Assembly: GCA_020073665.1 (NCBI GenBank)
Contig: JAIQEU010000005.1
Coordinates: 62,001 to 126,000 of the forward strand
Reading direction: 5' to 3'
DNA: 64,000 nt
Source: Terriglobia bacterium
GTDB taxonomy: Bacteria > Acidobacteriota > Terriglobia > Terriglobales > Acidobacteriaceae
The number at the start of each line of letters is the position of its first letter. Positions within the stretch are counted from its first letter, which is position 1. Positions 1 to 64,000 of this stretch are shown in pieces. The notes under the pieces are model-generated. The model saw nothing but the letters and a program-made list of their open reading frames with translations, searched no databases and had not been told where the DNA came from. A program made the translations under genes and the position numbers.

Positions 1-1538
1 CGGTGGACGTCATTGAGATTGACGCCGCCACCAATCGAGGTATCGACGAGATTCGCGAACTGCGCGAGGCCGCGCGCTATCGCCCGGCGCGAGACCGCTT
101 CAAGATCTACATTCTGGATGAGGCTCACCAGATCACCGATGCCGCCTTCAACGCCCTGCTGAAAACACTCGAGGAACCGCCGGGACACGTGGTGTTCATG
201 CTGGCCACCACCCAGCCGGAAGACATTCCCCAGACCATCCGTTCGCGCTGCCAACACTTCAGTTTCCGCGCAGTTCGCTTCGAGGAGATCCTGGGGCAAC
301 TGAAGGACCTTGCCGGCCGCGAGAAAATTGCAGCCGATGAGGACGCGCTCGCCCTGCTGGCCGAAGCTGGGGACGGCTCGGTGCGGGATGCGCTCTCGAT
401 TCTCGATCAGGCCATTGCCTCCTGCGGCGGCCGCTTGACCGCGGAGGCAGTGCGGCAACTGATAGGGGCTGCGGCTTCTGGTGTGCTGGAAGAAGTGATG
501 CAGGCCGTCGCCCAGGGATCGAGCGAGCAGGTGTTGCGGCGGGTGGACGAAATCATCAGCGAGGGCCACAACCCCACGCATTTCGCCCGCCAGTTAGTTC
601 GCTTCCTGCGGAATGCCGTAGTGGCGAAAGTGGCGGGCGGCGACTCTTCCCTTTTGCAGATTTCCAGCGACGAACGCCAGCGAGTGGCCCGGGTTGCGTC
701 ATGGTTTAGCGAGGAAGACCTGGCGCGGCACCTGCAAATCATGTTGCGCACCCACAGCGAGCTTGGCTATCGCCAGGAGCAGCGCTTCCACCTGGAATTA
801 GGACTGCTCAAGCTGGCCCACGCACAACGACTATTGCCCATCGAGCAACTATTGAGCGATGCCGCGGGGAGTGCGTCCCGGCCACCGGGCAAGCCGTCGG
901 TGGTTCCCGACACCCGGAAATCGGAGGCGCCGCCAGTTCGTTCGAACCAGATTTCGCCCTTTGCTGCTGACTCGGCACGCAAAGCGGCTTCGAAGCCGGA
1001 GATGTCAGCCGAGAGCAATCCCAGCACCGGCCCGCGGCTGATGCCGGCGGCAGCGGCTGTGCCCAGCGTGGTCATGGGTACGTCAGCTCCCGCCGCAGTC
1101 ACTCGACCTGCCCCGGAAATGGCAGCCGAGCCGGATCCGAGGAGTGAGGACCAGCCAGAGGCGCAACTGGACTTGCGAAGCTCGGTATTGAACGCACTGG
1201 GCGCCCACCAGATGCTGGTCTCCATGCTCGAAGGCGGCGAGTGGCGAGTCGAGGGCAATGAACTGGTGATCAAGGTGGCATCCTCGGCGACCATCATCGA
1301 CATGACTTTGGGCGCGGAGGCCAAGAAAATTGCCATGGCCACCGCCAGCGGAGTACTGGGAAGGCCGATAAAGCTGAGAGTGGTTCCGGGTGGCACCGTG
1401 CAAAACTCGCCTGCGACTCGGGCTCCCGCCAATGGCGGCGGACGTAGCCGCGCCGAGCAGGAGCCGGTCGTGCGCCGGATGAAGGAAAAATTCGGGGCCG
1501 AAATCCGGACGATTATTGACTACAAGGAAAAACGGTAG
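1..1538 (+). CDS. dnaX: DNA polymerase III subunit gamma/tau (5' partial)
   Basis: Clamp-loader ATPase that loads the beta sliding clamp and, through its C-terminal tau part, tethers the polymerase. The window opens inside the gene: the reading frame is open from base 3 and the N-terminal Walker A and zinc-binding part lie upstream. Visible are the Walker B/DEAH stretch (YILDEAHQIT), the arginine-finger SRC motif (IRSRCQHF) and the collar domain up to about residue 290. A low-complexity Pro/Ala/Ser linker follows (about 290-390) before a C-terminal tau-like domain. It is the first gene of the common dnaX-ybaB-recR arrangement, and the stop lies 36 bp before ybaB. The GTG at base 3 is not a real start. 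Confidence 0.95.
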   Translation, partial: VDVIEIDAATNRGIDEIRELREAARYRPARDRFKIYILDEAHQITDAAFNALLKTLEEPPGHVVFMLATTQPEDIPQTIRSRCQHFSFRAVRFEEILGQLKDLAGREKIAADEDALALLAEAGDGSVRDALSILDQAIASCGGRLTAEAVRQLIGAAASGVLEEVMQAVAQGSSEQVLRRVDEIISEGHNPTHFARQLVRFLRNAVVAKVAGGDSSLLQISSDERQRVARVASWFSEEDLARHLQIMLRTHSELGYRQEQRFHLELGLLKLAHAQRLLPIEQLLSDAAGSASRPPGKPSVVPDTRKSEAPPVRSNQISPFAADSARKAASKPEMSAESNPSTGPRLMPAAAAVPSVVMGTSAPAAVTRPAPEMAAEPDPRSEDQPEAQLDLRSSVLNALGAHQMLVSMLEGGEWRVEGNELVIKVASSATIIDMTLGAEAKKIAMATASGVLGRPIKLRVVPGGTVQNSPATRAPANGGGRSRAEQEPVVRRMKEKFGAEIRTIIDYKEKR

Positions 1539-1574
1539 CACCGAGTTGCGAGTACCTGTTACCTGGACAAAAGG

Positions 1575-1886
1575 ATGGCCATGGGCGGATTCAACCTGCA
1601 GCAACTGATGTCGCAAGCCAAGCAGCAATATGAAGCACTGCAGAAGAAAATGGAGCAGACGGTGGTGGAGGCGTCCTCTGGCGGTGGCAGCGTGACCGTC
1701 AAAATGGATGGACGCAAACAAGTGATCAGCATCCAGATTGATCCGGAAGCGGTAAAAGCCGGTGACCTCGAGATGCTGCAGGATCTGATCACCGCAGCGG
1801 TCAATGGCGCTGGCAGAAAAGTCGACGAGGCCGTGCAGTCGACCATGGGTGGGATGCTGGGCGGGATGGGAATACCGGGACTGTAG
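1575..1886 (+). CDS. ybaB: YbaB/EbfC family nucleoid-associated protein
   Basis: Small DNA-binding protein of the YbaB/EbfC family (103 aa, the usual length). It starts with a Gln/Met-rich helix (QLMSQAKQQYEALQKKM) and has the family core ending in a Gly/Met-rich tail (MGGMLGGMGIPGL). The ATG at 1575 is preceded by an AAAGG ribosome-binding site. A second in-frame ATG two codons later is possible. It sits between dnaX and recR, the conserved context for this family. Confidence 0.93.
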   Translation: MAMGGFNLQQLMSQAKQQYEALQKKMEQTVVEASSGGGSVTVKMDGRKQVISIQIDPEAVKAGDLEMLQDLITAAVNGAGRKVDEAVQSTMGGMLGGMGIPGL

Positions 1887-1947
1887 GATTTGGTTACTGC
1901 CCGACGCGCCATAATATTACCCGATTACCAACTAAGAAATTCACCTC

Positions 1948-2547
1948 ATGTCCAAATTTGCTGAGCCCATGACGCGGTTGATCGACGAGTTAAAGAAACT
2001 GCCGGGCATCGGCAGCAAGACTGCGCAACGGCTTGCCTTCCACATCCTGCGTTCCACCGACGACGATGCAGAAGCTTTGGCGGCGGCCGTGCGCGACGTT
2101 AAGGCCAGCCTGCGACTGTGCTCCATCTGCAACAACATTACCGACGTCGATCCCTGTGTCTACTGCAGCAGCCCCACCCGCAACCAGCGCCTGGTTTGCG
2201 TGGTGGAGGAGCCCACCAACATCGCCGCCATCGAACGGACCAAGCACTTCAACGGCAGCTACCACGTACTGCATGGCTCCATCTCGCCGCTGCACGGCGT
2301 GGGCCCGGAACAATTGCGGATTGCCAACCTGATGCGCCGCGTCGAAGGCGGCGAGGTGGACGAGGTCATCATCGCTACCAATCCCACCGTCGAAGGTGAG
2401 GCAACTGCGGTCTATCTCTCCGAGCACATCCGTCGCCCCGGGCTGAAAGTGACTCGTATCGCGATGGGAATCCCGGTGGGCAGTGACATCGAGTACGCCG
2501 ACGAAATCACCATGCTGAAGGCCATGGAAGGCCGCCGCGAACTATAG
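1948..2547 (+). CDS. recR: Recombination mediator protein RecR
   Basis: RecR works with RecF/RecO to load RecA at gaps in DNA. The 199-aa product has the family's usual length and domain order: N-terminal helix-hairpin-helix ([17 protein letters not shown]), a C4 zinc finger with Cys58, Cys61, Cys70 and Cys73, and a Toprim domain beginning at VCVVEEP. It ends the dnaX-ybaB-recR block. No strong Shine-Dalgarno sequence precedes the ATG. Confidence 0.97.
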
Positions 2548-2678
2548 CCACGGCGCCCCGGCCCGGCACTGGCTCAGTGCCAACCTGGTTTTGCAATTGT
2601 GCAAGAGTTTTCCACTATCCGCCAGGAAACCCCGCCACAACGCCGGCTCGGTCGAAGCTGACTTAATACGTCATTGCA

Positions 2679-2707
2679 TTATCAATCACTTACAAATATC
2701 TCATAAT
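2679..2707 (+). promoter_or_regulatory. Candidate sigma70-type promoter of the 2714-2930 RNA
   Basis: TTATCA at 2679-2684 (4/6 to the -35 consensus) and CATAAT at 2702-2707 (5/6 to the -10 consensus) are separated by exactly 17 bp, within an AT-rich stretch unlike its surroundings. Transcription would begin near 2714. No plus-strand protein gene follows; the next signal is the terminator at 2898-2923. Confidence 0.5.
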
Positions 2708-2713
2708 GTATCG

Positions 2714-2930
2714 GACGAGAGTCAGGATTGGCCCGGTGTTTGCAGTCATAGCAGGGTCTGTTTTCTCGCTCCTGATTTATTGACTGCGCGAGGATGCTCA
2801 CCGCAAACCGGTGACAGCCAAAACGGGCCGTAGACGCACCTTTCGCGCCAGTTTTGCGCCGTAGCTGCGATGTAACCGCATCCAACTCGACGCACCAAAA
2901 ACCGGGCCAACCAGCCCGGTTTTCTTATTT
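2714..2930 (+). ncRNA. Candidate structured small RNA between recR and the next gene
   Basis: About 215 nt bounded by a plausible promoter and an intrinsic terminator, with no credible ORF. Pairings seen: GCAGTCA 2742-2748 with TGACTGC 2781-2787; GGATGC 2792-2797 with GCATCC 2878-2883, enclosing a hairpin TCACCG/CGGTGA (2798-2803, 2809-2814); and a long-range 10-bp helix TTGGCCCGGT 2728-2737 with ACCGGGCCAA 2901-2910. The last helix competes with the terminator stem, a layout seen in riboswitches and autoregulated RNAs. It does not match SRP RNA, 6S, tmRNA or riboswitch cores that I know. It could instead be a long recR 3' region with fortuitous pairing. Confidence 0.4.
2898..2923 (+). terminator. 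Intrinsic terminator, probably bidirectional
   Basis: A 10-bp perfect stem AAAACCGGGC / GCCCGGTTTT (2898-2907, 2914-2923) with loop CAACCA, followed on the plus strand by CTTATTT. The symmetric A/T flanks mean it can also end transcription of the minus-strand gene that stops at 2977. Confidence 0.8.
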
Positions 2931-2976
2931 CTGCTGATTTGTGTTGTCCCTCCGCAGAGGGTGTCATTCGAGCGCG

Positions 2977-3537
2977 TTAGACCGCCGACGGGGTGGGCTT
3001 GTCATCCAGGAATGAGTTGGGTTCGTCTTCAGACGGAACGATTCCCTCCGGCCATGAACCCCGGTTGTATTCGAGCATGCGGTTCTTCCATTTGAGAAAT
3101 TCCGTAATGGTTTGGGGCTCGATGCGGATTTCGACGCGGCGCAAACTGGCCAACAACAGGTTCATCTCGTAACGGAATCCAACGTCAATGCGCAGGTTGC
3201 GGGCCGACGGACAAACCATTGCGATCCTGCGATTGTGGTATTCGAGCAGCCCCCAGCCTTTGGGCAATTCATCGATGCGAACCAGGGCCCGGGGTGTGAA
3301 GTAGAAGCGCTCGCAGCCCACGCCGGTTTCCGGCTTCCGGCGGAAAGGCTTGTCGCGGTCAGCCAGAAAGTCGGCCCGTGAGATCTTGCATTCCACCAGA
3401 ACGGAATGGCAAGCACCCTTCCATCCGATGGCATCGGGCATTTCGCCGCTACTCAAGGCTTGTTCGGAGAGGACGACTCCACAGCGGTAGGAGCGCAGCC
3501 ATATCACCGCTTTCGCAACCAGTTGAGCGTGAGTCAT
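2977..3537 (-). CDS. PD-(D/E)XK nuclease-like hypothetical protein
   Basis: 186-aa protein of unknown role. The sequence shows a PD-(D/E)XK-like core: Asp35 in MPDAIGW, then Glu49-x-Lys51 in LVECKISRADF, a pattern typical of small restriction/repair-type nucleases. Proteins with the ECKxSRxDF signature are common uncharacterised bacterial and phage-associated proteins. No methyltransferase or other restriction component is adjacent, so this is not evidently a restriction system. It stands alone, convergent with the candidate RNA and downstream of nothing obvious. The family assignment is by motif only. Confidence 0.7.
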   Translation of the reverse strand: MTHAQLVAKAVIWLRSYRCGVVLSEQALSSGEMPDAIGWKGACHSVLVECKISRADFLADRDKPFRRKPETGVGCERFYFTPRALVRIDELPKGWGLLEYHNRRIAMVCPSARNLRIDVGFRYEMNLLLASLRRVEIRIEPQTITEFLKWKNRMLEYNRGSWPEGIVPSEDEPNSFLDDKPTPSAV

Positions 3538-3588
3538 ACGATGATTGTTTTGTACTCGCAGACCAGAAAATAAGGAAGTGCCTGCCCG

Positions 3589-3614
3589 GCTACCAGCCCC
3601 TAACTACCAGCTAC
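3589..3614. repeat. AGCT-word spacer repeat
   Basis: Short iteration of CTACCAG-type words between two minus-strand genes. It runs into the 3' end of the CHAD gene and supplies its last codons (Val-Ala-Gly-Ser-stop). It belongs with the AGCT-word repeats at 8590, 14316, 16510, 16934, 20996 and 51076. Confidence 0.5.
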
Positions 3615-5093
3615 CCTCTTCACGATTCGCAGCGGTTTCACCATCACCGGACGGCGATACACCAGTTCGAGCAGGTGCCGCCCGCCAGCAATCTTTTTCG
3701 CCATTCGGTCCTGGGCAGAGTAGCCTTGTGCGGCAATCTCCAGCAGACCATTCTGATTGCGCACCTCCAACCGTCGAATGCGTCCGTCGCGGGTGGAGTC
3801 AAAAGCGTTCGCCAGGCGCAGAATAGCAGCCAGGCGCAACACCTGGGCTTTCTGGACAGCGGACCATTGGCTGAGTTTCTGATGGCGAAGCTGCGGAAAA
3901 GCTCCGCGATGGTAACGAGCAACAATCCCCACCATTTGCAGTTCTTCAGCGGTCCATCCCAGCGGTGGCTTCAGGCGGCTTATAAGGTCGCAGGATTTCT
4001 TATGGTGGCTCCTGTTTCCTTTTGATCTTCCGACATCGTGCATCAGCGCCGCCACCCGGAGGATCTCCCGCAGTCGTGGCGCTGCGCCTTCGGTTTGCAG
4101 CCCCGCACCGGCCAGTCGGTCAAAAAGCTGGATGGCAAGATCCGCCACTTGTGTGGAGTGCGCCGGGTCGGGATCGAGGAACGACGCCCATATTCGCAGT
4201 CGGCTTAACCCGGCCGCTTCGATCTGTTTGCCCTCGGGCAACGCCGCACGCCAGAGATTCCACAAAGACTGCTCGCCGACCATCTTTTGACGGTAGCGTG
4301 CGATTCGCTGGTGGCGCTCCTCTGTGATCCGGGCGCGCCACCGTGTGCGGGACTCCACGTCGGGAAATGCATTCAGTTGAACTGCTCTCACCCAGAGAAC
4401 ATCCAGATCGTGTACTTCCCCAAGCAGGTCCTGGAGTTGCTTCAGGTCGTCCTTCCAGAGTTGATGCAGTTCGGGCAGGAAATTCTCCACCGTGTAACGA
4501 AACCGTTTCAGGCCAATTCGTAAACGATGATAGGCCACCTGGCTTCGGCTGCGGAACGCCTGGCGATGCAGTTCACGGGCCTCGGTCCAGCGTTCCAGCG
4601 CCATGTGTTTGAACACGGCGCTTCCCACCCGGACGCGGGCTGCACGCCTGGGCAATTCCTCACACCACGAACTCCAGCGCTGGCGGTCGAACTCTTCGAG
4701 TGCCGTGAATGCCTTCCGCTTTAACTCCGGTTCGCGGAAGGCCGCATAGTTCACCAGTGTCCGGGCGACCGGATCATCGCTTGCGCCCAGGTGCTGTACT
4801 TCTTCCGTCATCACCTGCACGTCGCGCAACTCGCCCAGCGCCCTGAAAAGCGGTCTCCCGGCCCTCTTCATCGCCTTCCAATTCTTGTCGGGATCGATCA
4901 CCATCAAGCCATCCGCCATGGAGCGGCATCGACGCAGGGCGACGCGGAGATCGTGCACCGGGTCAGCGGCGAAGTCGAGGCGCACGCGGTCGCATTCTGC
5001 CAGCACGGCATGCATCCAGAAGGCTAGGCCCGCCCGGCGCTTAGGCTTGGGGTTTTGGTCAGGGGACGGTGGCGTCGGCAACATGATCTCCAA
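3600..5093 (-). CDS. CHAD domain protein with C-terminal HD domain
   Basis: 497 aa. CHAD domains bind polyphosphate through conserved histidines and basic residues. Here they appear as HDLRVALRRCRS (His47) and YHRLRIGLKRFRYTVE (His189) in an alpha-helical region of about residues 20-285. The C-terminal part (about 310-495) carries an HD-type phosphohydrolase pattern (His312; His352-Asp353 in AALMHDVGRSKG; later RYHRG) resembling the C-terminal domain of Ppx/GppA exopolyphosphatases. A fusion of polyphosphate binding with a Ppx-like HD domain suggests a role in polyphosphate metabolism; that role is inferred. No ppk gene is nearby. Confidence 0.85.
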   Translation of the reverse strand: MEIMLPTPPSPDQNPKPKRRAGLAFWMHAVLAECDRVRLDFAADPVHDLRVALRRCRSMADGLMVIDPDKNWKAMKRAGRPLFRALGELRDVQVMTEEVQHLGASDDPVARTLVNYAAFREPELKRKAFTALEEFDRQRWSSWCEELPRRAARVRVGSAVFKHMALERWTEARELHRQAFRSRSQVAYHRLRIGLKRFRYTVENFLPELHQLWKDDLKQLQDLLGEVHDLDVLWVRAVQLNAFPDVESRTRWRARITEERHQRIARYRQKMVGEQSLWNLWRAALPEGKQIEAAGLSRLRIWASFLDPDPAHSTQVADLAIQLFDRLAGAGLQTEGAAPRLREILRVAALMHDVGRSKGNRSHHKKSCDLISRLKPPLGWTAEELQMVGIVARYHRGAFPQLRHQKLSQWSAVQKAQVLRLAAILRLANAFDSTRDGRIRRLEVRNQNGLLEIAAQGYSAQDRMAKKIAGGRHLLELVYRRPVMVKPLRIVKRVAGS

Positions 5094-5182
5094 GCTTTAG
5101 TAAACAGCCATTCTCGCTGCTCACCGCGTTTAAATCCACTGCCTTCTATCGCTTGGGCTTATCCTGCCGGAGAAACCGCGAA

Positions 5183-8119
5183 ATGCGGCTGGAGAATATC
5201 GCCGTCAGGCGAAACGCGCCTCCGGCCCGCTGCCAAGCGGGGGGATTTCGGAAGAGCGACCAAGTTAGGTGCGGGCGTCGTCCTATTACCTCCGTAATGT
5301 GCATCGTCTTACCATTTCGCATTAGGCTATGCCAGTCGGGTACTGACTCGCAGGAGCGGCTTATCCTTACGCAAGACACAAATAAAGAGAGCAGAAGTTC
5401 TTCTGCCCGTGCGTTTGTGCACAGCCTCAACATCCTGGTGAAGTACGTGCGCCTGTATGGCTTCGAGCACAAGCGCACCGAGGGCCAGTTCGAGACCACT
5501 TGGGCGGAATTGCAGAACGGATTGCCCAAGGGCGACGACGGCGGCTTTCTGCTGGGCGTCACTGACAACAAGCTCTTGATGGATGGCATCCTGCTCGAGA
5601 CCGGGCAGGCGGAGCGCAGCTTCGCTCAACTGCTGACCACGGCCGGGCTGGCCAGCATCCATTTTTCCAGCAACGTTACGGTCGATGATTTTGCCCGCCT
5701 GGTGCGGGCGTTCGCGGTTGGAGGATCGAAGGCGCAGGATGTCGTCAAACAGATCAAGGACACCTTCGGCGACAGCAAACAAGCCACTATCCGGATTAAT
5801 GAAGTGAAATTTGTGGCCGCCGACCCGGCCACCAACGATGTAAGCATCGCGGCACAGATTGCCGCCCAGACCCTGGGCCCAGAATTCAAGCAGTGGCTGA
5901 ATGACCCGCAGAAACTTCTGCAATTGATTGCAGCCGCGGAAGGCGCCCGCAGCGGTGGCGGCGAACCCGGCGGCGCACCCATCGGCAGTGTTCCGACTGT
6001 TCGCATTAGCGGAGGAGGCGGAGGTGGGGGCACTGGCACAGGCGGCGGGAGTGGAAGCGGCAGCGGTGAGGGTACCGGGGGCGGTGGAGGTACCGGAGGT
6101 GGTGGCGGCTGGACCGGCGGTGTTGTACCTCTTCAGGAAGAAGAAGTTCTACAGGCCATTCGCCTGCTCACCAAGTTCGGTGAGGTAGGTGTTGATCCGA
6201 ATTTCAAGCCCGAGGCGCTGCAGAAGGAACTGAGTCACGCCGACGCTAACACCAAGGTCAACTTGCAACAATTGTTGGAGAGTCTGGCGTCAAACGTCAA
6301 CACCCAGCAAACCGACACCCCGCTCTTGATGAAGGCCGCGGAGCACATGGCCATCCGCTTCGCCCTGGAACGTTTCCAGAAGGGTGACGTCAAGGTCAAC
6401 GCGGTCCACCAGATGCTGGAGCACATGAGCCGGCAGATGGACACGTTGCGACAGATTTTGAAGATCCAGGAAGAAAAGATGGGCAAGGCCGGGATCCTGG
6501 TTGAGTCCCACGCCGACATCCTGGACAGAATGTTCTGGGCCGAAGTGCCCGAAGCCGGCAAGAAGAGCGTACTGCTCTCCAACGAAGCCCCGTGCGTGCC
6601 ACCGCGCAACGTCCGCCAGTTCGTGGAAGTTCTGCTCGAACGCGGCGACAAGGAAACTGCCGGCGCCATCATGCGGAATTACATCGGTTGCCTGGATGCC
6701 AAGGACACGGAGCCGCGCCGCAAGACCGCCATCGGGTTGAGCCAATTGGCCGACCTGTTCGTGGGTCCGGGCGGCGATTTGCTTTCGGTGGCAGTGAAAA
6801 AAGTCGGCGACGTCCTGGGCAAAGAATCCGATCCAGAATTGCAGAGCATGCTCAGTGCTGCTTTTGTGCGCCTGAGTTCAGAAGCCAGTTCACGCAAGCA
6901 GTACGGCGCATTGGCCGAGGTTTGCGCAGCCATGGATGCATTAGCCAAGCAGCGGCCCGTCTTGGCCAACGAAATGCGACCCCGCATCGGGGTGGAAAAC
7001 CGGCTGCCGGAATTCATTGAAGAGGCCCTGCACCTGCCGCAGCTGCCGCCAGATCTAATGCAGGTTCTTCGTCGCACCTCCAACGCCGCTGTGGAACATC
7101 TTTCCGACCGCTTTTTCCGCTGCATGCGGCGGGAGGAGTGCGATCGCATGGTCGACGTCGTCCAGGAACTGGGGTCGGTAGGAGGAGCGCAGCTGCGGGA
7201 GATGCTGCGTACCGGTCAACCGCGCCAGGGTGCCTCGGTTGTGGGTCTGCTCAGCCGCCTCGATGTGCCCACCATGCTCGAGTTGCTGCCCGTACGGCTG
7301 CCGGAATGGAACCGCTTCTATCACGACGTGGTGGTACGCCAGATCGCCTACGGCGCTGCCCCGGACCGCGGCCGCTCTCTGCTCGAGCTTCTGGAAATTC
7401 TTGATCCGCTGGTGTTGCCGCAAGCCATCGACGAAATTGGCATGAGCGGCGACCGCACTGCAGTGCCGCCCTTGATCGTTATGGCCGAGGCCGGAGAAGC
7501 CCAGGGCCGTTCACCTCTTCTGCAGCTGAAAGCCGTGGAATCGTTGGGCCGGCTGCGCGATCCCGACGCGGTTCCGGTACTGCGCAATCTTCTGGAAGCC
7601 AAGCGGATGTGGAAGTGGTCGCACCACCGCGAGCTACGGATCGCAGCCGCGCAAGCCCTCGCCAAGATTGATCCCCGCTATGGCAGCCAGGTGCTTGCCG
7701 ATAGCGGCCTTGAGCCCGGAGAACTGGCAGTGGCCCCGCTCGATGCCGCCCCGGCCTGCCCCTGGGTACGGCAACGCCGCTACGAGCGCATCGTGCTGGC
7801 GCGTACATTCTCGGCAACGATCAGCAGTTCCTGGGGAAAATCCAGCATCCTGATTCGCGAATTGAGCCTGGGTGGCGGCATGGGCACGAAGGAAGACAAC
7901 CTCCGCGTGGGTTCGGAAGCCAACTTGGACATTTCCACGGGCGTCCGTCATATCCGCGCCCAGGTCCTGCTGCGCCGCGCCAGAGTGAACGAAGTTGGGT
8001 TTGAGATCGTGAACACCGACCTGGAAAGCCGCTACCGCCTGCGCCGCCTGCTGGTCGAGGCCCTGCAGCGCTTGCCGGAAGGCAAATCCAGCGAGTGGGA
8101 CGGCAACCGCAAAATTTAG
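5183..8119 (+). CDS. Large HEAT-repeat / PilZ-like domain protein
   Basis: About 980 aa. Recognisable order: an N-terminal alpha/beta region starting at ARAFVHSLNILVKYVRLYG, a Gly/Ser-rich linker (about 6010-6120), a long helical region, HEAT-like repeats (about 7440-7680; LKAVESLGRLRDPDAVPVLRN) and a C-terminal PilZ-like domain (about 7760-8080) with RRYER and RELSLGG. PilZ domains bind c-di-GMP through RxxxR and (D/N)xSxxG, and here the Asp/Asn is Glu. The start is uncertain: the ATG at 5183 has a GGAG ten bases upstream, but the first ~70 codons look non-coding, so translation may begin at 5297 or later. Probably a c-di-GMP-responsive scaffold, by inference. Confidence 0.8.
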   Translation: MRLENIAVRRNAPPARCQAGGFRKSDQVRCGRRPITSVMCIVLPFRIRLCQSGTDSQERLILTQDTNKESRSSSARAFVHSLNILVKYVRLYGFEHKRTEGQFETTWAELQNGLPKGDDGGFLLGVTDNKLLMDGILLETGQAERSFAQLLTTAGLASIHFSSNVTVDDFARLVRAFAVGGSKAQDVVKQIKDTFGDSKQATIRINEVKFVAADPATNDVSIAAQIAAQTLGPEFKQWLNDPQKLLQLIAAAEGARSGGGEPGGAPIGSVPTVRISGGGGGGGTGTGGGSGSGSGEGTGGGGGTGGGGGWTGGVVPLQEEEVLQAIRLLTKFGEVGVDPNFKPEALQKELSHADANTKVNLQQLLESLASNVNTQQTDTPLLMKAAEHMAIRFALERFQKGDVKVNAVHQMLEHMSRQMDTLRQILKIQEEKMGKAGILVESHADILDRMFWAEVPEAGKKSVLLSNEAPCVPPRNVRQFVEVLLERGDKETAGAIMRNYIGCLDAKDTEPRRKTAIGLSQLADLFVGPGGDLLSVAVKKVGDVLGKESDPELQSMLSAAFVRLSSEASSRKQYGALAEVCAAMDALAKQRPVLANEMRPRIGVENRLPEFIEEALHLPQLPPDLMQVLRRTSNAAVEHLSDRFFRCMRREECDRMVDVVQELGSVGGAQLREMLRTGQPRQGASVVGLLSRLDVPTMLELLPVRLPEWNRFYHDVVVRQIAYGAAPDRGRSLLELLEILDPLVLPQAIDEIGMSGDRTAVPPLIVMAEAGEAQGRSPLLQLKAVESLGRLRDPDAVPVLRNLLEAKRMWKWSHHRELRIAAAQALAKIDPRYGSQVLADSGLEPGELAVAPLDAAPACPWVRQRRYERIVLARTFSATISSSWGKSSILIRELSLGGGMGTKEDNLRVGSEANLDISTGVRHIRAQVLLRRARVNEVGFEIVNTDLESRYRLRRLLVEALQRLPEGKSSEWDGNRKI

Positions 8120-8139
8120 TCAACCCCGTTGCGTAAACA

Positions 8140-8173
8140 AAAAGCCTCTGCTTGGAACGAAGCAGAGGCTTTT
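8140..8173. terminator. Convergent bidirectional terminator
   Basis: A 14-bp perfect stem AAAAGCCTCTGCTT / AAGCAGAGGCTTTT (8140-8153, 8160-8173) with a 6-nt loop. It lies between the convergent ends of the HEAT/PilZ gene (+) and atpE (-), and is A/T-flanked on both sides. Confidence 0.9.
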
Positions 8174-8192
8174 GACCGTCCGAGCTTTTTTC

Positions 8193-8495
8193 CTACTTCA
8201 CCTTGGCAAAGATGATGACCAGGGTATACAACGCCAGAGATTCGATCAGCGCCAGGCCCAGAATCAGCGCTAGCTGAATCCCAGGGCGAGCGGCAGGATT
8301 CCGCGCCAACCCCTCGGCCGCAGCCGCGGTGGCTTTGGCTTGCGCCAGACCGCAGACCGCAGAAGCAATCGCCATCGAGAAGCCGGCAGTGATCGCCACC
8401 CAGTTGGTTGTACCGGCCGCCGCGCCCTGGGCAAATGCCGGCACCGCGAAGCACATTGCAGACAACGCCATGAACACATAGCTCAATTTACGCAT
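8193..8495 (-). CDS. atpE: ATP synthase F0 subunit c with N-terminal signal peptide
   Basis: Proteolipid of the rotating c-ring. At 100 aa it is longer than the usual 70-80 because of a cleavable-looking signal (MRKLSYVFMALSAMCFAVPAFA, predicted cut before Gln23). The two membrane helices carry the polar-loop motif ARNPAARP (about 64-71) and the ion-carrying Glu85 (LALIESLALY). The residues before Glu85 do not show an obvious Na+-ring signature, so proton coupling is likely. It is the last gene of the minus-strand nuo/atp row, and its terminator is at 8140-8173. Confidence 0.95.
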   Translation of the reverse strand: MRKLSYVFMALSAMCFAVPAFAQGAAAGTTNWVAITAGFSMAIASAVCGLAQAKATAAAAEGLARNPAARPGIQLALILGLALIESLALYTLVIIFAKVK

Positions 8496-8589
8496 GGATG
8501 TTTCTCCTTGTGACCATGAATTACCGCCAGTGGGTGGTTGACGTCATCCTCGTGCAGACGCCCTCACGCTTTGCGGAAACCAGTACTGA

Positions 8590-8645
8590 GTAGCTGGTAG
8601 CTGGTGCCTGGGAGCTGGAAGTCGGTTTTCCCAGCTACCAGCTAC
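8590..8645. repeat. AGCT-word inverted repeat between atpB and atpE
   Basis: Perfect 15-bp inverted repeat GTAGCTGGTAGCTGG / CCAGCTACCAGCTAC (8590-8604 and 8631-8645), built from CTGGTAG words. It lies in the 163-bp spacer between atpB and atpE. In mRNA it would form a stable hairpin that could set the atpB/atpE ratio by processing or attenuation; that effect is inferred. Confidence 0.75.
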
Positions 8646-8658
8646 TAGCTGCTTGCTC

Positions 8659-9417
8659 CTAGTGTTCTTCCGCCACTGCTCCCGCCAGATACACCGTCGT
8701 CAGCAGGACAAAAATATACGTCTGTAGGAACGAAACTCCAATGTGGAGCCCCAGAAACAGAATGGGAACTCCTACCGGAACCAGCGAAAAGAAAACCAGC
8801 GTGACCATGTCGCCGGCGAACATGTTGGCGAAGAGACGCACAGTGAGCGAAAGCATACGCGCGAGGTGACTAATCAGCTCGATCGGCAACATCAGAACCG
8901 CCAGCGGTAATCGGATGATCCAACCCATGGTGGGATCCGATGGCCCAAAGAAGTGCTTGAGATAGCCGACCCCGGCATGCTTGAATCCCTGGGTCTGGTA
9001 GTAACAGAAAGCCACAATCGCGCAACCCAGCGGGACCACCGGCACGGCCGTAGGCGACTCAAACCCCGGTATTACCCCGATTAGATTGCACGTCAGAATG
9101 AAGAACGCCAGGGTTACCAGGAAGGGCGTGAAACCTTCGCTGTGATGGCCAATAATCTCCTCGCTCTGCCCCTGGATGAACCCGTGCACACCTTCGAAGA
9201 CATGCTGCAATGCCCCCGGCCTGTCCACCGAGAGGCTTGTGCGAACCAGCATGAACAGCAACAACAGGAACAGGCACACCAGGAACTGCATGGAAACGGC
9301 ATTGGTGATGGGCGCCTGCAGATTCCCCGGCGCAATATGGAGGGCCTGGAGCAGCCCAGAAACGGCTCCACCGAACAGGTTGTTCAATATCTGTGTGAAC
9401 CAGAGTTGCTCGGGCAT
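8659..9417 (-). CDS. atpB: ATP synthase F0 subunit a
   Basis: Stator subunit that forms the proton half-channels against the c-ring. At 252 aa with five to six membrane helices it is a normal length. The essential arginine is Arg194 in LSLTVRLFANMFAGD, matching the RLFGNM motif of the family. It is followed by atpE and preceded by atpI. The genes for subunits b and delta and all F1 genes, usual in atp operons, are not in this window. Confidence 0.97.
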   Translation of the reverse strand: MPEQLWFTQILNNLFGGAVSGLLQALHIAPGNLQAPITNAVSMQFLVCLFLLLLFMLVRTSLSVDRPGALQHVFEGVHGFIQGQSEEIIGHHSEGFTPFLVTLAFFILTCNLIGVIPGFESPTAVPVVPLGCAIVAFCYYQTQGFKHAGVGYLKHFFGPSDPTMGWIIRLPLAVLMLPIELISHLARMLSLTVRLFANMFAGDMVTLVFFSLVPVGVPILFLGLHIGVSFLQTYIFVLLTTVYLAGAVAEEH

Positions 9418-9463
9418 AGGTCTGCTTCTAGCTCATACTTTCAACAAGGATTTTGGGGCTTGG

Positions 9464-9907
9464 CTATAACCCACGCGCTACCGTGACATACACTTCGTAG
9501 GCGGCTTCGCACGCGATCGCTCCCACGGGCACGAACAGGCCCGCAAAGAGCCCCGAAAGACTCGCGGGGGAAACAGTCAATATAACATAGGCTCCCAGAC
9601 CCATCAAAACGTAGCGCAGCAGGAACCGCAGCACGATTCCCTTGCTCGATTGCCGCTGCCCGGTCTGCGTGACTGCGTCGGCCAGCGCGTTCACCGCGCG
9701 CTTCAGCCAATGGAAATTCAGGTAGGCGATGGCTGCCCCGCAGGCGAATCCGGCAGCCACCCGCCAGCCGTATACCACCCACGCGGCCGCGCTCCCTATG
9801 ACGCTCACGGCGAACATGAAGCGGGAGATTCGCGGCAGTGCCCGCGAGTAGAACGACTCCGCGGCGCCGGCCGGTTCCTCGAGCGAATTTGCCGTTTCGG
9901 GTTCCAT
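9464..9907 (-). CDS. atpI: ATP synthase subunit I-like membrane protein
   Basis: 147-aa protein with about four membrane helices (from FMFAVSVIGSAAAWVVYGW onward) in the AtpI position just upstream of atpB. AtpI-like proteins assist c-ring assembly or Mg2+/Ca2+ supply but are poorly conserved, so the call rests partly on context. The ATG at 9907 was chosen because the open frame upstream of it encodes a non-hydrophobic Arg-rich stretch overlapping the neighbouring gene. Confidence 0.75.
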   Translation of the reverse strand: MEPETANSLEEPAGAAESFYSRALPRISRFMFAVSVIGSAAAWVVYGWRVAAGFACGAAIAYLNFHWLKRAVNALADAVTQTGQRQSSKGIVLRFLLRYVLMGLGAYVILTVSPASLSGLFAGLFVPVGAIACEAAYEVYVTVARGL

Positions 9908-9936
9908 GTGTCGCGTGCAACCGGGCTCTGGCGAAG

Positions 9937-10830
9937 CTACACCGAGGCCTCGCTTGCCTCCGGGAAATAGCTGGCTCGCCCAGTCCCGGGCAGGATGCCG
10001 TATTTGTCTTTCAGAAACCGCTGCAACTTTTGCGGCACCACCTCGGCCAGTTCCTGCCAGGTGATCATCTTGCAGCGCGGGCGCAGCTCGACGATGCGCA
10101 CGCCGCGCATCACCCCGTACCACGCTTCCAGCAGGTCGGGACGCCTCGCATCAGCCATGACGCAGAATGAACAGTGGTTGGCGTGGGCAGCCAGCACGTT
10201 GCGAATTAACTGGTACGAAAGATACTGGTTCTTCTCCCGGGGCAGGCTGCGTCGGTCAAACACTTCGTGGAAGTCCCGGTAAGCCTCGACTACGGCCACT
10301 TCCCTGCGCTGGAAATCCGATTCTGTCAGCTTGGCCTCGACCAAAAGATCGCCCAGCCGCATGTCCACTTCGGTACCGTCGGCTCGCCCGTTGGCCAGCG
10401 GCACGCGGGCCTTTACCCCGAATTCAGGCACCGCTCCCGCTTCGATCCCCAGCAGATTCGGCAGCCTGGGTTCCTTCAACATTCCCGGAAAGCAGAAAAT
10501 GTTCATCAGCAAGGCGTCCGAACTGTTGCTGGAGTCGAGTTCCTTCCAGGGTGTGTCGCGGCGCGGCAAAGCGCTCTTGGCCTGGGTGTGGGCCTTGGCC
10601 AGGCGCCGGCGCCAGTTGTCGTTCTTCAGGATGGCCTGGTAACTCTCGGACAGGAAATTTCCGTGCGTCTTGCCATTTGCCGAGGCCAGATAACAAATGG
10701 CCGGTGGCTGCCCGTAGCTTTCGCACATTGCGAGGCCCAGTCGCTCCGCGTAGATGCGATTACGCAGGCTCAGTTCGTGCCTCAGGCTGGCGACGAATGG
10801 GGTGGACCGCAGGGCTCCGGACGAGGGCAT
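9937..10830 (-). CDS. PD-(D/E)XK nuclease-like protein inside the atp row
   Basis: 297 aa, soluble, unrelated to ATP synthase. A PD-(D/E)XK-like core is visible: Glu154 and Asp156 in GTEVDMRLG, then Glu165-x-Lys167 in LLVEAKLTESDF, followed by helices. This resembles families annotated as putative restriction endonucleases of the PGN_0703 type (recalled, not searched). It lies between atpZ and atpI on the same strand with short spacers (29 bp downstream, 38 bp upstream). It is therefore probably co-transcribed with membrane bioenergetics genes, an unexpected context. No partner methylase is present. Function unknown. Confidence 0.75.
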   Translation of the reverse strand: MPSSGALRSTPFVASLRHELSLRNRIYAERLGLAMCESYGQPPAICYLASANGKTHGNFLSESYQAILKNDNWRRRLAKAHTQAKSALPRRDTPWKELDSSNSSDALLMNIFCFPGMLKEPRLPNLLGIEAGAVPEFGVKARVPLANGRADGTEVDMRLGDLLVEAKLTESDFQRREVAVVEAYRDFHEVFDRRSLPREKNQYLSYQLIRNVLAAHANHCSFCVMADARRPDLLEAWYGVMRGVRIVELRPRCKMITWQELAEVVPQKLQRFLKDKYGILPGTGRASYFPEASEASV

Positions 10831-10868
10831 GCTTCGCAGGATATCAGTTCAGACCACACGGAAGAACG

Positions 10869-11102
10869 CTACTGCGAATCCTTTGAGGTCACGGTGCGGA
10901 TGAGTTCCACGAACCCGGCGACAATCCCCAGGATCAGACCGGCCAGAGACAGCCATGAAGTGCGCAGCCAGCGGTCCAGGGCCTGGCCAATCAGCCATCC
11001 CACAACCGTCGCCGCAGGCAGCACAAACGCCAACTGGCTGTATCGTGCCAGTTGGACCCATGCGTTTTTCTTGCCGGGAGGATTGTCGCCGCTGGAAGGC
11101 AT
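10869..11102 (-). CDS. atpZ: AtpZ-like ATP synthase accessory membrane protein
   Basis: 77-aa protein with two membrane helices (LAFVLPAATVVGWLIGQALD and LSLAGLILGIVAGFVELIR) typical of AtpZ/AtpI2 (F0F1-ATPase subunit, putative Ca2+/Mg2+ transporter). It starts 28 bp after the nuoN stop, so complex I and F0 genes form one continuous row. A nuclease-like gene separates it from atpI-atpB-atpE. Confidence 0.85.
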   Translation of the reverse strand: MPSSGDNPPGKKNAWVQLARYSQLAFVLPAATVVGWLIGQALDRWLRTSWLSLAGLILGIVAGFVELIRTVTSKDSQ

Positions 11103-11130
11103 AAGGCTGAAGACCGACGACGGGCGACTG

Positions 11131-12681
11131 CTATCGCATCAGGCTGGCAATCGCGGACGTCTGGCTAATATTAAGTGACCAGTTCACCGCGCGAATGAAC
11201 TGTTCGGGGAAGACGCCGATAAAAACCGTGGCCAGGGCCGTCACGCCCAGTGCGACCCGCATGCCGACGCTAATGGGAAGCCGGGTGCCATCCATGGCTT
11301 CCCGCATGAACATGGCATTCGCGATCCGCATGTAGTAGTAAAGCCCAAACAGCGCGTACAGCACGCCCAGCGACGCCAGCACGTAGTGCCCGCTCTCGAT
11401 CAGGCTGAGGAAGATGAAGTACTTCCCGTAAAAGCCCGCCAGGGGCGGGATTCCTGCCAGCGACAGCAGGAAGATGAGCATCAGAACGGCTTCGGTCGGG
11501 GCGCGGGAAAACAGCCCCGCGATATCGTCAATCTCGTCGCCAATCACGTCGCGTTGCCGCAGCGAGGTGATCACCGCGAACGCGCCCAAGTTCATGAAGG
11601 TGTACACCAGCAAGTACATCAGGATGCCCTTGAACCCGTCAAAGAACGCGGCATCCGGGTATTCCACGGACGCCAGCGCAACCAGCCCCAGCAACATGTA
11701 GCCGACGTGGGCAATCGAGGAGTAGGCCAGCAGGCGTTTCAGGTTGTTTTGCGTGAGCGCCGCCAGGTTCGCCCCCGTCATCGTAGCGATGGAAACGAAA
11801 ACCACCAGCGGCACGTAGACCGTCCGCAGTGGATAGAGCCCCCACAGCAGGATGCGCAACAGCATGGCCCAGGCCGCCGCTTTCACTGCCACCGACATGA
11901 AGCCGGTCACGCTGGTGGGCGCGCCTTCGTACGCGTCCGGCAACCACTGGTGGAATGGAATGGCCGCAATCTTGAACAGCAGTCCGGTAGAGACGGTCAG
12001 CAGCGCCAATATCGCCACCGGACCAATCTTGCCGCCGTTCAGGGCAATCTCGCGCGACAGTCTTTGCTGAATCGCCGAGAGGTTGGTACTGCCGGTCAGT
12101 CCGTAGAACAGCGACAATCCGTAAGCAAAAATGCCCGAAGAGAATGCACCCAGCAGCAGGTACTTCAACGCGGCTTCATTCGAGCGGCGGTCGGTGCGCA
12201 GGAAGCCGACCAGCACGTAGGTTGAGATCGCCATCAGTTCCAAGCCGATGAAGATCAGCACCACGTCAAACCCCGAGGCCATCACCATCATGCCCACAAC
12301 CGAGAACAGCAGCAGCGAGTAGAACTCGCCGTGGTGCTCGTGCTCGATCTCGAGGTAACGCACCGAAACCAGGATGGAAATAGCAGCGCCCGCCAGAAAC
12401 AGGTACCAAAAATAAATGGCGAAGTGGTCCACCACCATCGAGCCCATGAATGCCTGCTGCCCGCTGAGGTGAGCCTGGTCCAGGGCATACTGGATCTTCA
12501 GCACTCCCGCCGCCGAAAACGCAATCCCAACAAACGCCGTGACTGCGTTGGTCCACTTCCACTCGGTTGGGATCATCAAGTCAATCAGCAGAATCCCCAG
12601 CGCGAACAGCGTCAGGAGGATGATCGGCAACGACAGCAGGTAGTCAATGCCGGTGAAGAATTGTGAGATGTTGCCGGTCAC
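11131..12681 (-). CDS. nuoN: NADH-quinone oxidoreductase subunit N
   Basis: Antiporter-like membrane subunit of complex I (516 aa, about 14 helices). The family core is visible, including GLELMAISTYVLVGF, a conserved lysine in helix 7 context (KIAAIPFHQWLPDAYEGAPT) and AYSSIAHVGYMLLG. It starts with GTG immediately after the nuoM stop, with GGGAAG eight bases upstream as ribosome-binding site, so it is translationally coupled to nuoM. Confidence 0.97.
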   Translation of the reverse strand: MTGNISQFFTGIDYLLSLPIILLTLFALGILLIDLMIPTEWKWTNAVTAFVGIAFSAAGVLKIQYALDQAHLSGQQAFMGSMVVDHFAIYFWYLFLAGAAISILVSVRYLEIEHEHHGEFYSLLLFSVVGMMVMASGFDVVLIFIGLELMAISTYVLVGFLRTDRRSNEAALKYLLLGAFSSGIFAYGLSLFYGLTGSTNLSAIQQRLSREIALNGGKIGPVAILALLTVSTGLLFKIAAIPFHQWLPDAYEGAPTSVTGFMSVAVKAAAWAMLLRILLWGLYPLRTVYVPLVVFVSIATMTGANLAALTQNNLKRLLAYSSIAHVGYMLLGLVALASVEYPDAAFFDGFKGILMYLLVYTFMNLGAFAVITSLRQRDVIGDEIDDIAGLFSRAPTEAVLMLIFLLSLAGIPPLAGFYGKYFIFLSLIESGHYVLASLGVLYALFGLYYYMRIANAMFMREAMDGTRLPISVGMRVALGVTALATVFIGVFPEQFIRAVNWSLNISQTSAIASLMR

Positions 12682-14304
12682 TTACTTCTTCCCTTTCGCG
12701 TTAGCTGCAGGTGGTACGGCACGAATCAAAGCCTCCGGCTCCGTCGCCGGCATCGTCGGCTGGGTCGAAGCATTGACCACCCCATTCAGGCCGGGATAAT
12801 TGGGGCGCACCGTGTGCACGATCTGGTTCACCGGTTGCTCCAGGATCTCAAAGAACGGCTTGGGATAGAGACCAATCCAGAAGGCCATGATGACCAGCGG
12901 CGCGAAGGTCAGGACCTCGCGCGGGGTCAGGTCATGCAGCTTTTCGTTCTTGGGATTGGTCACCGTCCCGAAAAACACTCGCTGGTAGAGCCACAGCAGG
13001 TAGGCCGCCGCCAGAATTACGCCCGGCACTGACCACGCTGCCCACTTCCAGTTCTCCATGAACGCGCCCTGCAGGATGGTGAACTCGCCGACGAAGCCGT
13101 TGAGCAGAGGCAGTCCCATCGACGACAGGAACATGATCATGGTGATGGTGGCGTACACCGGCATGACGTTAGAGATGCCACCGTACTCGGAAATCTCGCG
13201 CGTGTGCCGCCGCTCGTACAGGATGCCGACGATCAAGAACAGTGCGCCAGTCGAGATGCCATGGTTGACCTGTTGCAGCACCGAGCCGCTCAACCCCAGC
13301 GGGCTCAAGGCAAAAATACCCAGCGTGCAGAAACCCAAGTGGCTCACCGAGGAATACGCCACCAGCTTCTTCATGTCCTTCTGCATCAGGGAAACCAACG
13401 CCCCGTACAGGATGCCGACGATGGACAAGCCAATCATCCATCCTCGCACCCTGGTGTCCATCGCTACACCCGGAAAGAACGGCAGCAAGAAGCGGATCAT
13501 CCCGTACGTTCCCATCTTCAGCAGAACGCCCGCCAGGATGACTGATCCCGCGGTAGGTGCTTCCACGTGGGCATCCGGCAACCAGGTGTGGAATGGGAAC
13601 ATTGGCACCTTGATGGCGAACCCGATGAAGAAGGCCAGGAACAACCAGATGGCGTAGTGGAACGGAATCTGCGGCGCTGTCTTGTAGAGTTCGGGGATGC
13701 TGAACGTGTAAACGCCGGTAAGTGTATGGTGATTGAAATACAGGAACAGGATGCCCAGCAGCATCAGCACCGAGCCGAACAAGGTGTAAAGGAAGAACTT
13801 GATGGCCGCATAAAGCTTGCGCGGCCCGCCCCAGATGCCGATCAGCAAGTACATCGGCACCAGCATGGCTTCCCAGAAAACGAAGAACAGGAAGAAATCC
13901 AGCGCCATGAACACGCCCAGCATGCCGGTCTGCAGCACCAGGAACCAGATGTAATATTCCTTAACCCGGGTCTCAATCGCCGTCCACGACGATAGAATCG
14001 AAACCCAGCCCAGCAGCGTGGTCAGCATGATCAGCAGGAACGAAATTCCGTCGATGCCAAGGTTGTATCCCGCGCCAATCGAGGGAATCCAGTTGTTGGC
14101 CGTGCCTTCCAGGAACTTGAAGCCGGGCTCCGCGCGCTGCGCCCAGAACAGCGGCACCAGCGGAATGGAGACCAGCAGGCCAAGCGCGGCAAAAATGTTA
14201 CCGATCCAGCGGATGGCGTCCTTGTTGTCCTTGGGGACGAACAGGAGCAGGATCGCGCCCACCAGCGGCGTGAAGAGAATCATCGAGAGAATGTGACTCT
14301 GCAT
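12682..14304 (-). CDS. nuoM: NADH-quinone oxidoreductase subunit M
   Basis: Antiporter-like proton-pumping subunit of complex I (540 aa). It carries the conserved glutamate (FVFWEAMLVPMYLLIGIWGG), the helix-7 region FHTWLPDAHVEAPT and the AYSSVSHLGFCTLG motif. Its C-terminal tail of about 30 residues is Ala/Pro/Lys-rich. An AGCT-word hairpin lies directly upstream, and the modest AAGAG ribosome-binding site overlaps this repeat. Confidence 0.97.
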   Translation of the reverse strand: MQSHILSMILFTPLVGAILLLFVPKDNKDAIRWIGNIFAALGLLVSIPLVPLFWAQRAEPGFKFLEGTANNWIPSIGAGYNLGIDGISFLLIMLTTLLGWVSILSSWTAIETRVKEYYIWFLVLQTGMLGVFMALDFFLFFVFWEAMLVPMYLLIGIWGGPRKLYAAIKFFLYTLFGSVLMLLGILFLYFNHHTLTGVYTFSIPELYKTAPQIPFHYAIWLFLAFFIGFAIKVPMFPFHTWLPDAHVEAPTAGSVILAGVLLKMGTYGMIRFLLPFFPGVAMDTRVRGWMIGLSIVGILYGALVSLMQKDMKKLVAYSSVSHLGFCTLGIFALSPLGLSGSVLQQVNHGISTGALFLIVGILYERRHTREISEYGGISNVMPVYATITMIMFLSSMGLPLLNGFVGEFTILQGAFMENWKWAAWSVPGVILAAAYLLWLYQRVFFGTVTNPKNEKLHDLTPREVLTFAPLVIMAFWIGLYPKPFFEILEQPVNQIVHTVRPNYPGLNGVVNASTQPTMPATEPEALIRAVPPAANAKGKK

Positions 14305-14315
14305 AAGAAGCTCTT

Positions 14316-14394
14316 AGCTATTAGCCTTTAGCTCTTAGCTCTTGTTTCCAGCTCACGCCTTGAGCTAAAGGCTAAGAGCTAAAAGCTAATAGCT
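14316..14394. repeat. Long AGCT-word inverted repeat between nuoL and nuoM
   Basis: Arms 14316-14339 and 14371-14394 are complementary at 23 of 24 positions, composed of AGCTATTAGC/TTTAGCTCTTAGC words. It fills almost the entire 93-bp gap between nuoL (upstream in mRNA) and nuoM. It would form one of the most stable hairpins in the window, but there is no U-tract, so it is not a classic terminator. Confidence 0.8.
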
Positions 14395-14397
14395 GCC

Positions 14398-16506
14398 TTA
14401 GTGATACACATAATAAAAAGCGAAACCCACTAGGCCGGCAACCATCACCAGCGCGTACCACTGCACCAGCCCCCATTGCAGCAAACGAGTGGGGTAGGAA
14501 AGCATGCGCGCCAGAATCGCCGGCCCGTTCACTCCGAGCCCATCGATGACCCATTTGTCGAACCAGTTCGAGATCGTAGCGAAAGTGCGAGTCGACCAGC
14601 CGGCGCCGTTGACCGTGCCGTCAATTACGCGCGAATCGAACCACGACGAAGCCTCGCCCAATCCCATCGCGCCCAGCCGCACTTCTCCCAGCTTGCGGCG
14701 GCCGGTAAACAGGTAATCGTAGCCCTCGTCCACGTAGTACTTGTTGTAAAGCACATCGTAAATAGGCGGAGCCGCCACTGCGATGGGCTCGGGATAGTCC
14801 TTGCCTGCCTTGGAGTAGGCGCGTAACGCCATGCCAAATCCAACGGCGGCAGCCGCAACAGATAAGGCCATCAGGCCGTACTCAATGCCGCCGCCCTTTT
14901 CTTCTCCCGCCGGCTTGGCCGTTTCCGCGGCCTCTACGGTCGCGCCTTCGCGGGCAAAAACCGGTTCGAGGAATTTCTCGAAGTGGTTCGATCCACCCAG
15001 GCTCCCCGGCCATCCCAGCCAGCCCGCGGTGATAGAGAAAAACGCCAGCACCACTAACGGCATGGTCATCGAAGTAGGCGACTCGTGAACATGGTGCTCC
15101 ACTTCATGGCTCATGCGCGGCTGACCGTAGAAGGTTAGGAACACAAGACGGAACATGTAGAAGGCCGTCATCAGCGCGGTAACGAAGCCAATGGCCCACA
15201 GCCACGGACTCGCTAGCCACGCCCGCCACAATATCTCGTCTTTAGAGACAAAGCCGGCTAGCGGCGGAATACCCGCGATCGCCAGAGTAGCAATGCCCAT
15301 GGTCCGGTAGGTAATGGGAATCTTTCCCGCCAGGTTCCCCATGTTGCGCATGTCCTGTTCGCCGCTCATGGCGTGGATTACCGAACCGGCTCCAAGGAAC
15401 AGCAGGGCCTTGAAGAAGGCATGGGTGAACACGTGGAACACACCCGCCGAAAATGCGCCGACCCCCAAGGCCAGAAACATGTAGCCCAATTGCGAGACGG
15501 TCGAATACGCCAGCACACGTTTGATGTCGTTTTGCACCAGGCCAATCGACGCGGCGAAGATCGCGGTCAAGGCGCCCACGATCGCGACTACCCACATCGA
15601 GGTTGGCGCCAGCACGAACAGCGCGTTCGACCGCGCCACCATGTACACACCCGCCGTCACCATGGTGGCAGCGTGGATCAGTGCGGAAACCGGCGTCGGG
15701 CCTTCCATGGCGTCGGGCAGCCAGACGTACAACGGCAGTTGCGCCGACTTCCCGCAGGCGCCGACAAACAGCAGTAGTGTGGCCGCCGTAATGATCGGGC
15801 TTCCCAGCAGGCTGTTGTAGTTTTCCCGTGCCAACTGGGTCACCGTCGAGAAGTTCAGCGATCCGAAGTACCAGGCGATGGTGAACATGCCCAGCAGGAA
15901 GCCGGCGTCACCAATGCGGTTCACGATGAAAGCTTTGTTGGCAGCATCATTCGCTGACTTGCGATGGAAGTAGAACCCGATCAGCAGGTAGGAACACAGG
16001 CCCACACCCTCCCAGCCCACGAACATCAGCGCATAGTTGTTCCCCAGGACCAGCATGAGCATGGAGAACATGAACAGATTCAGGTAGCCAAAAAACCGGT
16101 AGTACCCGCCTTCGTGCGCCATGTAGCCGATGGAATAGATGTGGATGAGCATCCCGACGCCGGTCACAAACAGCAGCCAGACGCTCGACAAAGGGTCGAG
16201 AAAGAAGCCGACGTCGGTCTTGAAGACTGCCGCGGTCTGACCATCGTGGGTTACGTAATTCATGTGGCCGGTGTCAGAGCCCAGCCAGGTGTAAACGATC
16301 TTCTGATACGGCTGGTTGCCGTTGGCTGTGGTCCAACCGGTGTACTGCCACACCGCACCGCAGGCCATGAGGAATGCGACGACCACCACACCCACGCACA
16401 CCGCGCTTACCGCCGGCTTCTGCAACTTGCGGCCAAAGAAAAACATCATCGCCGCGCCGAAGGCCGGCAGCAAGGGAATCAGCCAGATGTGGTCGAGAAA
16501 GAACAT
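14398..16506 (-). CDS. nuoL: NADH-quinone oxidoreductase subunit L
   Basis: Largest antiporter-like subunit of complex I (702 aa). It shows GWEGVGLCSYLLIGFY, LPLYVWLPDAMEGPTPVSALIHAATMV and the AYSTVSQLGYMFLA motif. The C-terminal lateral helix and final helix follow a loop of about 60 residues rich in Glu/Lys/Ala. The length is slightly above the E. coli protein. It is flanked on both sides by word-type spacer repeats. Confidence 0.97.
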   Translation of the reverse strand: MFFLDHIWLIPLLPAFGAAMMFFFGRKLQKPAVSAVCVGVVVVAFLMACGAVWQYTGWTTANGNQPYQKIVYTWLGSDTGHMNYVTHDGQTAAVFKTDVGFFLDPLSSVWLLFVTGVGMLIHIYSIGYMAHEGGYYRFFGYLNLFMFSMLMLVLGNNYALMFVGWEGVGLCSYLLIGFYFHRKSANDAANKAFIVNRIGDAGFLLGMFTIAWYFGSLNFSTVTQLARENYNSLLGSPIITAATLLLFVGACGKSAQLPLYVWLPDAMEGPTPVSALIHAATMVTAGVYMVARSNALFVLAPTSMWVVAIVGALTAIFAASIGLVQNDIKRVLAYSTVSQLGYMFLALGVGAFSAGVFHVFTHAFFKALLFLGAGSVIHAMSGEQDMRNMGNLAGKIPITYRTMGIATLAIAGIPPLAGFVSKDEILWRAWLASPWLWAIGFVTALMTAFYMFRLVFLTFYGQPRMSHEVEHHVHESPTSMTMPLVVLAFFSITAGWLGWPGSLGGSNHFEKFLEPVFAREGATVEAAETAKPAGEEKGGGIEYGLMALSVAAAAVGFGMALRAYSKAGKDYPEPIAVAAPPIYDVLYNKYYVDEGYDYLFTGRRKLGEVRLGAMGLGEASSWFDSRVIDGTVNGAGWSTRTFATISNWFDKWVIDGLGVNGPAILARMLSYPTRLLQWGLVQWYALVMVAGLVGFAFYYVYH

Positions 16507-16509
16507 GTC

Positions 16510-16626
16510 GTCAGTAGCTCTCAGCTTTCAGCTATCAGATCTCAGTGCACTCTGCGGAAGTTCTCCGCCCCTCTGCGGTTCACGATTCTCCTCGGTACTG
16601 GGTACTCGGTGCTGCGTACTCGCTAC
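16510..16626. repeat. Composite spacer repeat (AGCT, CTCTGCGG and GTAC words)
   Basis: The whole nuoK-nuoL gap consists of three successive word iterations: AGCT/CAGCT words (16510-16543), CTCTGCGG words (about 16550-16582) and GTACTGGGTACTCGG words (16591-16626). The last overlaps the nuoK stop codon. Similar GTAC words recur near 43005 and 44128, and CTCTGCG words at about 23133. Confidence 0.6.
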
Positions 16627-16928
16627 CATTTCAGCAAATCCACCTCATCCACATTGACCGTCTCTTTATTACGGAAGAAGGCGATCAGGATGCCCAGCCC
16701 GACTGCAGCCTCTGCGGCGGCATCGGTAATCACGAAAATCGAAAAGATCTGTCCCTGCAAACCCCAGATCCGCGAGAACGCCACCAGGTTCAGGTTGACC
16801 GCGTTCAAAATCAGTTCGATCGACATCAGCACCACCACCACGTTGCGGCGAGTGAGCACACCTACCACGCCCAGCACAAACAGCGCCGCCGCCACCACGA
16901 GATAGTGAAGAGTTGTGATTGGAGCCAT
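16623..16928 (-). CDS. nuoK: NADH-quinone oxidoreductase subunit K
   Basis: Three-helix complex I subunit (101 aa, family-typical). It has [29 protein letters not shown], including the buried glutamate of helix 2, and the C-terminal [16 protein letters not shown]. It sits between nuoJ and nuoL in standard order. Confidence 0.97.
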
Positions 16929-16933
16929 AAAAT

Positions 16934-16986
16934 CAGCTTCTAGCTACCTGCTCTTAGCTGCTAGTTTTCCCAGCCACCAGCTACTA
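16934..16986. repeat. AGCT-word spacer repeat between nuoJ and nuoK
   Basis: The 55-bp gap is filled with CTAGCTACC, TAGCTGCTAG and CCACCAGCTACT words. It overlaps the last codons of nuoJ, and pairing is imperfect. Same word family as the repeats at 8590 and 14316. Confidence 0.55.
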
Positions 16987-17493
16987 AATGCGCTTCTTTG
17001 CCATCACCACCGCGCCGATGATCGCCACCAGCAACAGCAGCGAGGCAATTTCGAACGCGAACATGTAATTCCCGTACAGCAGGATGGCAACCTCCTGCGT
17101 GTTCGACTGTTCCGGCAATTGCGCCAGGTGCTCGGGGAACAGCGCTTTCCCGCCCGTGTACACCAGGATAAACAACACGCCCAGCGCCAGCGCGGCGGCA
17201 GTGCCAGCGATCCACTGTTTATTGAACTGCTCTTCTTTCGCGCTGCGCTCCAGGTTCACCAGCATGATCACGAACAGGAACAAGACCATGATTCCGCCGG
17301 CATAAAGAATAATCTGCACGCCAGCCACAAACGGGGCATACAGCATCAGGTACAGCCCGGCCAGCGACAACAGTGTCAGGATCAGCGCCAGCGCCGAATG
17401 CACCGGGTTCTTGCGGGTGATGACCAGGATTCCTCCCAGCACCGCCAGTCCCGACAAGAGGTAAAAGAAAAACGTTGTGGCTACAGGCTGCAT
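16984..17493 (-). CDS. nuoJ: NADH-quinone oxidoreductase subunit J
   Basis: Five-helix complex I subunit (169 aa). It shows PVHSALALILTLLSLAGLYLML and the conserved helix-3 region VQIILYAGGIMVLFLFVIML. The ATG at 17493 was chosen over a TTG seven codons upstream: it is one base past the nuoH stop, and a GGGAG lies upstream. Confidence 0.95.
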   Translation of the reverse strand: MQPVATTFFFYLLSGLAVLGGILVITRKNPVHSALALILTLLSLAGLYLMLYAPFVAGVQIILYAGGIMVLFLFVIMLVNLERSAKEEQFNKQWIAGTAAALALGVLFILVYTGGKALFPEHLAQLPEQSNTQEVAILLYGNYMFAFEIASLLLLVAIIGAVVMAKKRI

Positions 17494-17494
17494 A

Positions 17495-18745
17495 TTAGAG
17501 CCAGACTCCCGCAATCGCCGTCAGGATGAGCACGCCTATGCCTACCGGCAACAGTATCTTCCATCCTACTTTCATCAACTGGTCAAAGCGGTAGCGTGGA
17601 AACGTTCCGCGATACCAGATGTACATGTACATTGAAACCGCTACCTTCACGGAGAACCAGTAAATGTCCTGGATGCGGTCTCGCACCGGCGGTGCAAAGA
17701 GCACCAGTCCGATCAGGCCGAGGACCGCGCCAAATCCCGCCAGGCCCATGGTTTGAATTCGGAAGTACGGGTGCTTGGGCATGCGGACTACGCCGACGAA
17801 CGCGAATACTGCGAGGAAAATGAACGTCAGCCCGGGAAACAGCGAGAACACCAGGTCCCAGGTTTCTCCGCTCAACCAGGTTGGGAACGGACGCATCCAT
17901 CCCCCGAGCCATAGCGTCACCGCGATCGACGACACCGCAATCATGGCCGAGTACTCTGCCAGGAAGAACAGCGACCAGCGGAACCCGCTGTACTCGGTGT
18001 GAAAGCCGGCGGTCAATTCCGATTCGGCTTCCGGCAGATCGAAGGGTGCGCGGTTCGTTTCAGCCACCATGGCAATGGCGAAGATGACAAACGCAATTAA
18101 CCCGAGTGGGAAAAATTTGAACACGAACCATGTGTGTTGCGCCTGCTGCGCTTGCACTAGGCCGATCATGCTGAGCGTGCCCGTGCCCGCCTGATTCAGG
18201 CTCGACATCAGGACCGCGGAGATGACCGCGAGACCCATAGCAATTTCGTACGACACCATCTGCGCGCTGGAGCGAAGCGCGCCAATCAGCGGGTAATGCG
18301 AATTCGACGCCCAGCCCGCCATCACGATGCCCAACACGCTCAGCGACGATACTCCCAGCATGAACAACACACCGATGTTCATGTCGGTAACCGCGTGGGT
18401 CGGGCCGAAGGGCACAACAATAAAGACGGTGAAGGCGGTCATCACGACGAACAGCGGCGCCATCCAGAAAACCACTTTGTCCGCTTCCGCCGGCATGATG
18501 TCTTCTTTGATCAGCAACTTGAGCGCGTCGGCAACGGGCTGCAACAGTCCGTGGGGTCCAACCCGCATCGGGCCGAGGCGAACCTGCATGTGCGCCAGGA
18601 TCTTGCGCTCCAGCCAGTTCATCGCAATGACCGCGACCGACAGGCCAAGGAAAATCAGCAAAATGTACACAAACGCCCACAAGACATTGCCCGCCGCACC
18701 CGGCGTCAGATCGCTCTTCAAGTATGAGGTGATGTAGTCGAGCAT
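17495..18745 (-). CDS. nuoH: NADH-quinone oxidoreductase subunit H
   Basis: Complex I subunit H, which builds the quinone chamber with B and D (416 aa). It shows WLERKILAHMQVRLGPMRVGPHGLLQPVADALKLL and NRAPFDLPEAESELTAGFHTEYSG, both hallmark motifs. The start codon overlaps the nuoD stop by one base (TGATG), indicating coupled translation. Confidence 0.98.
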   Translation of the reverse strand: MLDYITSYLKSDLTPGAAGNVLWAFVYILLIFLGLSVAVIAMNWLERKILAHMQVRLGPMRVGPHGLLQPVADALKLLIKEDIMPAEADKVVFWMAPLFVVMTAFTVFIVVPFGPTHAVTDMNIGVLFMLGVSSLSVLGIVMAGWASNSHYPLIGALRSSAQMVSYEIAMGLAVISAVLMSSLNQAGTGTLSMIGLVQAQQAQHTWFVFKFFPLGLIAFVIFAIAMVAETNRAPFDLPEAESELTAGFHTEYSGFRWSLFFLAEYSAMIAVSSIAVTLWLGGWMRPFPTWLSGETWDLVFSLFPGLTFIFLAVFAFVGVVRMPKHPYFRIQTMGLAGFGAVLGLIGLVLFAPPVRDRIQDIYWFSVKVAVSMYMYIWYRGTFPRYRFDQLMKVGWKILLPVGIGVLILTAIAGVWL

Positions 18746-19899
18746 CAGCGGTCCACCTCACCCAGCACAATGTCGAGCGTTCCAATCACCGCGATCACGT
18801 CCGCAACCAGCGCCCCGCGCACCATCATGTCCAGTGCCTGCAGGTTGACAAACGAGGGTGGCCGCACCCGCAAACGATACGGCTGGGTTGAACCGTCGCT
18901 GACGATGAAGTATCCCAACTCGCCCTTGGGGGCTTCGATCGAGTGGTAGATCTCTCCCACCGGCGGCTTAATGACCTTGGGAATCTTGGCCATGATCGGG
19001 CCTTCGGGAATTTTGCCGACGGCCTGCTCAATGATGCGCAGCGATTGCCGCATTTCCTTCATGCGCACAATGTACCGGTCGTAGGTGTCACCCTTCTCGC
19101 CGATGGGGATTTCAAAATCAAAGTCGGAATAAGCCGCGTAGGGCTGCGCTTTGCGGATGTCCCACTTCACCCCGCTGGCCCGCAGTACCGGGCCGGTGAC
19201 GCCCAGGGCAATGCAGTCCTTGGCCGAGATGACGCCCACGTCCCGGGTACGCTTGACCCAGATGCGGTTGGTGGTGAGCAGTTCCTCGTACTCGTCAATC
19301 TTCGGCGCCACGAACTTCAGAAACTTCTTTACTTCGGTTTCGAAGCCCTCGTAGGTCTCATACTGGCAGCCGCCGATGCGGAATGCGTGCGTGGTCAGGC
19401 GGGCGCCACAGTACTTCTCGAAAATCTTGAGAATCTCTTCCCGGTCGCGGAAAGTGTAGAACAACGGCGTAATGGCGCCGATATCGAGCGCATGTGTACC
19501 CAGCCAAAGCATGTGGCTGGCTAGCCGGTTCAGCTCGGTGAGGATTACCCGGATGTAATTAGCACGCGGCGGAGCCTGAATGTTCATCAGCTTCTCGACC
19601 GCTTCGCAGTAGCCTAGCCCGTTTGAGACCGCGGCCACGTAGTCCATACGGTCCACGTAAGGATTGAACATGGCATAGGTGCGGTGCTCGGCAATCTTCT
19701 CGACCCCGCGATGCAGGTAGCCAATGACGCACTCGGTGCCCAGGACTTTTTCGCCGTCGAGCTTAAGAATTACGCGCAGCACGCCATGGGTGGCCGGGTG
19801 CTGCGGACCCATGTTGATGATGAGTTCGTTGGAATCAAGAAAGGTCTGGTCCGGCTGGCCGAGTTCGAGGCGCGAGAGATATTTGGTGGCGTCGGTCAT
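18745..19899 (-). CDS. nuoD: NADH-quinone oxidoreductase subunit D
   Basis: 49-kDa-type quinone-binding subunit related to NiFe-hydrogenase large subunits (384 aa). It shows [27 protein letters not shown] and [11 protein letters not shown], and ends [10 protein letters not shown]. The ATG at 19899, two bases after the nuoC stop and preceded by GAGAGCGG, was chosen over an upstream in-frame start that would overlap nuoC by 40 bp. Confidence 0.97.
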
Positions 19900-19901
19900 G
19901 A

Positions 19902-20534
19902 TTATTGGCCGCTCTCGATCCCCAAGTTGATCTGCACCCATTCCTGGTCCTGCTGGATGATCCCGTAGTCTTTGCGCAACGGGTGACCCTTCCAGCCGTC
20001 GGGCAGCAGAATGCGCTTCAGATCGGGATGCCCGTCGAAACGAATTCCGAACATGTCGTAGACTTCGCGCTCCAGCCAGTTGGACGTCCCCCAGATTGAG
20101 GTCGAACTGGGTACGCTCTCGCTCTCGGCGATCATGGTCTTCACCCGAATGCGTTCATTGCGCGCGAACGAATAGAGGATCCAGATCACGTCGAACTGCT
20201 TTTCGCGTTGAGGATAGTGCGCCGCGGTAATGTCTACGCAGTAATCGAACTGCTCCCGGTCGCGCAGCACCTGCAGCACTTCGGGGATCAGAGAGGCTTC
20301 CACTACCAGGTAATTCTGGCCCAGGTAGCTGTTGGCTTCGCGGATGCCCGACCCGTATTGGCCCTTGAGCATGGCCACCATGGACGATTCCCACGGGATG
20401 GGAGCTGGTCCGGCAGGCTTGGCGGGAGGTGCGGGTTTCTGTGCAGCAGCGGCCAGCGGGGCCGACGGCTTTTCCGCCCCCGGGGTTGATGCACCCGGAG
20501 GTGGCGGTACAGGCGGTTTGGTTTCCTCAGCCAT
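19902..20534 (-). CDS. nuoC: NADH-quinone oxidoreductase subunit C
   Basis: 30-kDa-type hydrophilic subunit (210 aa). The core has [37 protein letters not shown], the family signature. An unusual N-terminal extension of about 45 residues is made almost only of Pro, Ala and Lys, probably disordered. Upstream, where nuoB normally lies, there is instead a PH-domain-like gene. Confidence 0.96.
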
Positions 20535-20656
20535 CGTAACGAAGAAACGGTCCTGCAGGGTGCCGCGGAAGCTCTTGAGAAGAACGTTAACTTCTAACAG
20601 CTTGATACTACTATGTCAACGGGCGGGCATCACGACGACGTGTGGGCCTCGTCCGG

Positions 20657-20980
20657 CTAGTGTTTAGCCTGAAAACTCTCGATCAAATCGCGGATTCGCA
20701 CGGCGTCGGCCTTGCGATGTCCGTGGCTGGTGATCGGGTCCGTGCCCCCGGTCGAGTCAATCCGGATCACTGACCAGATCATTCCGGTCGTAATCTGCAC
20801 CGAAGCCACCTGGCCGATGGAAATGCTCTCCTCGTTGCTGCCAAACAGCCGCGACTTCACCCGGCTCACCCGCAGCGGCCCGACCACGATACGAGTTGGG
20901 AAGAAGAGATTCCCTTTCGTCCAGCGGCTGGCGGTAAAGGTTTCTTCACCAGCGTTAGTGCTGCCTGGCATAGCGGTCAT
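20657..20980 (-). CDS. Small PH-domain-like protein in the nuoB position
   Basis: 107 aa, soluble, no cysteines, so it cannot be the Fe-S subunit NuoB. The pattern of beta strands (FFPTRIVVGPLRVSRVKSRLF, ISIGQVASVQITTG, SVIRIDSTGG) followed by a C-terminal helix (KADAVRIRDLIESFQ) resembles bacterial PH (DUF304/YdbS-like) domains. It lies between nuoA and nuoC on the same strand. A role in complex I is not established; co-transcription is likely. Confidence 0.7.
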   Translation of the reverse strand: MTAMPGSTNAGEETFTASRWTKGNLFFPTRIVVGPLRVSRVKSRLFGSNEESISIGQVASVQITTGMIWSVIRIDSTGGTDPITSHGHRKADAVRIRDLIESFQAKH

Positions 20981-20995
20981 TACCCTCGCGTGTGG

Positions 20996-21020
20996 AAGCT
21001 AAAAGCTAAGAGCTAGCAGC
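20996..21020. repeat. AGCT-word spacer repeat between nuoA and the PH-like gene
   Basis: AAGCTAAAAGCTAAGAGCTAGC words, very close to the right arm of the nuoL/nuoM hairpin (14371-14394). Confidence 0.55.
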
Positions 21021-21028
21021 CGTTTGCC

Positions 21029-21385
21029 CTACACCCACTCCAGTGCGCCTTTTTTCCAGATCCAGATGTACCCCACCACCAGGATCAGCAGGAAAATCAG
21101 CATCTCGAGCAGGCCAAACGCACCCAGCGCCTTGAACTTTACCGCCCAGGGAAACAGGAAGATGGTCTCCACGTCGAAGACCACGAACAGGATGGCGACA
21201 ATATAGTAGCGAACGGTGTACCGTCCCCGGGCACTATCAATGGGGTCGATGCCGCACTCATAGGGCATCAACTTGGCCTTGCTGGGGTTGTCGGGGCGGA
21301 CCAGCTTGGCCGCCAGCAACGTGACCGGAAGCAAAACCCCGATCAGCGCAATAAAGAGAAAGATAGGAACGTAATTTTGCGGCAT
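21029..21385 (-). CDS. nuoA: NADH-quinone oxidoreductase subunit A
   Basis: Three-helix complex I subunit (118 aa). It shows LMPYECGIDP, RYYIVAILFVVFDVETIFLFPWA and a C-terminal GYIWIWKKGALEW. The ATG at 21385 begins MPQNYVPIF; the much longer open frame upstream is the antisense shadow of lysS. It is the first gene of the minus-strand respiratory row and is divergent from lysS. Confidence 0.97.
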   Translation of the reverse strand: MPQNYVPIFLFIALIGVLLPVTLLAAKLVRPDNPSKAKLMPYECGIDPIDSARGRYTVRYYIVAILFVVFDVETIFLFPWAVKFKALGAFGLLEMLIFLLILVVGYIWIWKKGALEWV

Positions 21386-21502
21386 CAGCCCTCGCGCGTG
21401 CTTGGAGCTTGAAAGTATGAAGCAGGTAATAGTACCGCCGAGCGGCGCTGGCTTCAAGGCGGGTGATTCCTTCCGCGCACCATGAATGCTGTCTCGGTTG
21501 TT

Positions 21503-21508
21503 TATAAT
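21503..21508 (+). promoter_or_regulatory. Candidate -10 box of lysS
   Basis: A perfect TATAAT 34 bp before the lysS start codon, in the 156-bp divergent spacer with nuoA. No good -35 box is visible at 17 bp. Confidence 0.4.
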
Positions 21509-21541
21509 CGCTCTTCCATCTTTCTGTAAGCAAGGAACCCA

Positions 21542-23086
21542 TTGGCACTCGACGATAAAATCTACGAACTGCGCCGTGACAAGCTCAAGCAGATTGAAGC
21601 GCTTGGACAAGAGTCCTACCCGCGCAAGTACGAGTTCACCCATACCATCCCGCAAATTCTCGCTGACTACTCGGACAAGACCGCCGAGCAACTGGAAAGC
21701 CCGCGCGTCAACCTCCGCGTAGCTGGACGCATCATGGCCATCCGCCTGATGGGCAAGGCTGGCTTTGCCCACCTGCAGCAGAACGGGCAGCGGCTGCAGA
21801 TCTACGTCAAGAAAGACGCGGTAGGCGACAAGGGATTCGAACTCTATAAACTGCTCGACCTGGGCGACCACATCGGCACCAGCGGATATCTGTTCCGCAC
21901 CCGCACCGGCGAGCTGTCCATCCACGTCGAGGAGATCACGTTCCTGTCGAAAGACCTGCTTCCCTTGCCCGAGAAGTGGCACGGGCTGACCGACGTCGAG
22001 TTGCGCTATCGCCAGCGCTACGTTGACCTAGTGATGAATCCCGAGGTGCGGGAAGTTTTTCTCAAGCGCAGCAGGCTGGTGCAGTCGTTCCGCCACTATT
22101 TTGACAGCCACGACTTCATCGAAGTCGAGACGCCGATGATGCACACTATCGCCGGCGGAGCCGTGGCGCGGCCGTTCAAGACACATCACAACACGCTGGA
22201 CATGGACTTGTTCTTGCGCATCGCGCCCGAGCTGTATCTGAAGCGTCTGACCGTGGGCGGGTTCGACCGCGTCTACGAGATCAATCGCAACTTCCGCAAT
22301 GAGGGGCTGGGCTGGCGCTGGAACCCGGAATTCACCATGCTCGAGGCGTACCAGGCCTACACCGACTACCTCGGCATCATGAATACCACGCAAGGCGCGA
22401 TTGAACAGGCGGTCCGTGACGTTACCGGGGGCACCACGACGAAGTGGGGCGACCAGCAAATCGACTGGGCCAGCGCGAACTGGCGGCGCATGACCATGCG
22501 CGAAGCCATTGTGCATTTCTGGCCTGAGAAAGCAGGGGCCAAACCTGCGGTGAGCGACTTCGCGACGCACGAGTCCGTGAAGAACCTGGTGACGCGCGTG
22601 CGCCACTCGGGAACCGACCTCGACTACGACCCCAGCGAGCCCGCAGGCAAGACCATTGCCGCAATCTTTGAATCGGTGGCAGAAGAACACTTGATGCAGC
22701 CCACGATCATTTACGAATTCCCTACGGCGGTCTCGCCCCTCTCCAAGCAGAAGCCGGACGAACCTGATTGGACCGAGCGCTGGGAGATCTTCGCCGGCAA
22801 AATGGAAATCGCCAACGGCTTCAGCGAACTCAACGATCCCGAGGACCAGCGCCGCCGCTTCGAGGGTCAACTCAAAGAGCGGGAGCGCGGCGACGAAGAA
22901 GCGCACCAGATGGACGAGGACTACATTCGGGCGCTCTCGTACGGCATGCCTCCGGCTGGGGGCGTGGGCATCGGCGTTGACCGCCTGGCCATGCTGCTCA
23001 CGGATTCACATACCATCCGCGATGTGATTTTGTTTCCCCTGTTGAGACCGGAAACCAAGACCGCTGGGGACGCCGAAGAAAAATAG
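21542..23086 (+). CDS. lysS: Lysyl-tRNA synthetase, class II
   Basis: Charges tRNA-Lys. 514 aa with an N-terminal OB-fold (VNLRVAGRIMAIRLMGKAGFAHL) and the class II catalytic core: motif 2 FRNEGLGWRWNPEFTMLE and motif 3 GVGIGVDRLAMLLT. The start is TTG at 21542, six bases after an AAGGA ribosome-binding site; no ATG or GTG fits better. A stand-alone gene with a -10 box at 21503. Confidence 0.97.
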   Translation: MALDDKIYELRRDKLKQIEALGQESYPRKYEFTHTIPQILADYSDKTAEQLESPRVNLRVAGRIMAIRLMGKAGFAHLQQNGQRLQIYVKKDAVGDKGFELYKLLDLGDHIGTSGYLFRTRTGELSIHVEEITFLSKDLLPLPEKWHGLTDVELRYRQRYVDLVMNPEVREVFLKRSRLVQSFRHYFDSHDFIEVETPMMHTIAGGAVARPFKTHHNTLDMDLFLRIAPELYLKRLTVGGFDRVYEINRNFRNEGLGWRWNPEFTMLEAYQAYTDYLGIMNTTQGAIEQAVRDVTGGTTTKWGDQQIDWASANWRRMTMREAIVHFWPEKAGAKPAVSDFATHESVKNLVTRVRHSGTDLDYDPSEPAGKTIAAIFESVAEEHLMQPTIIYEFPTAVSPLSKQKPDEPDWTERWEIFAGKMEIANGFSELNDPEDQRRRFEGQLKERERGDEEAHQMDEDYIRALSYGMPPAGGVGIGVDRLAMLLTDSHTIRDVILFPLLRPETKTAGDAEEK

Positions 23087-23224
23087 GTTTGGCCTTTCAA
23101 TGGGCAGTTGGAAATCGAAAATCAAGAATTCCTCTGCGTCCTCCGGGTCCTCTGTGTTGCGTGCTTTTTCACAGCAACCTCCGGATAGACTCTTCGCGTC
23201 TTTTTCCCCACACTGTAATCCAAT

Positions 23225-24667
23225 ATGCGTATGGGCTTCGATCTGGATCGCCAAACGCGCCGCGAACTGGGCTACCGGCTGATTGATCACATCAACGAGT
23301 TCTACGCTTCCCTCCCCGACCTTCCGGTGCAGCTTCCGGCGGAGCGGCGCACCTACGGCCCGCTTCACGATCCCCTGCCGGAAGTGGGCGAAGATCCCGC
23401 CAAGGTGCTCGACGACATCTGCCGCGAGATGGTGGACCAGGGCTTCCACGTGCCTAGCGCGAACTACTTTGGCCTAATGAATCCCACTCCTACCTACATG
23501 GGCGTGCTGGCCGAGGCACTGGTGGCGGCGCTCAACCCGCAACTCGCCACCCTGGCGCGTTCGCAGCTGGCTTCGAAGATTGAACTGGAAACTCTCCGCT
23601 GGATCGGGGAGCGCGTCGGCTGGCCGGGTGAATTCAGCGGGACGTTCACCAGCGGCGGCAATGAAGCCAACTTCAGCGGCATGGCCCTCGCCCTGGCAGC
23701 CAAGTTCCCGGGCTCGATTGAAGACGGAGTCGCCGCCATCGGCGGACAACCTGTCGTCTATGCCTCAGCCGAGTCGCACCATTCGCTCGACAAGTCCGCC
23801 GGCCTGCTGGGAATCGGGCGTAAAGCGCTGCGCAGGATCGCGGTCAATGAAGTGGCACAACTCGACCCGCGCGCGCTCGAGCAGGCAATCGTGTACGACC
23901 GCGCCGCCGGCAAGAAGCCGTTCTGCGTGGTCGCTACTGCCGGGACCACGAACTCAGGCACAGTAGACGACATTGTCGCGATCTCGGAAACCTGCCGCCG
24001 TCACGATCTCTGGTTGCATGTGGATGGCGCCTACGGAGCGTCGGCCATTTTTTCTGACCGCCATCGCGATCTGGTCCGCGGCATCGAGCGCGCTGATTCA
24101 ATCACCATCGATCCCCACAAGTGGCTGGCTGTCCCGTTCGCTGCGGGAGCGATTCTCACTTGCCATCCAGCGGTGCTGGAGCGGGCCTTCTCGGTAGCCG
24201 CCCCGTACATGCCAAAAGCTGCCGGCGCCACCTTGCCCGACAACTCCCGCATCAGCGCCCAATGGACGCGCCGCATGAATTCACTCAAGCTGTGGCTGAC
24301 CTTGCGGGTTCACGGCCGCAAGGCCTACGAGGAGCTGATCGACCGGCAAATGAGCCTTGCCCGCAGTTTCGCGGATTGGGTGCGAACTTCCGGGGACTTC
24401 GAACTGGCGGCTCCGCACACCTTGCCCATTATCACATTCCGGGTGAAAACCTCGCCGGTCGACAAACTCAGTGCCGCGCATGCTGCCATCGTCGGAGAGG
24501 TCACACAGGATGGCCAGCGCTGGATCTCGGAAACCGTGGTCAGCGGTGGCAGCGTGATCCGGGTGATGATCATCAGCTATCTCACCGAGGAGCGGCATCT
24601 GCATGCCCTGCAAGCTGCGCTCAGTGCGGCCGTGCGCACCCTGACTTCTACTGCCAAAGTGGGGTAA
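23225..24667 (+). CDS. PLP-dependent group II amino-acid decarboxylase
   Basis: 480-aa enzyme of the aromatic-L-amino-acid/glutamate/diaminobutyrate decarboxylase family. PLP contacts visible: TSGGNEAN (142-149), the stacking His in SAESHHS (185-186), Asp267 (HVDGAYG) and the Schiff-base Lys299 in IDPHKWLAVP. The substrate cannot be told from sequence alone; tyrosine/DOPA/tryptophan-type or aspartate-type decarboxylases all fit. No biosynthetic partners are adjacent. An imperfect hairpin follows the gene. Confidence 0.9.
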   Translation: MRMGFDLDRQTRRELGYRLIDHINEFYASLPDLPVQLPAERRTYGPLHDPLPEVGEDPAKVLDDICREMVDQGFHVPSANYFGLMNPTPTYMGVLAEALVAALNPQLATLARSQLASKIELETLRWIGERVGWPGEFSGTFTSGGNEANFSGMALALAAKFPGSIEDGVAAIGGQPVVYASAESHHSLDKSAGLLGIGRKALRRIAVNEVAQLDPRALEQAIVYDRAAGKKPFCVVATAGTTNSGTVDDIVAISETCRRHDLWLHVDGAYGASAIFSDRHRDLVRGIERADSITIDPHKWLAVPFAAGAILTCHPAVLERAFSVAAPYMPKAAGATLPDNSRISAQWTRRMNSLKLWLTLRVHGRKAYEELIDRQMSLARSFADWVRTSGDFELAAPHTLPIITFRVKTSPVDKLSAAHAAIVGEVTQDGQRWISETVVSGGSVIRVMIISYLTEERHLHALQAALSAAVRTLTSTAKVG

Positions 24668-24752
24668 TTACTCTTGTTCCCGGTATCCGATTATGCACTG
24701 TGAGTAGTGCATCGAGCAGCCTACACTCCCCCTAGCTTTTGGGCTCTGATTG

Positions 24753-24814
24753 AGGCGGCGCTGCCGTAGCGTACTCTGTCCTCCTTGTACGCTGGGTCGG
24801 TAGCGCTTTGCCGC
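24753..24814 (+). terminator. Extended imperfect hairpin after the decarboxylase gene
   Basis: GGCGGC...GCCGCC ends (24753, 24814) enclose further pairing GCGCTGCC/GGTAGCGC and GTAGCGTAC/GTACGCTGG. Strong structure but no U-tract, so either a factor-assisted transcript end or another spacer repeat. Confidence 0.4.
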
Positions 24815-24862
24815 CTGCTGTGACCTCCCCGACCCGCCTTCCAAAGCAACTCCAGACCTGCT

Positions 24863-25876
24863 TTAGTGCGCGCTGAACCACGGCGCGTACGGCGACAACA
24901 GGTAGAAATCCAGCATCATCCGCGAAACTTTCGCGATGGCGGAGTCGTCCGGGTGAGTAAAATCGGACCGGGAAAAGTCAGTGATGACCCAAGTCAAGCC
25001 ATCTTTCCGAGGAATCGTCCCCGAGGCCCAGAAGTAGGGTCCCCAGGCGATCCACGGAGCAGCGGAATAGCTCAAATCTCCAGCGGTTGGATCGATGAGC
25101 CCGGTGCGAAGCTGCACGATCTGGGCTTCAATCAACCACTTCGTGGCAAAGCCATATTCGTAGGCGAAAGGCTCCGGGTTGAGGGTGTGGGGCTTGGCAT
25201 ACCCCCCGTAGATGCGGCTGTGCAGGAACATCTGCTGCACGTTGGGATATCGGCCTTTGATGAATCTTGCCGTCTGGCCGACAAAATACTCGTACATGCA
25301 GGCGTCGGCCCGGGAAGTTGGCGAACAGACGTCGCGAGCGGTGAGCGCTTGACTCGGGTGGAAGTTCGCGTCCTTATACAGGATCACCTGCACCTGCGCT
25401 TCCGTCACGCCGGCCTTCTGTAGTTGCGACAGACAGTAGGAATAGTTGCGAAACGAGTCATCCAGCCAACGGTCCGCGCCCTGCCCCGGTTTGGCACAAT
25501 CTACAAGAACCAAAGTGGTGTGATTGACTTGGGGATCCTTCGCCGCGACCCCCAGCAAGCTCTGGCTGTAGCACTGGCCGTTTTGCTGATCGCAGAACTC
25601 ATCGGTCCAGTTCGAGAAACCGATGCCTACCACCGCGATCTTTCCCCTCGACGACGGATGGCCCTGACGGTCGAGCGGTTGCACTCGCGCTGCTGCCGCA
25701 CGACCATCGGAATCGTGGTCGGCCGGTGGACTATTGGACCCTTCATAGAGAAAGCCGGGAAAAGTTCCCAGGTACAACTGCCCAGGTTGAAAATCGGTGA
25801 CCGGAGTTGCGTTGAAGTTCTGCGTGAATGCGAAAGAAGCGAGGAGTAAGGGCAGAAAGAACATCAACTTCTTCAT
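24863..25876 (-). CDS. Secreted hypothetical protein
   Basis: 337 aa beginning with a clear signal peptide (MKKLMFFLPLLLASFAFTQ). The mature part has at least seven cysteines (for example DEFCDQQNGQC, DVCSPTSRADAC), consistent with disulfides outside the cytoplasm. Recognisable stretches are IAVVGIGFSNW, TTLVLVDCAKPGQGAD and MFLHSRIYGGYA. I do not recognise a named family. It is on the same strand as the porin gene but 283 bp downstream of it and beyond a terminator, so it is transcribed separately. Confidence 0.75.
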   Translation of the reverse strand: MKKLMFFLPLLLASFAFTQNFNATPVTDFQPGQLYLGTFPGFLYEGSNSPPADHDSDGRAAAARVQPLDRQGHPSSRGKIAVVGIGFSNWTDEFCDQQNGQCYSQSLLGVAAKDPQVNHTTLVLVDCAKPGQGADRWLDDSFRNYSYCLSQLQKAGVTEAQVQVILYKDANFHPSQALTARDVCSPTSRADACMYEYFVGQTARFIKGRYPNVQQMFLHSRIYGGYAKPHTLNPEPFAYEYGFATKWLIEAQIVQLRTGLIDPTAGDLSYSAAPWIAWGPYFWASGTIPRKDGLTWVITDFSRSDFTHPDDSAIAKVSRMMLDFYLLSPYAPWFSAH

Positions 25877-26127
25877 GAGTATGCCTCTTTAGGTGAAACC
25901 CAGGGATCGGGATAGAGTTGCCCGAGGTGGCGCTCGGCAGGAACAAGTGGAGACCTAGCCGTCACTTATATCTGATTCGCAGGTCGCTCACAAGCAGGAA
26001 TCGGCAGCGGCCTGCGTATTTCGCAACGCGCAGAGACAGTGTGCAAGTTCTTGCAGGTGATTTACGAATGCCCCGGCTGGCAAGGGTTTTGCGCCACGGC
26101 ATCCACATCGCGGCAAGTGAAAAATAG

Positions 26128-26152
26128 CGCCGGCCTGAATCCCAGGCCGGCG
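26128..26152 (-). terminator. Intrinsic terminator of the ABC-ModA-porin operon
   Basis: A 9-bp GC stem CGCCGGCCT/AGGCCGGCG with a 7-nt loop, followed on the minus strand by CTATTTTT, 8 bp after the porin stop. The remaining 25877-26127 spacer holds no recognised gene. Confidence 0.85.
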
Positions 26153-26159
26153 TTTCCGG

Positions 26160-27863
26160 TCAGAACGAGTAGATCAGATCGAACTGATAGCGGTTCAGGT
26201 ACGGTTCGGTCTGTCCCGGCGTGGCAATCACTTTTTGAATCACTGCCGCGTTGTTTTCCAGGTTGCTATTCAGCGTGCGCCCATGCCACCAGTTGAAGCT
26301 CGCCAGGGTGTTACTGCGTATTCTCCACAGCGCATAGACGTGATGCTCGAGGATGTTGGTGGACGCTCTCTGTTCGCTTTCGGAAAAGGTAGCCAGAATC
26401 GCATCCTGCTCCTGGCGCCAGAACCCGTATCCAAACTGAACGTCGTTCTTGTTTCTCGTCTGGCCCAGGCTCACATCGAACAGGTAGCCTTTGCCCTGTT
26501 TGCCCAGACTCGCAATTGCATTGCCCTTGGTATCGAGCGGATGGTCGGCAGCATCCAGGTTGTCCTGGAATTCCAGAAGCACATTGAGCGGCAGCCGATT
26601 GATCCTGGTCTTAACTTCGTTGTTGATGAGGTAGTCGGTATAGAAAAACCCCGACAGGAATCGTGGCAGATTGGTGGTGGGATCCGTAAACACCGCGTTG
26701 GTCATGCCATTGGAGGCCAGTGCGCAGGGCGCAGTGACCGGCAGCTTGCCCGTGCCCGCCGATCCGCTGGCGCAGCCGGGCCCTTCGCCCGGCAGATTAA
26801 TGGTATCGCCGCCGCTATCGGTGCCCTTGGTGGCCTGCACCGCGAAGGCGCTGGCTTGCAGAATCGCGCTGGGATTGTTCCACTTTAAAGCGAAAAACTG
26901 AGGCGTCGCGGTCCACCACCCGAGCTGGACTCTGGCGGAAGCTTGTCCGCCCAACGCGTAGGAATCGGCGCCGGCTGATGCCTCGTTGTACAGGAACTGG
27001 ACAGCCCCGACGCTGACGTTCTTCACCACCGAGTTAGTCAAGTTCCAAGAAAGTTTCTGGCTAAATCCTTCCGGATTGATGTCCGGATCGAAGGTCAGCG
27101 AGGTTCGCGTCCAGGTATAAGCGAACTTTCCGCCAGTCACCTGGATCCAAGGGTGGGCGACAGGTTGGTAGGCGATGAAGGCACGGTCCACGCCGATGGT
27201 TTTGCGCTCGAAAAAGTTAGTGAGAGTTTCGTTTGCCGAAGTTATGTCAGCAAGCGAACCGGTGGCGATGAAAATTCCGGCGCTGAAGTCTTCGTTCAGC
27301 TTGCTGTCAAACCCAAAACGCGCGCGAACGCGGGCTCGGTTGCGATCGGCGCAGATAGCGCAGTCCTGGAAAAGGCTCTCCCCGCGCAAGCGGACATCGC
27401 CGCTGAACCGAAAACGTCCGGCGAGGTCGGAGAGGGCGCTGATCCTCTTGTCCTCATCCTGGGTTTTGCTGTTGACCAGCGACAAGGCGGTTTTGGCTTC
27501 CACCGCGTTGGCGGAAGCCTGGTCCGCCAGGCGCTGCGCCTCGGTCGCGGTCTGCTGCGCCTGGCTGGCGGCTGTCTGGGCCTGATCGGCGCTGCTCTGC
27601 CCCTTCTGGGCGGCGGCGTTGGCCTGCTGGGTCGCGTCCAGCAACTGCTGCAGCTGTGACTTCAGCTGGTCCATCTGCTGGCGCTGCTGTTCCATTTGCT
27701 GCTGTTGCGCGGCCAGGGCGTCGCGCAATTGCTGCACGTCGCTGACCTTGACAGCCCCCGCCTTCGATCCCTTTTTGGCAGCCGGTTGGGGCTTCGAACT
27801 TGTTTGTGCGACCGCGATTGTGCCCGCCAAAATCAAAACACCGAGCCTGGCAAACATCCTCAT
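26160..27863 (-). CDS. Putative outer-membrane porin with coiled-coil N-terminus
   Basis: 567 aa. A signal peptide (cut after AVA) is followed by an Ala/Gln-rich coiled coil (about 45-140; QQQQMEQQRQQMDQLKSQL), probably a periplasmic trimer stalk. A beta-barrel region follows (RFRFSGDVRLRGES onward) with alternating aromatic strands, ending in the terminal aromatic signature LIYSF recognised by BamA. It resembles the putative porin family (Porin_5 type) common in sediment and soil bacteria. It is the last gene of an operon with ModA- and SsuABC-like importers, suggesting it admits their substrate across the outer membrane (inferred). Confidence 0.85.
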   Translation of the reverse strand: MRMFARLGVLILAGTIAVAQTSSKPQPAAKKGSKAGAVKVSDVQQLRDALAAQQQQMEQQRQQMDQLKSQLQQLLDATQQANAAAQKGQSSADQAQTAASQAQQTATEAQRLADQASANAVEAKTALSLVNSKTQDEDKRISALSDLAGRFRFSGDVRLRGESLFQDCAICADRNRARVRARFGFDSKLNEDFSAGIFIATGSLADITSANETLTNFFERKTIGVDRAFIAYQPVAHPWIQVTGGKFAYTWTRTSLTFDPDINPEGFSQKLSWNLTNSVVKNVSVGAVQFLYNEASAGADSYALGGQASARVQLGWWTATPQFFALKWNNPSAILQASAFAVQATKGTDSGGDTINLPGEGPGCASGSAGTGKLPVTAPCALASNGMTNAVFTDPTTNLPRFLSGFFYTDYLINNEVKTRINRLPLNVLLEFQDNLDAADHPLDTKGNAIASLGKQGKGYLFDVSLGQTRNKNDVQFGYGFWRQEQDAILATFSESEQRASTNILEHHVYALWRIRSNTLASFNWWHGRTLNSNLENNAAVIQKVIATPGQTEPYLNRYQFDLIYSF

Positions 27864-27891
27864 CTCTTCTCCTTTCGTCCTCTAAGGACCG

Positions 27892-28677
27892 CTATTTAGC
27901 ACTCGGGGGATGACTGGGAACTGAAAAACCGTACGTCCGCAACAGATCCAAAATCGACGGCGTCTTCAGAAAATCCAAGAACTTGCGGGCGGTTTCCTTG
28001 TTTTGCGACGACTTCAGCACCACCGCCGCCTGTTCGATGGGGGGATAGGTATCTGCGGGAACCTCAAAGTATCTTCCTTTCCCCTTCAGCGCAGGCGACA
28101 GCGCCAGCGACAGGGCCACAACCCCAATGTCAGCGCTGCCCGACACTACGAATGACATGGTTTGCGAGATGTTCTCGCCTAATACGAACTTGGGTGCCAC
28201 CTGGTCGTAGACATTCTCGTGCTGCATGGCGGCAACTGCGGCCCGCCCATAAGGCGCGTGCGCGGGATTGGCGATCGCAATTTTCTTGATGCCGGGATTG
28301 AGCAGGACTTTCAGCCCGAGACCCAAGTCAAGCTTCGATTCGTTTGGCGTCCACAGCACGATGCTTCCCGTGGCGTAGGAATACAGTGTTCCCGGCTCGG
28401 CCAGTCCGGCGGCCTCGAGCCTCTTCGGATAGTCGATGTCAGCAGAGAAAAATAGGTCGAAGGGCGCCCCATTCTGAATCTGGGCGAAGAAATTTCCGGA
28501 AGAACCAAATGTCAGCTTGACAGTCTTTCCGGTTTCTTTCTGAAAACGGCTGGCGACATCCTGAAAAGCAGTTTGCAAGTCAGAAGCTGCCGCAACTGTA
28601 ATCTCCTGGGCGGTCCCTAATGGGACTGCGAAGGCAACCATCAACATTACGGTCGTGCAATAGGCGCGGAGTTTCAT
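27892..28677 (-). CDS. modA: Molybdate-type ABC transporter substrate-binding protein (orphan)
   Basis: 261-aa periplasmic protein with a signal peptide. ModA-family motifs: AAASDLQTAF, LTFGSSGNFFAQI, PFDLFFSADIDYP, NPAHAPYGRAA and GSADIGVVAL. ModA proteins bind molybdate or tungstate. No modB or modC is present; the nearest permease/ATPase pair is the SsuBC-like one directly upstream. The ATG at 28677 starts the signal peptide, and an upstream in-frame start adds 13 non-signal residues. The 28-bp gap to the porin indicates co-transcription. Ligand specificity is not provable from sequence. Confidence 0.85.
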   Translation of the reverse strand: MKLRAYCTTVMLMVAFAVPLGTAQEITVAAASDLQTAFQDVASRFQKETGKTVKLTFGSSGNFFAQIQNGAPFDLFFSADIDYPKRLEAAGLAEPGTLYSYATGSIVLWTPNESKLDLGLGLKVLLNPGIKKIAIANPAHAPYGRAAVAAMQHENVYDQVAPKFVLGENISQTMSFVVSGSADIGVVALSLALSPALKGKGRYFEVPADTYPPIEQAAVVLKSSQNKETARKFLDFLKTPSILDLLRTYGFSVPSHPPSAK

Positions 28678-28782
28678 ACTGTGCTCCCAATATGGAGTGG
28701 GGTTGCGGCACACCAAGTTCCCCTTGCAGGCTCCGTGTTTAAGGTTCTTGGGACACCTGGAACAGCCGGGGGGCTACGGCTT

Positions 28783-29544
28783 TTACGTCGATGGTACCAA
28801 CCCCCACTTGTGCTGCAGCCTGCGTTCGATACCCTTGAACACCAGGCCGTCAACGATGTACCCGATGGCGATGATCAGCAGCATGACGGCGATGACGGCA
28901 TCCATGTCATTCAGGTCACGGCCCATCATCAGCACCTGCCCCAGCCCCAGGCTCATGTACAGCATCTCGGCGGTAATCAGGGAGCGCCAGGCGAATGCCC
29001 AGCCCTGCTTCAGGCCCGAGACGATGTAGGGAAGACTGGCCGGCAGGAGTACATACCAGAACAATGGGAACCCGCGTGCCCCCAGGTTGCGGCCCGCCAT
29101 GCCGTAAATCTTGGGCATCTGCTTGCGCCCGTCCTCCATGGCAATGGTGACCGACAGGAGCGAACCCATAATGACCACGAAGAGGATGGCATTCTGGCTG
29201 AGACCGAACCAGAGCAGGGCCAGAGGCCACCAGCAGATACTTGGCAGGCTCTGGAGACTTACCAGCAACCCGCCCATGGTCTGTTCCAGAAACTTGTTGC
29301 TGGCTACGCCCAGTCCCAAGATCATGCCCAATATGACGGAGATGCCGTAGCCGATCAACACCCGACGCATGCTGACGGCGATAGCGATCCAGAAGCTATG
29401 GTCCTCGAAACCGGCGTACAGTGACTGTCCGACGCCCCAGGGCGTGGGGAACAGGTACGGCGGCCAAATCTTCAGTTCGGCGAGCAGCGTCCACAAACCG
29501 AATAGAGCAGCGTAGAAGATGACGAAGCGGGCTGTGCGTTTCAT
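28783..29544 (-). CDS. ABC transporter permease, SsuC/TauC/NrtB family
   Basis: 253 aa with about six helices and the permease coupling motif region GMAGRNLGARGFPLFWYVLLPASLP (EAA-like loop). This family imports sulfonates, taurine, nitrate or thiamine precursors. It overlaps the upstream ATPase gene by 4 bp (ATGA), so it is translated with it. A 105-bp gap precedes modA. Confidence 0.92.
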   Translation of the reverse strand: MKRTARFVIFYAALFGLWTLLAELKIWPPYLFPTPWGVGQSLYAGFEDHSFWIAIAVSMRRVLIGYGISVILGMILGLGVASNKFLEQTMGGLLVSLQSLPSICWWPLALLWFGLSQNAILFVVIMGSLLSVTIAMEDGRKQMPKIYGMAGRNLGARGFPLFWYVLLPASLPYIVSGLKQGWAFAWRSLITAEMLYMSLGLGQVLMMGRDLNDMDAVIAVMLLIIAIGYIVDGLVFKGIERRLQHKWGLVPST

Positions 29545-30485
29545 GCTTCCACTCCCGGCACCACGTGAGGTTTGACGCCATCGTGGTACTCGACTTCAAG
29601 CGAGCGGTTAATCTCTTCACGCAACTCCCCGAGAATCTCGCCCGCAGTTTGCGCTACGGTGACGTCCTCCAAGTGGCGTGGCCGCGGCAGCTCAATCTGG
29701 AATTCCCTCTTCACCCGTCCTGGACGAAACGTAAGCAGCACCACCCGATCACCCAGGCGCACGGCTTCGCGCACGTTATGGGTTACGAAAATAATGGTGC
29801 GGCCGGTTTCGGCCCAGATGCGCTCCAGTTCGTCGTGCAACAAGTCACGGGTTTGGGCGTCAAGGGCGGCGAAGGGCTCGTCCATCAGCAGGACATCGGG
29901 TTCGGTCGCCAGCGCCCGAGCCAAGGCGACGCGTTGCCGCATTCCCCCCGACAACTGGTGGGTATAGCTGCCCTTGAACTGCGACAGATGCACCAGGCGC
30001 AGGTAATACTCCGTCTTCTCCCGCCGCTCCGCCCTGGACAGCCCTTTCATCTTCATGCCAAATTCCACGTTCTCGCCCACCTTCAACCAGGGAAACAATC
30101 CCAGTTCCTGGAAGATGAGGATGCGGTCCGTGCCCGGGCTGTCTACTACTTTGTCGTCCACCAGCACCTTGCCCGACGTGGGATGATGCAGGCCGGCGAT
30201 CAGGTGCAGCAGGGTGGATTTGCCGCAGCCAGAGGGGCCAACGATGCACAGGAACTCTCCTGGACTCACCTTCAGATCGATCTGGTCGAGCGCCAACAGG
30301 CGCTCGCCGCTGCTGGTCTTGTAGCTTAGCGAGATTTCCTCGAGCGACACCTTGGGGGCTCCGCTGCGATCCAACTGGCGGTGCGGCAACAGCGTGGGGC
30401 CAGCCCCCAGCTTCCAGCGATCTGCGCCGCCTGGCACCGAACTGCGATGATCGTCCGTCACCAGAGGTTGGGCATAAGTTGTCAT
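29541..30485 (-). CDS. ABC transporter ATP-binding protein, SsuB/TauB/NrtD family
   Basis: 314 aa. Walker A GPSGCGKST, signature LSGGMRQRVALARAL, Walker B DVLLMDEPFAALD and switch His in IFVTHNVREA. An N-terminal extension of about 45 residues precedes the nucleotide-binding fold. It overlaps the binding-protein gene upstream and the permease gene downstream by 4 bp each. Confidence 0.93.
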   Translation of the reverse strand: MTTYAQPLVTDDHRSSVPGGADRWKLGAGPTLLPHRQLDRSGAPKVSLEEISLSYKTSSGERLLALDQIDLKVSPGEFLCIVGPSGCGKSTLLHLIAGLHHPTSGKVLVDDKVVDSPGTDRILIFQELGLFPWLKVGENVEFGMKMKGLSRAERREKTEYYLRLVHLSQFKGSYTHQLSGGMRQRVALARALATEPDVLLMDEPFAALDAQTRDLLHDELERIWAETGRTIIFVTHNVREAVRLGDRVVLLTFRPGRVKREFQIELPRPRHLEDVTVAQTAGEILGELREEINRSLEVEYHDGVKPHVVPGVEA

Positions 30486-31492
30486 TGAATAGCCTTCTTC
30501 CCTTTTTCCGCCAGCACCTGGTTCAGCAGCGTCAGGTCATACAGCCGCGACAGGTCCGGCATTTGCTTTCCTAAGAAACCCGCGTCGAACGCCGAGTGAG
30601 CCGAGGTCAACAGCGTATTGCGCAGCGGATCGTAGGTTACCTCGATGCGAGTGAATGCTTCATCCAGCAACCCCGCCGAAAGAGCTTTGCCAGTTTCTTT
30701 CTGGATTTGCTGATTCAGCAGCTTCTTGGCTTCCGGCAGGTTCTTGTTGATCCAGTCAGTAAGTTCGACATTGGCGCGGATCCAGTTCTTCACCAGGTCG
30801 GGATGCTCCTGCAGGAACTTGGTGCTCACGATCAGATTGGTCACCACGAACTGCCCTTTCGGCCACAGGTCGCGCTCGTCCAGGAAGAGGCGCCCGTTGC
30901 CATCGCGGATCAGGCGTGTTGCCCAAGGTTCGGGCGCCCAGGCCGCATCCAGGTCTTTCCTCAGGAAGAGCGTGAGTTGATCGGGGTTAGCCATGGGCAT
31001 CACTTGCACGTCGCCGCCCTTGTCCATTGACTTCATGCCATGGGCCTTCAACCAGGAACGCAGGGCCACGTCCTGGGTATTGCCCTGCTGCGGCGAGGCT
31101 ACCCTCTTGCCGTGAAAGTCTTCCGGTTTCTGAATGCCCGAATCGGCGCGTACCACCAACGCCGCGCCCCCGCTGGCCGCTCCCGCAACCACCCGCAGCG
31201 CTTCGCCTTGCGAGCGTACATAGCCACTAATGGTGGGATTGGGGCCGATGTAGGTCATGTCGATCGCACCGGCGAACAGCGCCTCGATGGCCGATGGTCC
31301 GGCGTTGAAGCTCTTCCAGTCGATCTTCACGTTCGGGCCCATCGCTTTCTCGAAATACCCATTGGCCTTGCCCACCATCGCCTGGGGATGGGTAATATTG
31401 GGAAACGCCCCCACCCGAATCACCGTCTGGCCGAGCCCCTGGGCTGCAAGCGCCAGAAAGAACCCAAGCAAAAGTGTGGCCTGCTTACTCAT
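30482..31492 (-). CDS. ABC transporter substrate-binding protein, SsuA-like
   Basis: 336-aa periplasmic protein with a signal peptide (cut near QGLGQ). Family motifs: VGAFPNITHPQAMVGKANGYFEK, FNAGPSAIEALFAGAIDMTYIGPNPTI and GKRVASPQQGNTQDVALR. SsuA/NrtA-type proteins bind aliphatic sulfonates, taurine, nitrate or related anions; sulfonate is favoured here by the Rrf2 (CymR-like) regulator. It overlaps the Rrf2 gene by 8 bp. Confidence 0.9.
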   Translation of the reverse strand: MSKQATLLLGFFLALAAQGLGQTVIRVGAFPNITHPQAMVGKANGYFEKAMGPNVKIDWKSFNAGPSAIEALFAGAIDMTYIGPNPTISGYVRSQGEALRVVAGAASGGAALVVRADSGIQKPEDFHGKRVASPQQGNTQDVALRSWLKAHGMKSMDKGGDVQVMPMANPDQLTLFLRKDLDAAWAPEPWATRLIRDGNGRLFLDERDLWPKGQFVVTNLIVSTKFLQEHPDLVKNWIRANVELTDWINKNLPEAKKLLNQQIQKETGKALSAGLLDEAFTRIEVTYDPLRNTLLTSAHSAFDAGFLGKQMPDLSRLYDLTLLNQVLAEKGKKAIQ

Positions 31493-32000
31493 CTTTTCCC
31501 CTGTTCACGTTTCCGTGGGCTGCCATCGGCAGCACACTTCCATCTCCGGTCTTCTTCCTGCGGCCTTTGCGCTTCGCTCTGGATGCCGCCGACTCCGGGC
31601 CTACGATGTCGGCCAGGGTGGTGTTTTCCAGAATCTTGGCAGCAGCGTCGCGCACCTCCAGAAAAACCTGGTACAACGCCCGGTGTTCGGCATCCCGATC
31701 AATCAGGCTTCTCAACTGCTCAGCGTCTCCGAAGGGGGCCAAAGCGCCATCGATCAGGCGGATGATCTCGCTGAGCTGGATCTCGGAAGGCGGCCGGCGC
31801 AGCTGGTATCCGCCCTTGGCGCCGCGAACACTCTCCACCATGCGCGCATTTTTCAGTTCCAGGAGAATCAGTTCGAGAAACTTTTCGGGAAGTGCCTCCT
31901 CGTATGCGATGTCGCGGATGCGAATGGCGCCCTGGTTGTAGTGGCGGGCCAGCATCATCATCGCTTGCAACGCGTACAGCCCTTTTTGCGAGATCTTCAT
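31485..32000 (-). CDS. Rrf2-family transcriptional regulator without Fe-S cysteines
   Basis: 171 aa. A winged helix-turn-helix typical of Rrf2 occupies residues 1-80 (MKISQKGLYALQAMMMLA, then RGAKGGYQL). The protein contains no cysteine, so unlike IscR, NsrR or RirA it cannot hold an Fe-S cluster. Cluster-free Rrf2 proteins include CymR, the cysteine-metabolism repressor of Firmicutes. A basic tail (RAKRKGRRKK) ends the protein. It is the first gene of the importer operon and probably autoregulates it through the inverted repeat at 32013-32050. Confidence 0.9.
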   Translation of the reverse strand: MKISQKGLYALQAMMMLARHYNQGAIRIRDIAYEEALPEKFLELILLELKNARMVESVRGAKGGYQLRRPPSEIQLSEIIRLIDGALAPFGDAEQLRSLIDRDAEHRALYQVFLEVRDAAAKILENTTLADIVGPESAASRAKRKGRRKKTGDGSVLPMAAHGNVNRGKDE

Positions 32001-32012
32001 GGTTCTCTATAT

Positions 32013-32050
32013 TGTCATAATGTCCATGTAATTAATAGACTTTATTGACA
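32013..32050. promoter_or_regulatory. Candidate operator of the Rrf2-ABC-ModA-porin operon
   Basis: TGTCATAATGTC (32013-32024) and GACTTTATTGACA (32038-32050) form an interrupted inverted repeat in an AT-rich stretch directly upstream of the Rrf2 start codon. The position overlaps the expected promoter, as for an autoregulated Rrf2 gene. Confidence 0.5.
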
Positions 32051-32257
32051 TACAAGACATTGCAATCGTCGTGCCAGTTCACGACCCAAGGAGCCGACCC
32101 GTGCACGCGCTTCTTTTTCAATGGCTTACGAAATAGCTCTCGCATCGCTATCGGGTTCCATATGCAGCAATTTTCACTTGGACGTCGAATTCTTGCAGCG
32201 ATGGAGGGGAGAAATAAGGCTTCTGGAGGAAGGCTCAGAAATACCGGGGGCGTGCGG

Positions 32258-33013
32258 TCAACTCATGCGCAGTATCTGTACGGTAATGTTATCCGGCCCG
32301 CCGCGCTCCTTGGCCACGCGCACTAGTTCGCGGCAGGCGTCCGCGGGATTGTTCTGGGAAACAATGCCTTGGACCTCATCCTCGCTGACCAGCCCCCACA
32401 GTCCGTCGGTGCAGAGTACCAGCACGTCGCCCTTCTGCAGTCCGATCGGGCTCTCAGAATAGTCGGGCGTGATTTCCGTCCCGGCACCCAAGGCTGACGT
32501 CAGAATGTGTCTCTGGGGATGGGATTCCGCCTCTTCCGAACTGATCACACCGTGCTCTACCAGGCGGCTTACATAGGAATGATCCTGGGTAAGCCGCGAG
32601 ATAGTTGTGCCACGCACCATGTACAGGCGGCTATCGCCCACGTGGGTAAAATAAAGTTGATCTCCGATCAAAGCAGCCGCCGTGCACGTGGTGCCCATGC
32701 CGTGCAGGTCGGGATGCTCGTTAGCGTGTTCCTGGATCCGCGCATGCGCCGCCTGGAATCCGGCCAACAGTGCCGACAGGGGGCCATTCGGCGCGCTGGC
32801 GTAGAGTTCCTCAACGACTTTCACGGCCAGGCGACTGGCTTCCTGCCCGCCTTCGTATCCGCCCATACCATCGGCCACGATCGCCAGGCGCCCTTTGCGC
32901 TGGTACTGCTCCTCGCTGGGGGCCTCCCAGTAGGAATAACTGTCCTCGTTGTTCTCTCGCTGGCAGCCGATGTCGCTCAAGCTCGCCAGTTCAATCCCTG
33001 GTCGAATCGCCAT
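32258..33013 (-). CDS. PP2C-family protein serine/threonine phosphatase
   Basis: 251 aa, single PPM/PP2C domain of the PrpC/Stp1 type. Metal-binding and catalytic motifs are visible: DIGCQRENNEDSY, ADGMGGYEGG, GMGTTCTAA, HVGDSRLYM, CTDGLWGLV and GGPDNITV. It removes phosphate from targets of Hanks-type Ser/Thr kinases; no kinase gene is adjacent. It is single-gene and divergent from the ABC exporter operon. Confidence 0.95.
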   Translation of the reverse strand: MAIRPGIELASLSDIGCQRENNEDSYSYWEAPSEEQYQRKGRLAIVADGMGGYEGGQEASRLAVKVVEELYASAPNGPLSALLAGFQAAHARIQEHANEHPDLHGMGTTCTAAALIGDQLYFTHVGDSRLYMVRGTTISRLTQDHSYVSRLVEHGVISSEEAESHPQRHILTSALGAGTEITPDYSESPIGLQKGDVLVLCTDGLWGLVSEDEVQGIVSQNNPADACRELVRVAKERGGPDNITVQILRMS

Positions 33014-33361
33014 GACACCTCACGCAACGTTTGCTTGCACAGGCCGAATTGCTTCCCCACCCAACCCGACTTGACCCATTGCGCCCCTGCAGACGATGGA
33101 TGGGCAAGAACCAGCGGAAGCCGAACTCACTGCGGATTGCCTTTGGCCAGAAGAGCGGTGCGTATCGATCCGCCACATCGAGACAGGGCCCGCTACCACG
33201 GAACGACTTGGATTATACCGAACCCAGCAAAATCTAACCGCTTCTGGCGGATGACATTTGTCACCGCGGCGCCGTGATGATCTCCACTGGTGCAGCCCTC
33301 AGGCATCCCCCATGATGAACTCACGTCGCGATCGTTTCGGCGGTCGTCAGGAGACAAACGA
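33014..33361. other. 348-bp divergent spacer
   Basis: Region between the PP2C gene (-) and the ABC exporter operon (+). It holds the palindrome at 33252-33263 and the AGGAGA ribosome-binding site of the ABC gene near 33350. I see no credible gene, RNA or terminator in it. Confidence 0.5.
33252..33263 (+). promoter_or_regulatory. Palindrome TGACA-TT-TGTCA upstream of the ABC/two-component operon
   Basis: A perfect inverted repeat TGACATTTGTCA about 100 bp before the ABC ATPase start. LuxR/NarL-type response regulators bind short inverted repeats of this kind, and the operon encodes one at 36428, so autoregulation is a reasonable inference. Confidence 0.45.
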
Positions 33362-34345
33362 ATGGTTACCACGGAAAAGGAAGCCTCCGGAGCCCAGGAG
33401 CGTGGCGCGGCCGCCGCGATCGTTGCACGGCTGCAGGGCGTCAGCAAGAGCTATGGAGAAATCCAGGCACTGCGCAATGTCGATTTTTCCTTGCGTGCGG
33501 GCGAATTACTGGCCCTGCTGGGACCGAACGGCGCCGGGAAAACCACCGTGGTCAAGTTGCTGCTGGGCCTGGCGAAGCCGAATCACGGCACCGTGGAGGT
33601 TTTCGGCGGAACGCCAGCCGAACCCACGGTCCGCATGCGCGTTGGCGCCATGCTGCAGGTCTCCCGGGTCCCGGAAACCCTGCGAGTGCGGGAGCACATC
33701 GACTTGTTCCGCAGCTATTACCCAAAGCCTCTTTCCGTATCGGAAATACTGGGTGCGGCCGGCCTGACCGAAATCAAGGACCGGCTCTTCGGAGACCTCT
33801 CCGGCGGCCAGCGCCAGCGGGTGCTGTTCGCGCTGGCCCTTTGCGGCGATCCCGACCTCCTGTTTCTGGACGAGCCCACCGTTGGCCTGGACGTGGAATC
33901 GCGCCGCGGTCTCTGGGAGCAGATTCGCAGGTTGGTGGCGCGAGGCAAGACGGTATTGCTGACTACCCATTACCTGGAAGAGGCCGACGCCCTGGCCGAC
34001 CGGGTAGTAGTTCTCAATCAAGGGTCAGTCGTCGCCGAAGGGACTCCCAGCGAGATCAAGGCCAAGACCGCCGGACGCCGTATTCGCTGCATCAGCCGGC
34101 TGGCTCTCGAGGACCTGCGCCAGCTACCCCACGTTATCTCGGCTCATCAGGACCGGGAGACCGTCGAAATTCGCACCGCAAGAGCGGAACCGGTCCTCCG
34201 GGCGCTGCTGGCGCGAGATCCCGAACTTTCCGGAATCGAAGTAACCAGTGCCGGCCTGGAGGACGCATTCCTGGCCCTGACTCGGGACCACAACCACAAC
34301 AGCTCTGACAGCCCCCGCACCAAGTTCCCGGCGAGAGGTAATTGA
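33362..34345 (+). CDS. ABC exporter ATP-binding protein (DrrA/CcmA type)
   Basis: 327 aa. Walker A LGPNGAGKTT, signature DLSGGQRQRVLFALAL, Walker B DLLFLDEPTVGLD and switch His TTHYLEEAD. A C-terminal regulatory extension of about 80 residues is typical of ABC-2 exporters. The ATG at 33362 has AGGAGA eight bases upstream; an earlier in-frame ATG (33290) lacks one. It is followed one base later by the permease gene. Confidence 0.94.
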   Translation: MVTTEKEASGAQERGAAAAIVARLQGVSKSYGEIQALRNVDFSLRAGELLALLGPNGAGKTTVVKLLLGLAKPNHGTVEVFGGTPAEPTVRMRVGAMLQVSRVPETLRVREHIDLFRSYYPKPLSVSEILGAAGLTEIKDRLFGDLSGGQRQRVLFALALCGDPDLLFLDEPTVGLDVESRRGLWEQIRRLVARGKTVLLTTHYLEEADALADRVVVLNQGSVVAEGTPSEIKAKTAGRRIRCISRLALEDLRQLPHVISAHQDRETVEIRTARAEPVLRALLARDPELSGIEVTSAGLEDAFLALTRDHNHNSSDSPRTKFPARGN

Positions 34346-34346
34346 A

Positions 34347-35159
34347 ATGGCAACCACCACTGCTGCGCTGACAACTTCCTCGCACCAGCCGCCCACCCGC
34401 AAAATCCTGACGGTCTACTGGAAGGAAGCCAAGTACGAGTTCCTGAAGAACCTGCGGCTGCGCATGTACTCAGTGGCAACGATCTTCTTCCCGCTGATGT
34501 TCTATGTGCTCTTCGGCCTGGTATTGGGAAGGCGATCCATGGGTGGGTTCAACCCGGCGTCGTACCTGATCCCGACCTATGGCACGTTCGGAGTGATCGG
34601 TGCCTCGCTGTTTGGCACGGCGGCGGGCCTGGCGGCTGAGCGCGGCCTGGGCTGGTTGCAGGTCAAGCGCGCCAGCCCCATGCCTACGTTTGCCTACTTC
34701 ACAGCCAAAATTGCCATGAGCATGGCTTTCAGCGCAGTGGTCGTGCTCCTGCTCATGCTACTGGGAGTCACCTTGGGGGGCGTGCACCTTCCTCTTTGGC
34801 AGGCCGCTAAACTACTCGGCGTTCTGGTCGCTGGGTCACTTCCCTTCTGCGCCATGGGTCTGGCGATCGGTTACTTCGCCGGACCGAACTCCGCCCCCGC
34901 CACCATCAACATGATTTACCTGCCGCTTTCCTTTTGTTCCGGACTGTGGGTTCCGATCATGTTCTTGCCCAAGCTGCTGCAGCAGATCGCAGAGTTCCTT
35001 CCCGCGTATCACCTGTCGCAGTTGGCATTGGGCGTCGTCGGCGCTGGCCGCCAGGAATCGAACTGGACCCACTGGCAATACCTGATCGGTTTCACGCTCA
35101 TTTGCCTGGGCGTAGCGCGCTTCGGTCTGCAGCGCGACGAGGGGAAACTCTATGGCTAA
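34347..35159 (+). CDS. ABC-2 type permease
   Basis: 270 aa with six predicted helices (VATIFFPLMFYVLFGLVLG, FGVIGASLFGTAAGLAAE, MAFSAVVVLLLMLLGVTLGG and others) and the conserved MIYLPLSFCSGLWVPI stretch of ABC-2 exporters. Partner of the upstream ATPase. Its last 8 bp overlap the start of the following 59-aa gene. Confidence 0.92.
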   Translation: MATTTAALTTSSHQPPTRKILTVYWKEAKYEFLKNLRLRMYSVATIFFPLMFYVLFGLVLGRRSMGGFNPASYLIPTYGTFGVIGASLFGTAAGLAAERGLGWLQVKRASPMPTFAYFTAKIAMSMAFSAVVVLLLMLLGVTLGGVHLPLWQAAKLLGVLVAGSLPFCAMGLAIGYFAGPNSAPATINMIYLPLSFCSGLWVPIMFLPKLLQQIAEFLPAYHLSQLALGVVGAGRQESNWTHWQYLIGFTLICLGVARFGLQRDEGKLYG

Positions 35160-35331
35160 CCAGAAACTACTTGGCTGGGCGCTGATGATCCTGGGCCTGT
35201 TCTTGCTCGCCGGATTCGGCAATCTTCGGTTGCTCACAGCCCTGGTTCCACTTTCGCTCGTGCTCGGCTACGGAGCACTTTGCCTGGGTAGCGACAAAAC
35301 CAAGCTGACACGCGGCTTGAAAAAGGGATAG
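35152..35331 (+). CDS. 59-aa two-helix membrane protein
   Basis: Short ORF easily missed by length cut-offs. Two hydrophobic segments (LLGWALMILGLFLLAGFG and LLTALVPLSLVLGYGALCLG) are followed by a basic cytoplasmic-type tail ending LTRGLKKG. The ATG overlaps the permease stop by 8 bp and is preceded by GAGGGG; the stop lies 11 bp before the histidine kinase. Position and coupling indicate a real gene in the ABC-kinase-regulator operon. It may be an accessory or sensor-linking subunit; function unknown. Confidence 0.7.
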   Translation: MANQKLLGWALMILGLFLLAGFGNLRLLTALVPLSLVLGYGALCLGSDKTKLTRGLKKG

Positions 35332-35342
35332 CCTAGACCGCA

Positions 35343-36431
35343 ATGAGAGTTCTACCTGCCAATAAAGACTACGGCTGGACGCCCGTGGTATGGCTCATCT
35401 ACCTCGGCTTCCTGTTCATCCAACCCGTTCAATCCCACGCCGGCGTGCGTGTCTGGTTCTTGACCGCGCTAGGCGCCGCAATCCTGGTTGTCCTTTATTT
35501 TGCCGGCTATTGGGTCAAGGGATGGCGACTGGGCGCGATCATCACGGCACTCGGTCTGCTAGGCGTGGTTTACTCACCGTTTAATGAAGGCGCTTCGGTT
35601 TTTTTCATTTACGCTGCAGCCTTCGCGGGTTATATGGGCAGTACACCTACCGCTGTCAAGATCTTGGTTACGATCCTGGGAGCGGTCGGACTGGAAGCCT
35701 GGGTGCTTCACCTGCCTGATGGCTTCTGGATTCCCGCGATGGTCTTCTCCGCCCTGATTGGAGCGGTCAACATTCACTATGCCGAGCGGCAATGCGCCAA
35801 CGAGAAGTTGCGCGTAGCGCACGAAGAGGTTCAGCATCTGGCCCGCGTAGCCGAACGCGAGCGCATCGCCCGCGACCTGCACGATGTACTCGGTCACACC
35901 CTTTCGGTGATCATCCTGAAGTCAGAACTTGCCGGAAAGCTGATTGACCGCGACCCGGCGAAAGCCAAAACCGAGATTCAAGACGTGGAGCAAACATCCC
36001 GCAAAGCGCTTGCGGAAGTCCGCAGCACCATCCGCGGTTACAACGAGCACAGCCTGGAAGCAGAACTGAAACAGGCTCGAGCCACGCTAGAAACCGCGGG
36101 CGTCGTCGTGCAGGCGGAGGCCGAGCCGGTGAGCCTGACTCCCGTGCAGGAAAGCGTGGTCGCGCTGATCGTACGAGAGGCCGTGACCAACGTCGTGCGC
36201 CATGCCCGCGCCCGCAATTGCCTGCTGCGACTGGTGCAGGCCAACGCCACCTGCGTGCTCGAAATCCAGGATGATGGCCACGGTGGCTTCCAGTACGAAG
36301 GCAACGGCCTGCGCGGCATGCGCGAGAGAGTCGAGGCGCTGGGCGGCACGTTGGAGCGCGAAACCAGCGCTGGCACCCGGCTAAGCATCCAGTTCCCTCT
36401 GACGGAAGCAAAGGCAAACAGCCCGCAATGA
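35343..36431 (+). CDS. DesK-like sensor histidine kinase
   Basis: 362 aa. About five membrane helices (residues 13-145) without a periplasmic sensor domain, then a short coiled coil, a HisKA_3 dimerisation box with His180 (ERERIARDLHDVLGHTLS) and a HATPase_c domain (REAVTNVVRHARA, DDGHGG, GLRGMRERV). Membrane-embedded sensing like DesK suggests it monitors membrane state or the state of the co-encoded exporter. It overlaps the response-regulator gene by 4 bp. Confidence 0.93.
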   Translation: MRVLPANKDYGWTPVVWLIYLGFLFIQPVQSHAGVRVWFLTALGAAILVVLYFAGYWVKGWRLGAIITALGLLGVVYSPFNEGASVFFIYAAAFAGYMGSTPTAVKILVTILGAVGLEAWVLHLPDGFWIPAMVFSALIGAVNIHYAERQCANEKLRVAHEEVQHLARVAERERIARDLHDVLGHTLSVIILKSELAGKLIDRDPAKAKTEIQDVEQTSRKALAEVRSTIRGYNEHSLEAELKQARATLETAGVVVQAEAEPVSLTPVQESVVALIVREAVTNVVRHARARNCLLRLVQANATCVLEIQDDGHGGFQYEGNGLRGMRERVEALGGTLERETSAGTRLSIQFPLTEAKANSPQ

Positions 36432-37060
36432 ACCCTGCCCGCACCGACCACCGCAAAGCCATTCGCGTTGTCATCGCCGAAGATCAGGGCATGGTGCTCG
36501 GCGCTCTGGCGGCGTTGCTCGAAATCGAAGGGGACATCGCCGTGGTCGCGCAGGCACGCACGGGGAAAGAAGCGCTCGAAGCCGTGCTCGGTCACAAACC
36601 GGATGTGTTCCTCACTGACATCGAAATGCCCGAGATGACCGGCCTCGACGTTGCCGCTGAACTCAAGCGCCGCCGCGCCGGGACCCGCGTCATAATCCTG
36701 ACCACTTTCGCACGCGCCGGATACTTGCGCCGCGCCCTCGATGCCGGAGCTTCTGGATACCTCCTGAAAGACATGCGCGCAGAAGAACTGGCTGACGCGG
36801 TCCGCCGTGTCCATCAAGGATTGCGGGTGATTGATCCGGAACTGGCAACCGAAGCCTGGGGAGAACCCGATCCGCTCACCGACCGCGAGCGCCAGGTGCT
36901 TCGCCTCGCCGGCGACGGCATGGCCAGCGGCGACATCGCCGATCAACTCAGCCTGTCCGAAGGTACGGTGCGCAATTACTTGTCGGAAGCCATCAGCAAG
37001 CTGGGCGCGGGAAACCGGGTGGAGGCGGCCCGCATCGCTCGGACGAAAGGTTGGCTCTAG
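36428..37060 (+). CDS. NarL/LuxR-family response regulator (DesR-like)
   Basis: 210 aa. A receiver domain with acidic pocket (AEDQ), phospho-acceptor Asp64 (VFLTDIEMPEMTG) and Lys in YLLKD is followed by a C-terminal LuxR helix-turn-helix (LTDRERQVLRLAGDGMASGDIADQLSLSEGTVRNYL). It is cognate to the kinase by overlap. It probably controls its own operon through the 33252 palindrome. Confidence 0.95.
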   Translation: MNPARTDHRKAIRVVIAEDQGMVLGALAALLEIEGDIAVVAQARTGKEALEAVLGHKPDVFLTDIEMPEMTGLDVAAELKRRRAGTRVIILTTFARAGYLRRALDAGASGYLLKDMRAEELADAVRRVHQGLRVIDPELATEAWGEPDPLTDRERQVLRLAGDGMASGDIADQLSLSEGTVRNYLSEAISKLGAGNRVEAARIARTKGWL

Positions 37061-37065
37061 GAACG

Positions 37066-38742
37066 CTACGGCTGACCGGTGTACACCAACTCCACCACCG
37101 TGCAGTCATCGCTAAGCGGCGTGCCGCTGCAGAAATCCGCCACTGCGGCGAAGATGTCGTCCAGGTTACCGTTCTTGGCGGCCACCGCTTCGAGGCGTTC
37201 GTTCTCGAAAAAGTCGCCGCGGGCGTTTTCGGCCTCGGTGACGCCGTCGGTGACCATCACCACGCGATCTCCGGGATGCAGGCTGCAGCGGTCACTCTCG
37301 TAGGTCGCGTCGCGCAGCAATCCAACCGGCAGGTTCCCGTGGGTCGGCCGGATCACTTCGTTATTGCACACCAGCAGCGGCGGGATGTGTCCGCAGTTGA
37401 CGTACTCCAGTTCGCCGTCGCGGCTGACGCGGGCAATGATCACGGTCGCGTATTTTTCGCCCAAGTGCTTATGAGTGAAGAACCGGTTCACCGCCGCCAC
37501 AATTTCCACCAGTGGCATGCGGGCGATGATTTGCGAATAGATCATGCCCTGAAGCGTCGAAGCCAGCAGCGCCGCCGATACTCCTTTTCCGCTCACATCC
37601 GCCAGCACCACCGTGAGTCCATCTTCAGTGTTGACCGCATCGTAGAAATCACCGCCGATTTCTTTGCAGGAAAGGTTCTTGCCGCTCAAGCGGGCAAACG
37701 GCACCTCGGGAATGGTAACCGCCATCAGCTTCTGCTGGATGGAGGCCGCAATCGAGAGTTCCTGCTGGTATCGACGCCCAGCTTCTTCGGCCTGCACCAG
37801 GCGGGCGTTCTCGATCAGCGACGCGGCTTCTGTCGCGATCGCCCGCAGGATATCGTTGCTCACGCTGGAAATATCGCGCGAGGCGAAGCGGGAGTCCACG
37901 TAGAGTGCGCCCATCACTTCCGCCGACGGGTCAGAAGGCGGCGCCTGGGCGTCGCGCGTAGCCTGTACCTGCGGCTTCCGCAGCGGAATGCAGATCACCG
38001 TGCGCAGGTCGTAGGCGACAATGCTTTGCCTTCCGGCCAGGTCGAGCGACTGGCTGGTATCGGTGAGCACAAACTCCGAATTCGATTTTAGGGCCTCATC
38101 GAGAATGGAGTGCGAAATGGTGGTGTCGTCGAGCAGCGGTTCGCCTTTGGAGTTTCGCCCGGCGGCCAGGCGCAAGGCGCCCTCGTCGGTCTTCATGAAC
38201 ACGTAACCACGCTCGGCCCGGGTCAGCTTCAGGGTGGCGTCCAGCAGGGTTACCAGGATCTCGTCCAACACTCCAATGGTGTTCAGCTTGCGGGCGGCCT
38301 CGAGAAACAGGGTGAGTTTCTCCAGGTCCGTGGTCTCGGTCGAGATGTGCATCCCCGAGATCTGGCTGAGGAATTCGCGGGCGGTATTCGAGGTGGCGTG
38401 CTGGGGATTGAAGATGACGTAGGCAACGTCGCGCACCCCGAATTCCAGGCGATCGTTGCGCTCCAGGGTCCGCCGCTCCACCCGCTCGCCATTGACGAAG
38501 GTGCCGTGCTTGCTGCCCTGGTCCACCACCGAGAACTTCCCGTTCTCCGACACGATGAGCGCATGGTCGCGGGACACTCGTGGGTCCGCGATGACCAGGT
38601 CCTTATCCACTTTTCGCCCCACCGCAAATGGGCTGTGGTCAAGCGGGATGTTGCGCTGCTCGTTACCCTGCACATACACCAGTACCGGGAAGATCCCGGA
38701 ACCGGGAGAGGACTGCGAGCCTGTCGTATGTTGAAACGCCAT
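37066..38742 (-). CDS. FHA-GAF-SpoIIE (PP2C) phosphatase, RsbU-like
   Basis: 558 aa with three modules. An N-terminal FHA domain (about 20-110; FAVGRKVDKDLVIADPRVSRDHALI) binds phosphothreonine peptides. A GAF sensor domain (about 140-310) follows. The C-terminal SpoIIE-type PPM phosphatase (about 345-555) shows GGDFYDAV, VLADVSGKGVSAALLAS, NCGHIPPLLV and VTDGVTEAEN. Such proteins dephosphorylate STAS anti-anti-sigma factors; a STAS gene lies 131 bp upstream on the same strand. Convergent with the response-regulator gene. Confidence 0.93.
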   Translation of the reverse strand: MAFQHTTGSQSSPGSGIFPVLVYVQGNEQRNIPLDHSPFAVGRKVDKDLVIADPRVSRDHALIVSENGKFSVVDQGSKHGTFVNGERVERRTLERNDRLEFGVRDVAYVIFNPQHATSNTAREFLSQISGMHISTETTDLEKLTLFLEAARKLNTIGVLDEILVTLLDATLKLTRAERGYVFMKTDEGALRLAAGRNSKGEPLLDDTTISHSILDEALKSNSEFVLTDTSQSLDLAGRQSIVAYDLRTVICIPLRKPQVQATRDAQAPPSDPSAEVMGALYVDSRFASRDISSVSNDILRAIATEAASLIENARLVQAEEAGRRYQQELSIAASIQQKLMAVTIPEVPFARLSGKNLSCKEIGGDFYDAVNTEDGLTVVLADVSGKGVSAALLASTLQGMIYSQIIARMPLVEIVAAVNRFFTHKHLGEKYATVIIARVSRDGELEYVNCGHIPPLLVCNNEVIRPTHGNLPVGLLRDATYESDRCSLHPGDRVVMVTDGVTEAENARGDFFENERLEAVAAKNGNLDDIFAAVADFCSGTPLSDDCTVVELVYTGQP

Positions 38743-38838
38743 GATGGCCGGTAGAAAGCTAACAGTACCAGAATTGCGCTAGCAGAGAAAATGACAGGAT
38801 TGAGACCCGGAGGGAAGGCGCTGACCGCAGTCTCATTC

Positions 38839-38864
38839 CCGGCGGTGCTTTCGCTCGCCGCCGG
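38839..38864 (-). terminator. GC hairpin between the STAS and phosphatase genes
   Basis: CCGGCGG/CCGCCGG stem of 7 bp with a 12-nt loop, 9 bp downstream of the STAS stop. No U-tract follows, so it may attenuate rather than end transcription. Confidence 0.35.
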
Positions 38865-38873
38865 ATGCTTCGC

Positions 38874-39227
38874 CTAGGCCGCTCCTCGACGAAACGCGGC
38901 AATCGCCTCCGCTTCACTATCGTAAACCTCGAACACCGTCACCAGTTTGGTAATCTGCAAAACGTCCCGGATGCGCTGGCCCAGTCCGGTCAGTTTAATA
39001 TCTGCTCCGGCCGCCCGCGCCGAAGAATAGACTCCCACCAGCGTTCCCAGGCCGCCGCTATCAATGTAAGCTACCCCGGAAAGGTTCAGTACGATCTGCC
39101 GGGTAGAGGCGAGCAGGCGCTTCAGGGTCTCACGCAACTCCGTGCCTTCCTCCCCAAACACGATGCGGCCTTGGCAAGAAACGACGGTGACCCCGTCGAC
39201 CACGCGCGTCTCCATTTTGAGGGTCAT
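38874..39227 (-). CDS. STAS-domain anti-sigma factor antagonist
   Basis: 117 aa, a single STAS domain like SpoIIAA/RsbV. The phosphorylatable serine is Ser57 in VAYIDSGGLGTLVG. Together with the downstream SpoIIE phosphatase it forms half of a partner-switching module; no anti-sigma kinase or sigma factor gene lies in the window. Confidence 0.93.
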   Translation of the reverse strand: MTLKMETRVVDGVTVVSCQGRIVFGEEGTELRETLKRLLASTRQIVLNLSGVAYIDSGGLGTLVGVYSSARAAGADIKLTGLGQRIRDVLQITKLVTVFEVYDSEAEAIAAFRRGAA

Positions 39228-39312
39228 GTCGTTCCTCCCTGCTTAGTCGCAGCAGCGTCCGAGAAGCCTAACCAATGATGTCGCACAATGCAAGCGCCGG
39301 CCACAAAACAAA

Positions 39313-39334
39313 ACCGGCAGCCGCAGCCGCCGGT
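39313..39334 (-). terminator. Intrinsic terminator of the M48 protease gene
   Basis: ACCGGC/GCCGGT stem around a short GC-rich loop, followed on the minus strand by TTTGTTTTG, just downstream of the protease stop. Confidence 0.7.
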
Positions 39335-39359
39335 CCCTTTCCATGGCGAAAGATGGGTC

Positions 39360-40511
39360 TTAGTTATTGTTGCTGTCATCCCGCCGCTTAAGGGTGGGAT
39401 GATCGTCGTCGGTAGTAGTGCTGCCGTCCTTGCTGGTCTTGTCCGTCGAAGAGGTGCGCCGCAAGCTGGGTTTTCCCGCCTCTTTGTCATCCACCAGCTT
39501 GCGCCGGTTTTCCAGTGCCGCCAGCCGCGCTTTCACCTCGTCAAATTCCGAAGTGGTCACTAGGTACTGCGGCCGTGCGGGCAGGATTTTCGCAATCTCT
39601 TCCTGGGAGTGTTCGATCCGGTCCGGCGTCTGCGGGTGAGTGGCAAAAGCCCGGGCTAGCGTGCCCGGCTTCTTTTTCTCCTGGGCCTGCACCTTTTCGA
39701 AGAAGCTGATGAAGGCCTGGGGATCGTACCCCGTCTTGTACATGTATTGCAGCCCCAGATAATCCGCTTCCGCCTCGAAGCCGCGCGAGAACTGCATGAA
39801 CGTCAGGGGCAGTCCAATGCCCGCCGCCGAACGCACCGCGTAGCCGATCCCGCCACCCACAAAGATAAGGGGGATGGTCCCGATGTTGGCCCACTGCGAG
39901 CGCGTCATCTGCCGGGTGGCGTGGCGCGCCGCAACGTGCGCGATCTCATGCGCCATCACGCCCGCCAGTTCGGCTTCCTCGTCGGCCGCCAAAATCAAGC
40001 CGGAGTTCACGTAGAAAAAACCGCCGGGGAGCGCGAAGGCATTAATATCGTCGGCATCGATGACCTTAATGGTGAACGGTACCTGCGCATCCGAGTTGCG
40101 CACCAGGTTCTGACCCACGCGGTTCACATATTCGGTGACGACCGGGTCCTGGATCAGCTTGACGCTGGCTTCAACCTGCTGGGCATATTCCTTGCCCATG
40201 CGGATCTCGCCTTCGAGGGAATACCAGTTTCCCATGCCGCGGCCACCGACCTTGCGGTTACCGATGGCGTCGACGTCACTCTTGCTGCCGTCGTGCTTGA
40301 CCTGGCTGGGATCCGGCTCCTTGACCGCGGGAGGCAGCGATGCGCCCTGATCGGTCGGGGCAGGGGCGCCTTGGTTATCAGTCTGGGCCGAAGTGCTGGT
40401 TGTGCTAGCGCTCTGGTCGGTCTGACTCGCGCCGCCCTGGTCCTGGGAGAACGCCCATGGCGCCGCATAACACAACAAAACCGTCGCTAATACCAACAAC
40501 CGCAGCTTCAT
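39360..40511 (-). CDS. Secreted M48-family zinc metalloprotease
   Basis: 383 aa. A signal peptide (cut near AFSQ) is followed by a Gln/Ser/Thr-rich low-complexity segment to about residue 75 and then an M48 peptidase domain like LoiP/BepA/YfgC. Zinc ligands are His188 and His192 in VMAHEIAHVAARH with catalytic Glu189, and a downstream Glu in GFEAEADYLGLQY. Periplasmic or outer-membrane quality-control proteases belong to this family. The C-terminal 40 residues are Lys/Asp/Ser-rich. Confidence 0.93.
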   Translation of the reverse strand: MKLRLLVLATVLLCYAAPWAFSQDQGGASQTDQSASTTSTSAQTDNQGAPAPTDQGASLPPAVKEPDPSQVKHDGSKSDVDAIGNRKVGGRGMGNWYSLEGEIRMGKEYAQQVEASVKLIQDPVVTEYVNRVGQNLVRNSDAQVPFTIKVIDADDINAFALPGGFFYVNSGLILAADEEAELAGVMAHEIAHVAARHATRQMTRSQWANIGTIPLIFVGGGIGYAVRSAAGIGLPLTFMQFSRGFEAEADYLGLQYMYKTGYDPQAFISFFEKVQAQEKKKPGTLARAFATHPQTPDRIEHSQEEIAKILPARPQYLVTTSEFDEVKARLAALENRRKLVDDKEAGKPSLRRTSSTDKTSKDGSTTTDDDHPTLKRRDDSNNN

Positions 40512-40921
40512 AAATCACTCCCTTGTCCGTCCCCACTGGGGCTTCTATTGCCGATTATACCCCCACCCGGGGACAGCGATGCCTGGGATTTCTCCCATAA
40601 GATTGGACGCTGGAAAGCGTTGCAAGGTTATCCCGAGCTCGAAGTTTCCCGGCAGTGCCGTCCCCAATAAACTCCGGATCGAGACGCAACCTGCTTGCCA
40701 ACCCTACGAAACCGGGCAGGCGGGTTGCCCCTGGCCCCCAGAGCTGACGGGCGCGTGCCTTTGTGGTTAAGTGCCGATTTTGTGTGGTTTCTTGTGCTTG
40801 TACGGGCCGTATGTGGTTAAATCCTCTTGAACGCCTAGAATAGCGGTGGGTTCTCCAGAAGTCACTGACTGGGCCATTGCCAGTTTGCTAATAGTCGCTT
40901 TACTAGTCCGGAGAACAAGTC
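40512..40921. other. 410-bp spacer between the M48 protease and DUF2911 genes
   Basis: Divergent spacer holding promoters of both genes. Visible: a 14-bp hairpin at 40686-40728, a stretch with three TGTGGTT words (about 40760-40820) and AGGAGAAC-type sequence near the DUF2911 start. No ORF or known RNA was recognised. Confidence 0.5.
40686..40728. other. Stable hairpin in the 410-bp spacer
   Basis: GCAACCTGCTTGCC (40686-40699) pairs with GGCAGGCGGGTTGC (40715-40728) over 14 bp with two G-U wobbles, with a 15-nt loop. No U-tract. It may be part of a long 5' untranslated region of the DUF2911 gene. Confidence 0.4.
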
Positions 40922-41437
40922 ATGCATAGGCTAGCGATTTTCCTGACCCTGCTAGGTGGATTGCTCCTCCCCAACATCACCGTGGCGCAGCAGGCAGCCT
41001 CTGATCCCGAACCGGGTGCCGGGGTTTGCACCTTCGCGGATGGCAAGCAGTTGACCGTGCGCTACAACCGCGTCGTCGCCGACCCCAAGAAGGACTTGCC
41101 TGCGGGCAAGCTGTGGGCTCCGGGCGGCGATCCCATGAACCTGTTTACCGAGACTGAACTCACCGTGGGCAACGCCCAACTCCCCATCGGCGCCTACAGC
41201 ATGTACATCATTCCCGCGAAGGACAACTGGACGCTAATCATCAACAAGAATGTGGTTGCGGGCAGTCCTTACGATGAGAAACAGGATCTGGTGCGGGTGC
41301 AGATGCCCACTGGAAAACTTCCCAAACCGGAAGACCAGCTATTCGTCTACATGGGCCATATCGCCCCGAAGCGATGCGAGATGCGGGTGGATTACGGGAA
41401 GATCCGCGCCGACGGCATCGAATTCAATGAAAAATAG
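40922..41437 (+). CDS. Secreted DUF2911 protein
   Basis: 171 aa with a signal peptide (cut near TVAQQ). The DUF2911 fold is indicated by VRYNRVVADPK, LWAPGGDPMNLFTETELTVG, LPIGAYSMYIIPAKDNWTLIIN and the C-terminal VDYGKIRADGIEF. This family is widespread in Bacteroidetes and Acidobacteria; its function is not known. Confidence 0.9.
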   Translation: MHRLAIFLTLLGGLLLPNITVAQQAASDPEPGAGVCTFADGKQLTVRYNRVVADPKKDLPAGKLWAPGGDPMNLFTETELTVGNAQLPIGAYSMYIIPAKDNWTLIINKNVVAGSPYDEKQDLVRVQMPTGKLPKPEDQLFVYMGHIAPKRCEMRVDYGKIRADGIEFNEK

Positions 41438-41497
41438 TCTTCCGTCATCAACCTTACGCAAAATTGTTTGCCTTCCTGACGACTGATGACGGACGAC
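41437..41497. repeat. GAC-word inverted repeat between convergent genes
   Basis: GTCTTCCGTCATCA (41437-41450) and TGATGACGGACGAC (41484-41497) are complementary at 13 of 14 positions. Built of GACGAC/TGATGAC words, it sits between the DUF2911 stop and the inositol-phosphate synthase stop, where a terminator is expected. Confidence 0.65.
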
Positions 41498-41508
41498 AGA
41501 TGACTGCC

Positions 41509-42873
41509 TTAGTCGTAGTACTCCAGCCCTAAGTGGGTGATCAGTTCTTCTCCCTTCAAGTGCCGCAGCGTGTTCTTCAGCTTCATCAACTGGATGAACA
41601 GATCGTGCTCGGGATAGAGCCCGGGCGCAGTCATGGGCGACTTGAAATAGAAGCTCAACCACTCCTGGATACCGATCCCGCACAGCTCACTGCTTCGTTG
41701 GGCCAGATCGAGGAACAGCACCAGGTCGAGAACGATGGGCGCAGCCAGAATCGAATCGCGGCACAGGAAATCCACCTTGATCTGCATGGGATAGCCCAGC
41801 CATCCGAAGATATCGATATTGTCCCAACCCTCTTTGTTATCACCGCGTGGCGGGTAGTAGTTGATGCGAACCTTGTGCGTAAAATTCCCGTACAGTTCGG
41901 GATACACGTCGGGCTGCAGGATGTGCTCCAGCACCGAGAGCTTGGACTCTTCCTTGGTCTTGAACGATCCCGGATCTTCCAGCACTTCCCCGTCGCGATT
42001 GCCCAGGATGTTGGTGGAGAACCATCCGTTCAGTCCGATCATGCGCGCCTTGAACCCGGGCGCCAGGATGGTCTTGATTAACGTCTGTCCGGTCTTATAG
42101 TCCTTGCCGCAGATGGGCGCCTGGTTACGCCGGGAGAGCTCATGCATCACCGGGATGTCCACGGTCAGGTTCGGGGCACCGTTGGCGAACGGCACTCCCT
42201 CCATCAGCGACGCGTAAGCGTAGACCATCGAGGGTGCGATGTTTTCGTCATTCTGGGTCAACGCCTTCTCGAACGATTTCACCGACTGGTGGGCTGCGGT
42301 GGGCGTAATGAACGACTCCGTGGATCCGCACCAGATGGTGATCAGCCGCGTGGCGCCGGAGGTCTTCTTGAAGTCCTGGATGTCGGCGCGCACCTGCTCC
42401 GCCAACTCCATCTTGTTCTTGCCCTTCTTGATGTTGGGCCCATCGATTTTCTTGACGTAGTTGTGATCGAAAACCGCTTTGCGCGGTTTGATGGCACTAA
42501 GAAACGGCTTGATCTGGTCGAGCAGCGAGCGTTCCAGAACCCCGGCCTTCGAGGCTGCGGTGTACATGTCGTCCTCGAAGATGTCCCAGCCGGTAAACAC
42601 CAGGTCGTCGAGCCCCGCCAGGGGCACGAATTCCTTCACTCGCGGATGACGGTCATCAGTGCGTTTTCCCAGGCGGATGGTGCCCATCTGGGTGAGCGAA
42701 CCGATGGGCTTCGACAGGCCCTTTCGCACCGCTTCCACGCCGGCCACAAACGTCGTAGCCACCGCGCCCATGCCGGGGATCATGACCCCAAGCTTGCCCT
42801 TGGGCGCCTTCAGTTCACTGCTGCTTCCGTCCGCCGCTTTGCTTTCCGCACGCACACTCTGCCGTTTCGCCAT
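41509..42873 (-). CDS. ino1: Inositol-3-phosphate synthase
   Basis: 454 aa. Converts glucose 6-phosphate to myo-inositol 3-phosphate with NAD+, the entry to inositol lipids and inositol-derived solutes. Family motifs: GVMIPGMGAVATTFVAGVEA (NAD-binding), IWCGSTESF, PICGKDYKTGQTLIKT, LNGWFSTNILGNRDGEVL, FTHKVRINYYPPRGD and LCRDSILAAPIVLDL. A Lys/Ser/Ala-rich N-terminus of about 25 residues precedes the domain. Stand-alone gene. Confidence 0.95.
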   Translation of the reverse strand: MAKRQSVRAESKAADGSSSELKAPKGKLGVMIPGMGAVATTFVAGVEAVRKGLSKPIGSLTQMGTIRLGKRTDDRHPRVKEFVPLAGLDDLVFTGWDIFEDDMYTAASKAGVLERSLLDQIKPFLSAIKPRKAVFDHNYVKKIDGPNIKKGKNKMELAEQVRADIQDFKKTSGATRLITIWCGSTESFITPTAAHQSVKSFEKALTQNDENIAPSMVYAYASLMEGVPFANGAPNLTVDIPVMHELSRRNQAPICGKDYKTGQTLIKTILAPGFKARMIGLNGWFSTNILGNRDGEVLEDPGSFKTKEESKLSVLEHILQPDVYPELYGNFTHKVRINYYPPRGDNKEGWDNIDIFGWLGYPMQIKVDFLCRDSILAAPIVLDLVLFLDLAQRSSELCGIGIQEWLSFYFKSPMTAPGLYPEHDLFIQLMKLKNTLRHLKGEELITHLGLEYYD

Positions 42874-43004
42874 ATTTCGGCCGCTTCCTTATGAGAACTG
42901 TGGGATGTAAGGCAAACGGTTATGTTCTCGTATTGCGTGGGGATTTGCAACCAAACGGCAGGTGAACGCGCAGGTTCCGGCGTCCAGCGGTCGCAAACAG
43001 CGGT

Positions 43005-43041
43005 TGGAAGTACCGTGTACCCAGTACCGAGAGACTACCTC
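43005..43041. repeat. GTAC-word spacer repeat
   Basis: AGTACCGTGTACCCAGTACCGAG words followed by CTCAGCTAAC, overlapping nothing coding. The words are those of the repeat at 16591-16626. Confidence 0.5.
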
Positions 43042-43045
43042 TCAG

Positions 43046-43192
43046 CTAACGCGCTACTCCCGCCAGCACCCACAAGAGAATTCCCAGCAAGACCAGAGCT
43101 GCCATCAGCGAATATGCGGATTGCAGCGGGTGAAAGTGAAAATAGGGATTTCGACCTTCCCCGTGGCTCTTCAGGAACGTGGGAGACCTCAT
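43046..43192 (-). CDS. 48-aa single-helix membrane protein
   Basis: Short ORF MRSPTFLKSHGEG... with one C-terminal membrane helix (LMAALVLLGILLWVLAGVAR). A strong AAGGAGGG ribosome-binding site lies just upstream of the ATG at 43192, the best Shine-Dalgarno in this area, which supports translation. An upstream in-frame start adds 12 residues without such a site. Divergent from the SDR gene. Function unknown. Confidence 0.55.
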   Translation of the reverse strand: MRSPTFLKSHGEGRNPYFHFHPLQSAYSLMAALVLLGILLWVLAGVAR

Positions 43193-43274
43193 GACACCCT
43201 CCTTCAGCCGCAGCTGCGGCAGGGACAAAAGCCGGGACGGCGTGATACAAAACTCCCGCCACTATTACACACCC

Positions 43275-44117
43275 ATGCCTACGAGAATTGCAGTGATTTC
43301 CGGCACATCCAGTGGGTTTGGCCTTTTGGCCGCCATTGAACTGGCTCGCCGCGGATGTCGAGTGGTGGCTTCGATGCGAGACCTGGGCCGCCGCGAAGGT
43401 CTTGACCAGGCAGCCGCCGCCGCGGGAGTCACCTCCCAACTCGACGTGCGCCGTCTCGACATCACCGATTTCGATTCCATCCCCGCCTTCGTCGACGGCG
43501 TGGCCCGCGACTACGGCCACCTCGACGTGCTAGTCAACAACGCAGGCTTTGCGGTCGCCGGGTTTGCCGAGGATATGCAACTAGCAGAAGTACGCCTGCA
43601 GTTCGAGACCAACTTCTTCGGCCACGTGGCCCTGACCCTGTCCGCCCTGCCCGTCATGCGCCGCCAGGGTTCGGGACACATCATCATGATTTCCTCGATC
43701 GCCGGGCTGCACGGTTCGTTCTCCATCAGCAGCTACTCGGCGGCCAAGCACGCCCTCGAAGGCTGGAGCGAATCGTTGCGCATGGAGGTAAATGCTCTCG
43801 GCATCAAGGTAGTACTGGTTGAGCCCGGCTCGTACGAGACCGACATCTGGACCCGAAACGTGGTCCTGGGAAAGAAGTTGCTGGACGGCACCTCGCCCAA
43901 CCGTGCTCGCGGGGAGAAGATGAAGGAGCTAGTACAGAAGCTCAAGAAACGCGATCCCCAGGAAGTCGCCCGCCTGATCGCCGACATCGCCCAGGATCCC
44001 AGCCCGCGCCTGCGCTATGTCGTTGGCCCTGACGCCCACATTCAGTTATGGCTCAAGCGGTTGCTACCTTGGACCTGGCACGAAAGATTGATCGCGAGGA
44101 TGATGAAAATAGACTAG
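43275..44117 (+). CDS. Short-chain dehydrogenase/reductase
   Basis: 280-aa SDR of the classical type. The cofactor glycine motif reads SGTSSGFG, the NNAG motif is VNNAGFAVAG, and the catalytic Ser-Tyr-Lys are in MISSIAGLHG and YSAAKHALEG. The basic residues after strand 2 (RDLGRREG) fit NADP(H). The C-terminal region (LKRLLPWTWHERLIARMM) resembles retinol/steroid-type SDRs. Substrate unknown. The ATG at 43275 precedes the Rossmann fold directly; the longer frame upstream has no similarity to SDRs. Confidence 0.92.
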   Translation: MPTRIAVISGTSSGFGLLAAIELARRGCRVVASMRDLGRREGLDQAAAAAGVTSQLDVRRLDITDFDSIPAFVDGVARDYGHLDVLVNNAGFAVAGFAEDMQLAEVRLQFETNFFGHVALTLSALPVMRRQGSGHIIMISSIAGLHGSFSISSYSAAKHALEGWSESLRMEVNALGIKVVLVEPGSYETDIWTRNVVLGKKLLDGTSPNRARGEKMKELVQKLKKRDPQEVARLIADIAQDPSPRLRYVVGPDAHIQLWLKRLLPWTWHERLIARMMKID

Positions 44118-44127
44118 GAGCAGTACC

Positions 44128-44178
44128 TGGTATCGAGCCCAGTTAACTGCGAATTGCTCTTTCTCGGTACTAAGTGCT
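44128..44178. repeat. GTAC-word spacer between SDR and secreted-protein genes
   Basis: GTACCTGGTATCGAG ... CTCGGTACTAAGTGC words fill the convergent gap after the SDR stop. GTACC and GGTAC ends are complementary and could form a weak bidirectional terminator. Confidence 0.45.
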
Positions 44179-44614
44179 AATCCAGTTCGACACTCTTTAC
44201 CGGCAAGTCCCAGTGCGCATCGAGGATCTCGAAGCGCCGCTGCTCTTCCCGGTTGTAAGTTTCCTGGTCCGGCCACAGCTGCTTCTTGAGCGTATCTTCG
44301 TCAAAGGGTTCGTTGGCTACGGTGGCATTCTTGAACACGATGGTCACGCGATAATCCCAGCGCCCGTCTTCGGTGTTGTGGTAGCGCGGTTGATCCATCC
44401 AGACCTTGAGCATGCGCCCCATTTCCACTTCTTTCTTAAGCAGCGGGTAGTGGTTTTTCTTGAACAGGCGCAGAAATTCGTCGGCATGCCCCCACTTGGT
44501 CTTGTAGTAATACTCGACGACGAAGGGCTGGCCGGGCGCAGTCGAAGAACCTTGGGCAAAGCTGACGCCCAAGTTCATCAAGATCAGTGCCAACACGAGC
44601 ACGAGACGCTTCAC
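44177..44614 (-). CDS. Small secreted protein of unknown function
   Basis: 145 aa with a signal peptide (MKRLVLVLALILMNLGVSFAQ). The mature part is compact and aromatic (FVVEYYYKTKWGHADEFLRLFKKNHYPLL, WDYRVTIVF) and suggests a dimeric alpha/beta barrel (antibiotic-biosynthesis-monooxygenase-like) fold, on pattern only. Similar proteins appear in Acidobacteria. Function unknown. Confidence 0.75.
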   Translation of the reverse strand: MKRLVLVLALILMNLGVSFAQGSSTAPGQPFVVEYYYKTKWGHADEFLRLFKKNHYPLLKKEVEMGRMLKVWMDQPRYHNTEDGRWDYRVTIVFKNATVANEPFDEDTLKKQLWPDQETYNREEQRRFEILDAHWDLPVKSVELD

Positions 44615-44627
44615 GTCACACCTCCAA

Positions 44628-44728
44628 CGTCTAGATTTTCAGACTGCAGATCTTAAATTTCAGATCTGATTTGAGCAATGTCGAACGTTTCGTTAGATCT
44701 GCAATCTAACATCTAAAATCTGAAATCG
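44628..44728. repeat. AGATCT-word spacer repeat
   Basis: About 100 bp of AGATCT, ATCTAAAATCTGAAATC and CAGATCTTAAATTTCAGATC words between the secreted-protein gene and the DedA gene (both minus). The two ends are complementary enough to fold into a long AT-rich stem. Confidence 0.6.
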
Positions 44729-44730
44729 CT

Positions 44731-45354
44731 TTACTCCGCCCGCAGCCGGTTTTGCCAGTGCGACCACACGAACCAGATAAAGCCTGCGGCCAGGACCGCT
44801 CCAATCACTACATCGAACTGGTGGAAATACTTGCCCAGCTCGCGCCAGTTCTCCCCCAGCTTCATGCCCAGCCATGCCAGGCCTAGGCACCACGGCCACG
44901 AACCAAGAAAAGTGTAGAGGTGAAAGCGGCCTCGCGGCATGCGCGCAATTCCGGCGGGGAGCGCAATGAAGGTACGAATTACAGGCAGCAGGCGCGCAAT
45001 GAACACCGCCAAATAACCCCAGCGCGCAAAGAAGCGGTCCGCCCAGTCCAGTTCGCGGCGGCTGAGCAGAATCCAGCGGCCGTATCTTTCGACCAGCGGG
45101 CGCCCGCCGTAGCAGCCGATCTCGTACGCCACCAGGGAGCCCAAGTTGCAGCCTAGCGCCCCCGCGGTCGCCACCCACCACAGGTTCATTGACCCGGCAT
45201 ATACCAGGTAGCCGGCGAAGGGCATAATCAACTCGGAAGGCAGCGGGATGCACGCCGACTCAATCGCCATCAGCAGGACGATGCCGCCGTAGCCGGTCAG
45301 CCCGATCAACGATTTGATGAACACAAACAGGACAGCCAGAATTTTTTCGGTCAT
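44731..45354 (-). CDS. DedA-family membrane protein
   Basis: 207 aa with about five helices. DedA/SNARE-associated (VTT) family motifs: ESACIPLPSELIMPFAGYLVYAG, GCNLGSLVAYEIGCYGG, FFARWGYLAVFIARLLPVIRTFIALPAGIARM and FHLYTFLGSWPWCLGLAWLGMKLG. DedA proteins are lipid-scramblase/undecaprenyl-phosphate-recycling type transporters. Stand-alone. Confidence 0.93.
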   Translation of the reverse strand: MTEKILAVLFVFIKSLIGLTGYGGIVLLMAIESACIPLPSELIMPFAGYLVYAGSMNLWWVATAGALGCNLGSLVAYEIGCYGGRPLVERYGRWILLSRRELDWADRFFARWGYLAVFIARLLPVIRTFIALPAGIARMPRGRFHLYTFLGSWPWCLGLAWLGMKLGENWRELGKYFHQFDVVIGAVLAAGFIWFVWSHWQNRLRAE

Positions 45355-45433
45355 CGAATAAGTCTTGGAGCACCTTGGCGGAAGCGTAGCTGCCTGCGTC
45401 CCGGATGCGACTTCAGCTGGTCATGTACGGGGC

Positions 45434-45658
45434 TTAGAACGACCCTTCCTGGGTAAAGGTGTAGCCGGGCAATGCCACGCCGTCTGCGCTTTTCACCACC
45501 TTCACGCGCACGGTGGGAGCATCCGGGGCCGTAACCTCCGCCGGACGAAGCACTGCATAATGCGAGAACACTTCGCTGTACACCTTGGTGACAAGGTAAT
45601 CCTGGCCGCTCTCATCCTGCCGCCAGACCTGCCCGAGTTGGACGGACTTCACCGCCAT
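45434..45658 (-). CDS. Small hypothetical protein
   Basis: 74 aa, soluble, beta-rich (VKSVQLGQVWRQDESGQDYLVTKVYSEVFSHYAVLRPA). No signal, no membrane helix, no recognised motif; it looks like a small SH3/KOW-like barrel. Single gene divergent from nth. Confidence 0.6.
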   Translation of the reverse strand: MAVKSVQLGQVWRQDESGQDYLVTKVYSEVFSHYAVLRPAEVTAPDAPTVRVKVVKSADGVALPGYTFTQEGSF

Positions 45659-45864
45659 GGGTGTCGCCTGCTTTCCCTGAGATCGAATTCAGACTACCGG
45701 GCGGCGTCGGGCGAGTCAATTGCTCTTGCGGTTACCGAGGGACAATAGAACATTCACAACGGAGGCCCGGAGTACGATCACCAAGCTCAGTTGTTCGGCT
45801 CCGTGTCGCCTGGTCTCCGCGGTAAGTTCTCCGCTTTTGGTAAGATCATTTTCCGAGGCCAGTC

Positions 45865-46719
45865 ATGCCACGCGGAGTAGTTCCCCGCCAACCCGCCAAA
45901 ACCGGACGCCAAGAAGGTGCCCGCGGCGGGTCGCGCCCACCGATGAAACTGACAAAGCGCGTCGATGGAACGAGAGCAACTTTTTCCCGCCTGTTCGCGC
46001 CGAAAACACCAAAACCAAAGTCTCCTGCCCGTGCCAAAGGCTACAACCCGACTTCGCCCCAACGCGTGCAGGAAATCCTGGCTCGCCTCGACCGGCAATA
46101 TCCGGCGGTGACCTGCGCACTGACGCACCGAAATGCCTGGGAGCTGCTGGTGGCTACCATCCTCTCGGCGCAGTCCACCGACGTGAATGTGAACCGCGTC
46201 ACGCCAGGGCTCTTCCACAAGTATCCGACGATCGAAGACTTTGCCGCCCTCACGCCGGAACAACTGCAGCCCGATGTGCGCTCGACCGGGTTCTTTCGCA
46301 ACAAATCAAAGTCCGTAATAGGCGCGGCCAGAAAAATCGTCGCCGACTTCGATGGTCAGGTCCCTGACAACATGGACGATCTTCTCAGCCTGCCCGGCGT
46401 TGCCCGCAAGACCGCTAACGTGGTGCTGGGGACGTGGTTCGGGAAAAACGAAGGCGTGGTCGTGGACACGCACGTGCACCGCATCAGCCGTCGCCTGGAA
46501 CTGACGGCGAACCAGGACCCGAAGAAGATCGAGCAAGACCTCATGAGAATCCTCCCGCGCGAAAGGTGGACCCTATTCTCCCACCAGATCATCTGGCACG
46601 GACGCAAGCTGTGCATAGCGCGTTCGCCCAAGTGCGCCGACTGCCCGCTGGAAAACCTCTGCCACGCCGGGGATAAGACCTGGTCGACGGTGGAGATGCA
46701 CAAGAACGCCAAGGCTTAG
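45865..46719 (+). CDS. nth: Endonuclease III
   Basis: 284-aa base-excision repair glycosylase/AP lyase for oxidised pyrimidines. HhH-GPD motif LPGVARKTANVVLG with catalytic Lys182, catalytic Asp201 in VVVDTHVHRIS, and a C-terminal 4Fe-4S loop CX6CX2CX5C (LCIARSPKCADCPLENLC). The conserved core begins near residue 64; the first ~60 residues are a basic Pro/Lys/Arg-rich extension absent from E. coli Nth. An internal ATG (45943) would shorten it. Confidence 0.95.
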   Translation: MPRGVVPRQPAKTGRQEGARGGSRPPMKLTKRVDGTRATFSRLFAPKTPKPKSPARAKGYNPTSPQRVQEILARLDRQYPAVTCALTHRNAWELLVATILSAQSTDVNVNRVTPGLFHKYPTIEDFAALTPEQLQPDVRSTGFFRNKSKSVIGAARKIVADFDGQVPDNMDDLLSLPGVARKTANVVLGTWFGKNEGVVVDTHVHRISRRLELTANQDPKKIEQDLMRILPRERWTLFSHQIIWHGRKLCIARSPKCADCPLENLCHAGDKTWSTVEMHKNAKA

Positions 46720-46922
46720 GCTGCTGCGCCCATCCGTTCATCTCGTCAGTTGAACGTCCTAACCCTTCCCGAAACGCAGTCCACCGGCGACCGACACCAT
46801 TCCTCCAAACACGCCAAGATGCAGGAGCGCCGGTCACCAACCGCTATGACTGCCATCACCGCAACGAGCGAGCGACAGGTGCAGAGTAAACGTAGGAATT
46901 GCTGTGTTGGGAGGCCGCCACC

Positions 46923-48971
46923 ATGGTTGATACGCGCTGGACCGAATATCCTCATATGTTCCGCCAAGACTCATCGATTTCTGGCGCGGATGGCCAGGGA
47001 GCGGCGGCCGAAAGCACGGATGGTAGACATGTAAGATTCCCCCGCTTCTTAACCCAGCTTTTGCCTGGGAACCGAGGGCTGTCGACCATCGTGCTGCTGG
47101 CTGCAATGCTAGGTTGCATTGTGCTTGCCGGCAGCGGGTGCGGCAGCGCTGGGTCAGCCAACAATCCCCCGCCCAACAACGCAATTGTCGTCAATTCCCT
47201 GACCGATACGGCGCAGCCACCTGCTGGCACCATGACTCTCCGCGCAGCGCTAGACCAGGCGACTTCGGGAAAAACGATCACTTTTGATTCTGCTCTCGAT
47301 GGGGGAACGATCGCACTCAGCATCGTGGGCGAGAGTCACTCGGTGCTCAAGGGAGAGGTTTACTCCGGCATGACATTTGACGGGTATGCAGACCGGGATT
47401 ACGGCAAATCGGCGCTTTACGCGCAGAAGGACGTAGTTCTGGATGCCTCTAGCCTGCCGCACGGGATCACCATCGCCTGGACGGGTGGAGACGCGAATCC
47501 CGCTCGGGTTCTTGCGGTTTACGGCAACCTGACCCTGAAAAACATTACCGTCGCAGGCGGCTTCTCCAACGCTGAAGCGATCAGCACCGGTTCGCAGCCT
47601 TATACCCTGGCCCGCGGAGGCGGCCTGGCAGTGTGGGGAACGGCGACGCTGGAAGACTGCACGGTGGCCGGGAACCGAATCGCCGGGGACATAAATGGCA
47701 GCCGCGACCGCGGCGCCTATGGCGGCGGCATCTACGCAAATGGCCTCCTGCTTACGAACTGTGTGGTCAGCGGCAACTCGGCCATTGGTTATGGTGCGGC
47801 GGGCGGCGGCATCTACTCCGTGGGAGGCGCAGACAACACCGGGGGGCGGGGAAACAATGTCTCCCTCACGGGATGCACGATTAGCGGAAACCGAGTGACC
47901 GCGCAGCATGCCTACGGCGGTGGCCTGTTCACCCTGGCGGGCGGGCCGAACAACCTGGCGACTTTGCAAATGACCAATTGCACCGTCGCTCGAAATCTGG
48001 TGGAAGACAATCCGGCCCTGCCCGAAGTCGGTCAGTACTACTACCGCGGAGGCGGCATTTACATGGGCGGCGGATCCTTATCGCTGACCAGTTGTACCGT
48101 TGCGGAAAATGAAGTCACCGGGAATCTGGCGATTTTCAGTGGCAAGCCCAACATGGGTGGCGGTGGGGTCGCGGCCACCATTGGCAACGCTCATGTCGTG
48201 GAGGATGTAAACGTCTGGCATTCGATTGTTGCCGGCAACAAACTGAGCGGAGCCGCACAGGACTGGTACTCCGGCTCGTTGCTCCACTTTTACAGCTACG
48301 GCTACAACCGAATGGGAGCGCTGGACTTCAGCCAGATCCTGGTACCGGTGCCCGCTTGGACCGATCTAAGCCGCAAGCATTACCCCAAGACCGGCGATCA
48401 AGACGGCGTCACGATTTCCCAAGTTCTCTCGCTCAGCGATATCCAGTATTCCAGTTCAGTCATCTCGGCAGGAACGGATTTCGGGCAACCCGCCGTTCTG
48501 TGGTATATGCCCAGTGGCGCTGCGTTGGATCAGATTCCCAATGCCAGCTACAGTGTCACCAGCGTGCTCGCTGGATACACGGGATACGGCGTAAGCAGCG
48601 ATGACTTCCTGAACCACGTGTTAGAGCAAATACGGACGGACTACGCTTCTATTCTGGGCAGCGATTTTGGTTCTGACATTGGGGACATGAGCGGAGTGAC
48701 CTGGTATGAATCGCCCGTGACCTGGCCAACCGACCCTGCAAACGTTCCCTGGATCACGTTCTGGAGAAATCTCGATACCGAAATCGGCAATCAGCTTGGA
48801 GCTGCCACCTTGGGAGATGACTTTTGGGGGACCTTCACCAGCGGGAACATGGGGAACGTTACTATGACCATGCGCCCTACGACGCGAACCATACAGTTAA
48901 CCGGCTCCGATCAGAGGGGCCAGTCCCGTCCAAACGGCGGCATGGGGGATATCGGGGCCATTGAGAAATAG
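46923..48971 (+). CDS. Surface parallel beta-helix protein (choice-of-anchor Q type)
   Basis: 682 aa. A membrane segment at about 47-68 (LSTIVLLAAMLGCIVLAGSGC) ends in a weak lipobox-like GSGC, suggesting lipid anchoring or a long signal. From about residue 90 the protein shows parallel beta-helix rungs with recurring GGGIY and NCTVxxN units (for example YGGGIYANGLLLTNCVVSGNSA), seen in right-handed beta-helix and choice-of-anchor-Q proteins. The last ~250 residues are not repetitive. The start at 46923 was chosen for GGGAGG eight bases upstream. Probably an extracellular structural or carbohydrate-active protein. Confidence 0.75.
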   Translation: MVDTRWTEYPHMFRQDSSISGADGQGAAAESTDGRHVRFPRFLTQLLPGNRGLSTIVLLAAMLGCIVLAGSGCGSAGSANNPPPNNAIVVNSLTDTAQPPAGTMTLRAALDQATSGKTITFDSALDGGTIALSIVGESHSVLKGEVYSGMTFDGYADRDYGKSALYAQKDVVLDASSLPHGITIAWTGGDANPARVLAVYGNLTLKNITVAGGFSNAEAISTGSQPYTLARGGGLAVWGTATLEDCTVAGNRIAGDINGSRDRGAYGGGIYANGLLLTNCVVSGNSAIGYGAAGGGIYSVGGADNTGGRGNNVSLTGCTISGNRVTAQHAYGGGLFTLAGGPNNLATLQMTNCTVARNLVEDNPALPEVGQYYYRGGGIYMGGGSLSLTSCTVAENEVTGNLAIFSGKPNMGGGGVAATIGNAHVVEDVNVWHSIVAGNKLSGAAQDWYSGSLLHFYSYGYNRMGALDFSQILVPVPAWTDLSRKHYPKTGDQDGVTISQVLSLSDIQYSSSVISAGTDFGQPAVLWYMPSGAALDQIPNASYSVTSVLAGYTGYGVSSDDFLNHVLEQIRTDYASILGSDFGSDIGDMSGVTWYESPVTWPTDPANVPWITFWRNLDTEIGNQLGAATLGDDFWGTFTSGNMGNVTMTMRPTTRTIQLTGSDQRGQSRPNGGMGDIGAIEK

Positions 48972-48975
48972 GATC

Positions 48976-49001
48976 GTGGCAGAACTCACGGTTCTGACCA
49001 C
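48976..49001 (+). terminator. Hairpin after the beta-helix gene
   Basis: GTGG-CAGAAC / GTTCTG-A-CCAC stem with a 5-nt loop, five bases after the stop codon, followed by CTTGTC. Weak U-content. Confidence 0.45.
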
Positions 49002-49100
49002 CTTGTCCCGAGCGTGTTCGCACACTATGTTGCTCTGTCCTGCCTAGGGGCGAAGAGACAATCTCGTCTGCTAAACTTCATCTTCCCGAGGCCTGATTTC

Positions 49101-51080
49101 ATGCGTACTTGCATTCTGTTTGTTATCGTCATTCTCATGAGCGCCATCGCCCTCGCCCAGACCCTGCCCACGCCCCAAGCCATCACCAATCCCAAAGATG
49201 TCAAAAGCAAGCCCAACGCCCAGGTGGAGCAGAACGAACAGGGTCTTTCGCTGGAACGGCTCTACATGACGCGGGCGGTTGGTGGCACGTCATGGTCGCC
49301 CGATGGCAAGACTATTGTTTTCGTTTCCAACATAAGCGGCCGCAATAATCTCTGGCTTGTCCCCGCCGAAGGCGGATGGCCACGGCAGCTCACGGTCAGC
49401 GACCATCGCCAGGCTTCACCCACCTGGTCGCCCAGCGGCAAGTGGATCGCGTACATGTCGGACTACGACGGCGATGAGCAGTGGGACATCTTCTTCGTTT
49501 CGCCGACGACCGGCCAGGTGGTGAACGTCACCAACACCCGCGAGATCGCCGAGGAGAACCCGACCTGGTCGCCCGATGGCCGCTATCTTGCCTACATGGT
49601 CAAGCCGAAGACGTCGTCGGTCTACGAAATCGACGTCTTTGACACGCTGATGCGCACCACCCAGCACCTGACCAGCGACACTCCCAAAGACAAGATGAAC
49701 ACCAATCCTATCTGGTCGAAGGATGGCAAGTTCATCGTCTACACCCAGCACCAGGCAAAGGGCACTGACTCCAACATATTCTTCGCTGAACTGGCGACGG
49801 GCAAAAGCACACTGCTCACTCCCCACCAAGGCGAGGAGCTATATGCCGCCAACGATGTCGCCCCCAACGGCAAGCAAGTGCTCCTCACCGGCAATGCTGC
49901 CAACGGATACGACAACGTCGGGCTGCTCGACGTGTCTTCGAAAAACATTACATGGCTCACCAAAGATAAATGGGAGATGAACGGCGGCGGATTTTCTCCC
50001 GACGGCAAGTTTGTTACCTGGACAGCGAACGTTGACGGCAACACCGACATCTACCTGCACGACCTCGCTGTGGGAAAGACCACTTCCCTGCCGCTGCCCC
50101 AGGGCGTGAATGGCTTGGGCGGATCGGAGTCGGCCTTCACCCGCGATGGTGCACGCATGCTGTATCACCACAACGGTGCTACGTCGCCCAACGATGTGTG
50201 GGTCTACACCATGACGGGCGGCAAATCGCACCAAGTCACCCATTCGCTGATGGCGGGCGTGCCCGCGGACCACATGGTGGAGCCGGTTCTGGTGCACTAT
50301 CCCAGCAAGGATGGCAAATGGACCATCTCCGCTTTGCTGTACGTGCCCAACAACATGCGCCGCAGCGGAGAGAATGCGGCCATCGTCTACGTACACGGCG
50401 GGCCGACCGCACAGACGGTGAATTCGTTCAACCGGTTCATCCAGCACATGGTCAACCAGGGCTACATGGTGATCGCGCCCAACTACCGAGGGTCCACCGG
50501 CTACGGCAAGGAATTTCAGCAGGCCAACCTGTTCGACATGGGCGGCGGCGACTTGCAGGACGTTATCTCGGCGGCCGATTGGGTTAAGCAGACCGGCTTC
50601 GTCGATCCCAAGAAAGTCATCCTGATGGGCGGCAGCTACGGCGGCTACATGACCATGATGGGCGTCACCAAGGCGCCGGACGAGTGGGCGGCGGGCGTGC
50701 CCATTGTGCCTTTCGTGAATTACTTCACCGAAATCGAAAACGAAGACCCGGTGCTGCGGGAGATGGATCTGGCCACTATGGGCGATCCGGTGAAGAACAA
50801 AGACTTATTCCGCGACCGGTCTCCGATTTTCTTTATAGACCAGATCAAGGCGCCCCTATTGTTGCTGGCCGGCGGAAACGATCCTCGCTGCCCCAAGAGC
50901 GAATCGCAGCAGGTGGTGGATGCCATCAAGCAGCGCGGCGGTACCGTGGATTACAAAGTCTATGAAAACGAGGGCCACGGGTTTGCCAAGGTAGAAAATC
51001 AGATTGACGCTTACAAACGCGTGGCCAGTTTCCTGAAGGCGCACGTGCCGCCGGCCGATTGTGGATGTGAAATTCGTTAG
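49101..51080 (+). CDS. Secreted S9-family (prolyl oligopeptidase/DPP-type) peptidase
   Basis: 659 aa after choosing the ATG at 49101, which begins a signal peptide (MRTCILFVIVILMSAIALAQ). The N-terminal half is a WD40-like/TolB-type beta-propeller with SWSPDGK and TWSPDGR repeats. The C-terminal alpha/beta hydrolase has nucleophile Ser in GGSYGGYM, Asp in LLAGGNDPRCP and His in NEGHGF. Such enzymes cleave short peptides after proline or dipeptides in the periplasm. Confidence 0.94.
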   Translation: MRTCILFVIVILMSAIALAQTLPTPQAITNPKDVKSKPNAQVEQNEQGLSLERLYMTRAVGGTSWSPDGKTIVFVSNISGRNNLWLVPAEGGWPRQLTVSDHRQASPTWSPSGKWIAYMSDYDGDEQWDIFFVSPTTGQVVNVTNTREIAEENPTWSPDGRYLAYMVKPKTSSVYEIDVFDTLMRTTQHLTSDTPKDKMNTNPIWSKDGKFIVYTQHQAKGTDSNIFFAELATGKSTLLTPHQGEELYAANDVAPNGKQVLLTGNAANGYDNVGLLDVSSKNITWLTKDKWEMNGGGFSPDGKFVTWTANVDGNTDIYLHDLAVGKTTSLPLPQGVNGLGGSESAFTRDGARMLYHHNGATSPNDVWVYTMTGGKSHQVTHSLMAGVPADHMVEPVLVHYPSKDGKWTISALLYVPNNMRRSGENAAIVYVHGGPTAQTVNSFNRFIQHMVNQGYMVIAPNYRGSTGYGKEFQQANLFDMGGGDLQDVISAADWVKQTGFVDPKKVILMGGSYGGYMTMMGVTKAPDEWAAGVPIVPFVNYFTEIENEDPVLREMDLATMGDPVKNKDLFRDRSPIFFIDQIKAPLLLLAGGNDPRCPKSESQQVVDAIKQRGGTVDYKVYENEGHGFAKVENQIDAYKRVASFLKAHVPPADCGCEIR

Positions 51081-51092
51081 CTATAAGCTAAC
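51076..51092. repeat. AGCT-word palindrome at the S9 peptidase stop
   Basis: GTTAGCT-ATA-AGCTAAC, 7-bp arms, overlapping the stop codon and followed by TTTTC. May act as a weak terminator. Confidence 0.5.
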
Positions 51093-51126
51093 TTTTCATT
51101 TGCGTGCGATTAGAGGCTGCCAGGTG

Positions 51127-51154
51127 CCTCGGACGACCTTCGGATCGTCCGAGG
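51127..51154 (+). terminator. UUCG-capped hairpin after the S9 peptidase gene
   Basis: CCTCGGACGA / TCGTCCGAGG 10-bp stem enclosing CCTTCGGA, 47 bp after the stop. There is no U-tract, so efficiency as a terminator is doubtful. The spacer 51155-51324 shows nothing else. Confidence 0.45.
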
Positions 51155-51324
51155 GTACGCGTTGAGCTTCCAGGAGGGTCTACGCCCCAGGAAATGGCAT
51201 CCTTGGATGACGGCCGGACTCGACCTTCTGGCTCAGTCCCGAACACCCAGCCCGGCCGACGCATTAACTCGCCGCTAAGTTGTTAGGCTTCGGTGCAAGC
51301 TAAGGCAAACACTAAAGACGTTCG

Positions 51325-53028
51325 TCAGTGCGTTCCCGCCGCCGTCTTCTCAGCCAGCTTCTGAAAGAAGTCTCCGGCATTCCACTGCGGGCGGGCACTC
51401 TGCTGCGCCACCTCGTAGCCTATGGCGAGGTCGACTCTTGCAGCCTTGGCGGCAGCGTCAAAGTTGAGTGGCTGGTTCATGTCGTCGCTCGGCATGTGGT
51501 AGCGGGTCGCTTCCCAGTTGTCTTGCATCTTCTGGCCATTTAGTTTGGGGTCAACTGTCTGGTAGCCCTCGCTCACGTACACCGAAGGCACGCCCTGCTT
51601 CACAAACGAATATTGATCGCTGCGGATGAAATAGACCTCATCTGGCGCCGGGTCAGGACTGATGATCAAATTCATGTGGCGAGCTACATCCTCGACGACC
51701 CCGCTCAGGTTCGAGTGCTCTGCACCCATAGGGACGATGTCCTTGAAATCGTAGAGCAAGGAAATCTCGTCCATGTTGACATTGCCCACGATCTGCGACA
51801 TGGGGACGGTCGGGTTGTGTGCATAGAAATCCGAACCGAGCAGGCCTTCCTCTTCGCCCGTAACAGCCAGAAACAGAATCGAACGGCGCGGCCCCACCGG
51901 CAAGGAACTGAAAGCGCGAGCGATCTCCAGAAGCCCAGCCGAGCCCGAAGCGTTGTCGGCGGCACCGTTGTAGATGTTGTCTCCGTTGACCGGATCACCG
52001 AGGCCAAGGTGGTCGAGGTGCGCGCTATAGACGACGTAATCATCCTTGAGTTGCGGATCAGAACCGGGCAAGATTGCCGCGATGTTCGGGCTCTCGACTT
52101 CCGAGTGACGGCTGACGATGTGCAGCGTGGCTGTAATTGGAAGAGCAACCGATTTCGCCTTGCCCGCGGAGGCGGCGGCTTGAACGTCTTTCCATGCGTG
52201 TCCGGAATTTTCAAACATGGTGGAAGCCACGGCTGAACTGATCCAGGCATATCCGTGAATGGTTGGCTGGGCATCGTTAGGCGTGCCCCGGGTATCGAGC
52301 CAGCGCAGTTCGGGCTGGCGGAAGAACCGCGCCATGTGCTCGAAGGGAGTGCGCTGCTCCTGCTTCAGTCCCCAGATTTGCAGCAAGCCGATGGCGCCGT
52401 GGGCAGCGGCGTTGGCTAGCTTCACTTCGCTGGAAGAATAGTGCGCGCCGGGCGCAGTAGGAAAGTTGGGCGGCGCGCCGTAGAAGCTCAACACGATCTT
52501 GCCGCGGACATCGACGCCGGCGTAGTCGTCGTAGCCGAAATCCGGCGCGGTCACTCCGTAGCCGACGTAGACGATCTGTCCTTCGGCAGTCGAGTTAGTG
52601 GCGCTGGGATCGCCGCCCAGCAAGTAATCCTGATCGATGGCGAGGGCGCGTTCGGCGCCATTTGCTTTCAATGTGAGTGAAGTCTGTCCGCGCGAAAGCT
52701 CGATTTTGCGGAAACGGACCTGCTGGAAGTACGTTCCGTTTTCACCAGCAGGCTTCAGTCCCATCTCCTCGAACTGGGCGCGAACGTAATTGGCGGCCAG
52801 TTGGTAGCCCCGCGTGCCGGTGCCGCGGCCTTCAAGCAGGTCGTCGGCGAGGAAGGCCATTTGCGCACGAATGCCTTCGGGGCGAATGCGGGCGAGCAAT
52901 TGGTCGGGCGGGTATTGAAGCGAAGTCTGGGCCCAGCCGGCCGATAACAAGAACATGGTGAGCAGCGCAGCGAATAGGCGATTACGGGTCAATGTTCCTC
53001 CGAAGCACGAACGAATGTGTTCCAGCAT
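51325..53028 (-). CDS. Secreted M28-family peptidase
   Basis: 567 aa. Signal peptide near residues 17-34 (LFAALLTMFLLSAGWAQ). A protease-associated (PA) domain insert (about 150-290) is followed by the M28 zinc domain: YSAHLDHLG (His ligand), DNASGSAGLLE (bridging Asp), TGEEEGLLGSDFYA (catalytic and ligand Glu). Members are aminopeptidases or carboxypeptidase-like enzymes. Convergent with the S9 peptidase gene, suggesting joint peptide scavenging. Confidence 0.93.
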   Translation of the reverse strand: MLEHIRSCFGGTLTRNRLFAALLTMFLLSAGWAQTSLQYPPDQLLARIRPEGIRAQMAFLADDLLEGRGTGTRGYQLAANYVRAQFEEMGLKPAGENGTYFQQVRFRKIELSRGQTSLTLKANGAERALAIDQDYLLGGDPSATNSTAEGQIVYVGYGVTAPDFGYDDYAGVDVRGKIVLSFYGAPPNFPTAPGAHYSSSEVKLANAAAHGAIGLLQIWGLKQEQRTPFEHMARFFRQPELRWLDTRGTPNDAQPTIHGYAWISSAVASTMFENSGHAWKDVQAAASAGKAKSVALPITATLHIVSRHSEVESPNIAAILPGSDPQLKDDYVVYSAHLDHLGLGDPVNGDNIYNGAADNASGSAGLLEIARAFSSLPVGPRRSILFLAVTGEEEGLLGSDFYAHNPTVPMSQIVGNVNMDEISLLYDFKDIVPMGAEHSNLSGVVEDVARHMNLIISPDPAPDEVYFIRSDQYSFVKQGVPSVYVSEGYQTVDPKLNGQKMQDNWEATRYHMPSDDMNQPLNFDAAAKAARVDLAIGYEVAQQSARPQWNAGDFFQKLAEKTAAGTH

Positions 53029-53099
53029 TCTAACTGTATCGGTAGCGCCGGGACGGTGGCGCTACCTTCTTGCTATCAGACGCAGCTGGATGTCACGAG

Positions 53100-53972
53100 T
53101 TAGCGGCGAGACGCCGCGATTGCCTCAATCAGGCCTGGGATGGTGTATTCACGGGCCTCAATGTCGACGGGCAGCCCGAGTTCACGCAGAGTCGAAGAAG
53201 TCACCGGGCCAATCGAGGCGAAACGAATACCATTCAGACTTGTGTGGCGCGAGCGCGCTCGCCCGCGGGGAGTGCCGATCAAGCCAACGAAGTTCCGCAC
53301 GGTGGATGAGCTGGTGAAGGTCACAACATCGGGACGGCGTTTCGGATTTTTCAACGCGGCTCGCAACCGAACACGCGATGTCCTGGGCACGACAGTCTCG
53401 TATGCCTCCACCACGTCCACCTGCGCGCCCAGTTTTCGCAATTCGCGCGGGATCACGTCTCGGGCAACCTTGGCCCGGGCCAGCAGCACTCGCTTGCCGT
53501 TGACCTGCTCGCGCAGGTTCTTCACAACGGACTCGGCCACGTACTCTTCCGGCACGACGTTCACCTTCAGGCCGCGTTTCTCAATTGCTTTCTTGGTCGC
53601 CGGACCGATCGCGGCAATCCTCAAGTGCTGTAAATGCCTACGGGTGCGCTTGAGCTTCTTGACTCGCCCCCACAGGGCGTCCACTCCATTTACGCTGGTC
53701 AGAATCAACCAGTCGTAACGATCGATCTGCTTCAGCGCGGAGTCCAGAGGCTGGTAAGAGCGAGGCTTGCGGATTTCGATAAAAGGAATCTCGATCACTT
53801 GCGCACCCAAGTCGCGCAAACGAGAGGAAAGCGCGCCAGCCTGATGGCGAGCCCGACCGACGAGCACGCGCAGGCCATGAAGCACGGGCTGGCCGGCTGT
53901 CCGGCGAACTCGCTTCCCGGAGCGCGATGAAGTCGCCTTGACCGTACTCCGTGATTTCTTCCTCAGGTTCAT
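53100..53972 (-). CDS. hemD: Uroporphyrinogen-III synthase
   Basis: 290 aa. Cyclises hydroxymethylbilane with inversion of ring D. Sequence conservation in this family is low, but the two-lobed pattern is clear: LRVLVGRARHQAGALSSRLRDLGAQV..PFIEI, DWLILTSVNGVDAL, VDVVEAYETVVP, VVTFTSSSTVRNF and SIGPVTSSTLRELG. A basic N-terminal extension of about 30 residues is unusual. It lies 49 bp after hemC in the heme operon. Confidence 0.9.
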   Translation of the reverse strand: MNLRKKSRSTVKATSSRSGKRVRRTAGQPVLHGLRVLVGRARHQAGALSSRLRDLGAQVIEIPFIEIRKPRSYQPLDSALKQIDRYDWLILTSVNGVDALWGRVKKLKRTRRHLQHLRIAAIGPATKKAIEKRGLKVNVVPEEYVAESVVKNLREQVNGKRVLLARAKVARDVIPRELRKLGAQVDVVEAYETVVPRTSRVRLRAALKNPKRRPDVVTFTSSSTVRNFVGLIGTPRGRARSRHTSLNGIRFASIGPVTSSTLRELGLPVDIEAREYTIPGLIEAIAASRR

Positions 53973-54021
53973 TTCGGTGGAGAAAAAAGCGCGGGCGAGG
54001 GCGCCCGCGCCACACGATCTA

Positions 54022-54957
54022 TTACGGTTGCTGGGGTGCGGCTACGCCCTGCCCGTAGACTGCTTCGAGAATGGCCTCGCCGCCGCGCTGCAGCAGACTG
54101 TCGCCGACCGCTTCGCCCAGCGCCACGGGATTATCGCCGTCGCGGGCTTCCCGCAACACTTTCGTTCCGTCCGGATGCGCCACAATCGCCTCCAGGTGCA
54201 GTCGTCCATTGCGCATTTCCGCCGAGGCGCCGATGGGTACCTGGCAACCTCCGCCCAGCTTGTTCAGCAGCGCCCGTTCGCAGGTGGTGGTGGCGCGCGC
54301 GGCGGCATCGTCGAGAAAAACCAGGTGCTGCCGGGTCCCTGCATCTCCCGCGCGGATTTCAATTCCTAAAGCTCCCTGCCCCGCGGCCGGACACATGATC
54401 TCTGACGGGATCACCTGCTTCACCAGTTCCGTTTTCCCCAGCCGGTTCAGCCCCGCAGCTGCCAGAATAATGGCGTCGTACTCGCCAGCCTCCAGCTTGC
54501 GCAGGCGCGTATCCACATTTCCGCGCAGTGGATGAATCTCCAGGTCGGGCCGCATTGCCATGAGTTGGGCCTGACGGCGCAGGCTACTGGTGCCCACACG
54601 CGCTCCCTGCGGCAAGTTGGCAATGGCGCTGTATTTCTTCGAACAAAATACGTCGCGCGGATTTTCCCGCTTGGTGATGGCGGCGATTTCAAATCCCGGG
54701 GAAAGCTCGGTCGGCAGGTCTTTCAAGCTATGCACCGCCAGGTCCACGCGGCCTTCGGCCAGCGCCTCTTCAATCTCCTTGGTGAACATCCCCTTGGTGC
54801 CCACCTTGGCCAGCGCCACGTCGGTAATCTTGTCGCCAGTGGTCTTGATGATTTCGAGTTCAACTTCATGCCCACGTTCTTGGAGCAGCGCGCGGATGTG
54901 GTGGGCTTGCCAGAGGGCGAGTTGCGATCCGCGGGAACCGATGCGCAGGCGGGCCAC
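54022..54957 (-). CDS. hemC: Porphobilinogen deaminase (hydroxymethylbilane synthase)
   Basis: 311 aa. Polymerises four porphobilinogens on a dipyrromethane cofactor attached to the Cys in [11 protein letters not shown]. Other motifs: [39 protein letters not shown] and [26 protein letters not shown]. The start codon shares one base with the hemA stop, showing coupled translation. Confidence 0.97.
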
Positions 54958-56258
54958 TAGTTCTTCGCTCCCGAATCGCCGCCCGACGCCGCCTTTTTCT
55001 CTTTCTCTTGCAGGTTGAACAAGCGGCGAACCAGGTCTACCACCGTGGTGGCTTCGGACTCGCGGGCCGCAGTCTTCAAAGTACTGATGGGAGTGTGCAT
55101 GATCTTGTTCACGATGCCGCGGGTGAGCGCTTCGATGGCGATCTCCTGCTCGGGCGAGAGTGGACCGAGGCGCCCGCGCACCCGGTCAATCTCTGCTTGC
55201 CGGATGGTCTCAAGGTGGTCCTGCAGCGACACGATCGTCGGGACCACGTCGAGCGTCTGCAGCCGAGCATGGAAACGCTCCACTTCGAGATTGATGATGT
55301 CCTCGGCGCGCTCCGCTTCTTTCTTCCGGTCGGCCACATGCGAGGCCACTGCCTGCTGCAGGTCATCAATGTCGTAGACGAAGAGGCCGTCCACCTTGTT
55401 CATCGCCGGATCGACGTCGCGCGGCACGGCGATATCGATAAAGAACATAGGACGGTTCTTCCGCCGGCTCATGAACATCTCCCCGTGTTCGCGGCGGAAA
55501 ATGGCGTGCGGCGAACCAGTGGAGGTGATCACAATGTCGCCCCGGTCGCAGGTCTCGTACAGGCGGCTGAACTCGATTGCCTGTCCGTCGAACTTCTGCG
55601 CCAGGCGGATAGCGCGGTCGTAGGTGCGATTGGCGACGAAGATGGAAGCGGCGCCATGCGCCAGCAGGTGGCGGGCGGCCAACTCGCTCATCTTTCCCGC
55701 CCCCACCAGGTAGACATTCTTCCCTTGCAGCGACCCGAAAATCTTCTTCGCCAGTTCCACCGCGACGGAGGCCACGGACACCGCCGAGGAACCAACCGCG
55801 GTCTCGGTGCGGACCCGCTTGGCCACCGCAAAGGCGCGGGTCAGCAGCAAGTCGAGTTGCGAGTGAATGGCGCCCACGGCCCGGGCGGTCGCGTAGGCTT
55901 CCTTCACCTGGCCCAGGATCTGCGGTTCACCCACCACCATCGAATCCAGGCTCGCGGTCACCCGGAACAGGTGCCGAATGGCCTCGCGCTCACGGTATTC
56001 ATAAAGATGGGGATCAAGTTCCGTCGGATCCAAGTGGAAATACTCCCGTACAAAGCCGCGCAGGTCGGCGCTGCCATTCCTGGTCTGGGCCAGCAGTTCC
56101 ACGCGATTGCAGGTCGAAAGAATCAGCGCTTCGTCTACACCCGGGTGTTCCGCCAGGCGCTTCAGGGCCTCGGCGAGACGAGATTCGGGAATGGCGAGGC
56201 GCTCACGCACCTCTACCGGCGCCGTGTTGTGGTTCACGCCGATGAGCTGAAAGTTCAT
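54957..56258 (-). CDS. hemA: Glutamyl-tRNA reductase
   Basis: 433 aa. First enzyme of the C5 heme pathway, reducing glutamyl-tRNA to glutamate-1-semialdehyde. Catalytic Cys in [27 protein letters not shown], the NADPH-binding [17 protein letters not shown] and the C-terminal dimerisation helices. The ATG at 56258 overlaps the hemX stop (ATGA); the longer open frame upstream lies within hemX and is spurious. Regulation by heme at the protein level is common in the family. Confidence 0.97.
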
Positions 56259-57070
56259 GACTGAACAAACCTGTGAATGGTGCTGAAATAATTGGCGGCC
56301 CAGGCCACCACCGCCGCCACAAACACTCCGGCTGAAAGATACGCCGCGCGGCGGCCGCGCCATCCCGCATTCCAGCGCGTGTACAGCATGACCATGTATA
56401 CCGCCCACATCAGAAGGGAGAGCAAAATCTTGGGATCGAAAATGTCCAGCCGTCCGTAAGCCGACTCGGCCACCACCACTCCCGCGATCAACCCCAGAGT
56501 CATGAAGGGGAATCCCAGCAGCAGCGAGCGGTAGCCGATCTCGTCAATCACTTCCAGCGCCGGCAGCCGGGACAGGAGGCTGCTCGACCGTTTGGACTTC
56601 AGACCGCGCTCCTGGATGAGATAAAGCAGGCTGGCCCCGAAGCTCAGAATCAGGGCGGCGTATCCGGTAAAAATCAGGGCGATGTGGGCAAACAGCCAGC
56701 CTTTTCGGATTCCTTCGGTCATGAACAGGAAAGGCTGCTGTCCCGTGGCCGCCACAAAGACCAGCAGGAACACCACGGGAAAAACGATGATGCCGGGCGA
56801 GGTCGTCTTGTAAATCAGGTACGCCAGCATGAACACCATCATGATCAGGAAGCCGAGCAACGATTCCGAATTGTGCACCGAGGCCAGGGTGAGCTGACCG
56901 GTCAGACGGACCGCTTCCACCAGAGAAACCAGGTGGAAGACCATGCCCAGATAGGCGGCATGCAGCGCGATTTTGGTCAGCAGGTCGCTGGTGCGGCTGA
57001 GCGCCACCAGGGCATACAGCAATCCCACCCCATAAAATGCAAGCGCTACCCGTAACCAAAGTATGGACAT
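56255..57070 (-). CDS. hemX: HemX/YpjD-like cytochrome c assembly membrane protein
   Basis: 271 aa with eight predicted helices of the CcsA/CcmC superfamily. Conserved histidines lie in AAYLGMVFHLVSL and LFAHIALIFTGYAA, while the WWD heme-handling motif of true CcsA is not seen. That makes it HemX/YpjD-like, a family encoded beside hemA that lowers HemA levels in Bacillus. The ATG at 57070 was chosen because the frame upstream runs into the promoter. First gene of the hemX-A-C-D operon. Confidence 0.85.
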   Translation of the reverse strand: MSILWLRVALAFYGVGLLYALVALSRTSDLLTKIALHAAYLGMVFHLVSLVEAVRLTGQLTLASVHNSESLLGFLIMMVFMLAYLIYKTTSPGIIVFPVVFLLVFVAATGQQPFLFMTEGIRKGWLFAHIALIFTGYAALILSFGASLLYLIQERGLKSKRSSSLLSRLPALEVIDEIGYRSLLLGFPFMTLGLIAGVVVAESAYGRLDIFDPKILLSLLMWAVYMVMLYTRWNAGWRGRRAAYLSAGVFVAAVVAWAANYFSTIHRFVQS

Positions 57071-57123
57071 ATATGATTTGTGTTGCCGCGGGAGCCGGGC
57101 ATCCTCTACCCGTCCGCCACGGT

Positions 57124-57153
57124 GATTATAGTCTGCCCCGAGGGTGGGGCAGA
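57124..57153 (-). promoter_or_regulatory. Candidate promoter of the heme operon with internal inverted repeat
   Basis: On the minus strand a TATAAT (57129-57124) lies 54 bp before the hemX start. Immediately upstream, where the spacer and -35 should lie, is an 8-bp inverted repeat TCTGCCCC / GGGGCAGA (57132-57139 and 57146-57153). No good -35 hexamer is visible, suggesting an activator-dependent promoter. Confidence 0.5.
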
Positions 57154-57179
57154 AGGCAGCGGGCCTGGTCACAAGTACA

Positions 57180-57195
57180 TGTGACCCGGGTCACA
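57180..57195 (-). promoter_or_regulatory. CRP/FNR- or Rex-like palindrome upstream of the heme operon
   Basis: The perfect 16-bp palindrome TGTGACCCGGGTCACA has the TGTGA-N6-TCACA core of CRP-family sites and also resembles Rex sites. Its centre lies about 70 bp upstream of the predicted hemX transcription start, a class I activator distance. Confidence 0.6.
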
Positions 57196-57250
57196 AAACA
57201 ATGTCCGGCAGCAAAGCTCGGAGCGGTTTCCCGGCCGAGGCGAGCTTCGG

Positions 57251-57613
57251 CTATTCCACCCCCAGGGTCGCGAGGACTTTTTGCAGGTCGCCGGCACTCA
57301 CCTCCAGGCGCCGGCCGTGGGTCATCATGTCTTCAATTTCGTCGAAACCTTGGAATAACCGCATCTTGACCGCGCCATACTGTTCCGCCTCCGTGAGAGC
57401 GCGACCGTGGACGCTCGCCCAGTCGCGTACCGCCTCCTCGGACAAAAAAACGCTGACCGCGAAGGTGGTCTTGCGGTCGGAAGTGACGTCAAAAATGTAC
57501 TCCGTCGACGGACCTTCGCTGCGCACGTGCGGTGCCGGCCGTTTTCCCACAAAGTAGTACTGGTAAACGTAACCTTGGCCCCCGGTGTAGGTCTTCATGC
57601 GACGAATAGTCAT
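57251..57613 (-). CDS. 120-aa hypothetical protein
   Basis: Soluble alpha/beta protein (MKTYTGGQGYVYQYYFVGKR, STEYIFDVTSDRKTTFAVSVFLSEEAVRDW) with a C-terminal helix. Unrecognised; it resembles small uncharacterised acidobacterial proteins. The ATG at 57613 overlaps the stop of the upstream membrane-protein gene by 4 bp (ATGA), so the two are translated together. Confidence 0.75.
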   Translation of the reverse strand: MTIRRMKTYTGGQGYVYQYYFVGKRPAPHVRSEGPSTEYIFDVTSDRKTTFAVSVFLSEEAVRDWASVHGRALTEAEQYGAVKMRLFQGFDEIEDMMTHGRRLEVSAGDLQKVLATLGVE

Positions 57614-58257
57614 CGCAACACCATCTTTCCGGTTCGTCGCTCCAGCTCTTCTTGGAACAGATTGGCATTTCGATGAACACAATGGGCGATCTTCGTCCCG
57701 TCCACACTGCACACAACCGTCGCAGCCTGGCTCGGGTCAAACGTAATGCTGGCTATGTCAGCGTAGCGGATCACAGACTTCCCACCAGAAAGCTTGCGTT
57801 GCCATACTGAATCACTTGTCAAGTGGATGGTTCGTGGCCACAAGAAGACGGCCAGCGCGATGAATAGGGCGGGGACAGTCAACTGCCCGGGCGAGTCCTT
57901 CTCGTGAATCAAGCCCCAGGCCAGCGCACACATGGAAACGCTCATGGCAATGCAAAGCATCTTTATAAACATCGTGCCCGGGAACAACTGGGGGGCTTTT
58001 TCCCCCAGCCTTTCGTCGGCGACGAACTCCGCGACCGACGTTGAGAAAAGGAAAATGAACCAACACGCTGATAACGTTCCCATCACCAGGAAGGGTATCC
58101 GGTAACTCTGCCACCACGCGCCATCGAGGAGCCGGTCTACCAAGATTAGAAGCGCAGTTGCCAAAGCTACCGCTATAAAGAACCTCGCGCTCGAACCTGC
58201 CGCTTTCCGCGCAGATAGCCGTAAAGCGGCTGACCAATCGTGGTTGCGGGAGGTCAT
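57610..58257 (-). CDS. Membrane protein with C-terminal PH-like domain
   Basis: 215 aa. Four helices (FFIAVALATALLILVDRLL, FLVMGTLSACWFIFLF, FIKMLCIAMSVSMCALAWGL, LTVPALFIALAVFLWP) are followed by a cytoplasmic domain of about 70 residues. That domain has the strand pattern of bacterial PH domains (IHLTSDSVWQRKLSGGKSVIRYADIASITFD). Function unknown. Four bases separate it from the beta-lactamase-like gene upstream, and its stop overlaps the following 120-aa gene. Confidence 0.75.
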   Translation of the reverse strand: MTSRNHDWSAALRLSARKAAGSSARFFIAVALATALLILVDRLLDGAWWQSYRIPFLVMGTLSACWFIFLFSTSVAEFVADERLGEKAPQLFPGTMFIKMLCIAMSVSMCALAWGLIHEKDSPGQLTVPALFIALAVFLWPRTIHLTSDSVWQRKLSGGKSVIRYADIASITFDPSQAATVVCSVDGTKIAHCVHRNANLFQEELERRTGKMVLR

Positions 58258-58261
58258 GGTC

Positions 58262-59179
58262 TCACCGATTGCTGTTACCGGGCGAGACTACGCGCCCGTA
58301 CTCTGATGCTCTCGCCAGGCGGTCGAACATGCGGTAGGCGGCCAGCGAAATCTTACTGATGGCCTCTTCCCCATCGCGTTCCCGCCGCAGGTACGTAGTC
58401 ATCACGCACAGCACGTAAGGGCAATTCCGCACGAACACCACTCCCGAGTCATTGCGCACGCCCTCCAGTTCGCCGGGCTTGTTAGCGACCATCAGATCGT
58501 CAGGCAGGTCCCGTGGAATCCAACTGTCCTTGTGGGTGCTGAGGACCTTGAAGAAATCCGCAGTCATTTCTTTGTTCAGCACCTTGCCCGCATACAGATC
58601 TTCGAGCAGCGTCATCATCCCGCGCGGGGTCGAGATATTTTCCCTGCCCTCGGCGGCGGCTTTCACGTCCATCATCTTGCGGCGGAGGCGGGTGTGCGTA
58701 AGTCCCAGCGAGTCCATCCGCGCATTTACATTTTTCAGTCCGACGCGGTCAATCAGTACATTGGTCGCGCTGTTATCGCTGACCGCGACCATCATGGTGG
58801 CCAGGTCCCGCAAGGTGATTTTCGTCACTCCCGGCGTGAGCCCGCCCATGATGTCGCTGTCGGGCACGAGGTCGGAAGCCTGAACCGTGTAGATATCGTT
58901 CAGCTTCAATCTCCCCGCCTGCGCCTGGCAGTAGAGCTCCGCCAGCACCGCGATCTTGATCGAACTGGCCTGGGGAAAGACTTCGTCGCCGTGAAGCAGA
59001 AACTTCTGACCAGTCGTGAGGTCGAGGACGGCGACCCCGAGAACGCCATCCAAGTCGTGGTCCACGGTGGCGATCGAGGACGCCAGCTTCTGCCACAACA
59101 CCTGCTGCTTTTCAGCAGGCAGCGACGTCTGAGCGAATGCGACCGTAACCAGCAGAAGCGCGCCGATGAGCTGCCTCAT
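58262..59179 (-). CDS. Class A beta-lactamase-like serine hydrolase
   Basis: 305 aa, secreted (signal MRQLIGALLLVTVAFAQ). Penicillin-recognising fold: Ser72-x-x-Lys75 in QASSIKIAV, SDN loop Ser134-Asp135-Asn136, an omega-loop candidate glutamate in AEGRENIS (Glu177/Glu180) and, at the KTG position, Lys234-Pro-Gly. The KPG variant departs from classical enzymes, so true beta-lactam hydrolysis is uncertain; a D,D-peptidase-like role is possible. The ATG overlaps the galT stop by 4 bp. Confidence 0.88.
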   Translation of the reverse strand: MRQLIGALLLVTVAFAQTSLPAEKQQVLWQKLASSIATVDHDLDGVLGVAVLDLTTGQKFLLHGDEVFPQASSIKIAVLAELYCQAQAGRLKLNDIYTVQASDLVPDSDIMGGLTPGVTKITLRDLATMMVAVSDNSATNVLIDRVGLKNVNARMDSLGLTHTRLRRKMMDVKAAAEGRENISTPRGMMTLLEDLYAGKVLNKEMTADFFKVLSTHKDSWIPRDLPDDLMVANKPGELEGVRNDSGVVFVRNCPYVLCVMTTYLRRERDGEEAISKISLAAYRMFDRLARASEYGRVVSPGNSNR

Positions 59180-60171
59180 GGCTCGACCCTGACTTGCTTC
59201 AGCCGGGCCACAGCGGTTTCCGAAGCCACCGGCGAGTAGTACACCTCCTTGAAAGTGTACGACCGCGCTTTGTCGGAAATAATGGGCAGGATCTCGATAT
59301 GCCAGTGGTAGTCCTCGTCGATCGTCTTCCAGTAACCCAGACTTTCCGAACGGTGCTGGCTGTTGGGCGAAGTATGCAGCACCAGGTGGAACTCTTCCGC
59401 GATGGTGCGAATGCGCTGCAGCGTCCGCCGCAGCAAGGCACCGAGATCGCGCAGGTTGCTCGGCCGCCCCAGCGCGAACCGTTCGAAAGCCGCCTCGTGC
59501 GTAGTGGACATGATCCAGGTCTCGTAGGGGACCCGCGGCGCATACGGACACAGCGCCAGAAAATCGCCGCGCACCTCAAGCACCCGCAGGTTCTGCCGCA
59601 TCTCCTGTGCAATGATGTCGCAGAACACACAGCGCTCTTTCTGCGCGAAATAGTCGCGACCAGCGCGCAATTCGTAGAGCACGCGGCGGGGCACGAAGGT
59701 GGTCGCAGTCAGCTGCGAGGTGGCGTGCTCGAACTCCTGCCCCGCGCTGATGCCGTGGTTCTTGAAGATGCTGACGTACTTGAAGCGCTGGTCCCGCTTC
59801 AGGTCCTGGATGCGGCGCGCCGCCAGCAGCAGGAACTGCTCAATTTCCGCATCGCTGGCGCTCCACAGGTGGTGGTCATGCCTGGGGCTTTCGATCAGCA
59901 CTTCGTGCGCTCCCACCCGGCTCATGCGATCGTAAAGCCCGTCGGCACGGCGCGACGCCTCCCCTTCGATGTGGTACAGCGGAGTTGGATGGACCACGGC
60001 CCGCGCCGACCAGGCCCCACCATCGATTCCGGGCATGTTGGACACCACCTGCGGCGCCGCCGGCGTTTCCGGACAGAAACGGCAGAAGGCCTCGGCACGC
60101 GGCGTGTTCTCGGCGGCGTCGTCCCCGGTAATGACCCAGGAGCGGGTAATCGGATCCTTGCGCAGCTCCAT
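59176..60171 (-). CDS. galT: Galactose-1-phosphate uridylyltransferase-like protein
   Basis: 331 aa, GalT branch of the HIT superfamily. N-terminal zinc-type cysteines Cys30/Cys33 (CRFCPET), HDHH (98-101), NHGISAGQEFEH, a second CxxC (ERCVFCD) and the C-terminal HWHIEILP motif support the family. The catalytic HPHxQ reads His149-Ala-Thr151-Ser-Gln153, so the residue that normally carries the uridylyl group (second His) is Thr. It may therefore be a divergent nucleotidyltransferase. Upstream end of a three-to-four gene coupled block. Confidence 0.85.
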   Translation of the reverse strand: MELRKDPITRSWVITGDDAAENTPRAEAFCRFCPETPAAPQVVSNMPGIDGGAWSARAVVHPTPLYHIEGEASRRADGLYDRMSRVGAHEVLIESPRHDHHLWSASDAEIEQFLLLAARRIQDLKRDQRFKYVSIFKNHGISAGQEFEHATSQLTATTFVPRRVLYELRAGRDYFAQKERCVFCDIIAQEMRQNLRVLEVRGDFLALCPYAPRVPYETWIMSTTHEAAFERFALGRPSNLRDLGALLRRTLQRIRTIAEEFHLVLHTSPNSQHRSESLGYWKTIDEDYHWHIEILPIISDKARSYTFKEVYYSPVASETAVARLKQVRVEP

Positions 60172-60283
60172 GCCTGTAGGAGACCAAAACCAGCAACAGG
60201 AGTCAATGACAGGATTTTCTATTTATCTGGCTTGGTAATTTTGTATCGAACCAAATCCGGACCGGCTTCGGTGTTTGAATGAC

Positions 60284-60322
60284 CCAATTACAAAATTCCT
60301 CAATTGCCCAATTCAGCTATAA
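60284..60322. repeat. AATT-word spacer sequence before mutS
   Basis: CAATTACAAAATTCC / CAATTGCCCAATTC words directly before mutS. They would encode the first 22 residues if translation began at 60279, which looks non-coding. A TATAAT lies at 60318-60323. Confidence 0.4.
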
Positions 60323-60344
60323 TCCGCCCACGAAGCTGCCCCAA

Positions 60345-62987
60345 ATGACTGAGCCGTCGACGCCGCTGATGCGGCAGTACGCCGCTATCAAGAAAGACCA
60401 CCCCAGCGCCCTGCTGTTTTTTCGCCTGGGCGATTTCTACGAGCTTTTCTTCGACGACGCCATCCTCGCCGCCCGCGAACTCCAGATCACGCTGACCTCG
60501 CGCAACAAGGAGAAAGGCATTGCCGTCCCCATGTGCGGGGTTCCCTATCACGCCGCCGAGGGCTATATCGCCAAGCTCATTCGCAAGGGATTCAAGGTCG
60601 CCATCTGCGAGCAGGTTGAAGACCCGCGCGTGGCCAAGAAACTGGTCCGCCGCGAAGTAGCTCGTGTGGTGACTCCGGGGACGGCCGCCGACTCGTCGCT
60701 CAGTTCCGAAGAGAACAACTTTTTGGCAGCGGTGACGCAGATCGGAGATCGCGTGGGCTTCGCTGCTTTGGATCTCTCCACCGGCGAGTTTCGGGCCACT
60801 GAATTCAGCGGCGAAAACGCCGGCCAGCGCATTCAGGATGAACTGCAACAGTTGCGACCGAAGGAAATTCTGTACGCATCGTCGGCGCCGCTGTTTGAGA
60901 GCGCGGCTCGCACCGGTGGACGGCCGCTGCCAGCCTCACCACGAGACCCGGGTTTGGCAGCGTGTTCTGACACTCCTCTCGACGACTGGGTCTTCGCTCC
61001 CGACCACGCCATTCCCCTGCTGGAGAATCATTTTGGGGTCTTGTCATTAGAAGGCTTCGGCTTGGCTGGCAAGCCTGCTGCGGCTTCGGCGGCGGGCGCC
61101 ATCCTGTACTACGTCCACTCCACCCAGCGCGGCACACTGGATCACGTGGATCGGATCGGCTTCTACGAGCGCCAGGACTGCCTTGTGCTCGACGCGGTGA
61201 CCGTTCGCAACCTGGAGTTGATCGAACCACTGTTTGCAGGAACGGACGCCGGGGTAACTTTGTTTCGCTCCATCGACGCCACCTGCACTCCCATGGGCAA
61301 ACGCCTGCTGCGCTCGTGGATGCTGCGGCCTTCCATCGATCTTGTCGAGATCAACGCCCGCCTGGACGCGGTTGACGCTCAAGTGCGCGAAACCATGGGC
61401 CGGGAGGAGTTGCGCCGGGCACTCGATGGCATCCTGGACCTGGAACGCCTGCTCAGCCGGGTGACCCTTGAAACCGCCAATCCACGGGATGTTCTGGCGC
61501 TGGCGGCGTCGCTGGGGAAAATTCCTGCGGTGCGGACGGCGCTCGATCGGTTCGTCGCCGGCAAGCTGCAAGCGCTGCATTCCCTGGTGGATGAACTCGG
61601 CGACCTGCGCCAGCGCATTGAGCACACGATTGTCTCCGAGCCTCCGATCTCTCTCAGCGACGGCGGCGTAATCCAGGCTGGAATTGAAAAAGAATTGGAC
61701 GAACTGCGCAATCTGAGCCGCAACAGCAAGCAATTCCTGGCGCAGATCGAGCTGCGGGAGCGCCAGCGCACCAGCATCTCGTCGTTGAAAGTAAAATTCA
61801 ATTCCATCTTCGGCTACTACCTGGAGGTTTCCAAGCCCAACCTCCACCTGGTGCCCGCCGATTACGAACGCAAGCAAACCCTGGTCAATGCCGAGCGTTT
61901 CACCACGCCCGAGTTAAAGGAGTATGAGTCCAAAATCCTCGACGCCCAGGAAAAGATCGTGGAGATCGAGCGGCGTTTATTCGCCGAGCTGCGCTCAGTG
62001 ATCGCCGGTGAAGCCAAACGCATCCGCCAGACCGCGCTGGCCCTGGCCGAGGTGGACGTGCTGGCCTCGCTGGCTCACCTCGCTGCTCTGCGCAACTATT
62101 GCCGCCCCCAGTTCGATGAGTCGGCAGACATCGAGATCGTGGAAGGCCGCCATCCGGTCATCGAACAACAGGATTTCGCCGGCACCGCCGAACGCTTCGT
62201 GCCCAACGACCTGTTTCTGAATTCCACCACTCACACCGTGCTGGTATTGACCGGGCCCAACATGGGCGGCAAATCGACCTACCTGCGGCAGGCGGCCCTG
62301 ATCGTGATCCTGGCGCAGATGGGATCATTCGTCCCCGCGCGCTCCACACGACTTGGCATTGTGGACCGCGTGTTCACCCGCATCGGCGCCAGCGACAATC
62401 TGGCTCGCGGACGCTCCACCTTCATGGTGGAGATGACCGAGACCGCGGCTATCCTGCACACGGCGACGCCGAAGTCGCTCATCCTGCTCGACGAAGTGGG
62501 CCGTGGCACTTCGACCTACGACGGCCTGGCGATCGCGTGGGCGGCGATCGAGCACATCCACGCCCGCACCCGCGCGAAAGCCTTGTTCGCCACCCACTAC
62601 TTCGAGCTGACGGAGTTGGCCGACCGGCTGTCTGGGGTGAAGAACTATCATGTTTCGGTAAAAGAAACCGGCGGGGGCATCGTCTTTCTGCGCCGGGTCG
62701 AGCCGGGCGCTGCCGACCGCAGCTACGGAATCGAAGTCGCCAAACTGGCGGGTCTGCCGCACGAAGTCATCGAACGCGCGCGCGAAGTGCTGGCCGAGCA
62801 CGAAAACGCCGAGCATCAAGTGACGGGACATCTATCGCCGGGCGCTGACCCTCCGCCCGCGCAATTGACGATATTCACCCCGCTGTCGCAGCCGGTGCTG
62901 GAGAAGCTGCGTGAAGTGGACTTGAATCGCTTGACGCCTTTGGAGGCATTGAACCTGCTGGCCGAGTTGAAGAGGCAGATCGATTAG
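60345..62987 (+). CDS. mutS: DNA mismatch repair protein MutS
   Basis: 880 aa from the ATG at 60345. N-terminal mismatch-binding motif [11 protein letters not shown] (Phe-x-Glu wedge), connector and lever domains, then the ABC-type ATPase: Walker [15 protein letters not shown], Walker B/signature [20 protein letters not shown] and [11 protein letters not shown]. An upstream in-frame ATG at 60279 would add 22 residues made from an AATT-word repeat and would place a TATAAT inside the coding region, so the shorter form is preferred. mutL is not adjacent. Confidence 0.96.
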
Positions 62988-63000
62988 ACAGATCAACGTG

Positions 63001-64000
63001 ATGAAAAGAGCCACGCCTTCCCCCGGCCACATCGGCCAACTTCTCATCGTCGGTTTCGACGGCACCCAACTCTCGTCCCAACTCCGTTCTCTGCTCACCC
63101 GCCTGCAGCCCGCCGGCGTAATCCTGTTCGCGCGCAACATCGTTACTTCCGACCAGACGCACCAGCTGCTCACAGACTGCCAGGCCTGTGTCACCACTCC
63201 CCTGTTCACCTGTGTAGACATGGAAGGCGGTCGGGTGGACCGCTTGAAGAACGCCATCGCCCCTGCCCCGTCCGCCGCCGAGGTGTTTGCCGCCGCTGAT
63301 CGCCGCCTGTTTCGCACTCACGGCAGGCTGATTGGGGAATCCTGTCGAGCACTGGGGTTCAACACCGACTTCGCCCCGGTCGTGGACCTCGCGTTTGAGG
63401 CCTCAAGTACCGTCATGGGCTCACGCGCCGTCTCCGCCAATCCCAAGCAGGTGGTCATTTATGCCCGTGAATTCCTCGCCGGGCTTCGTTCCGCGGGCGT
63501 GCTGGGAGCAGCCAAGCATTTCCCCGGGCTGGGCGAAGCAAACCTCGATACTCACCACGAACTCCCGAACGTGAATAAATCGTTCAAGAAACTCTGGGAC
63601 CAGGACCTCTATCCCTACCGCGCCATGCGCCGCGAGTTGCCAATGGTGCTGGTCGGACATGCCAGCTACCCAGCGGTCACGCCCCGCGGCACTCCGGCCT
63701 CGCTCTCGAAGAAATGGATCTCGGATATTCTGCGCAAGAAGATCGGATACCGCGGCCTGGTAGTCTCCGACGACCTGGAAATGGGAGGCGTTCTCAAGGC
63801 CGCGCCAATCGAGCAAGCAGCGGTCGCACACATCCGCGCCGGCGGCGACCTCTGCCTCATCTGCCACCAGTACGAGCACATCGTGCGTTCTTACGAGACT
63901 CTTATCAAAGAAGCAGAACGCGATCGCAAGTTCGCCGCGCGGGTGGCGGAGTCATCGGCGCGCGTGCTGGCCTTCAAGAAGAAATCGCGGGAACTGAAAC
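63001..64000 (+). CDS. nagZ: Beta-N-acetylhexosaminidase, GH3 (3' partial)
   Basis: Glycoside hydrolase family 3, NagZ type, removing N-acetylglucosamine from cell-wall muropeptides in the cytoplasm. No signal peptide. Visible motifs: VDMEGGRVDRLK, FAPVVDL, VMGSRAVSANP, the His/Asp dyad loop AAKHFPGLGEANLDTHHELP and the nucleophile Asp in VVSDDLEMGG. The ATG at 63001 lies 13 bp after the mutS stop. About 333 codons are present; the C-terminus lies beyond the window. Confidence 0.93.
   Translation, partial: MKRATPSPGHIGQLLIVGFDGTQLSSQLRSLLTRLQPAGVILFARNIVTSDQTHQLLTDCQACVTTPLFTCVDMEGGRVDRLKNAIAPAPSAAEVFAAADRRLFRTHGRLIGESCRALGFNTDFAPVVDLAFEASSTVMGSRAVSANPKQVVIYAREFLAGLRSAGVLGAAKHFPGLGEANLDTHHELPNVNKSFKKLWDQDLYPYRAMRRELPMVLVGHASYPAVTPRGTPASLSKKWISDILRKKIGYRGLVVSDDLEMGGVLKAAPIEQAAVAHIRAGGDLCLICHQYEHIVRSYETLIKEAERDRKFAARVAESSARVLAFKKKSRELK

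What the first reader, a model, noticed from the sequence alone, without database searches (positions are those of the whole stretch)
2679..2930. Unannotated structured RNA candidate with competing terminator fold downstream of recR
A 17-bp-spaced promoter-like pair, a segment with at least four clear helices and an intrinsic terminator follow one another with no ORF between them. The 5' segment 2728-2737 is fully complementary to 2901-2910, which is also the 5' arm of the terminator. The RNA therefore has two mutually exclusive end states, as in riboswitches or antitermination leaders, but no gene follows on that strand. A trans-acting RNA or a recR-linked 3' RNA is possible.
Basis: seen in the sequence. 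Interest (0 to 1): 0.6.

Follow-up and report, generated by a model that had tools for sequence, protein, structure and literature searches.

The report
Sigma-54-driven small RNA beside recR

Summary
Segment 2728-2737 is part of a conserved sigma-54 promoter, TGGCccN5TTGC at 2729-2743, not part of the RNA. In 40 comparison loci plus the window (19 genera of one Terriglobales family, Acidobacteriota) this -24/-12 element recurs just upstream of a ~130-200 nt RNA with an intrinsic terminator. Upstream lie an IHF-like site and a TGTGCAA dyad centred ~149 bp (120-157) before the predicted start: the textbook order enhancer - IHF - sigma-54. The 10-nt complementarity to the terminator is essentially private to this genome (9 nt in one relative, near chance elsewhere), and the sigma-70-like pair is not conserved. 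Helices P1, P2, P3 and the terminator show compensatory changes. The RNA matches no Rfam family; 6S and SRP RNA lie elsewhere in the genome; there is no coding signal; the unit stays intact where other genes are inserted after recR. Best explanation: a stand-alone, bEBP/sigma-54-controlled trans-acting sRNA, probably base-pairing through its C/U-rich, anti-Shine-Dalgarno-like 5' tail (inferred). Activator, signal and targets are unknown; expression is untested.

The parts
2598..2615 (+). Enhancer-like dyad (UAS) for an unknown sigma-54 activator, consensus TGTGCAAnnnTTTGaaCa; here TGTGCAAGAGTTTTCCAC, with a degenerate right half
   Evidence: TGTGCAA in 32 of 41 homologs against at most 6 in shuffles; best match centred 120-157 bp (median 149) before the predicted start in all 41
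2680..2692 (+). IHF-like site TATCAATCACTTA (WATCAANNNNTTR)
   Evidence: 0-1 mismatches in 13 of 41 homologs against 4% of shuffles; 28 of 41 best matches 48-51 bp before the -24 element
2729..2743 (+). Sigma-54 -24/-12 promoter TGGCCC-GGTGT-TTGC
   Evidence: Present in 41 homologs and always the best site in a 120-nt stretch; rpoN in this genome and 55 of 61 genomes searched
2755..2927 (+). Predicted small RNA, start about 12 nt after the -12 GC, end in the terminator T-run
   Evidence: Alignment A2, fold z -2.74; start inferred from promoter spacing
2756..2780 (+). 5' tail GUCUGUUUUCUCGCUCCUGAUUUAU, C/U-rich, anti-Shine-Dalgarno-like; candidate target-pairing region
   Evidence: 2.65 CUCC/UCCU/CCUC tetramers in the first 38 nt against 1.00 shuffled; motif unpaired 0.60 against 0.39 for the whole RNA
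2783..2852 (+). P1, long stem 2783-2791 with 2843-2852, variable apical arm
   Evidence: Four pairs with changes on both sides in helix 2
2856..2893 (+). P2 (2856-2861 with 2888-2893) enclosing P3, hairpin 2869-2882 GAUGUAACCGCAUC with a near-invariant loop
   Evidence: Covariation in P2 and P3; basis of model R1
2898..2923 (+). Intrinsic terminator AAAACCGGGCCAACCAGCCCGGTTTT
   Evidence: Scan; conserved in all 40 aligned RNAs, four pairs with double changes
1948..2547 (+). recR, upstream neighbour, not part of the unit
   Evidence: ORF list; recR found upstream in most homolog loci

Best explanation
A stand-alone small regulatory RNA gene. Shown by comparative sequence: a conserved unit of enhancer-like dyad, IHF-like site, sigma-54 -24/-12 promoter, structured RNA of about 130-200 nt and intrinsic terminator. 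Inferred: an enhancer-binding protein bound at the dyad, helped by DNA bending, loops onto sigma-54 RNA polymerase and starts the RNA about 12 nt after the -12 GC when its signal is present. Inferred and weaker: the unpaired C/U-rich 5' tail pairs with mRNAs near their ribosome-binding sites, probably with Hfq, while P1-P3 and the terminator stabilise the RNA.
For: Sigma-54 site best-in-region in 41 of 41 homologs at a fixed place relative to the RNA; dyad at 120-157 bp; IHF-like site; rpoN present; covariation, 12 pairs with double changes against 5.6 +/- 1.5 in shuffles, 0/500, slides worse; no coding signal, longest ORF 19.5 aa against 19.3 shuffled; one strong copy in this genome; unit intact where genes are inserted after recR; a separately collected, named set (partly the same genomes) shows RNA and sigma-54 site together; Hfq in the genome.
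Against: No transcript data; start, sigma-54 dependence and IHF binding are inferred from sequence. The dyad's right half is weak here. Activator unidentified. A search for long complements of the 5' tail gave no convincing targets. One lineage (L053/L131) keeps the RNA without a recognisable sigma-54 site. The RNA is patchy in the family.
Confidence: 0.82

Rival explanations
1. Conditional terminator or riboswitch-like leader with two exclusive folds.
For: Exact 10-nt complementarity 2728-2737 with 2901-2910.
Against: The 5' segment is the conserved sigma-54 element, upstream of the predicted RNA; the pairing is 10 nt here, 9 nt in one relative and near chance otherwise; no gene follows on that strand, the next one is convergent.
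Confidence: 0.04
2. 3'-UTR-derived RNA processed from the recR transcript; the conserved block is mainly the operon's terminator region.
For: It follows recR in most homologs; the terminator could also serve the operon.
Against: Dedicated UAS-IHF-sigma54 promoter in between; recR 0.9-1.25 kb away with inserted genes in L133, L146, L149.
Confidence: 0.08
3. The RNA works by titrating a protein (as CsrB or GlmY do), through repeated AACC-bearing loops, rather than by mRNA pairing. It is a rival to the mode of action only, not to the sigma-54 sRNA identity.
For: AACC 2.00 per RNA outside the terminator against 0.56 expected; AACC or a near variant in the loops of P3, the terminator and often P1.
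Against: No known AACC-loop-binding protein; part of the excess is shared ancestry of the P3 loop; the terminator loop is common elsewhere in these genomes.
Confidence: 0.2
4. A known housekeeping RNA (6S or SRP RNA; the latter is often near dnaX-recR in other bacteria, from memory).
For: Position next to dnaX-recR; length.
Against: No Rfam match to either even in permissive mode; 6S (59.4 bits) and SRP RNA (69.8 bits) are elsewhere in this genome.
Confidence: 0.01

Closest known systems
GlmY/GlmZ sRNAs of Enterobacteriaceae (QseF/GlrR + IHF + sigma-54)
   Same: Similar size; sigma-54 promoter; activator assisted by IHF bound at a UAS of consensus TGTN12ACA (PMC6075780); the dyad here fits TGT-N12-ACA exactly in 7 of 41 homologs
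   Different: No Rfam match to GlmY or GlmZ; no overlapping sigma-70 promoter conserved; different phylum and neighbours; glmY lies beside qseEGF (PMC6075780), whereas here no activator gene was found next door; a RapZ partner was not tested
Qrr sRNAs of Vibrio (LuxO + sigma-54)
   Same: sRNA transcribed from a sigma-54 promoter by enhancer-binding proteins (PMC10162802, title and abstract only)
   Different: No Rfam match; single copy here; different enhancer motif (LuxO site recalled from memory, not tested)
Acidobacteria RNA families in Rfam (Acido-1, Acido-Lenti-1; names from memory)
   Same: Structured RNAs of the same phylum
   Different: No match even in permissive mode

Membership tests
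Sigma-54-dependent sRNA genes (a kind, not a homology family) | -24/-12 promoter upstream of the RNA | tested here: met
   41 of 41 homologs; rpoN present
Sigma-54-dependent sRNA genes (a kind, not a homology family) | Upstream activator site about 80-200 bp away | tested here: met
   TGTGCAA dyad 120-157 bp upstream in all 41; binding not tested
Sigma-54-dependent sRNA genes (a kind, not a homology family) | IHF site between enhancer and promoter | tested here: inconclusive
   Enriched and positioned, but degenerate in many homologs
Sigma-54-dependent sRNA genes (a kind, not a homology family) | Expression lost without rpoN | not testable with these tools
   Needs an experiment
GlmY/GlmZ or Qrr RNA families | Match to the Rfam covariance model | tested here: not met
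   cmscan, gathering and permissive thresholds
6S RNA | Match to RF00013 | tested here: not met
   The genome's 6S RNA is on contig C27
Bacterial SRP RNA | Match to RF00169 | tested here: not met
   The genome's SRP RNA is on contig C17
Riboswitch / antitermination leader | Conserved mutually exclusive helices | tested here: not met
Riboswitch / antitermination leader | Regulated gene downstream on the same strand | tested here: not met
   Next gene (2977-3537) is on the minus strand

The most novel reading that the evidence does not exclude
A multivalent RNA whose hairpin loops repeat AACC and that, under sigma-54 control, titrates an as yet unknown RNA-binding protein in Acidobacteriota: a Csr-like post-transcriptional switch with a new protein partner.
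Probability: 0.12. Interest if true: 0.75.

Novelty: new member of a known kind. Interest (0 to 1): 0.55.

Why it matters
No paper on sRNAs of this phylum turned up in the literature searches made here, and this RNA matches no Rfam family. It has a defined promoter, an enhancer motif and a covariance model, so its activator, signal and targets become directly testable. It also widens the known range of sigma-54/IHF-controlled sRNAs beyond the proteobacterial cases named above.

Tried and rejected
Rfam at both thresholds. 6S and SRP identity. Coding potential. Helical phasing of the enhancer distance: suggestive histogram, not significant on distinct distances, p = 0.16. Target search with the reverse complement of the 5' tail in 61 genomes: little above control, no consistent gene or start-codon placement; in this genome only the RNA itself. 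rpoN neighbourhood looked at for an obvious partner, by ORF list only, none seen. Model hits in one genus group (g51) and in G003, G114 and G159 turned out to be a different locus, the end of a small ORF, and were excluded from the homolog set. An RNAalifold run on the sequence-only alignment found only P3 and the terminator; P1 and P2 were tested as a named structure derived from single-sequence folds.

Full report
OBSERVATION. The letters are as described: 2728-2737 is the exact reverse complement of 2901-2910; a sigma-70-like pair TTATCA-17-CATAAT lies at 2679-2707 and an intrinsic terminator at 2898-2923; no ORF of 60 aa or more starts inside the RNA on its strand. The region folds better than shuffles (z -2.65). 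Rfam gives nothing at its gathering scores and only chance-level hits in permissive mode.

HOMOLOGS. A DNA search in 100 relatives gave matches in 17, all in the window's own family, and nearly all of the loci examined lie next to recR. A covariance model of the 3' hairpin module and terminator (R1) found about 45 strong hits in 300 family genomes; among 200 genomes drawn from the class, the only match outside the family was one weak hit. Titles in the named collection place the clade in Terriglobales, Acidobacteriota (Candidatus Sulfotelmatobacter, Acidobacteriaceae, Korobacter MAGs). There, 24 of the 80 species with the closest recR carry the RNA; this set overlaps the first in part. Weak hits (around 30 bits) are mostly unrelated terminators with the same loop.

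PROMOTER. It is the best sigma-54-like site in a 120-nt stretch in all 41 homologs (mean score 13.1 against 1.3 for the best site in shuffles; the sites were first picked by requiring GG and GC, so the per-locus comparison is somewhat favourable, but their place relative to the RNA was not imposed). rpoN is present in this genome and in 55 of 61 genomes searched. An IHF-like WATCAANNNNTTR site sits 48-51 bp further upstream in 28 of 41. Further up, the half-site TGTGCAA is present in 32 of 41, against at most 6 in shuffles; the best dyad TGTGCAAnnnTTTGaaCa is centred 120-157 bp before the predicted start, median 149. Enhancer, bend, sigma-54 is the standard architecture of bEBP-controlled promoters; glmY of E. 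coli has it, with a UAS consensus TGTN12ACA (PMC6075780), which the dyad here satisfies exactly in 7 of 41 homologs.

SWITCH HYPOTHESIS. The segment lies upstream of the predicted start (about 2755). Complementarity to the terminator is 10 nt here, 9 nt in one relative and near chance in the rest (mean 5.29 against 4.48). No gene follows on that strand. The sigma-70 pair is not conserved. Rejected.

RNA. From predicted start to terminator the RNA is 128-197 nt: a C/U-rich 5' tail, P1 (GCUGGC...GCCAGC, with a variable arm), P2/P3 with the hairpin GAUGUAACCGCAUC, and the terminator. On a sequence-only alignment (A2) the named structure has 12 pairs changed on both sides against 5.6 +/- 1.5 in shuffles (0/500), and sliding the partners destroys it. 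A C.A opposition inside P2 is kept in most sequences. One lineage (L055, L056, L082) has different letters in P2 and P3 but the same shape. There is no coding signal.

INDEPENDENCE. In L133, L146 and L149 the RNA is 0.9-1.25 kb from recR with other ORFs in the gap. In the named set, loci with the RNA usually have the sigma-54 site and loci without it do not. 6S and SRP RNA are elsewhere.

FUNCTION. Shown: conserved unit and RNA. Inferred: activation by an unknown bEBP. The 5' tail is enriched in anti-Shine-Dalgarno-like tetramers (2.65 against 1.00) and is less paired than the rest (0.60 against 0.39), and Hfq is present, so base-pairing with mRNAs is the leading mechanism; no target was identified. 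AACC recurs in the loops (2.00 against 0.56), so titration of a protein is not excluded. Other copies of the dyad in this genome lie upstream of sigma-54-like sites before a GAF-domain protein, a secreted beta-propeller-like protein, an NRPS-like protein and a protease-like protein (the last three named from sequence by eye), hinting at a wider regulon; unverified.

VERDICT. A real, new RNA family of a known kind (sigma-54/IHF-controlled sRNA).

Noticed in passing
L054, L057, L075-L079, L084-L086: The same hairpin GATGTAACCGCATC (or a close variant) plus a similar terminator lies right at the stop codon (GTG ATG TAA) of a conserved small ORF of about 75-85 aa without Pfam match (one member scanned). 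Its promoter region (GCAAC ... CGTGTCTAAT) looks like that of an ECF sigma factor. Why two unrelated loci share the hairpin is unexplained.
   Followed up: partly
L098, L099, L100, L101: Further copies of the TGTGCAAAnnTTTGCACA dyad in the window's genome lie 65-212 bp upstream of sigma-54-like sites, before a GAF-domain protein, a secreted beta-propeller-like protein, an NRPS-like protein and a subtilisin-like protein. 23 sites with up to 3 mismatches against 11 for the reversed pattern.
   Followed up: partly
window 2977-5093: Convergent neighbours are an MmcB-like protein and a CHAD + HD/Ppx-GppA-domain protein; both are conserved next to the RNA in many relatives.
   Followed up: no
L053 / L131: RNA kept but the sigma-54 site is not recognisable; perhaps promoter loss or rearrangement.
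   Followed up: no
genomes of the family: Terminators with the loop CCAACCAG on a GGCCCGGTTT-type stem are very common in this family, at unrelated loci.
   Followed up: no
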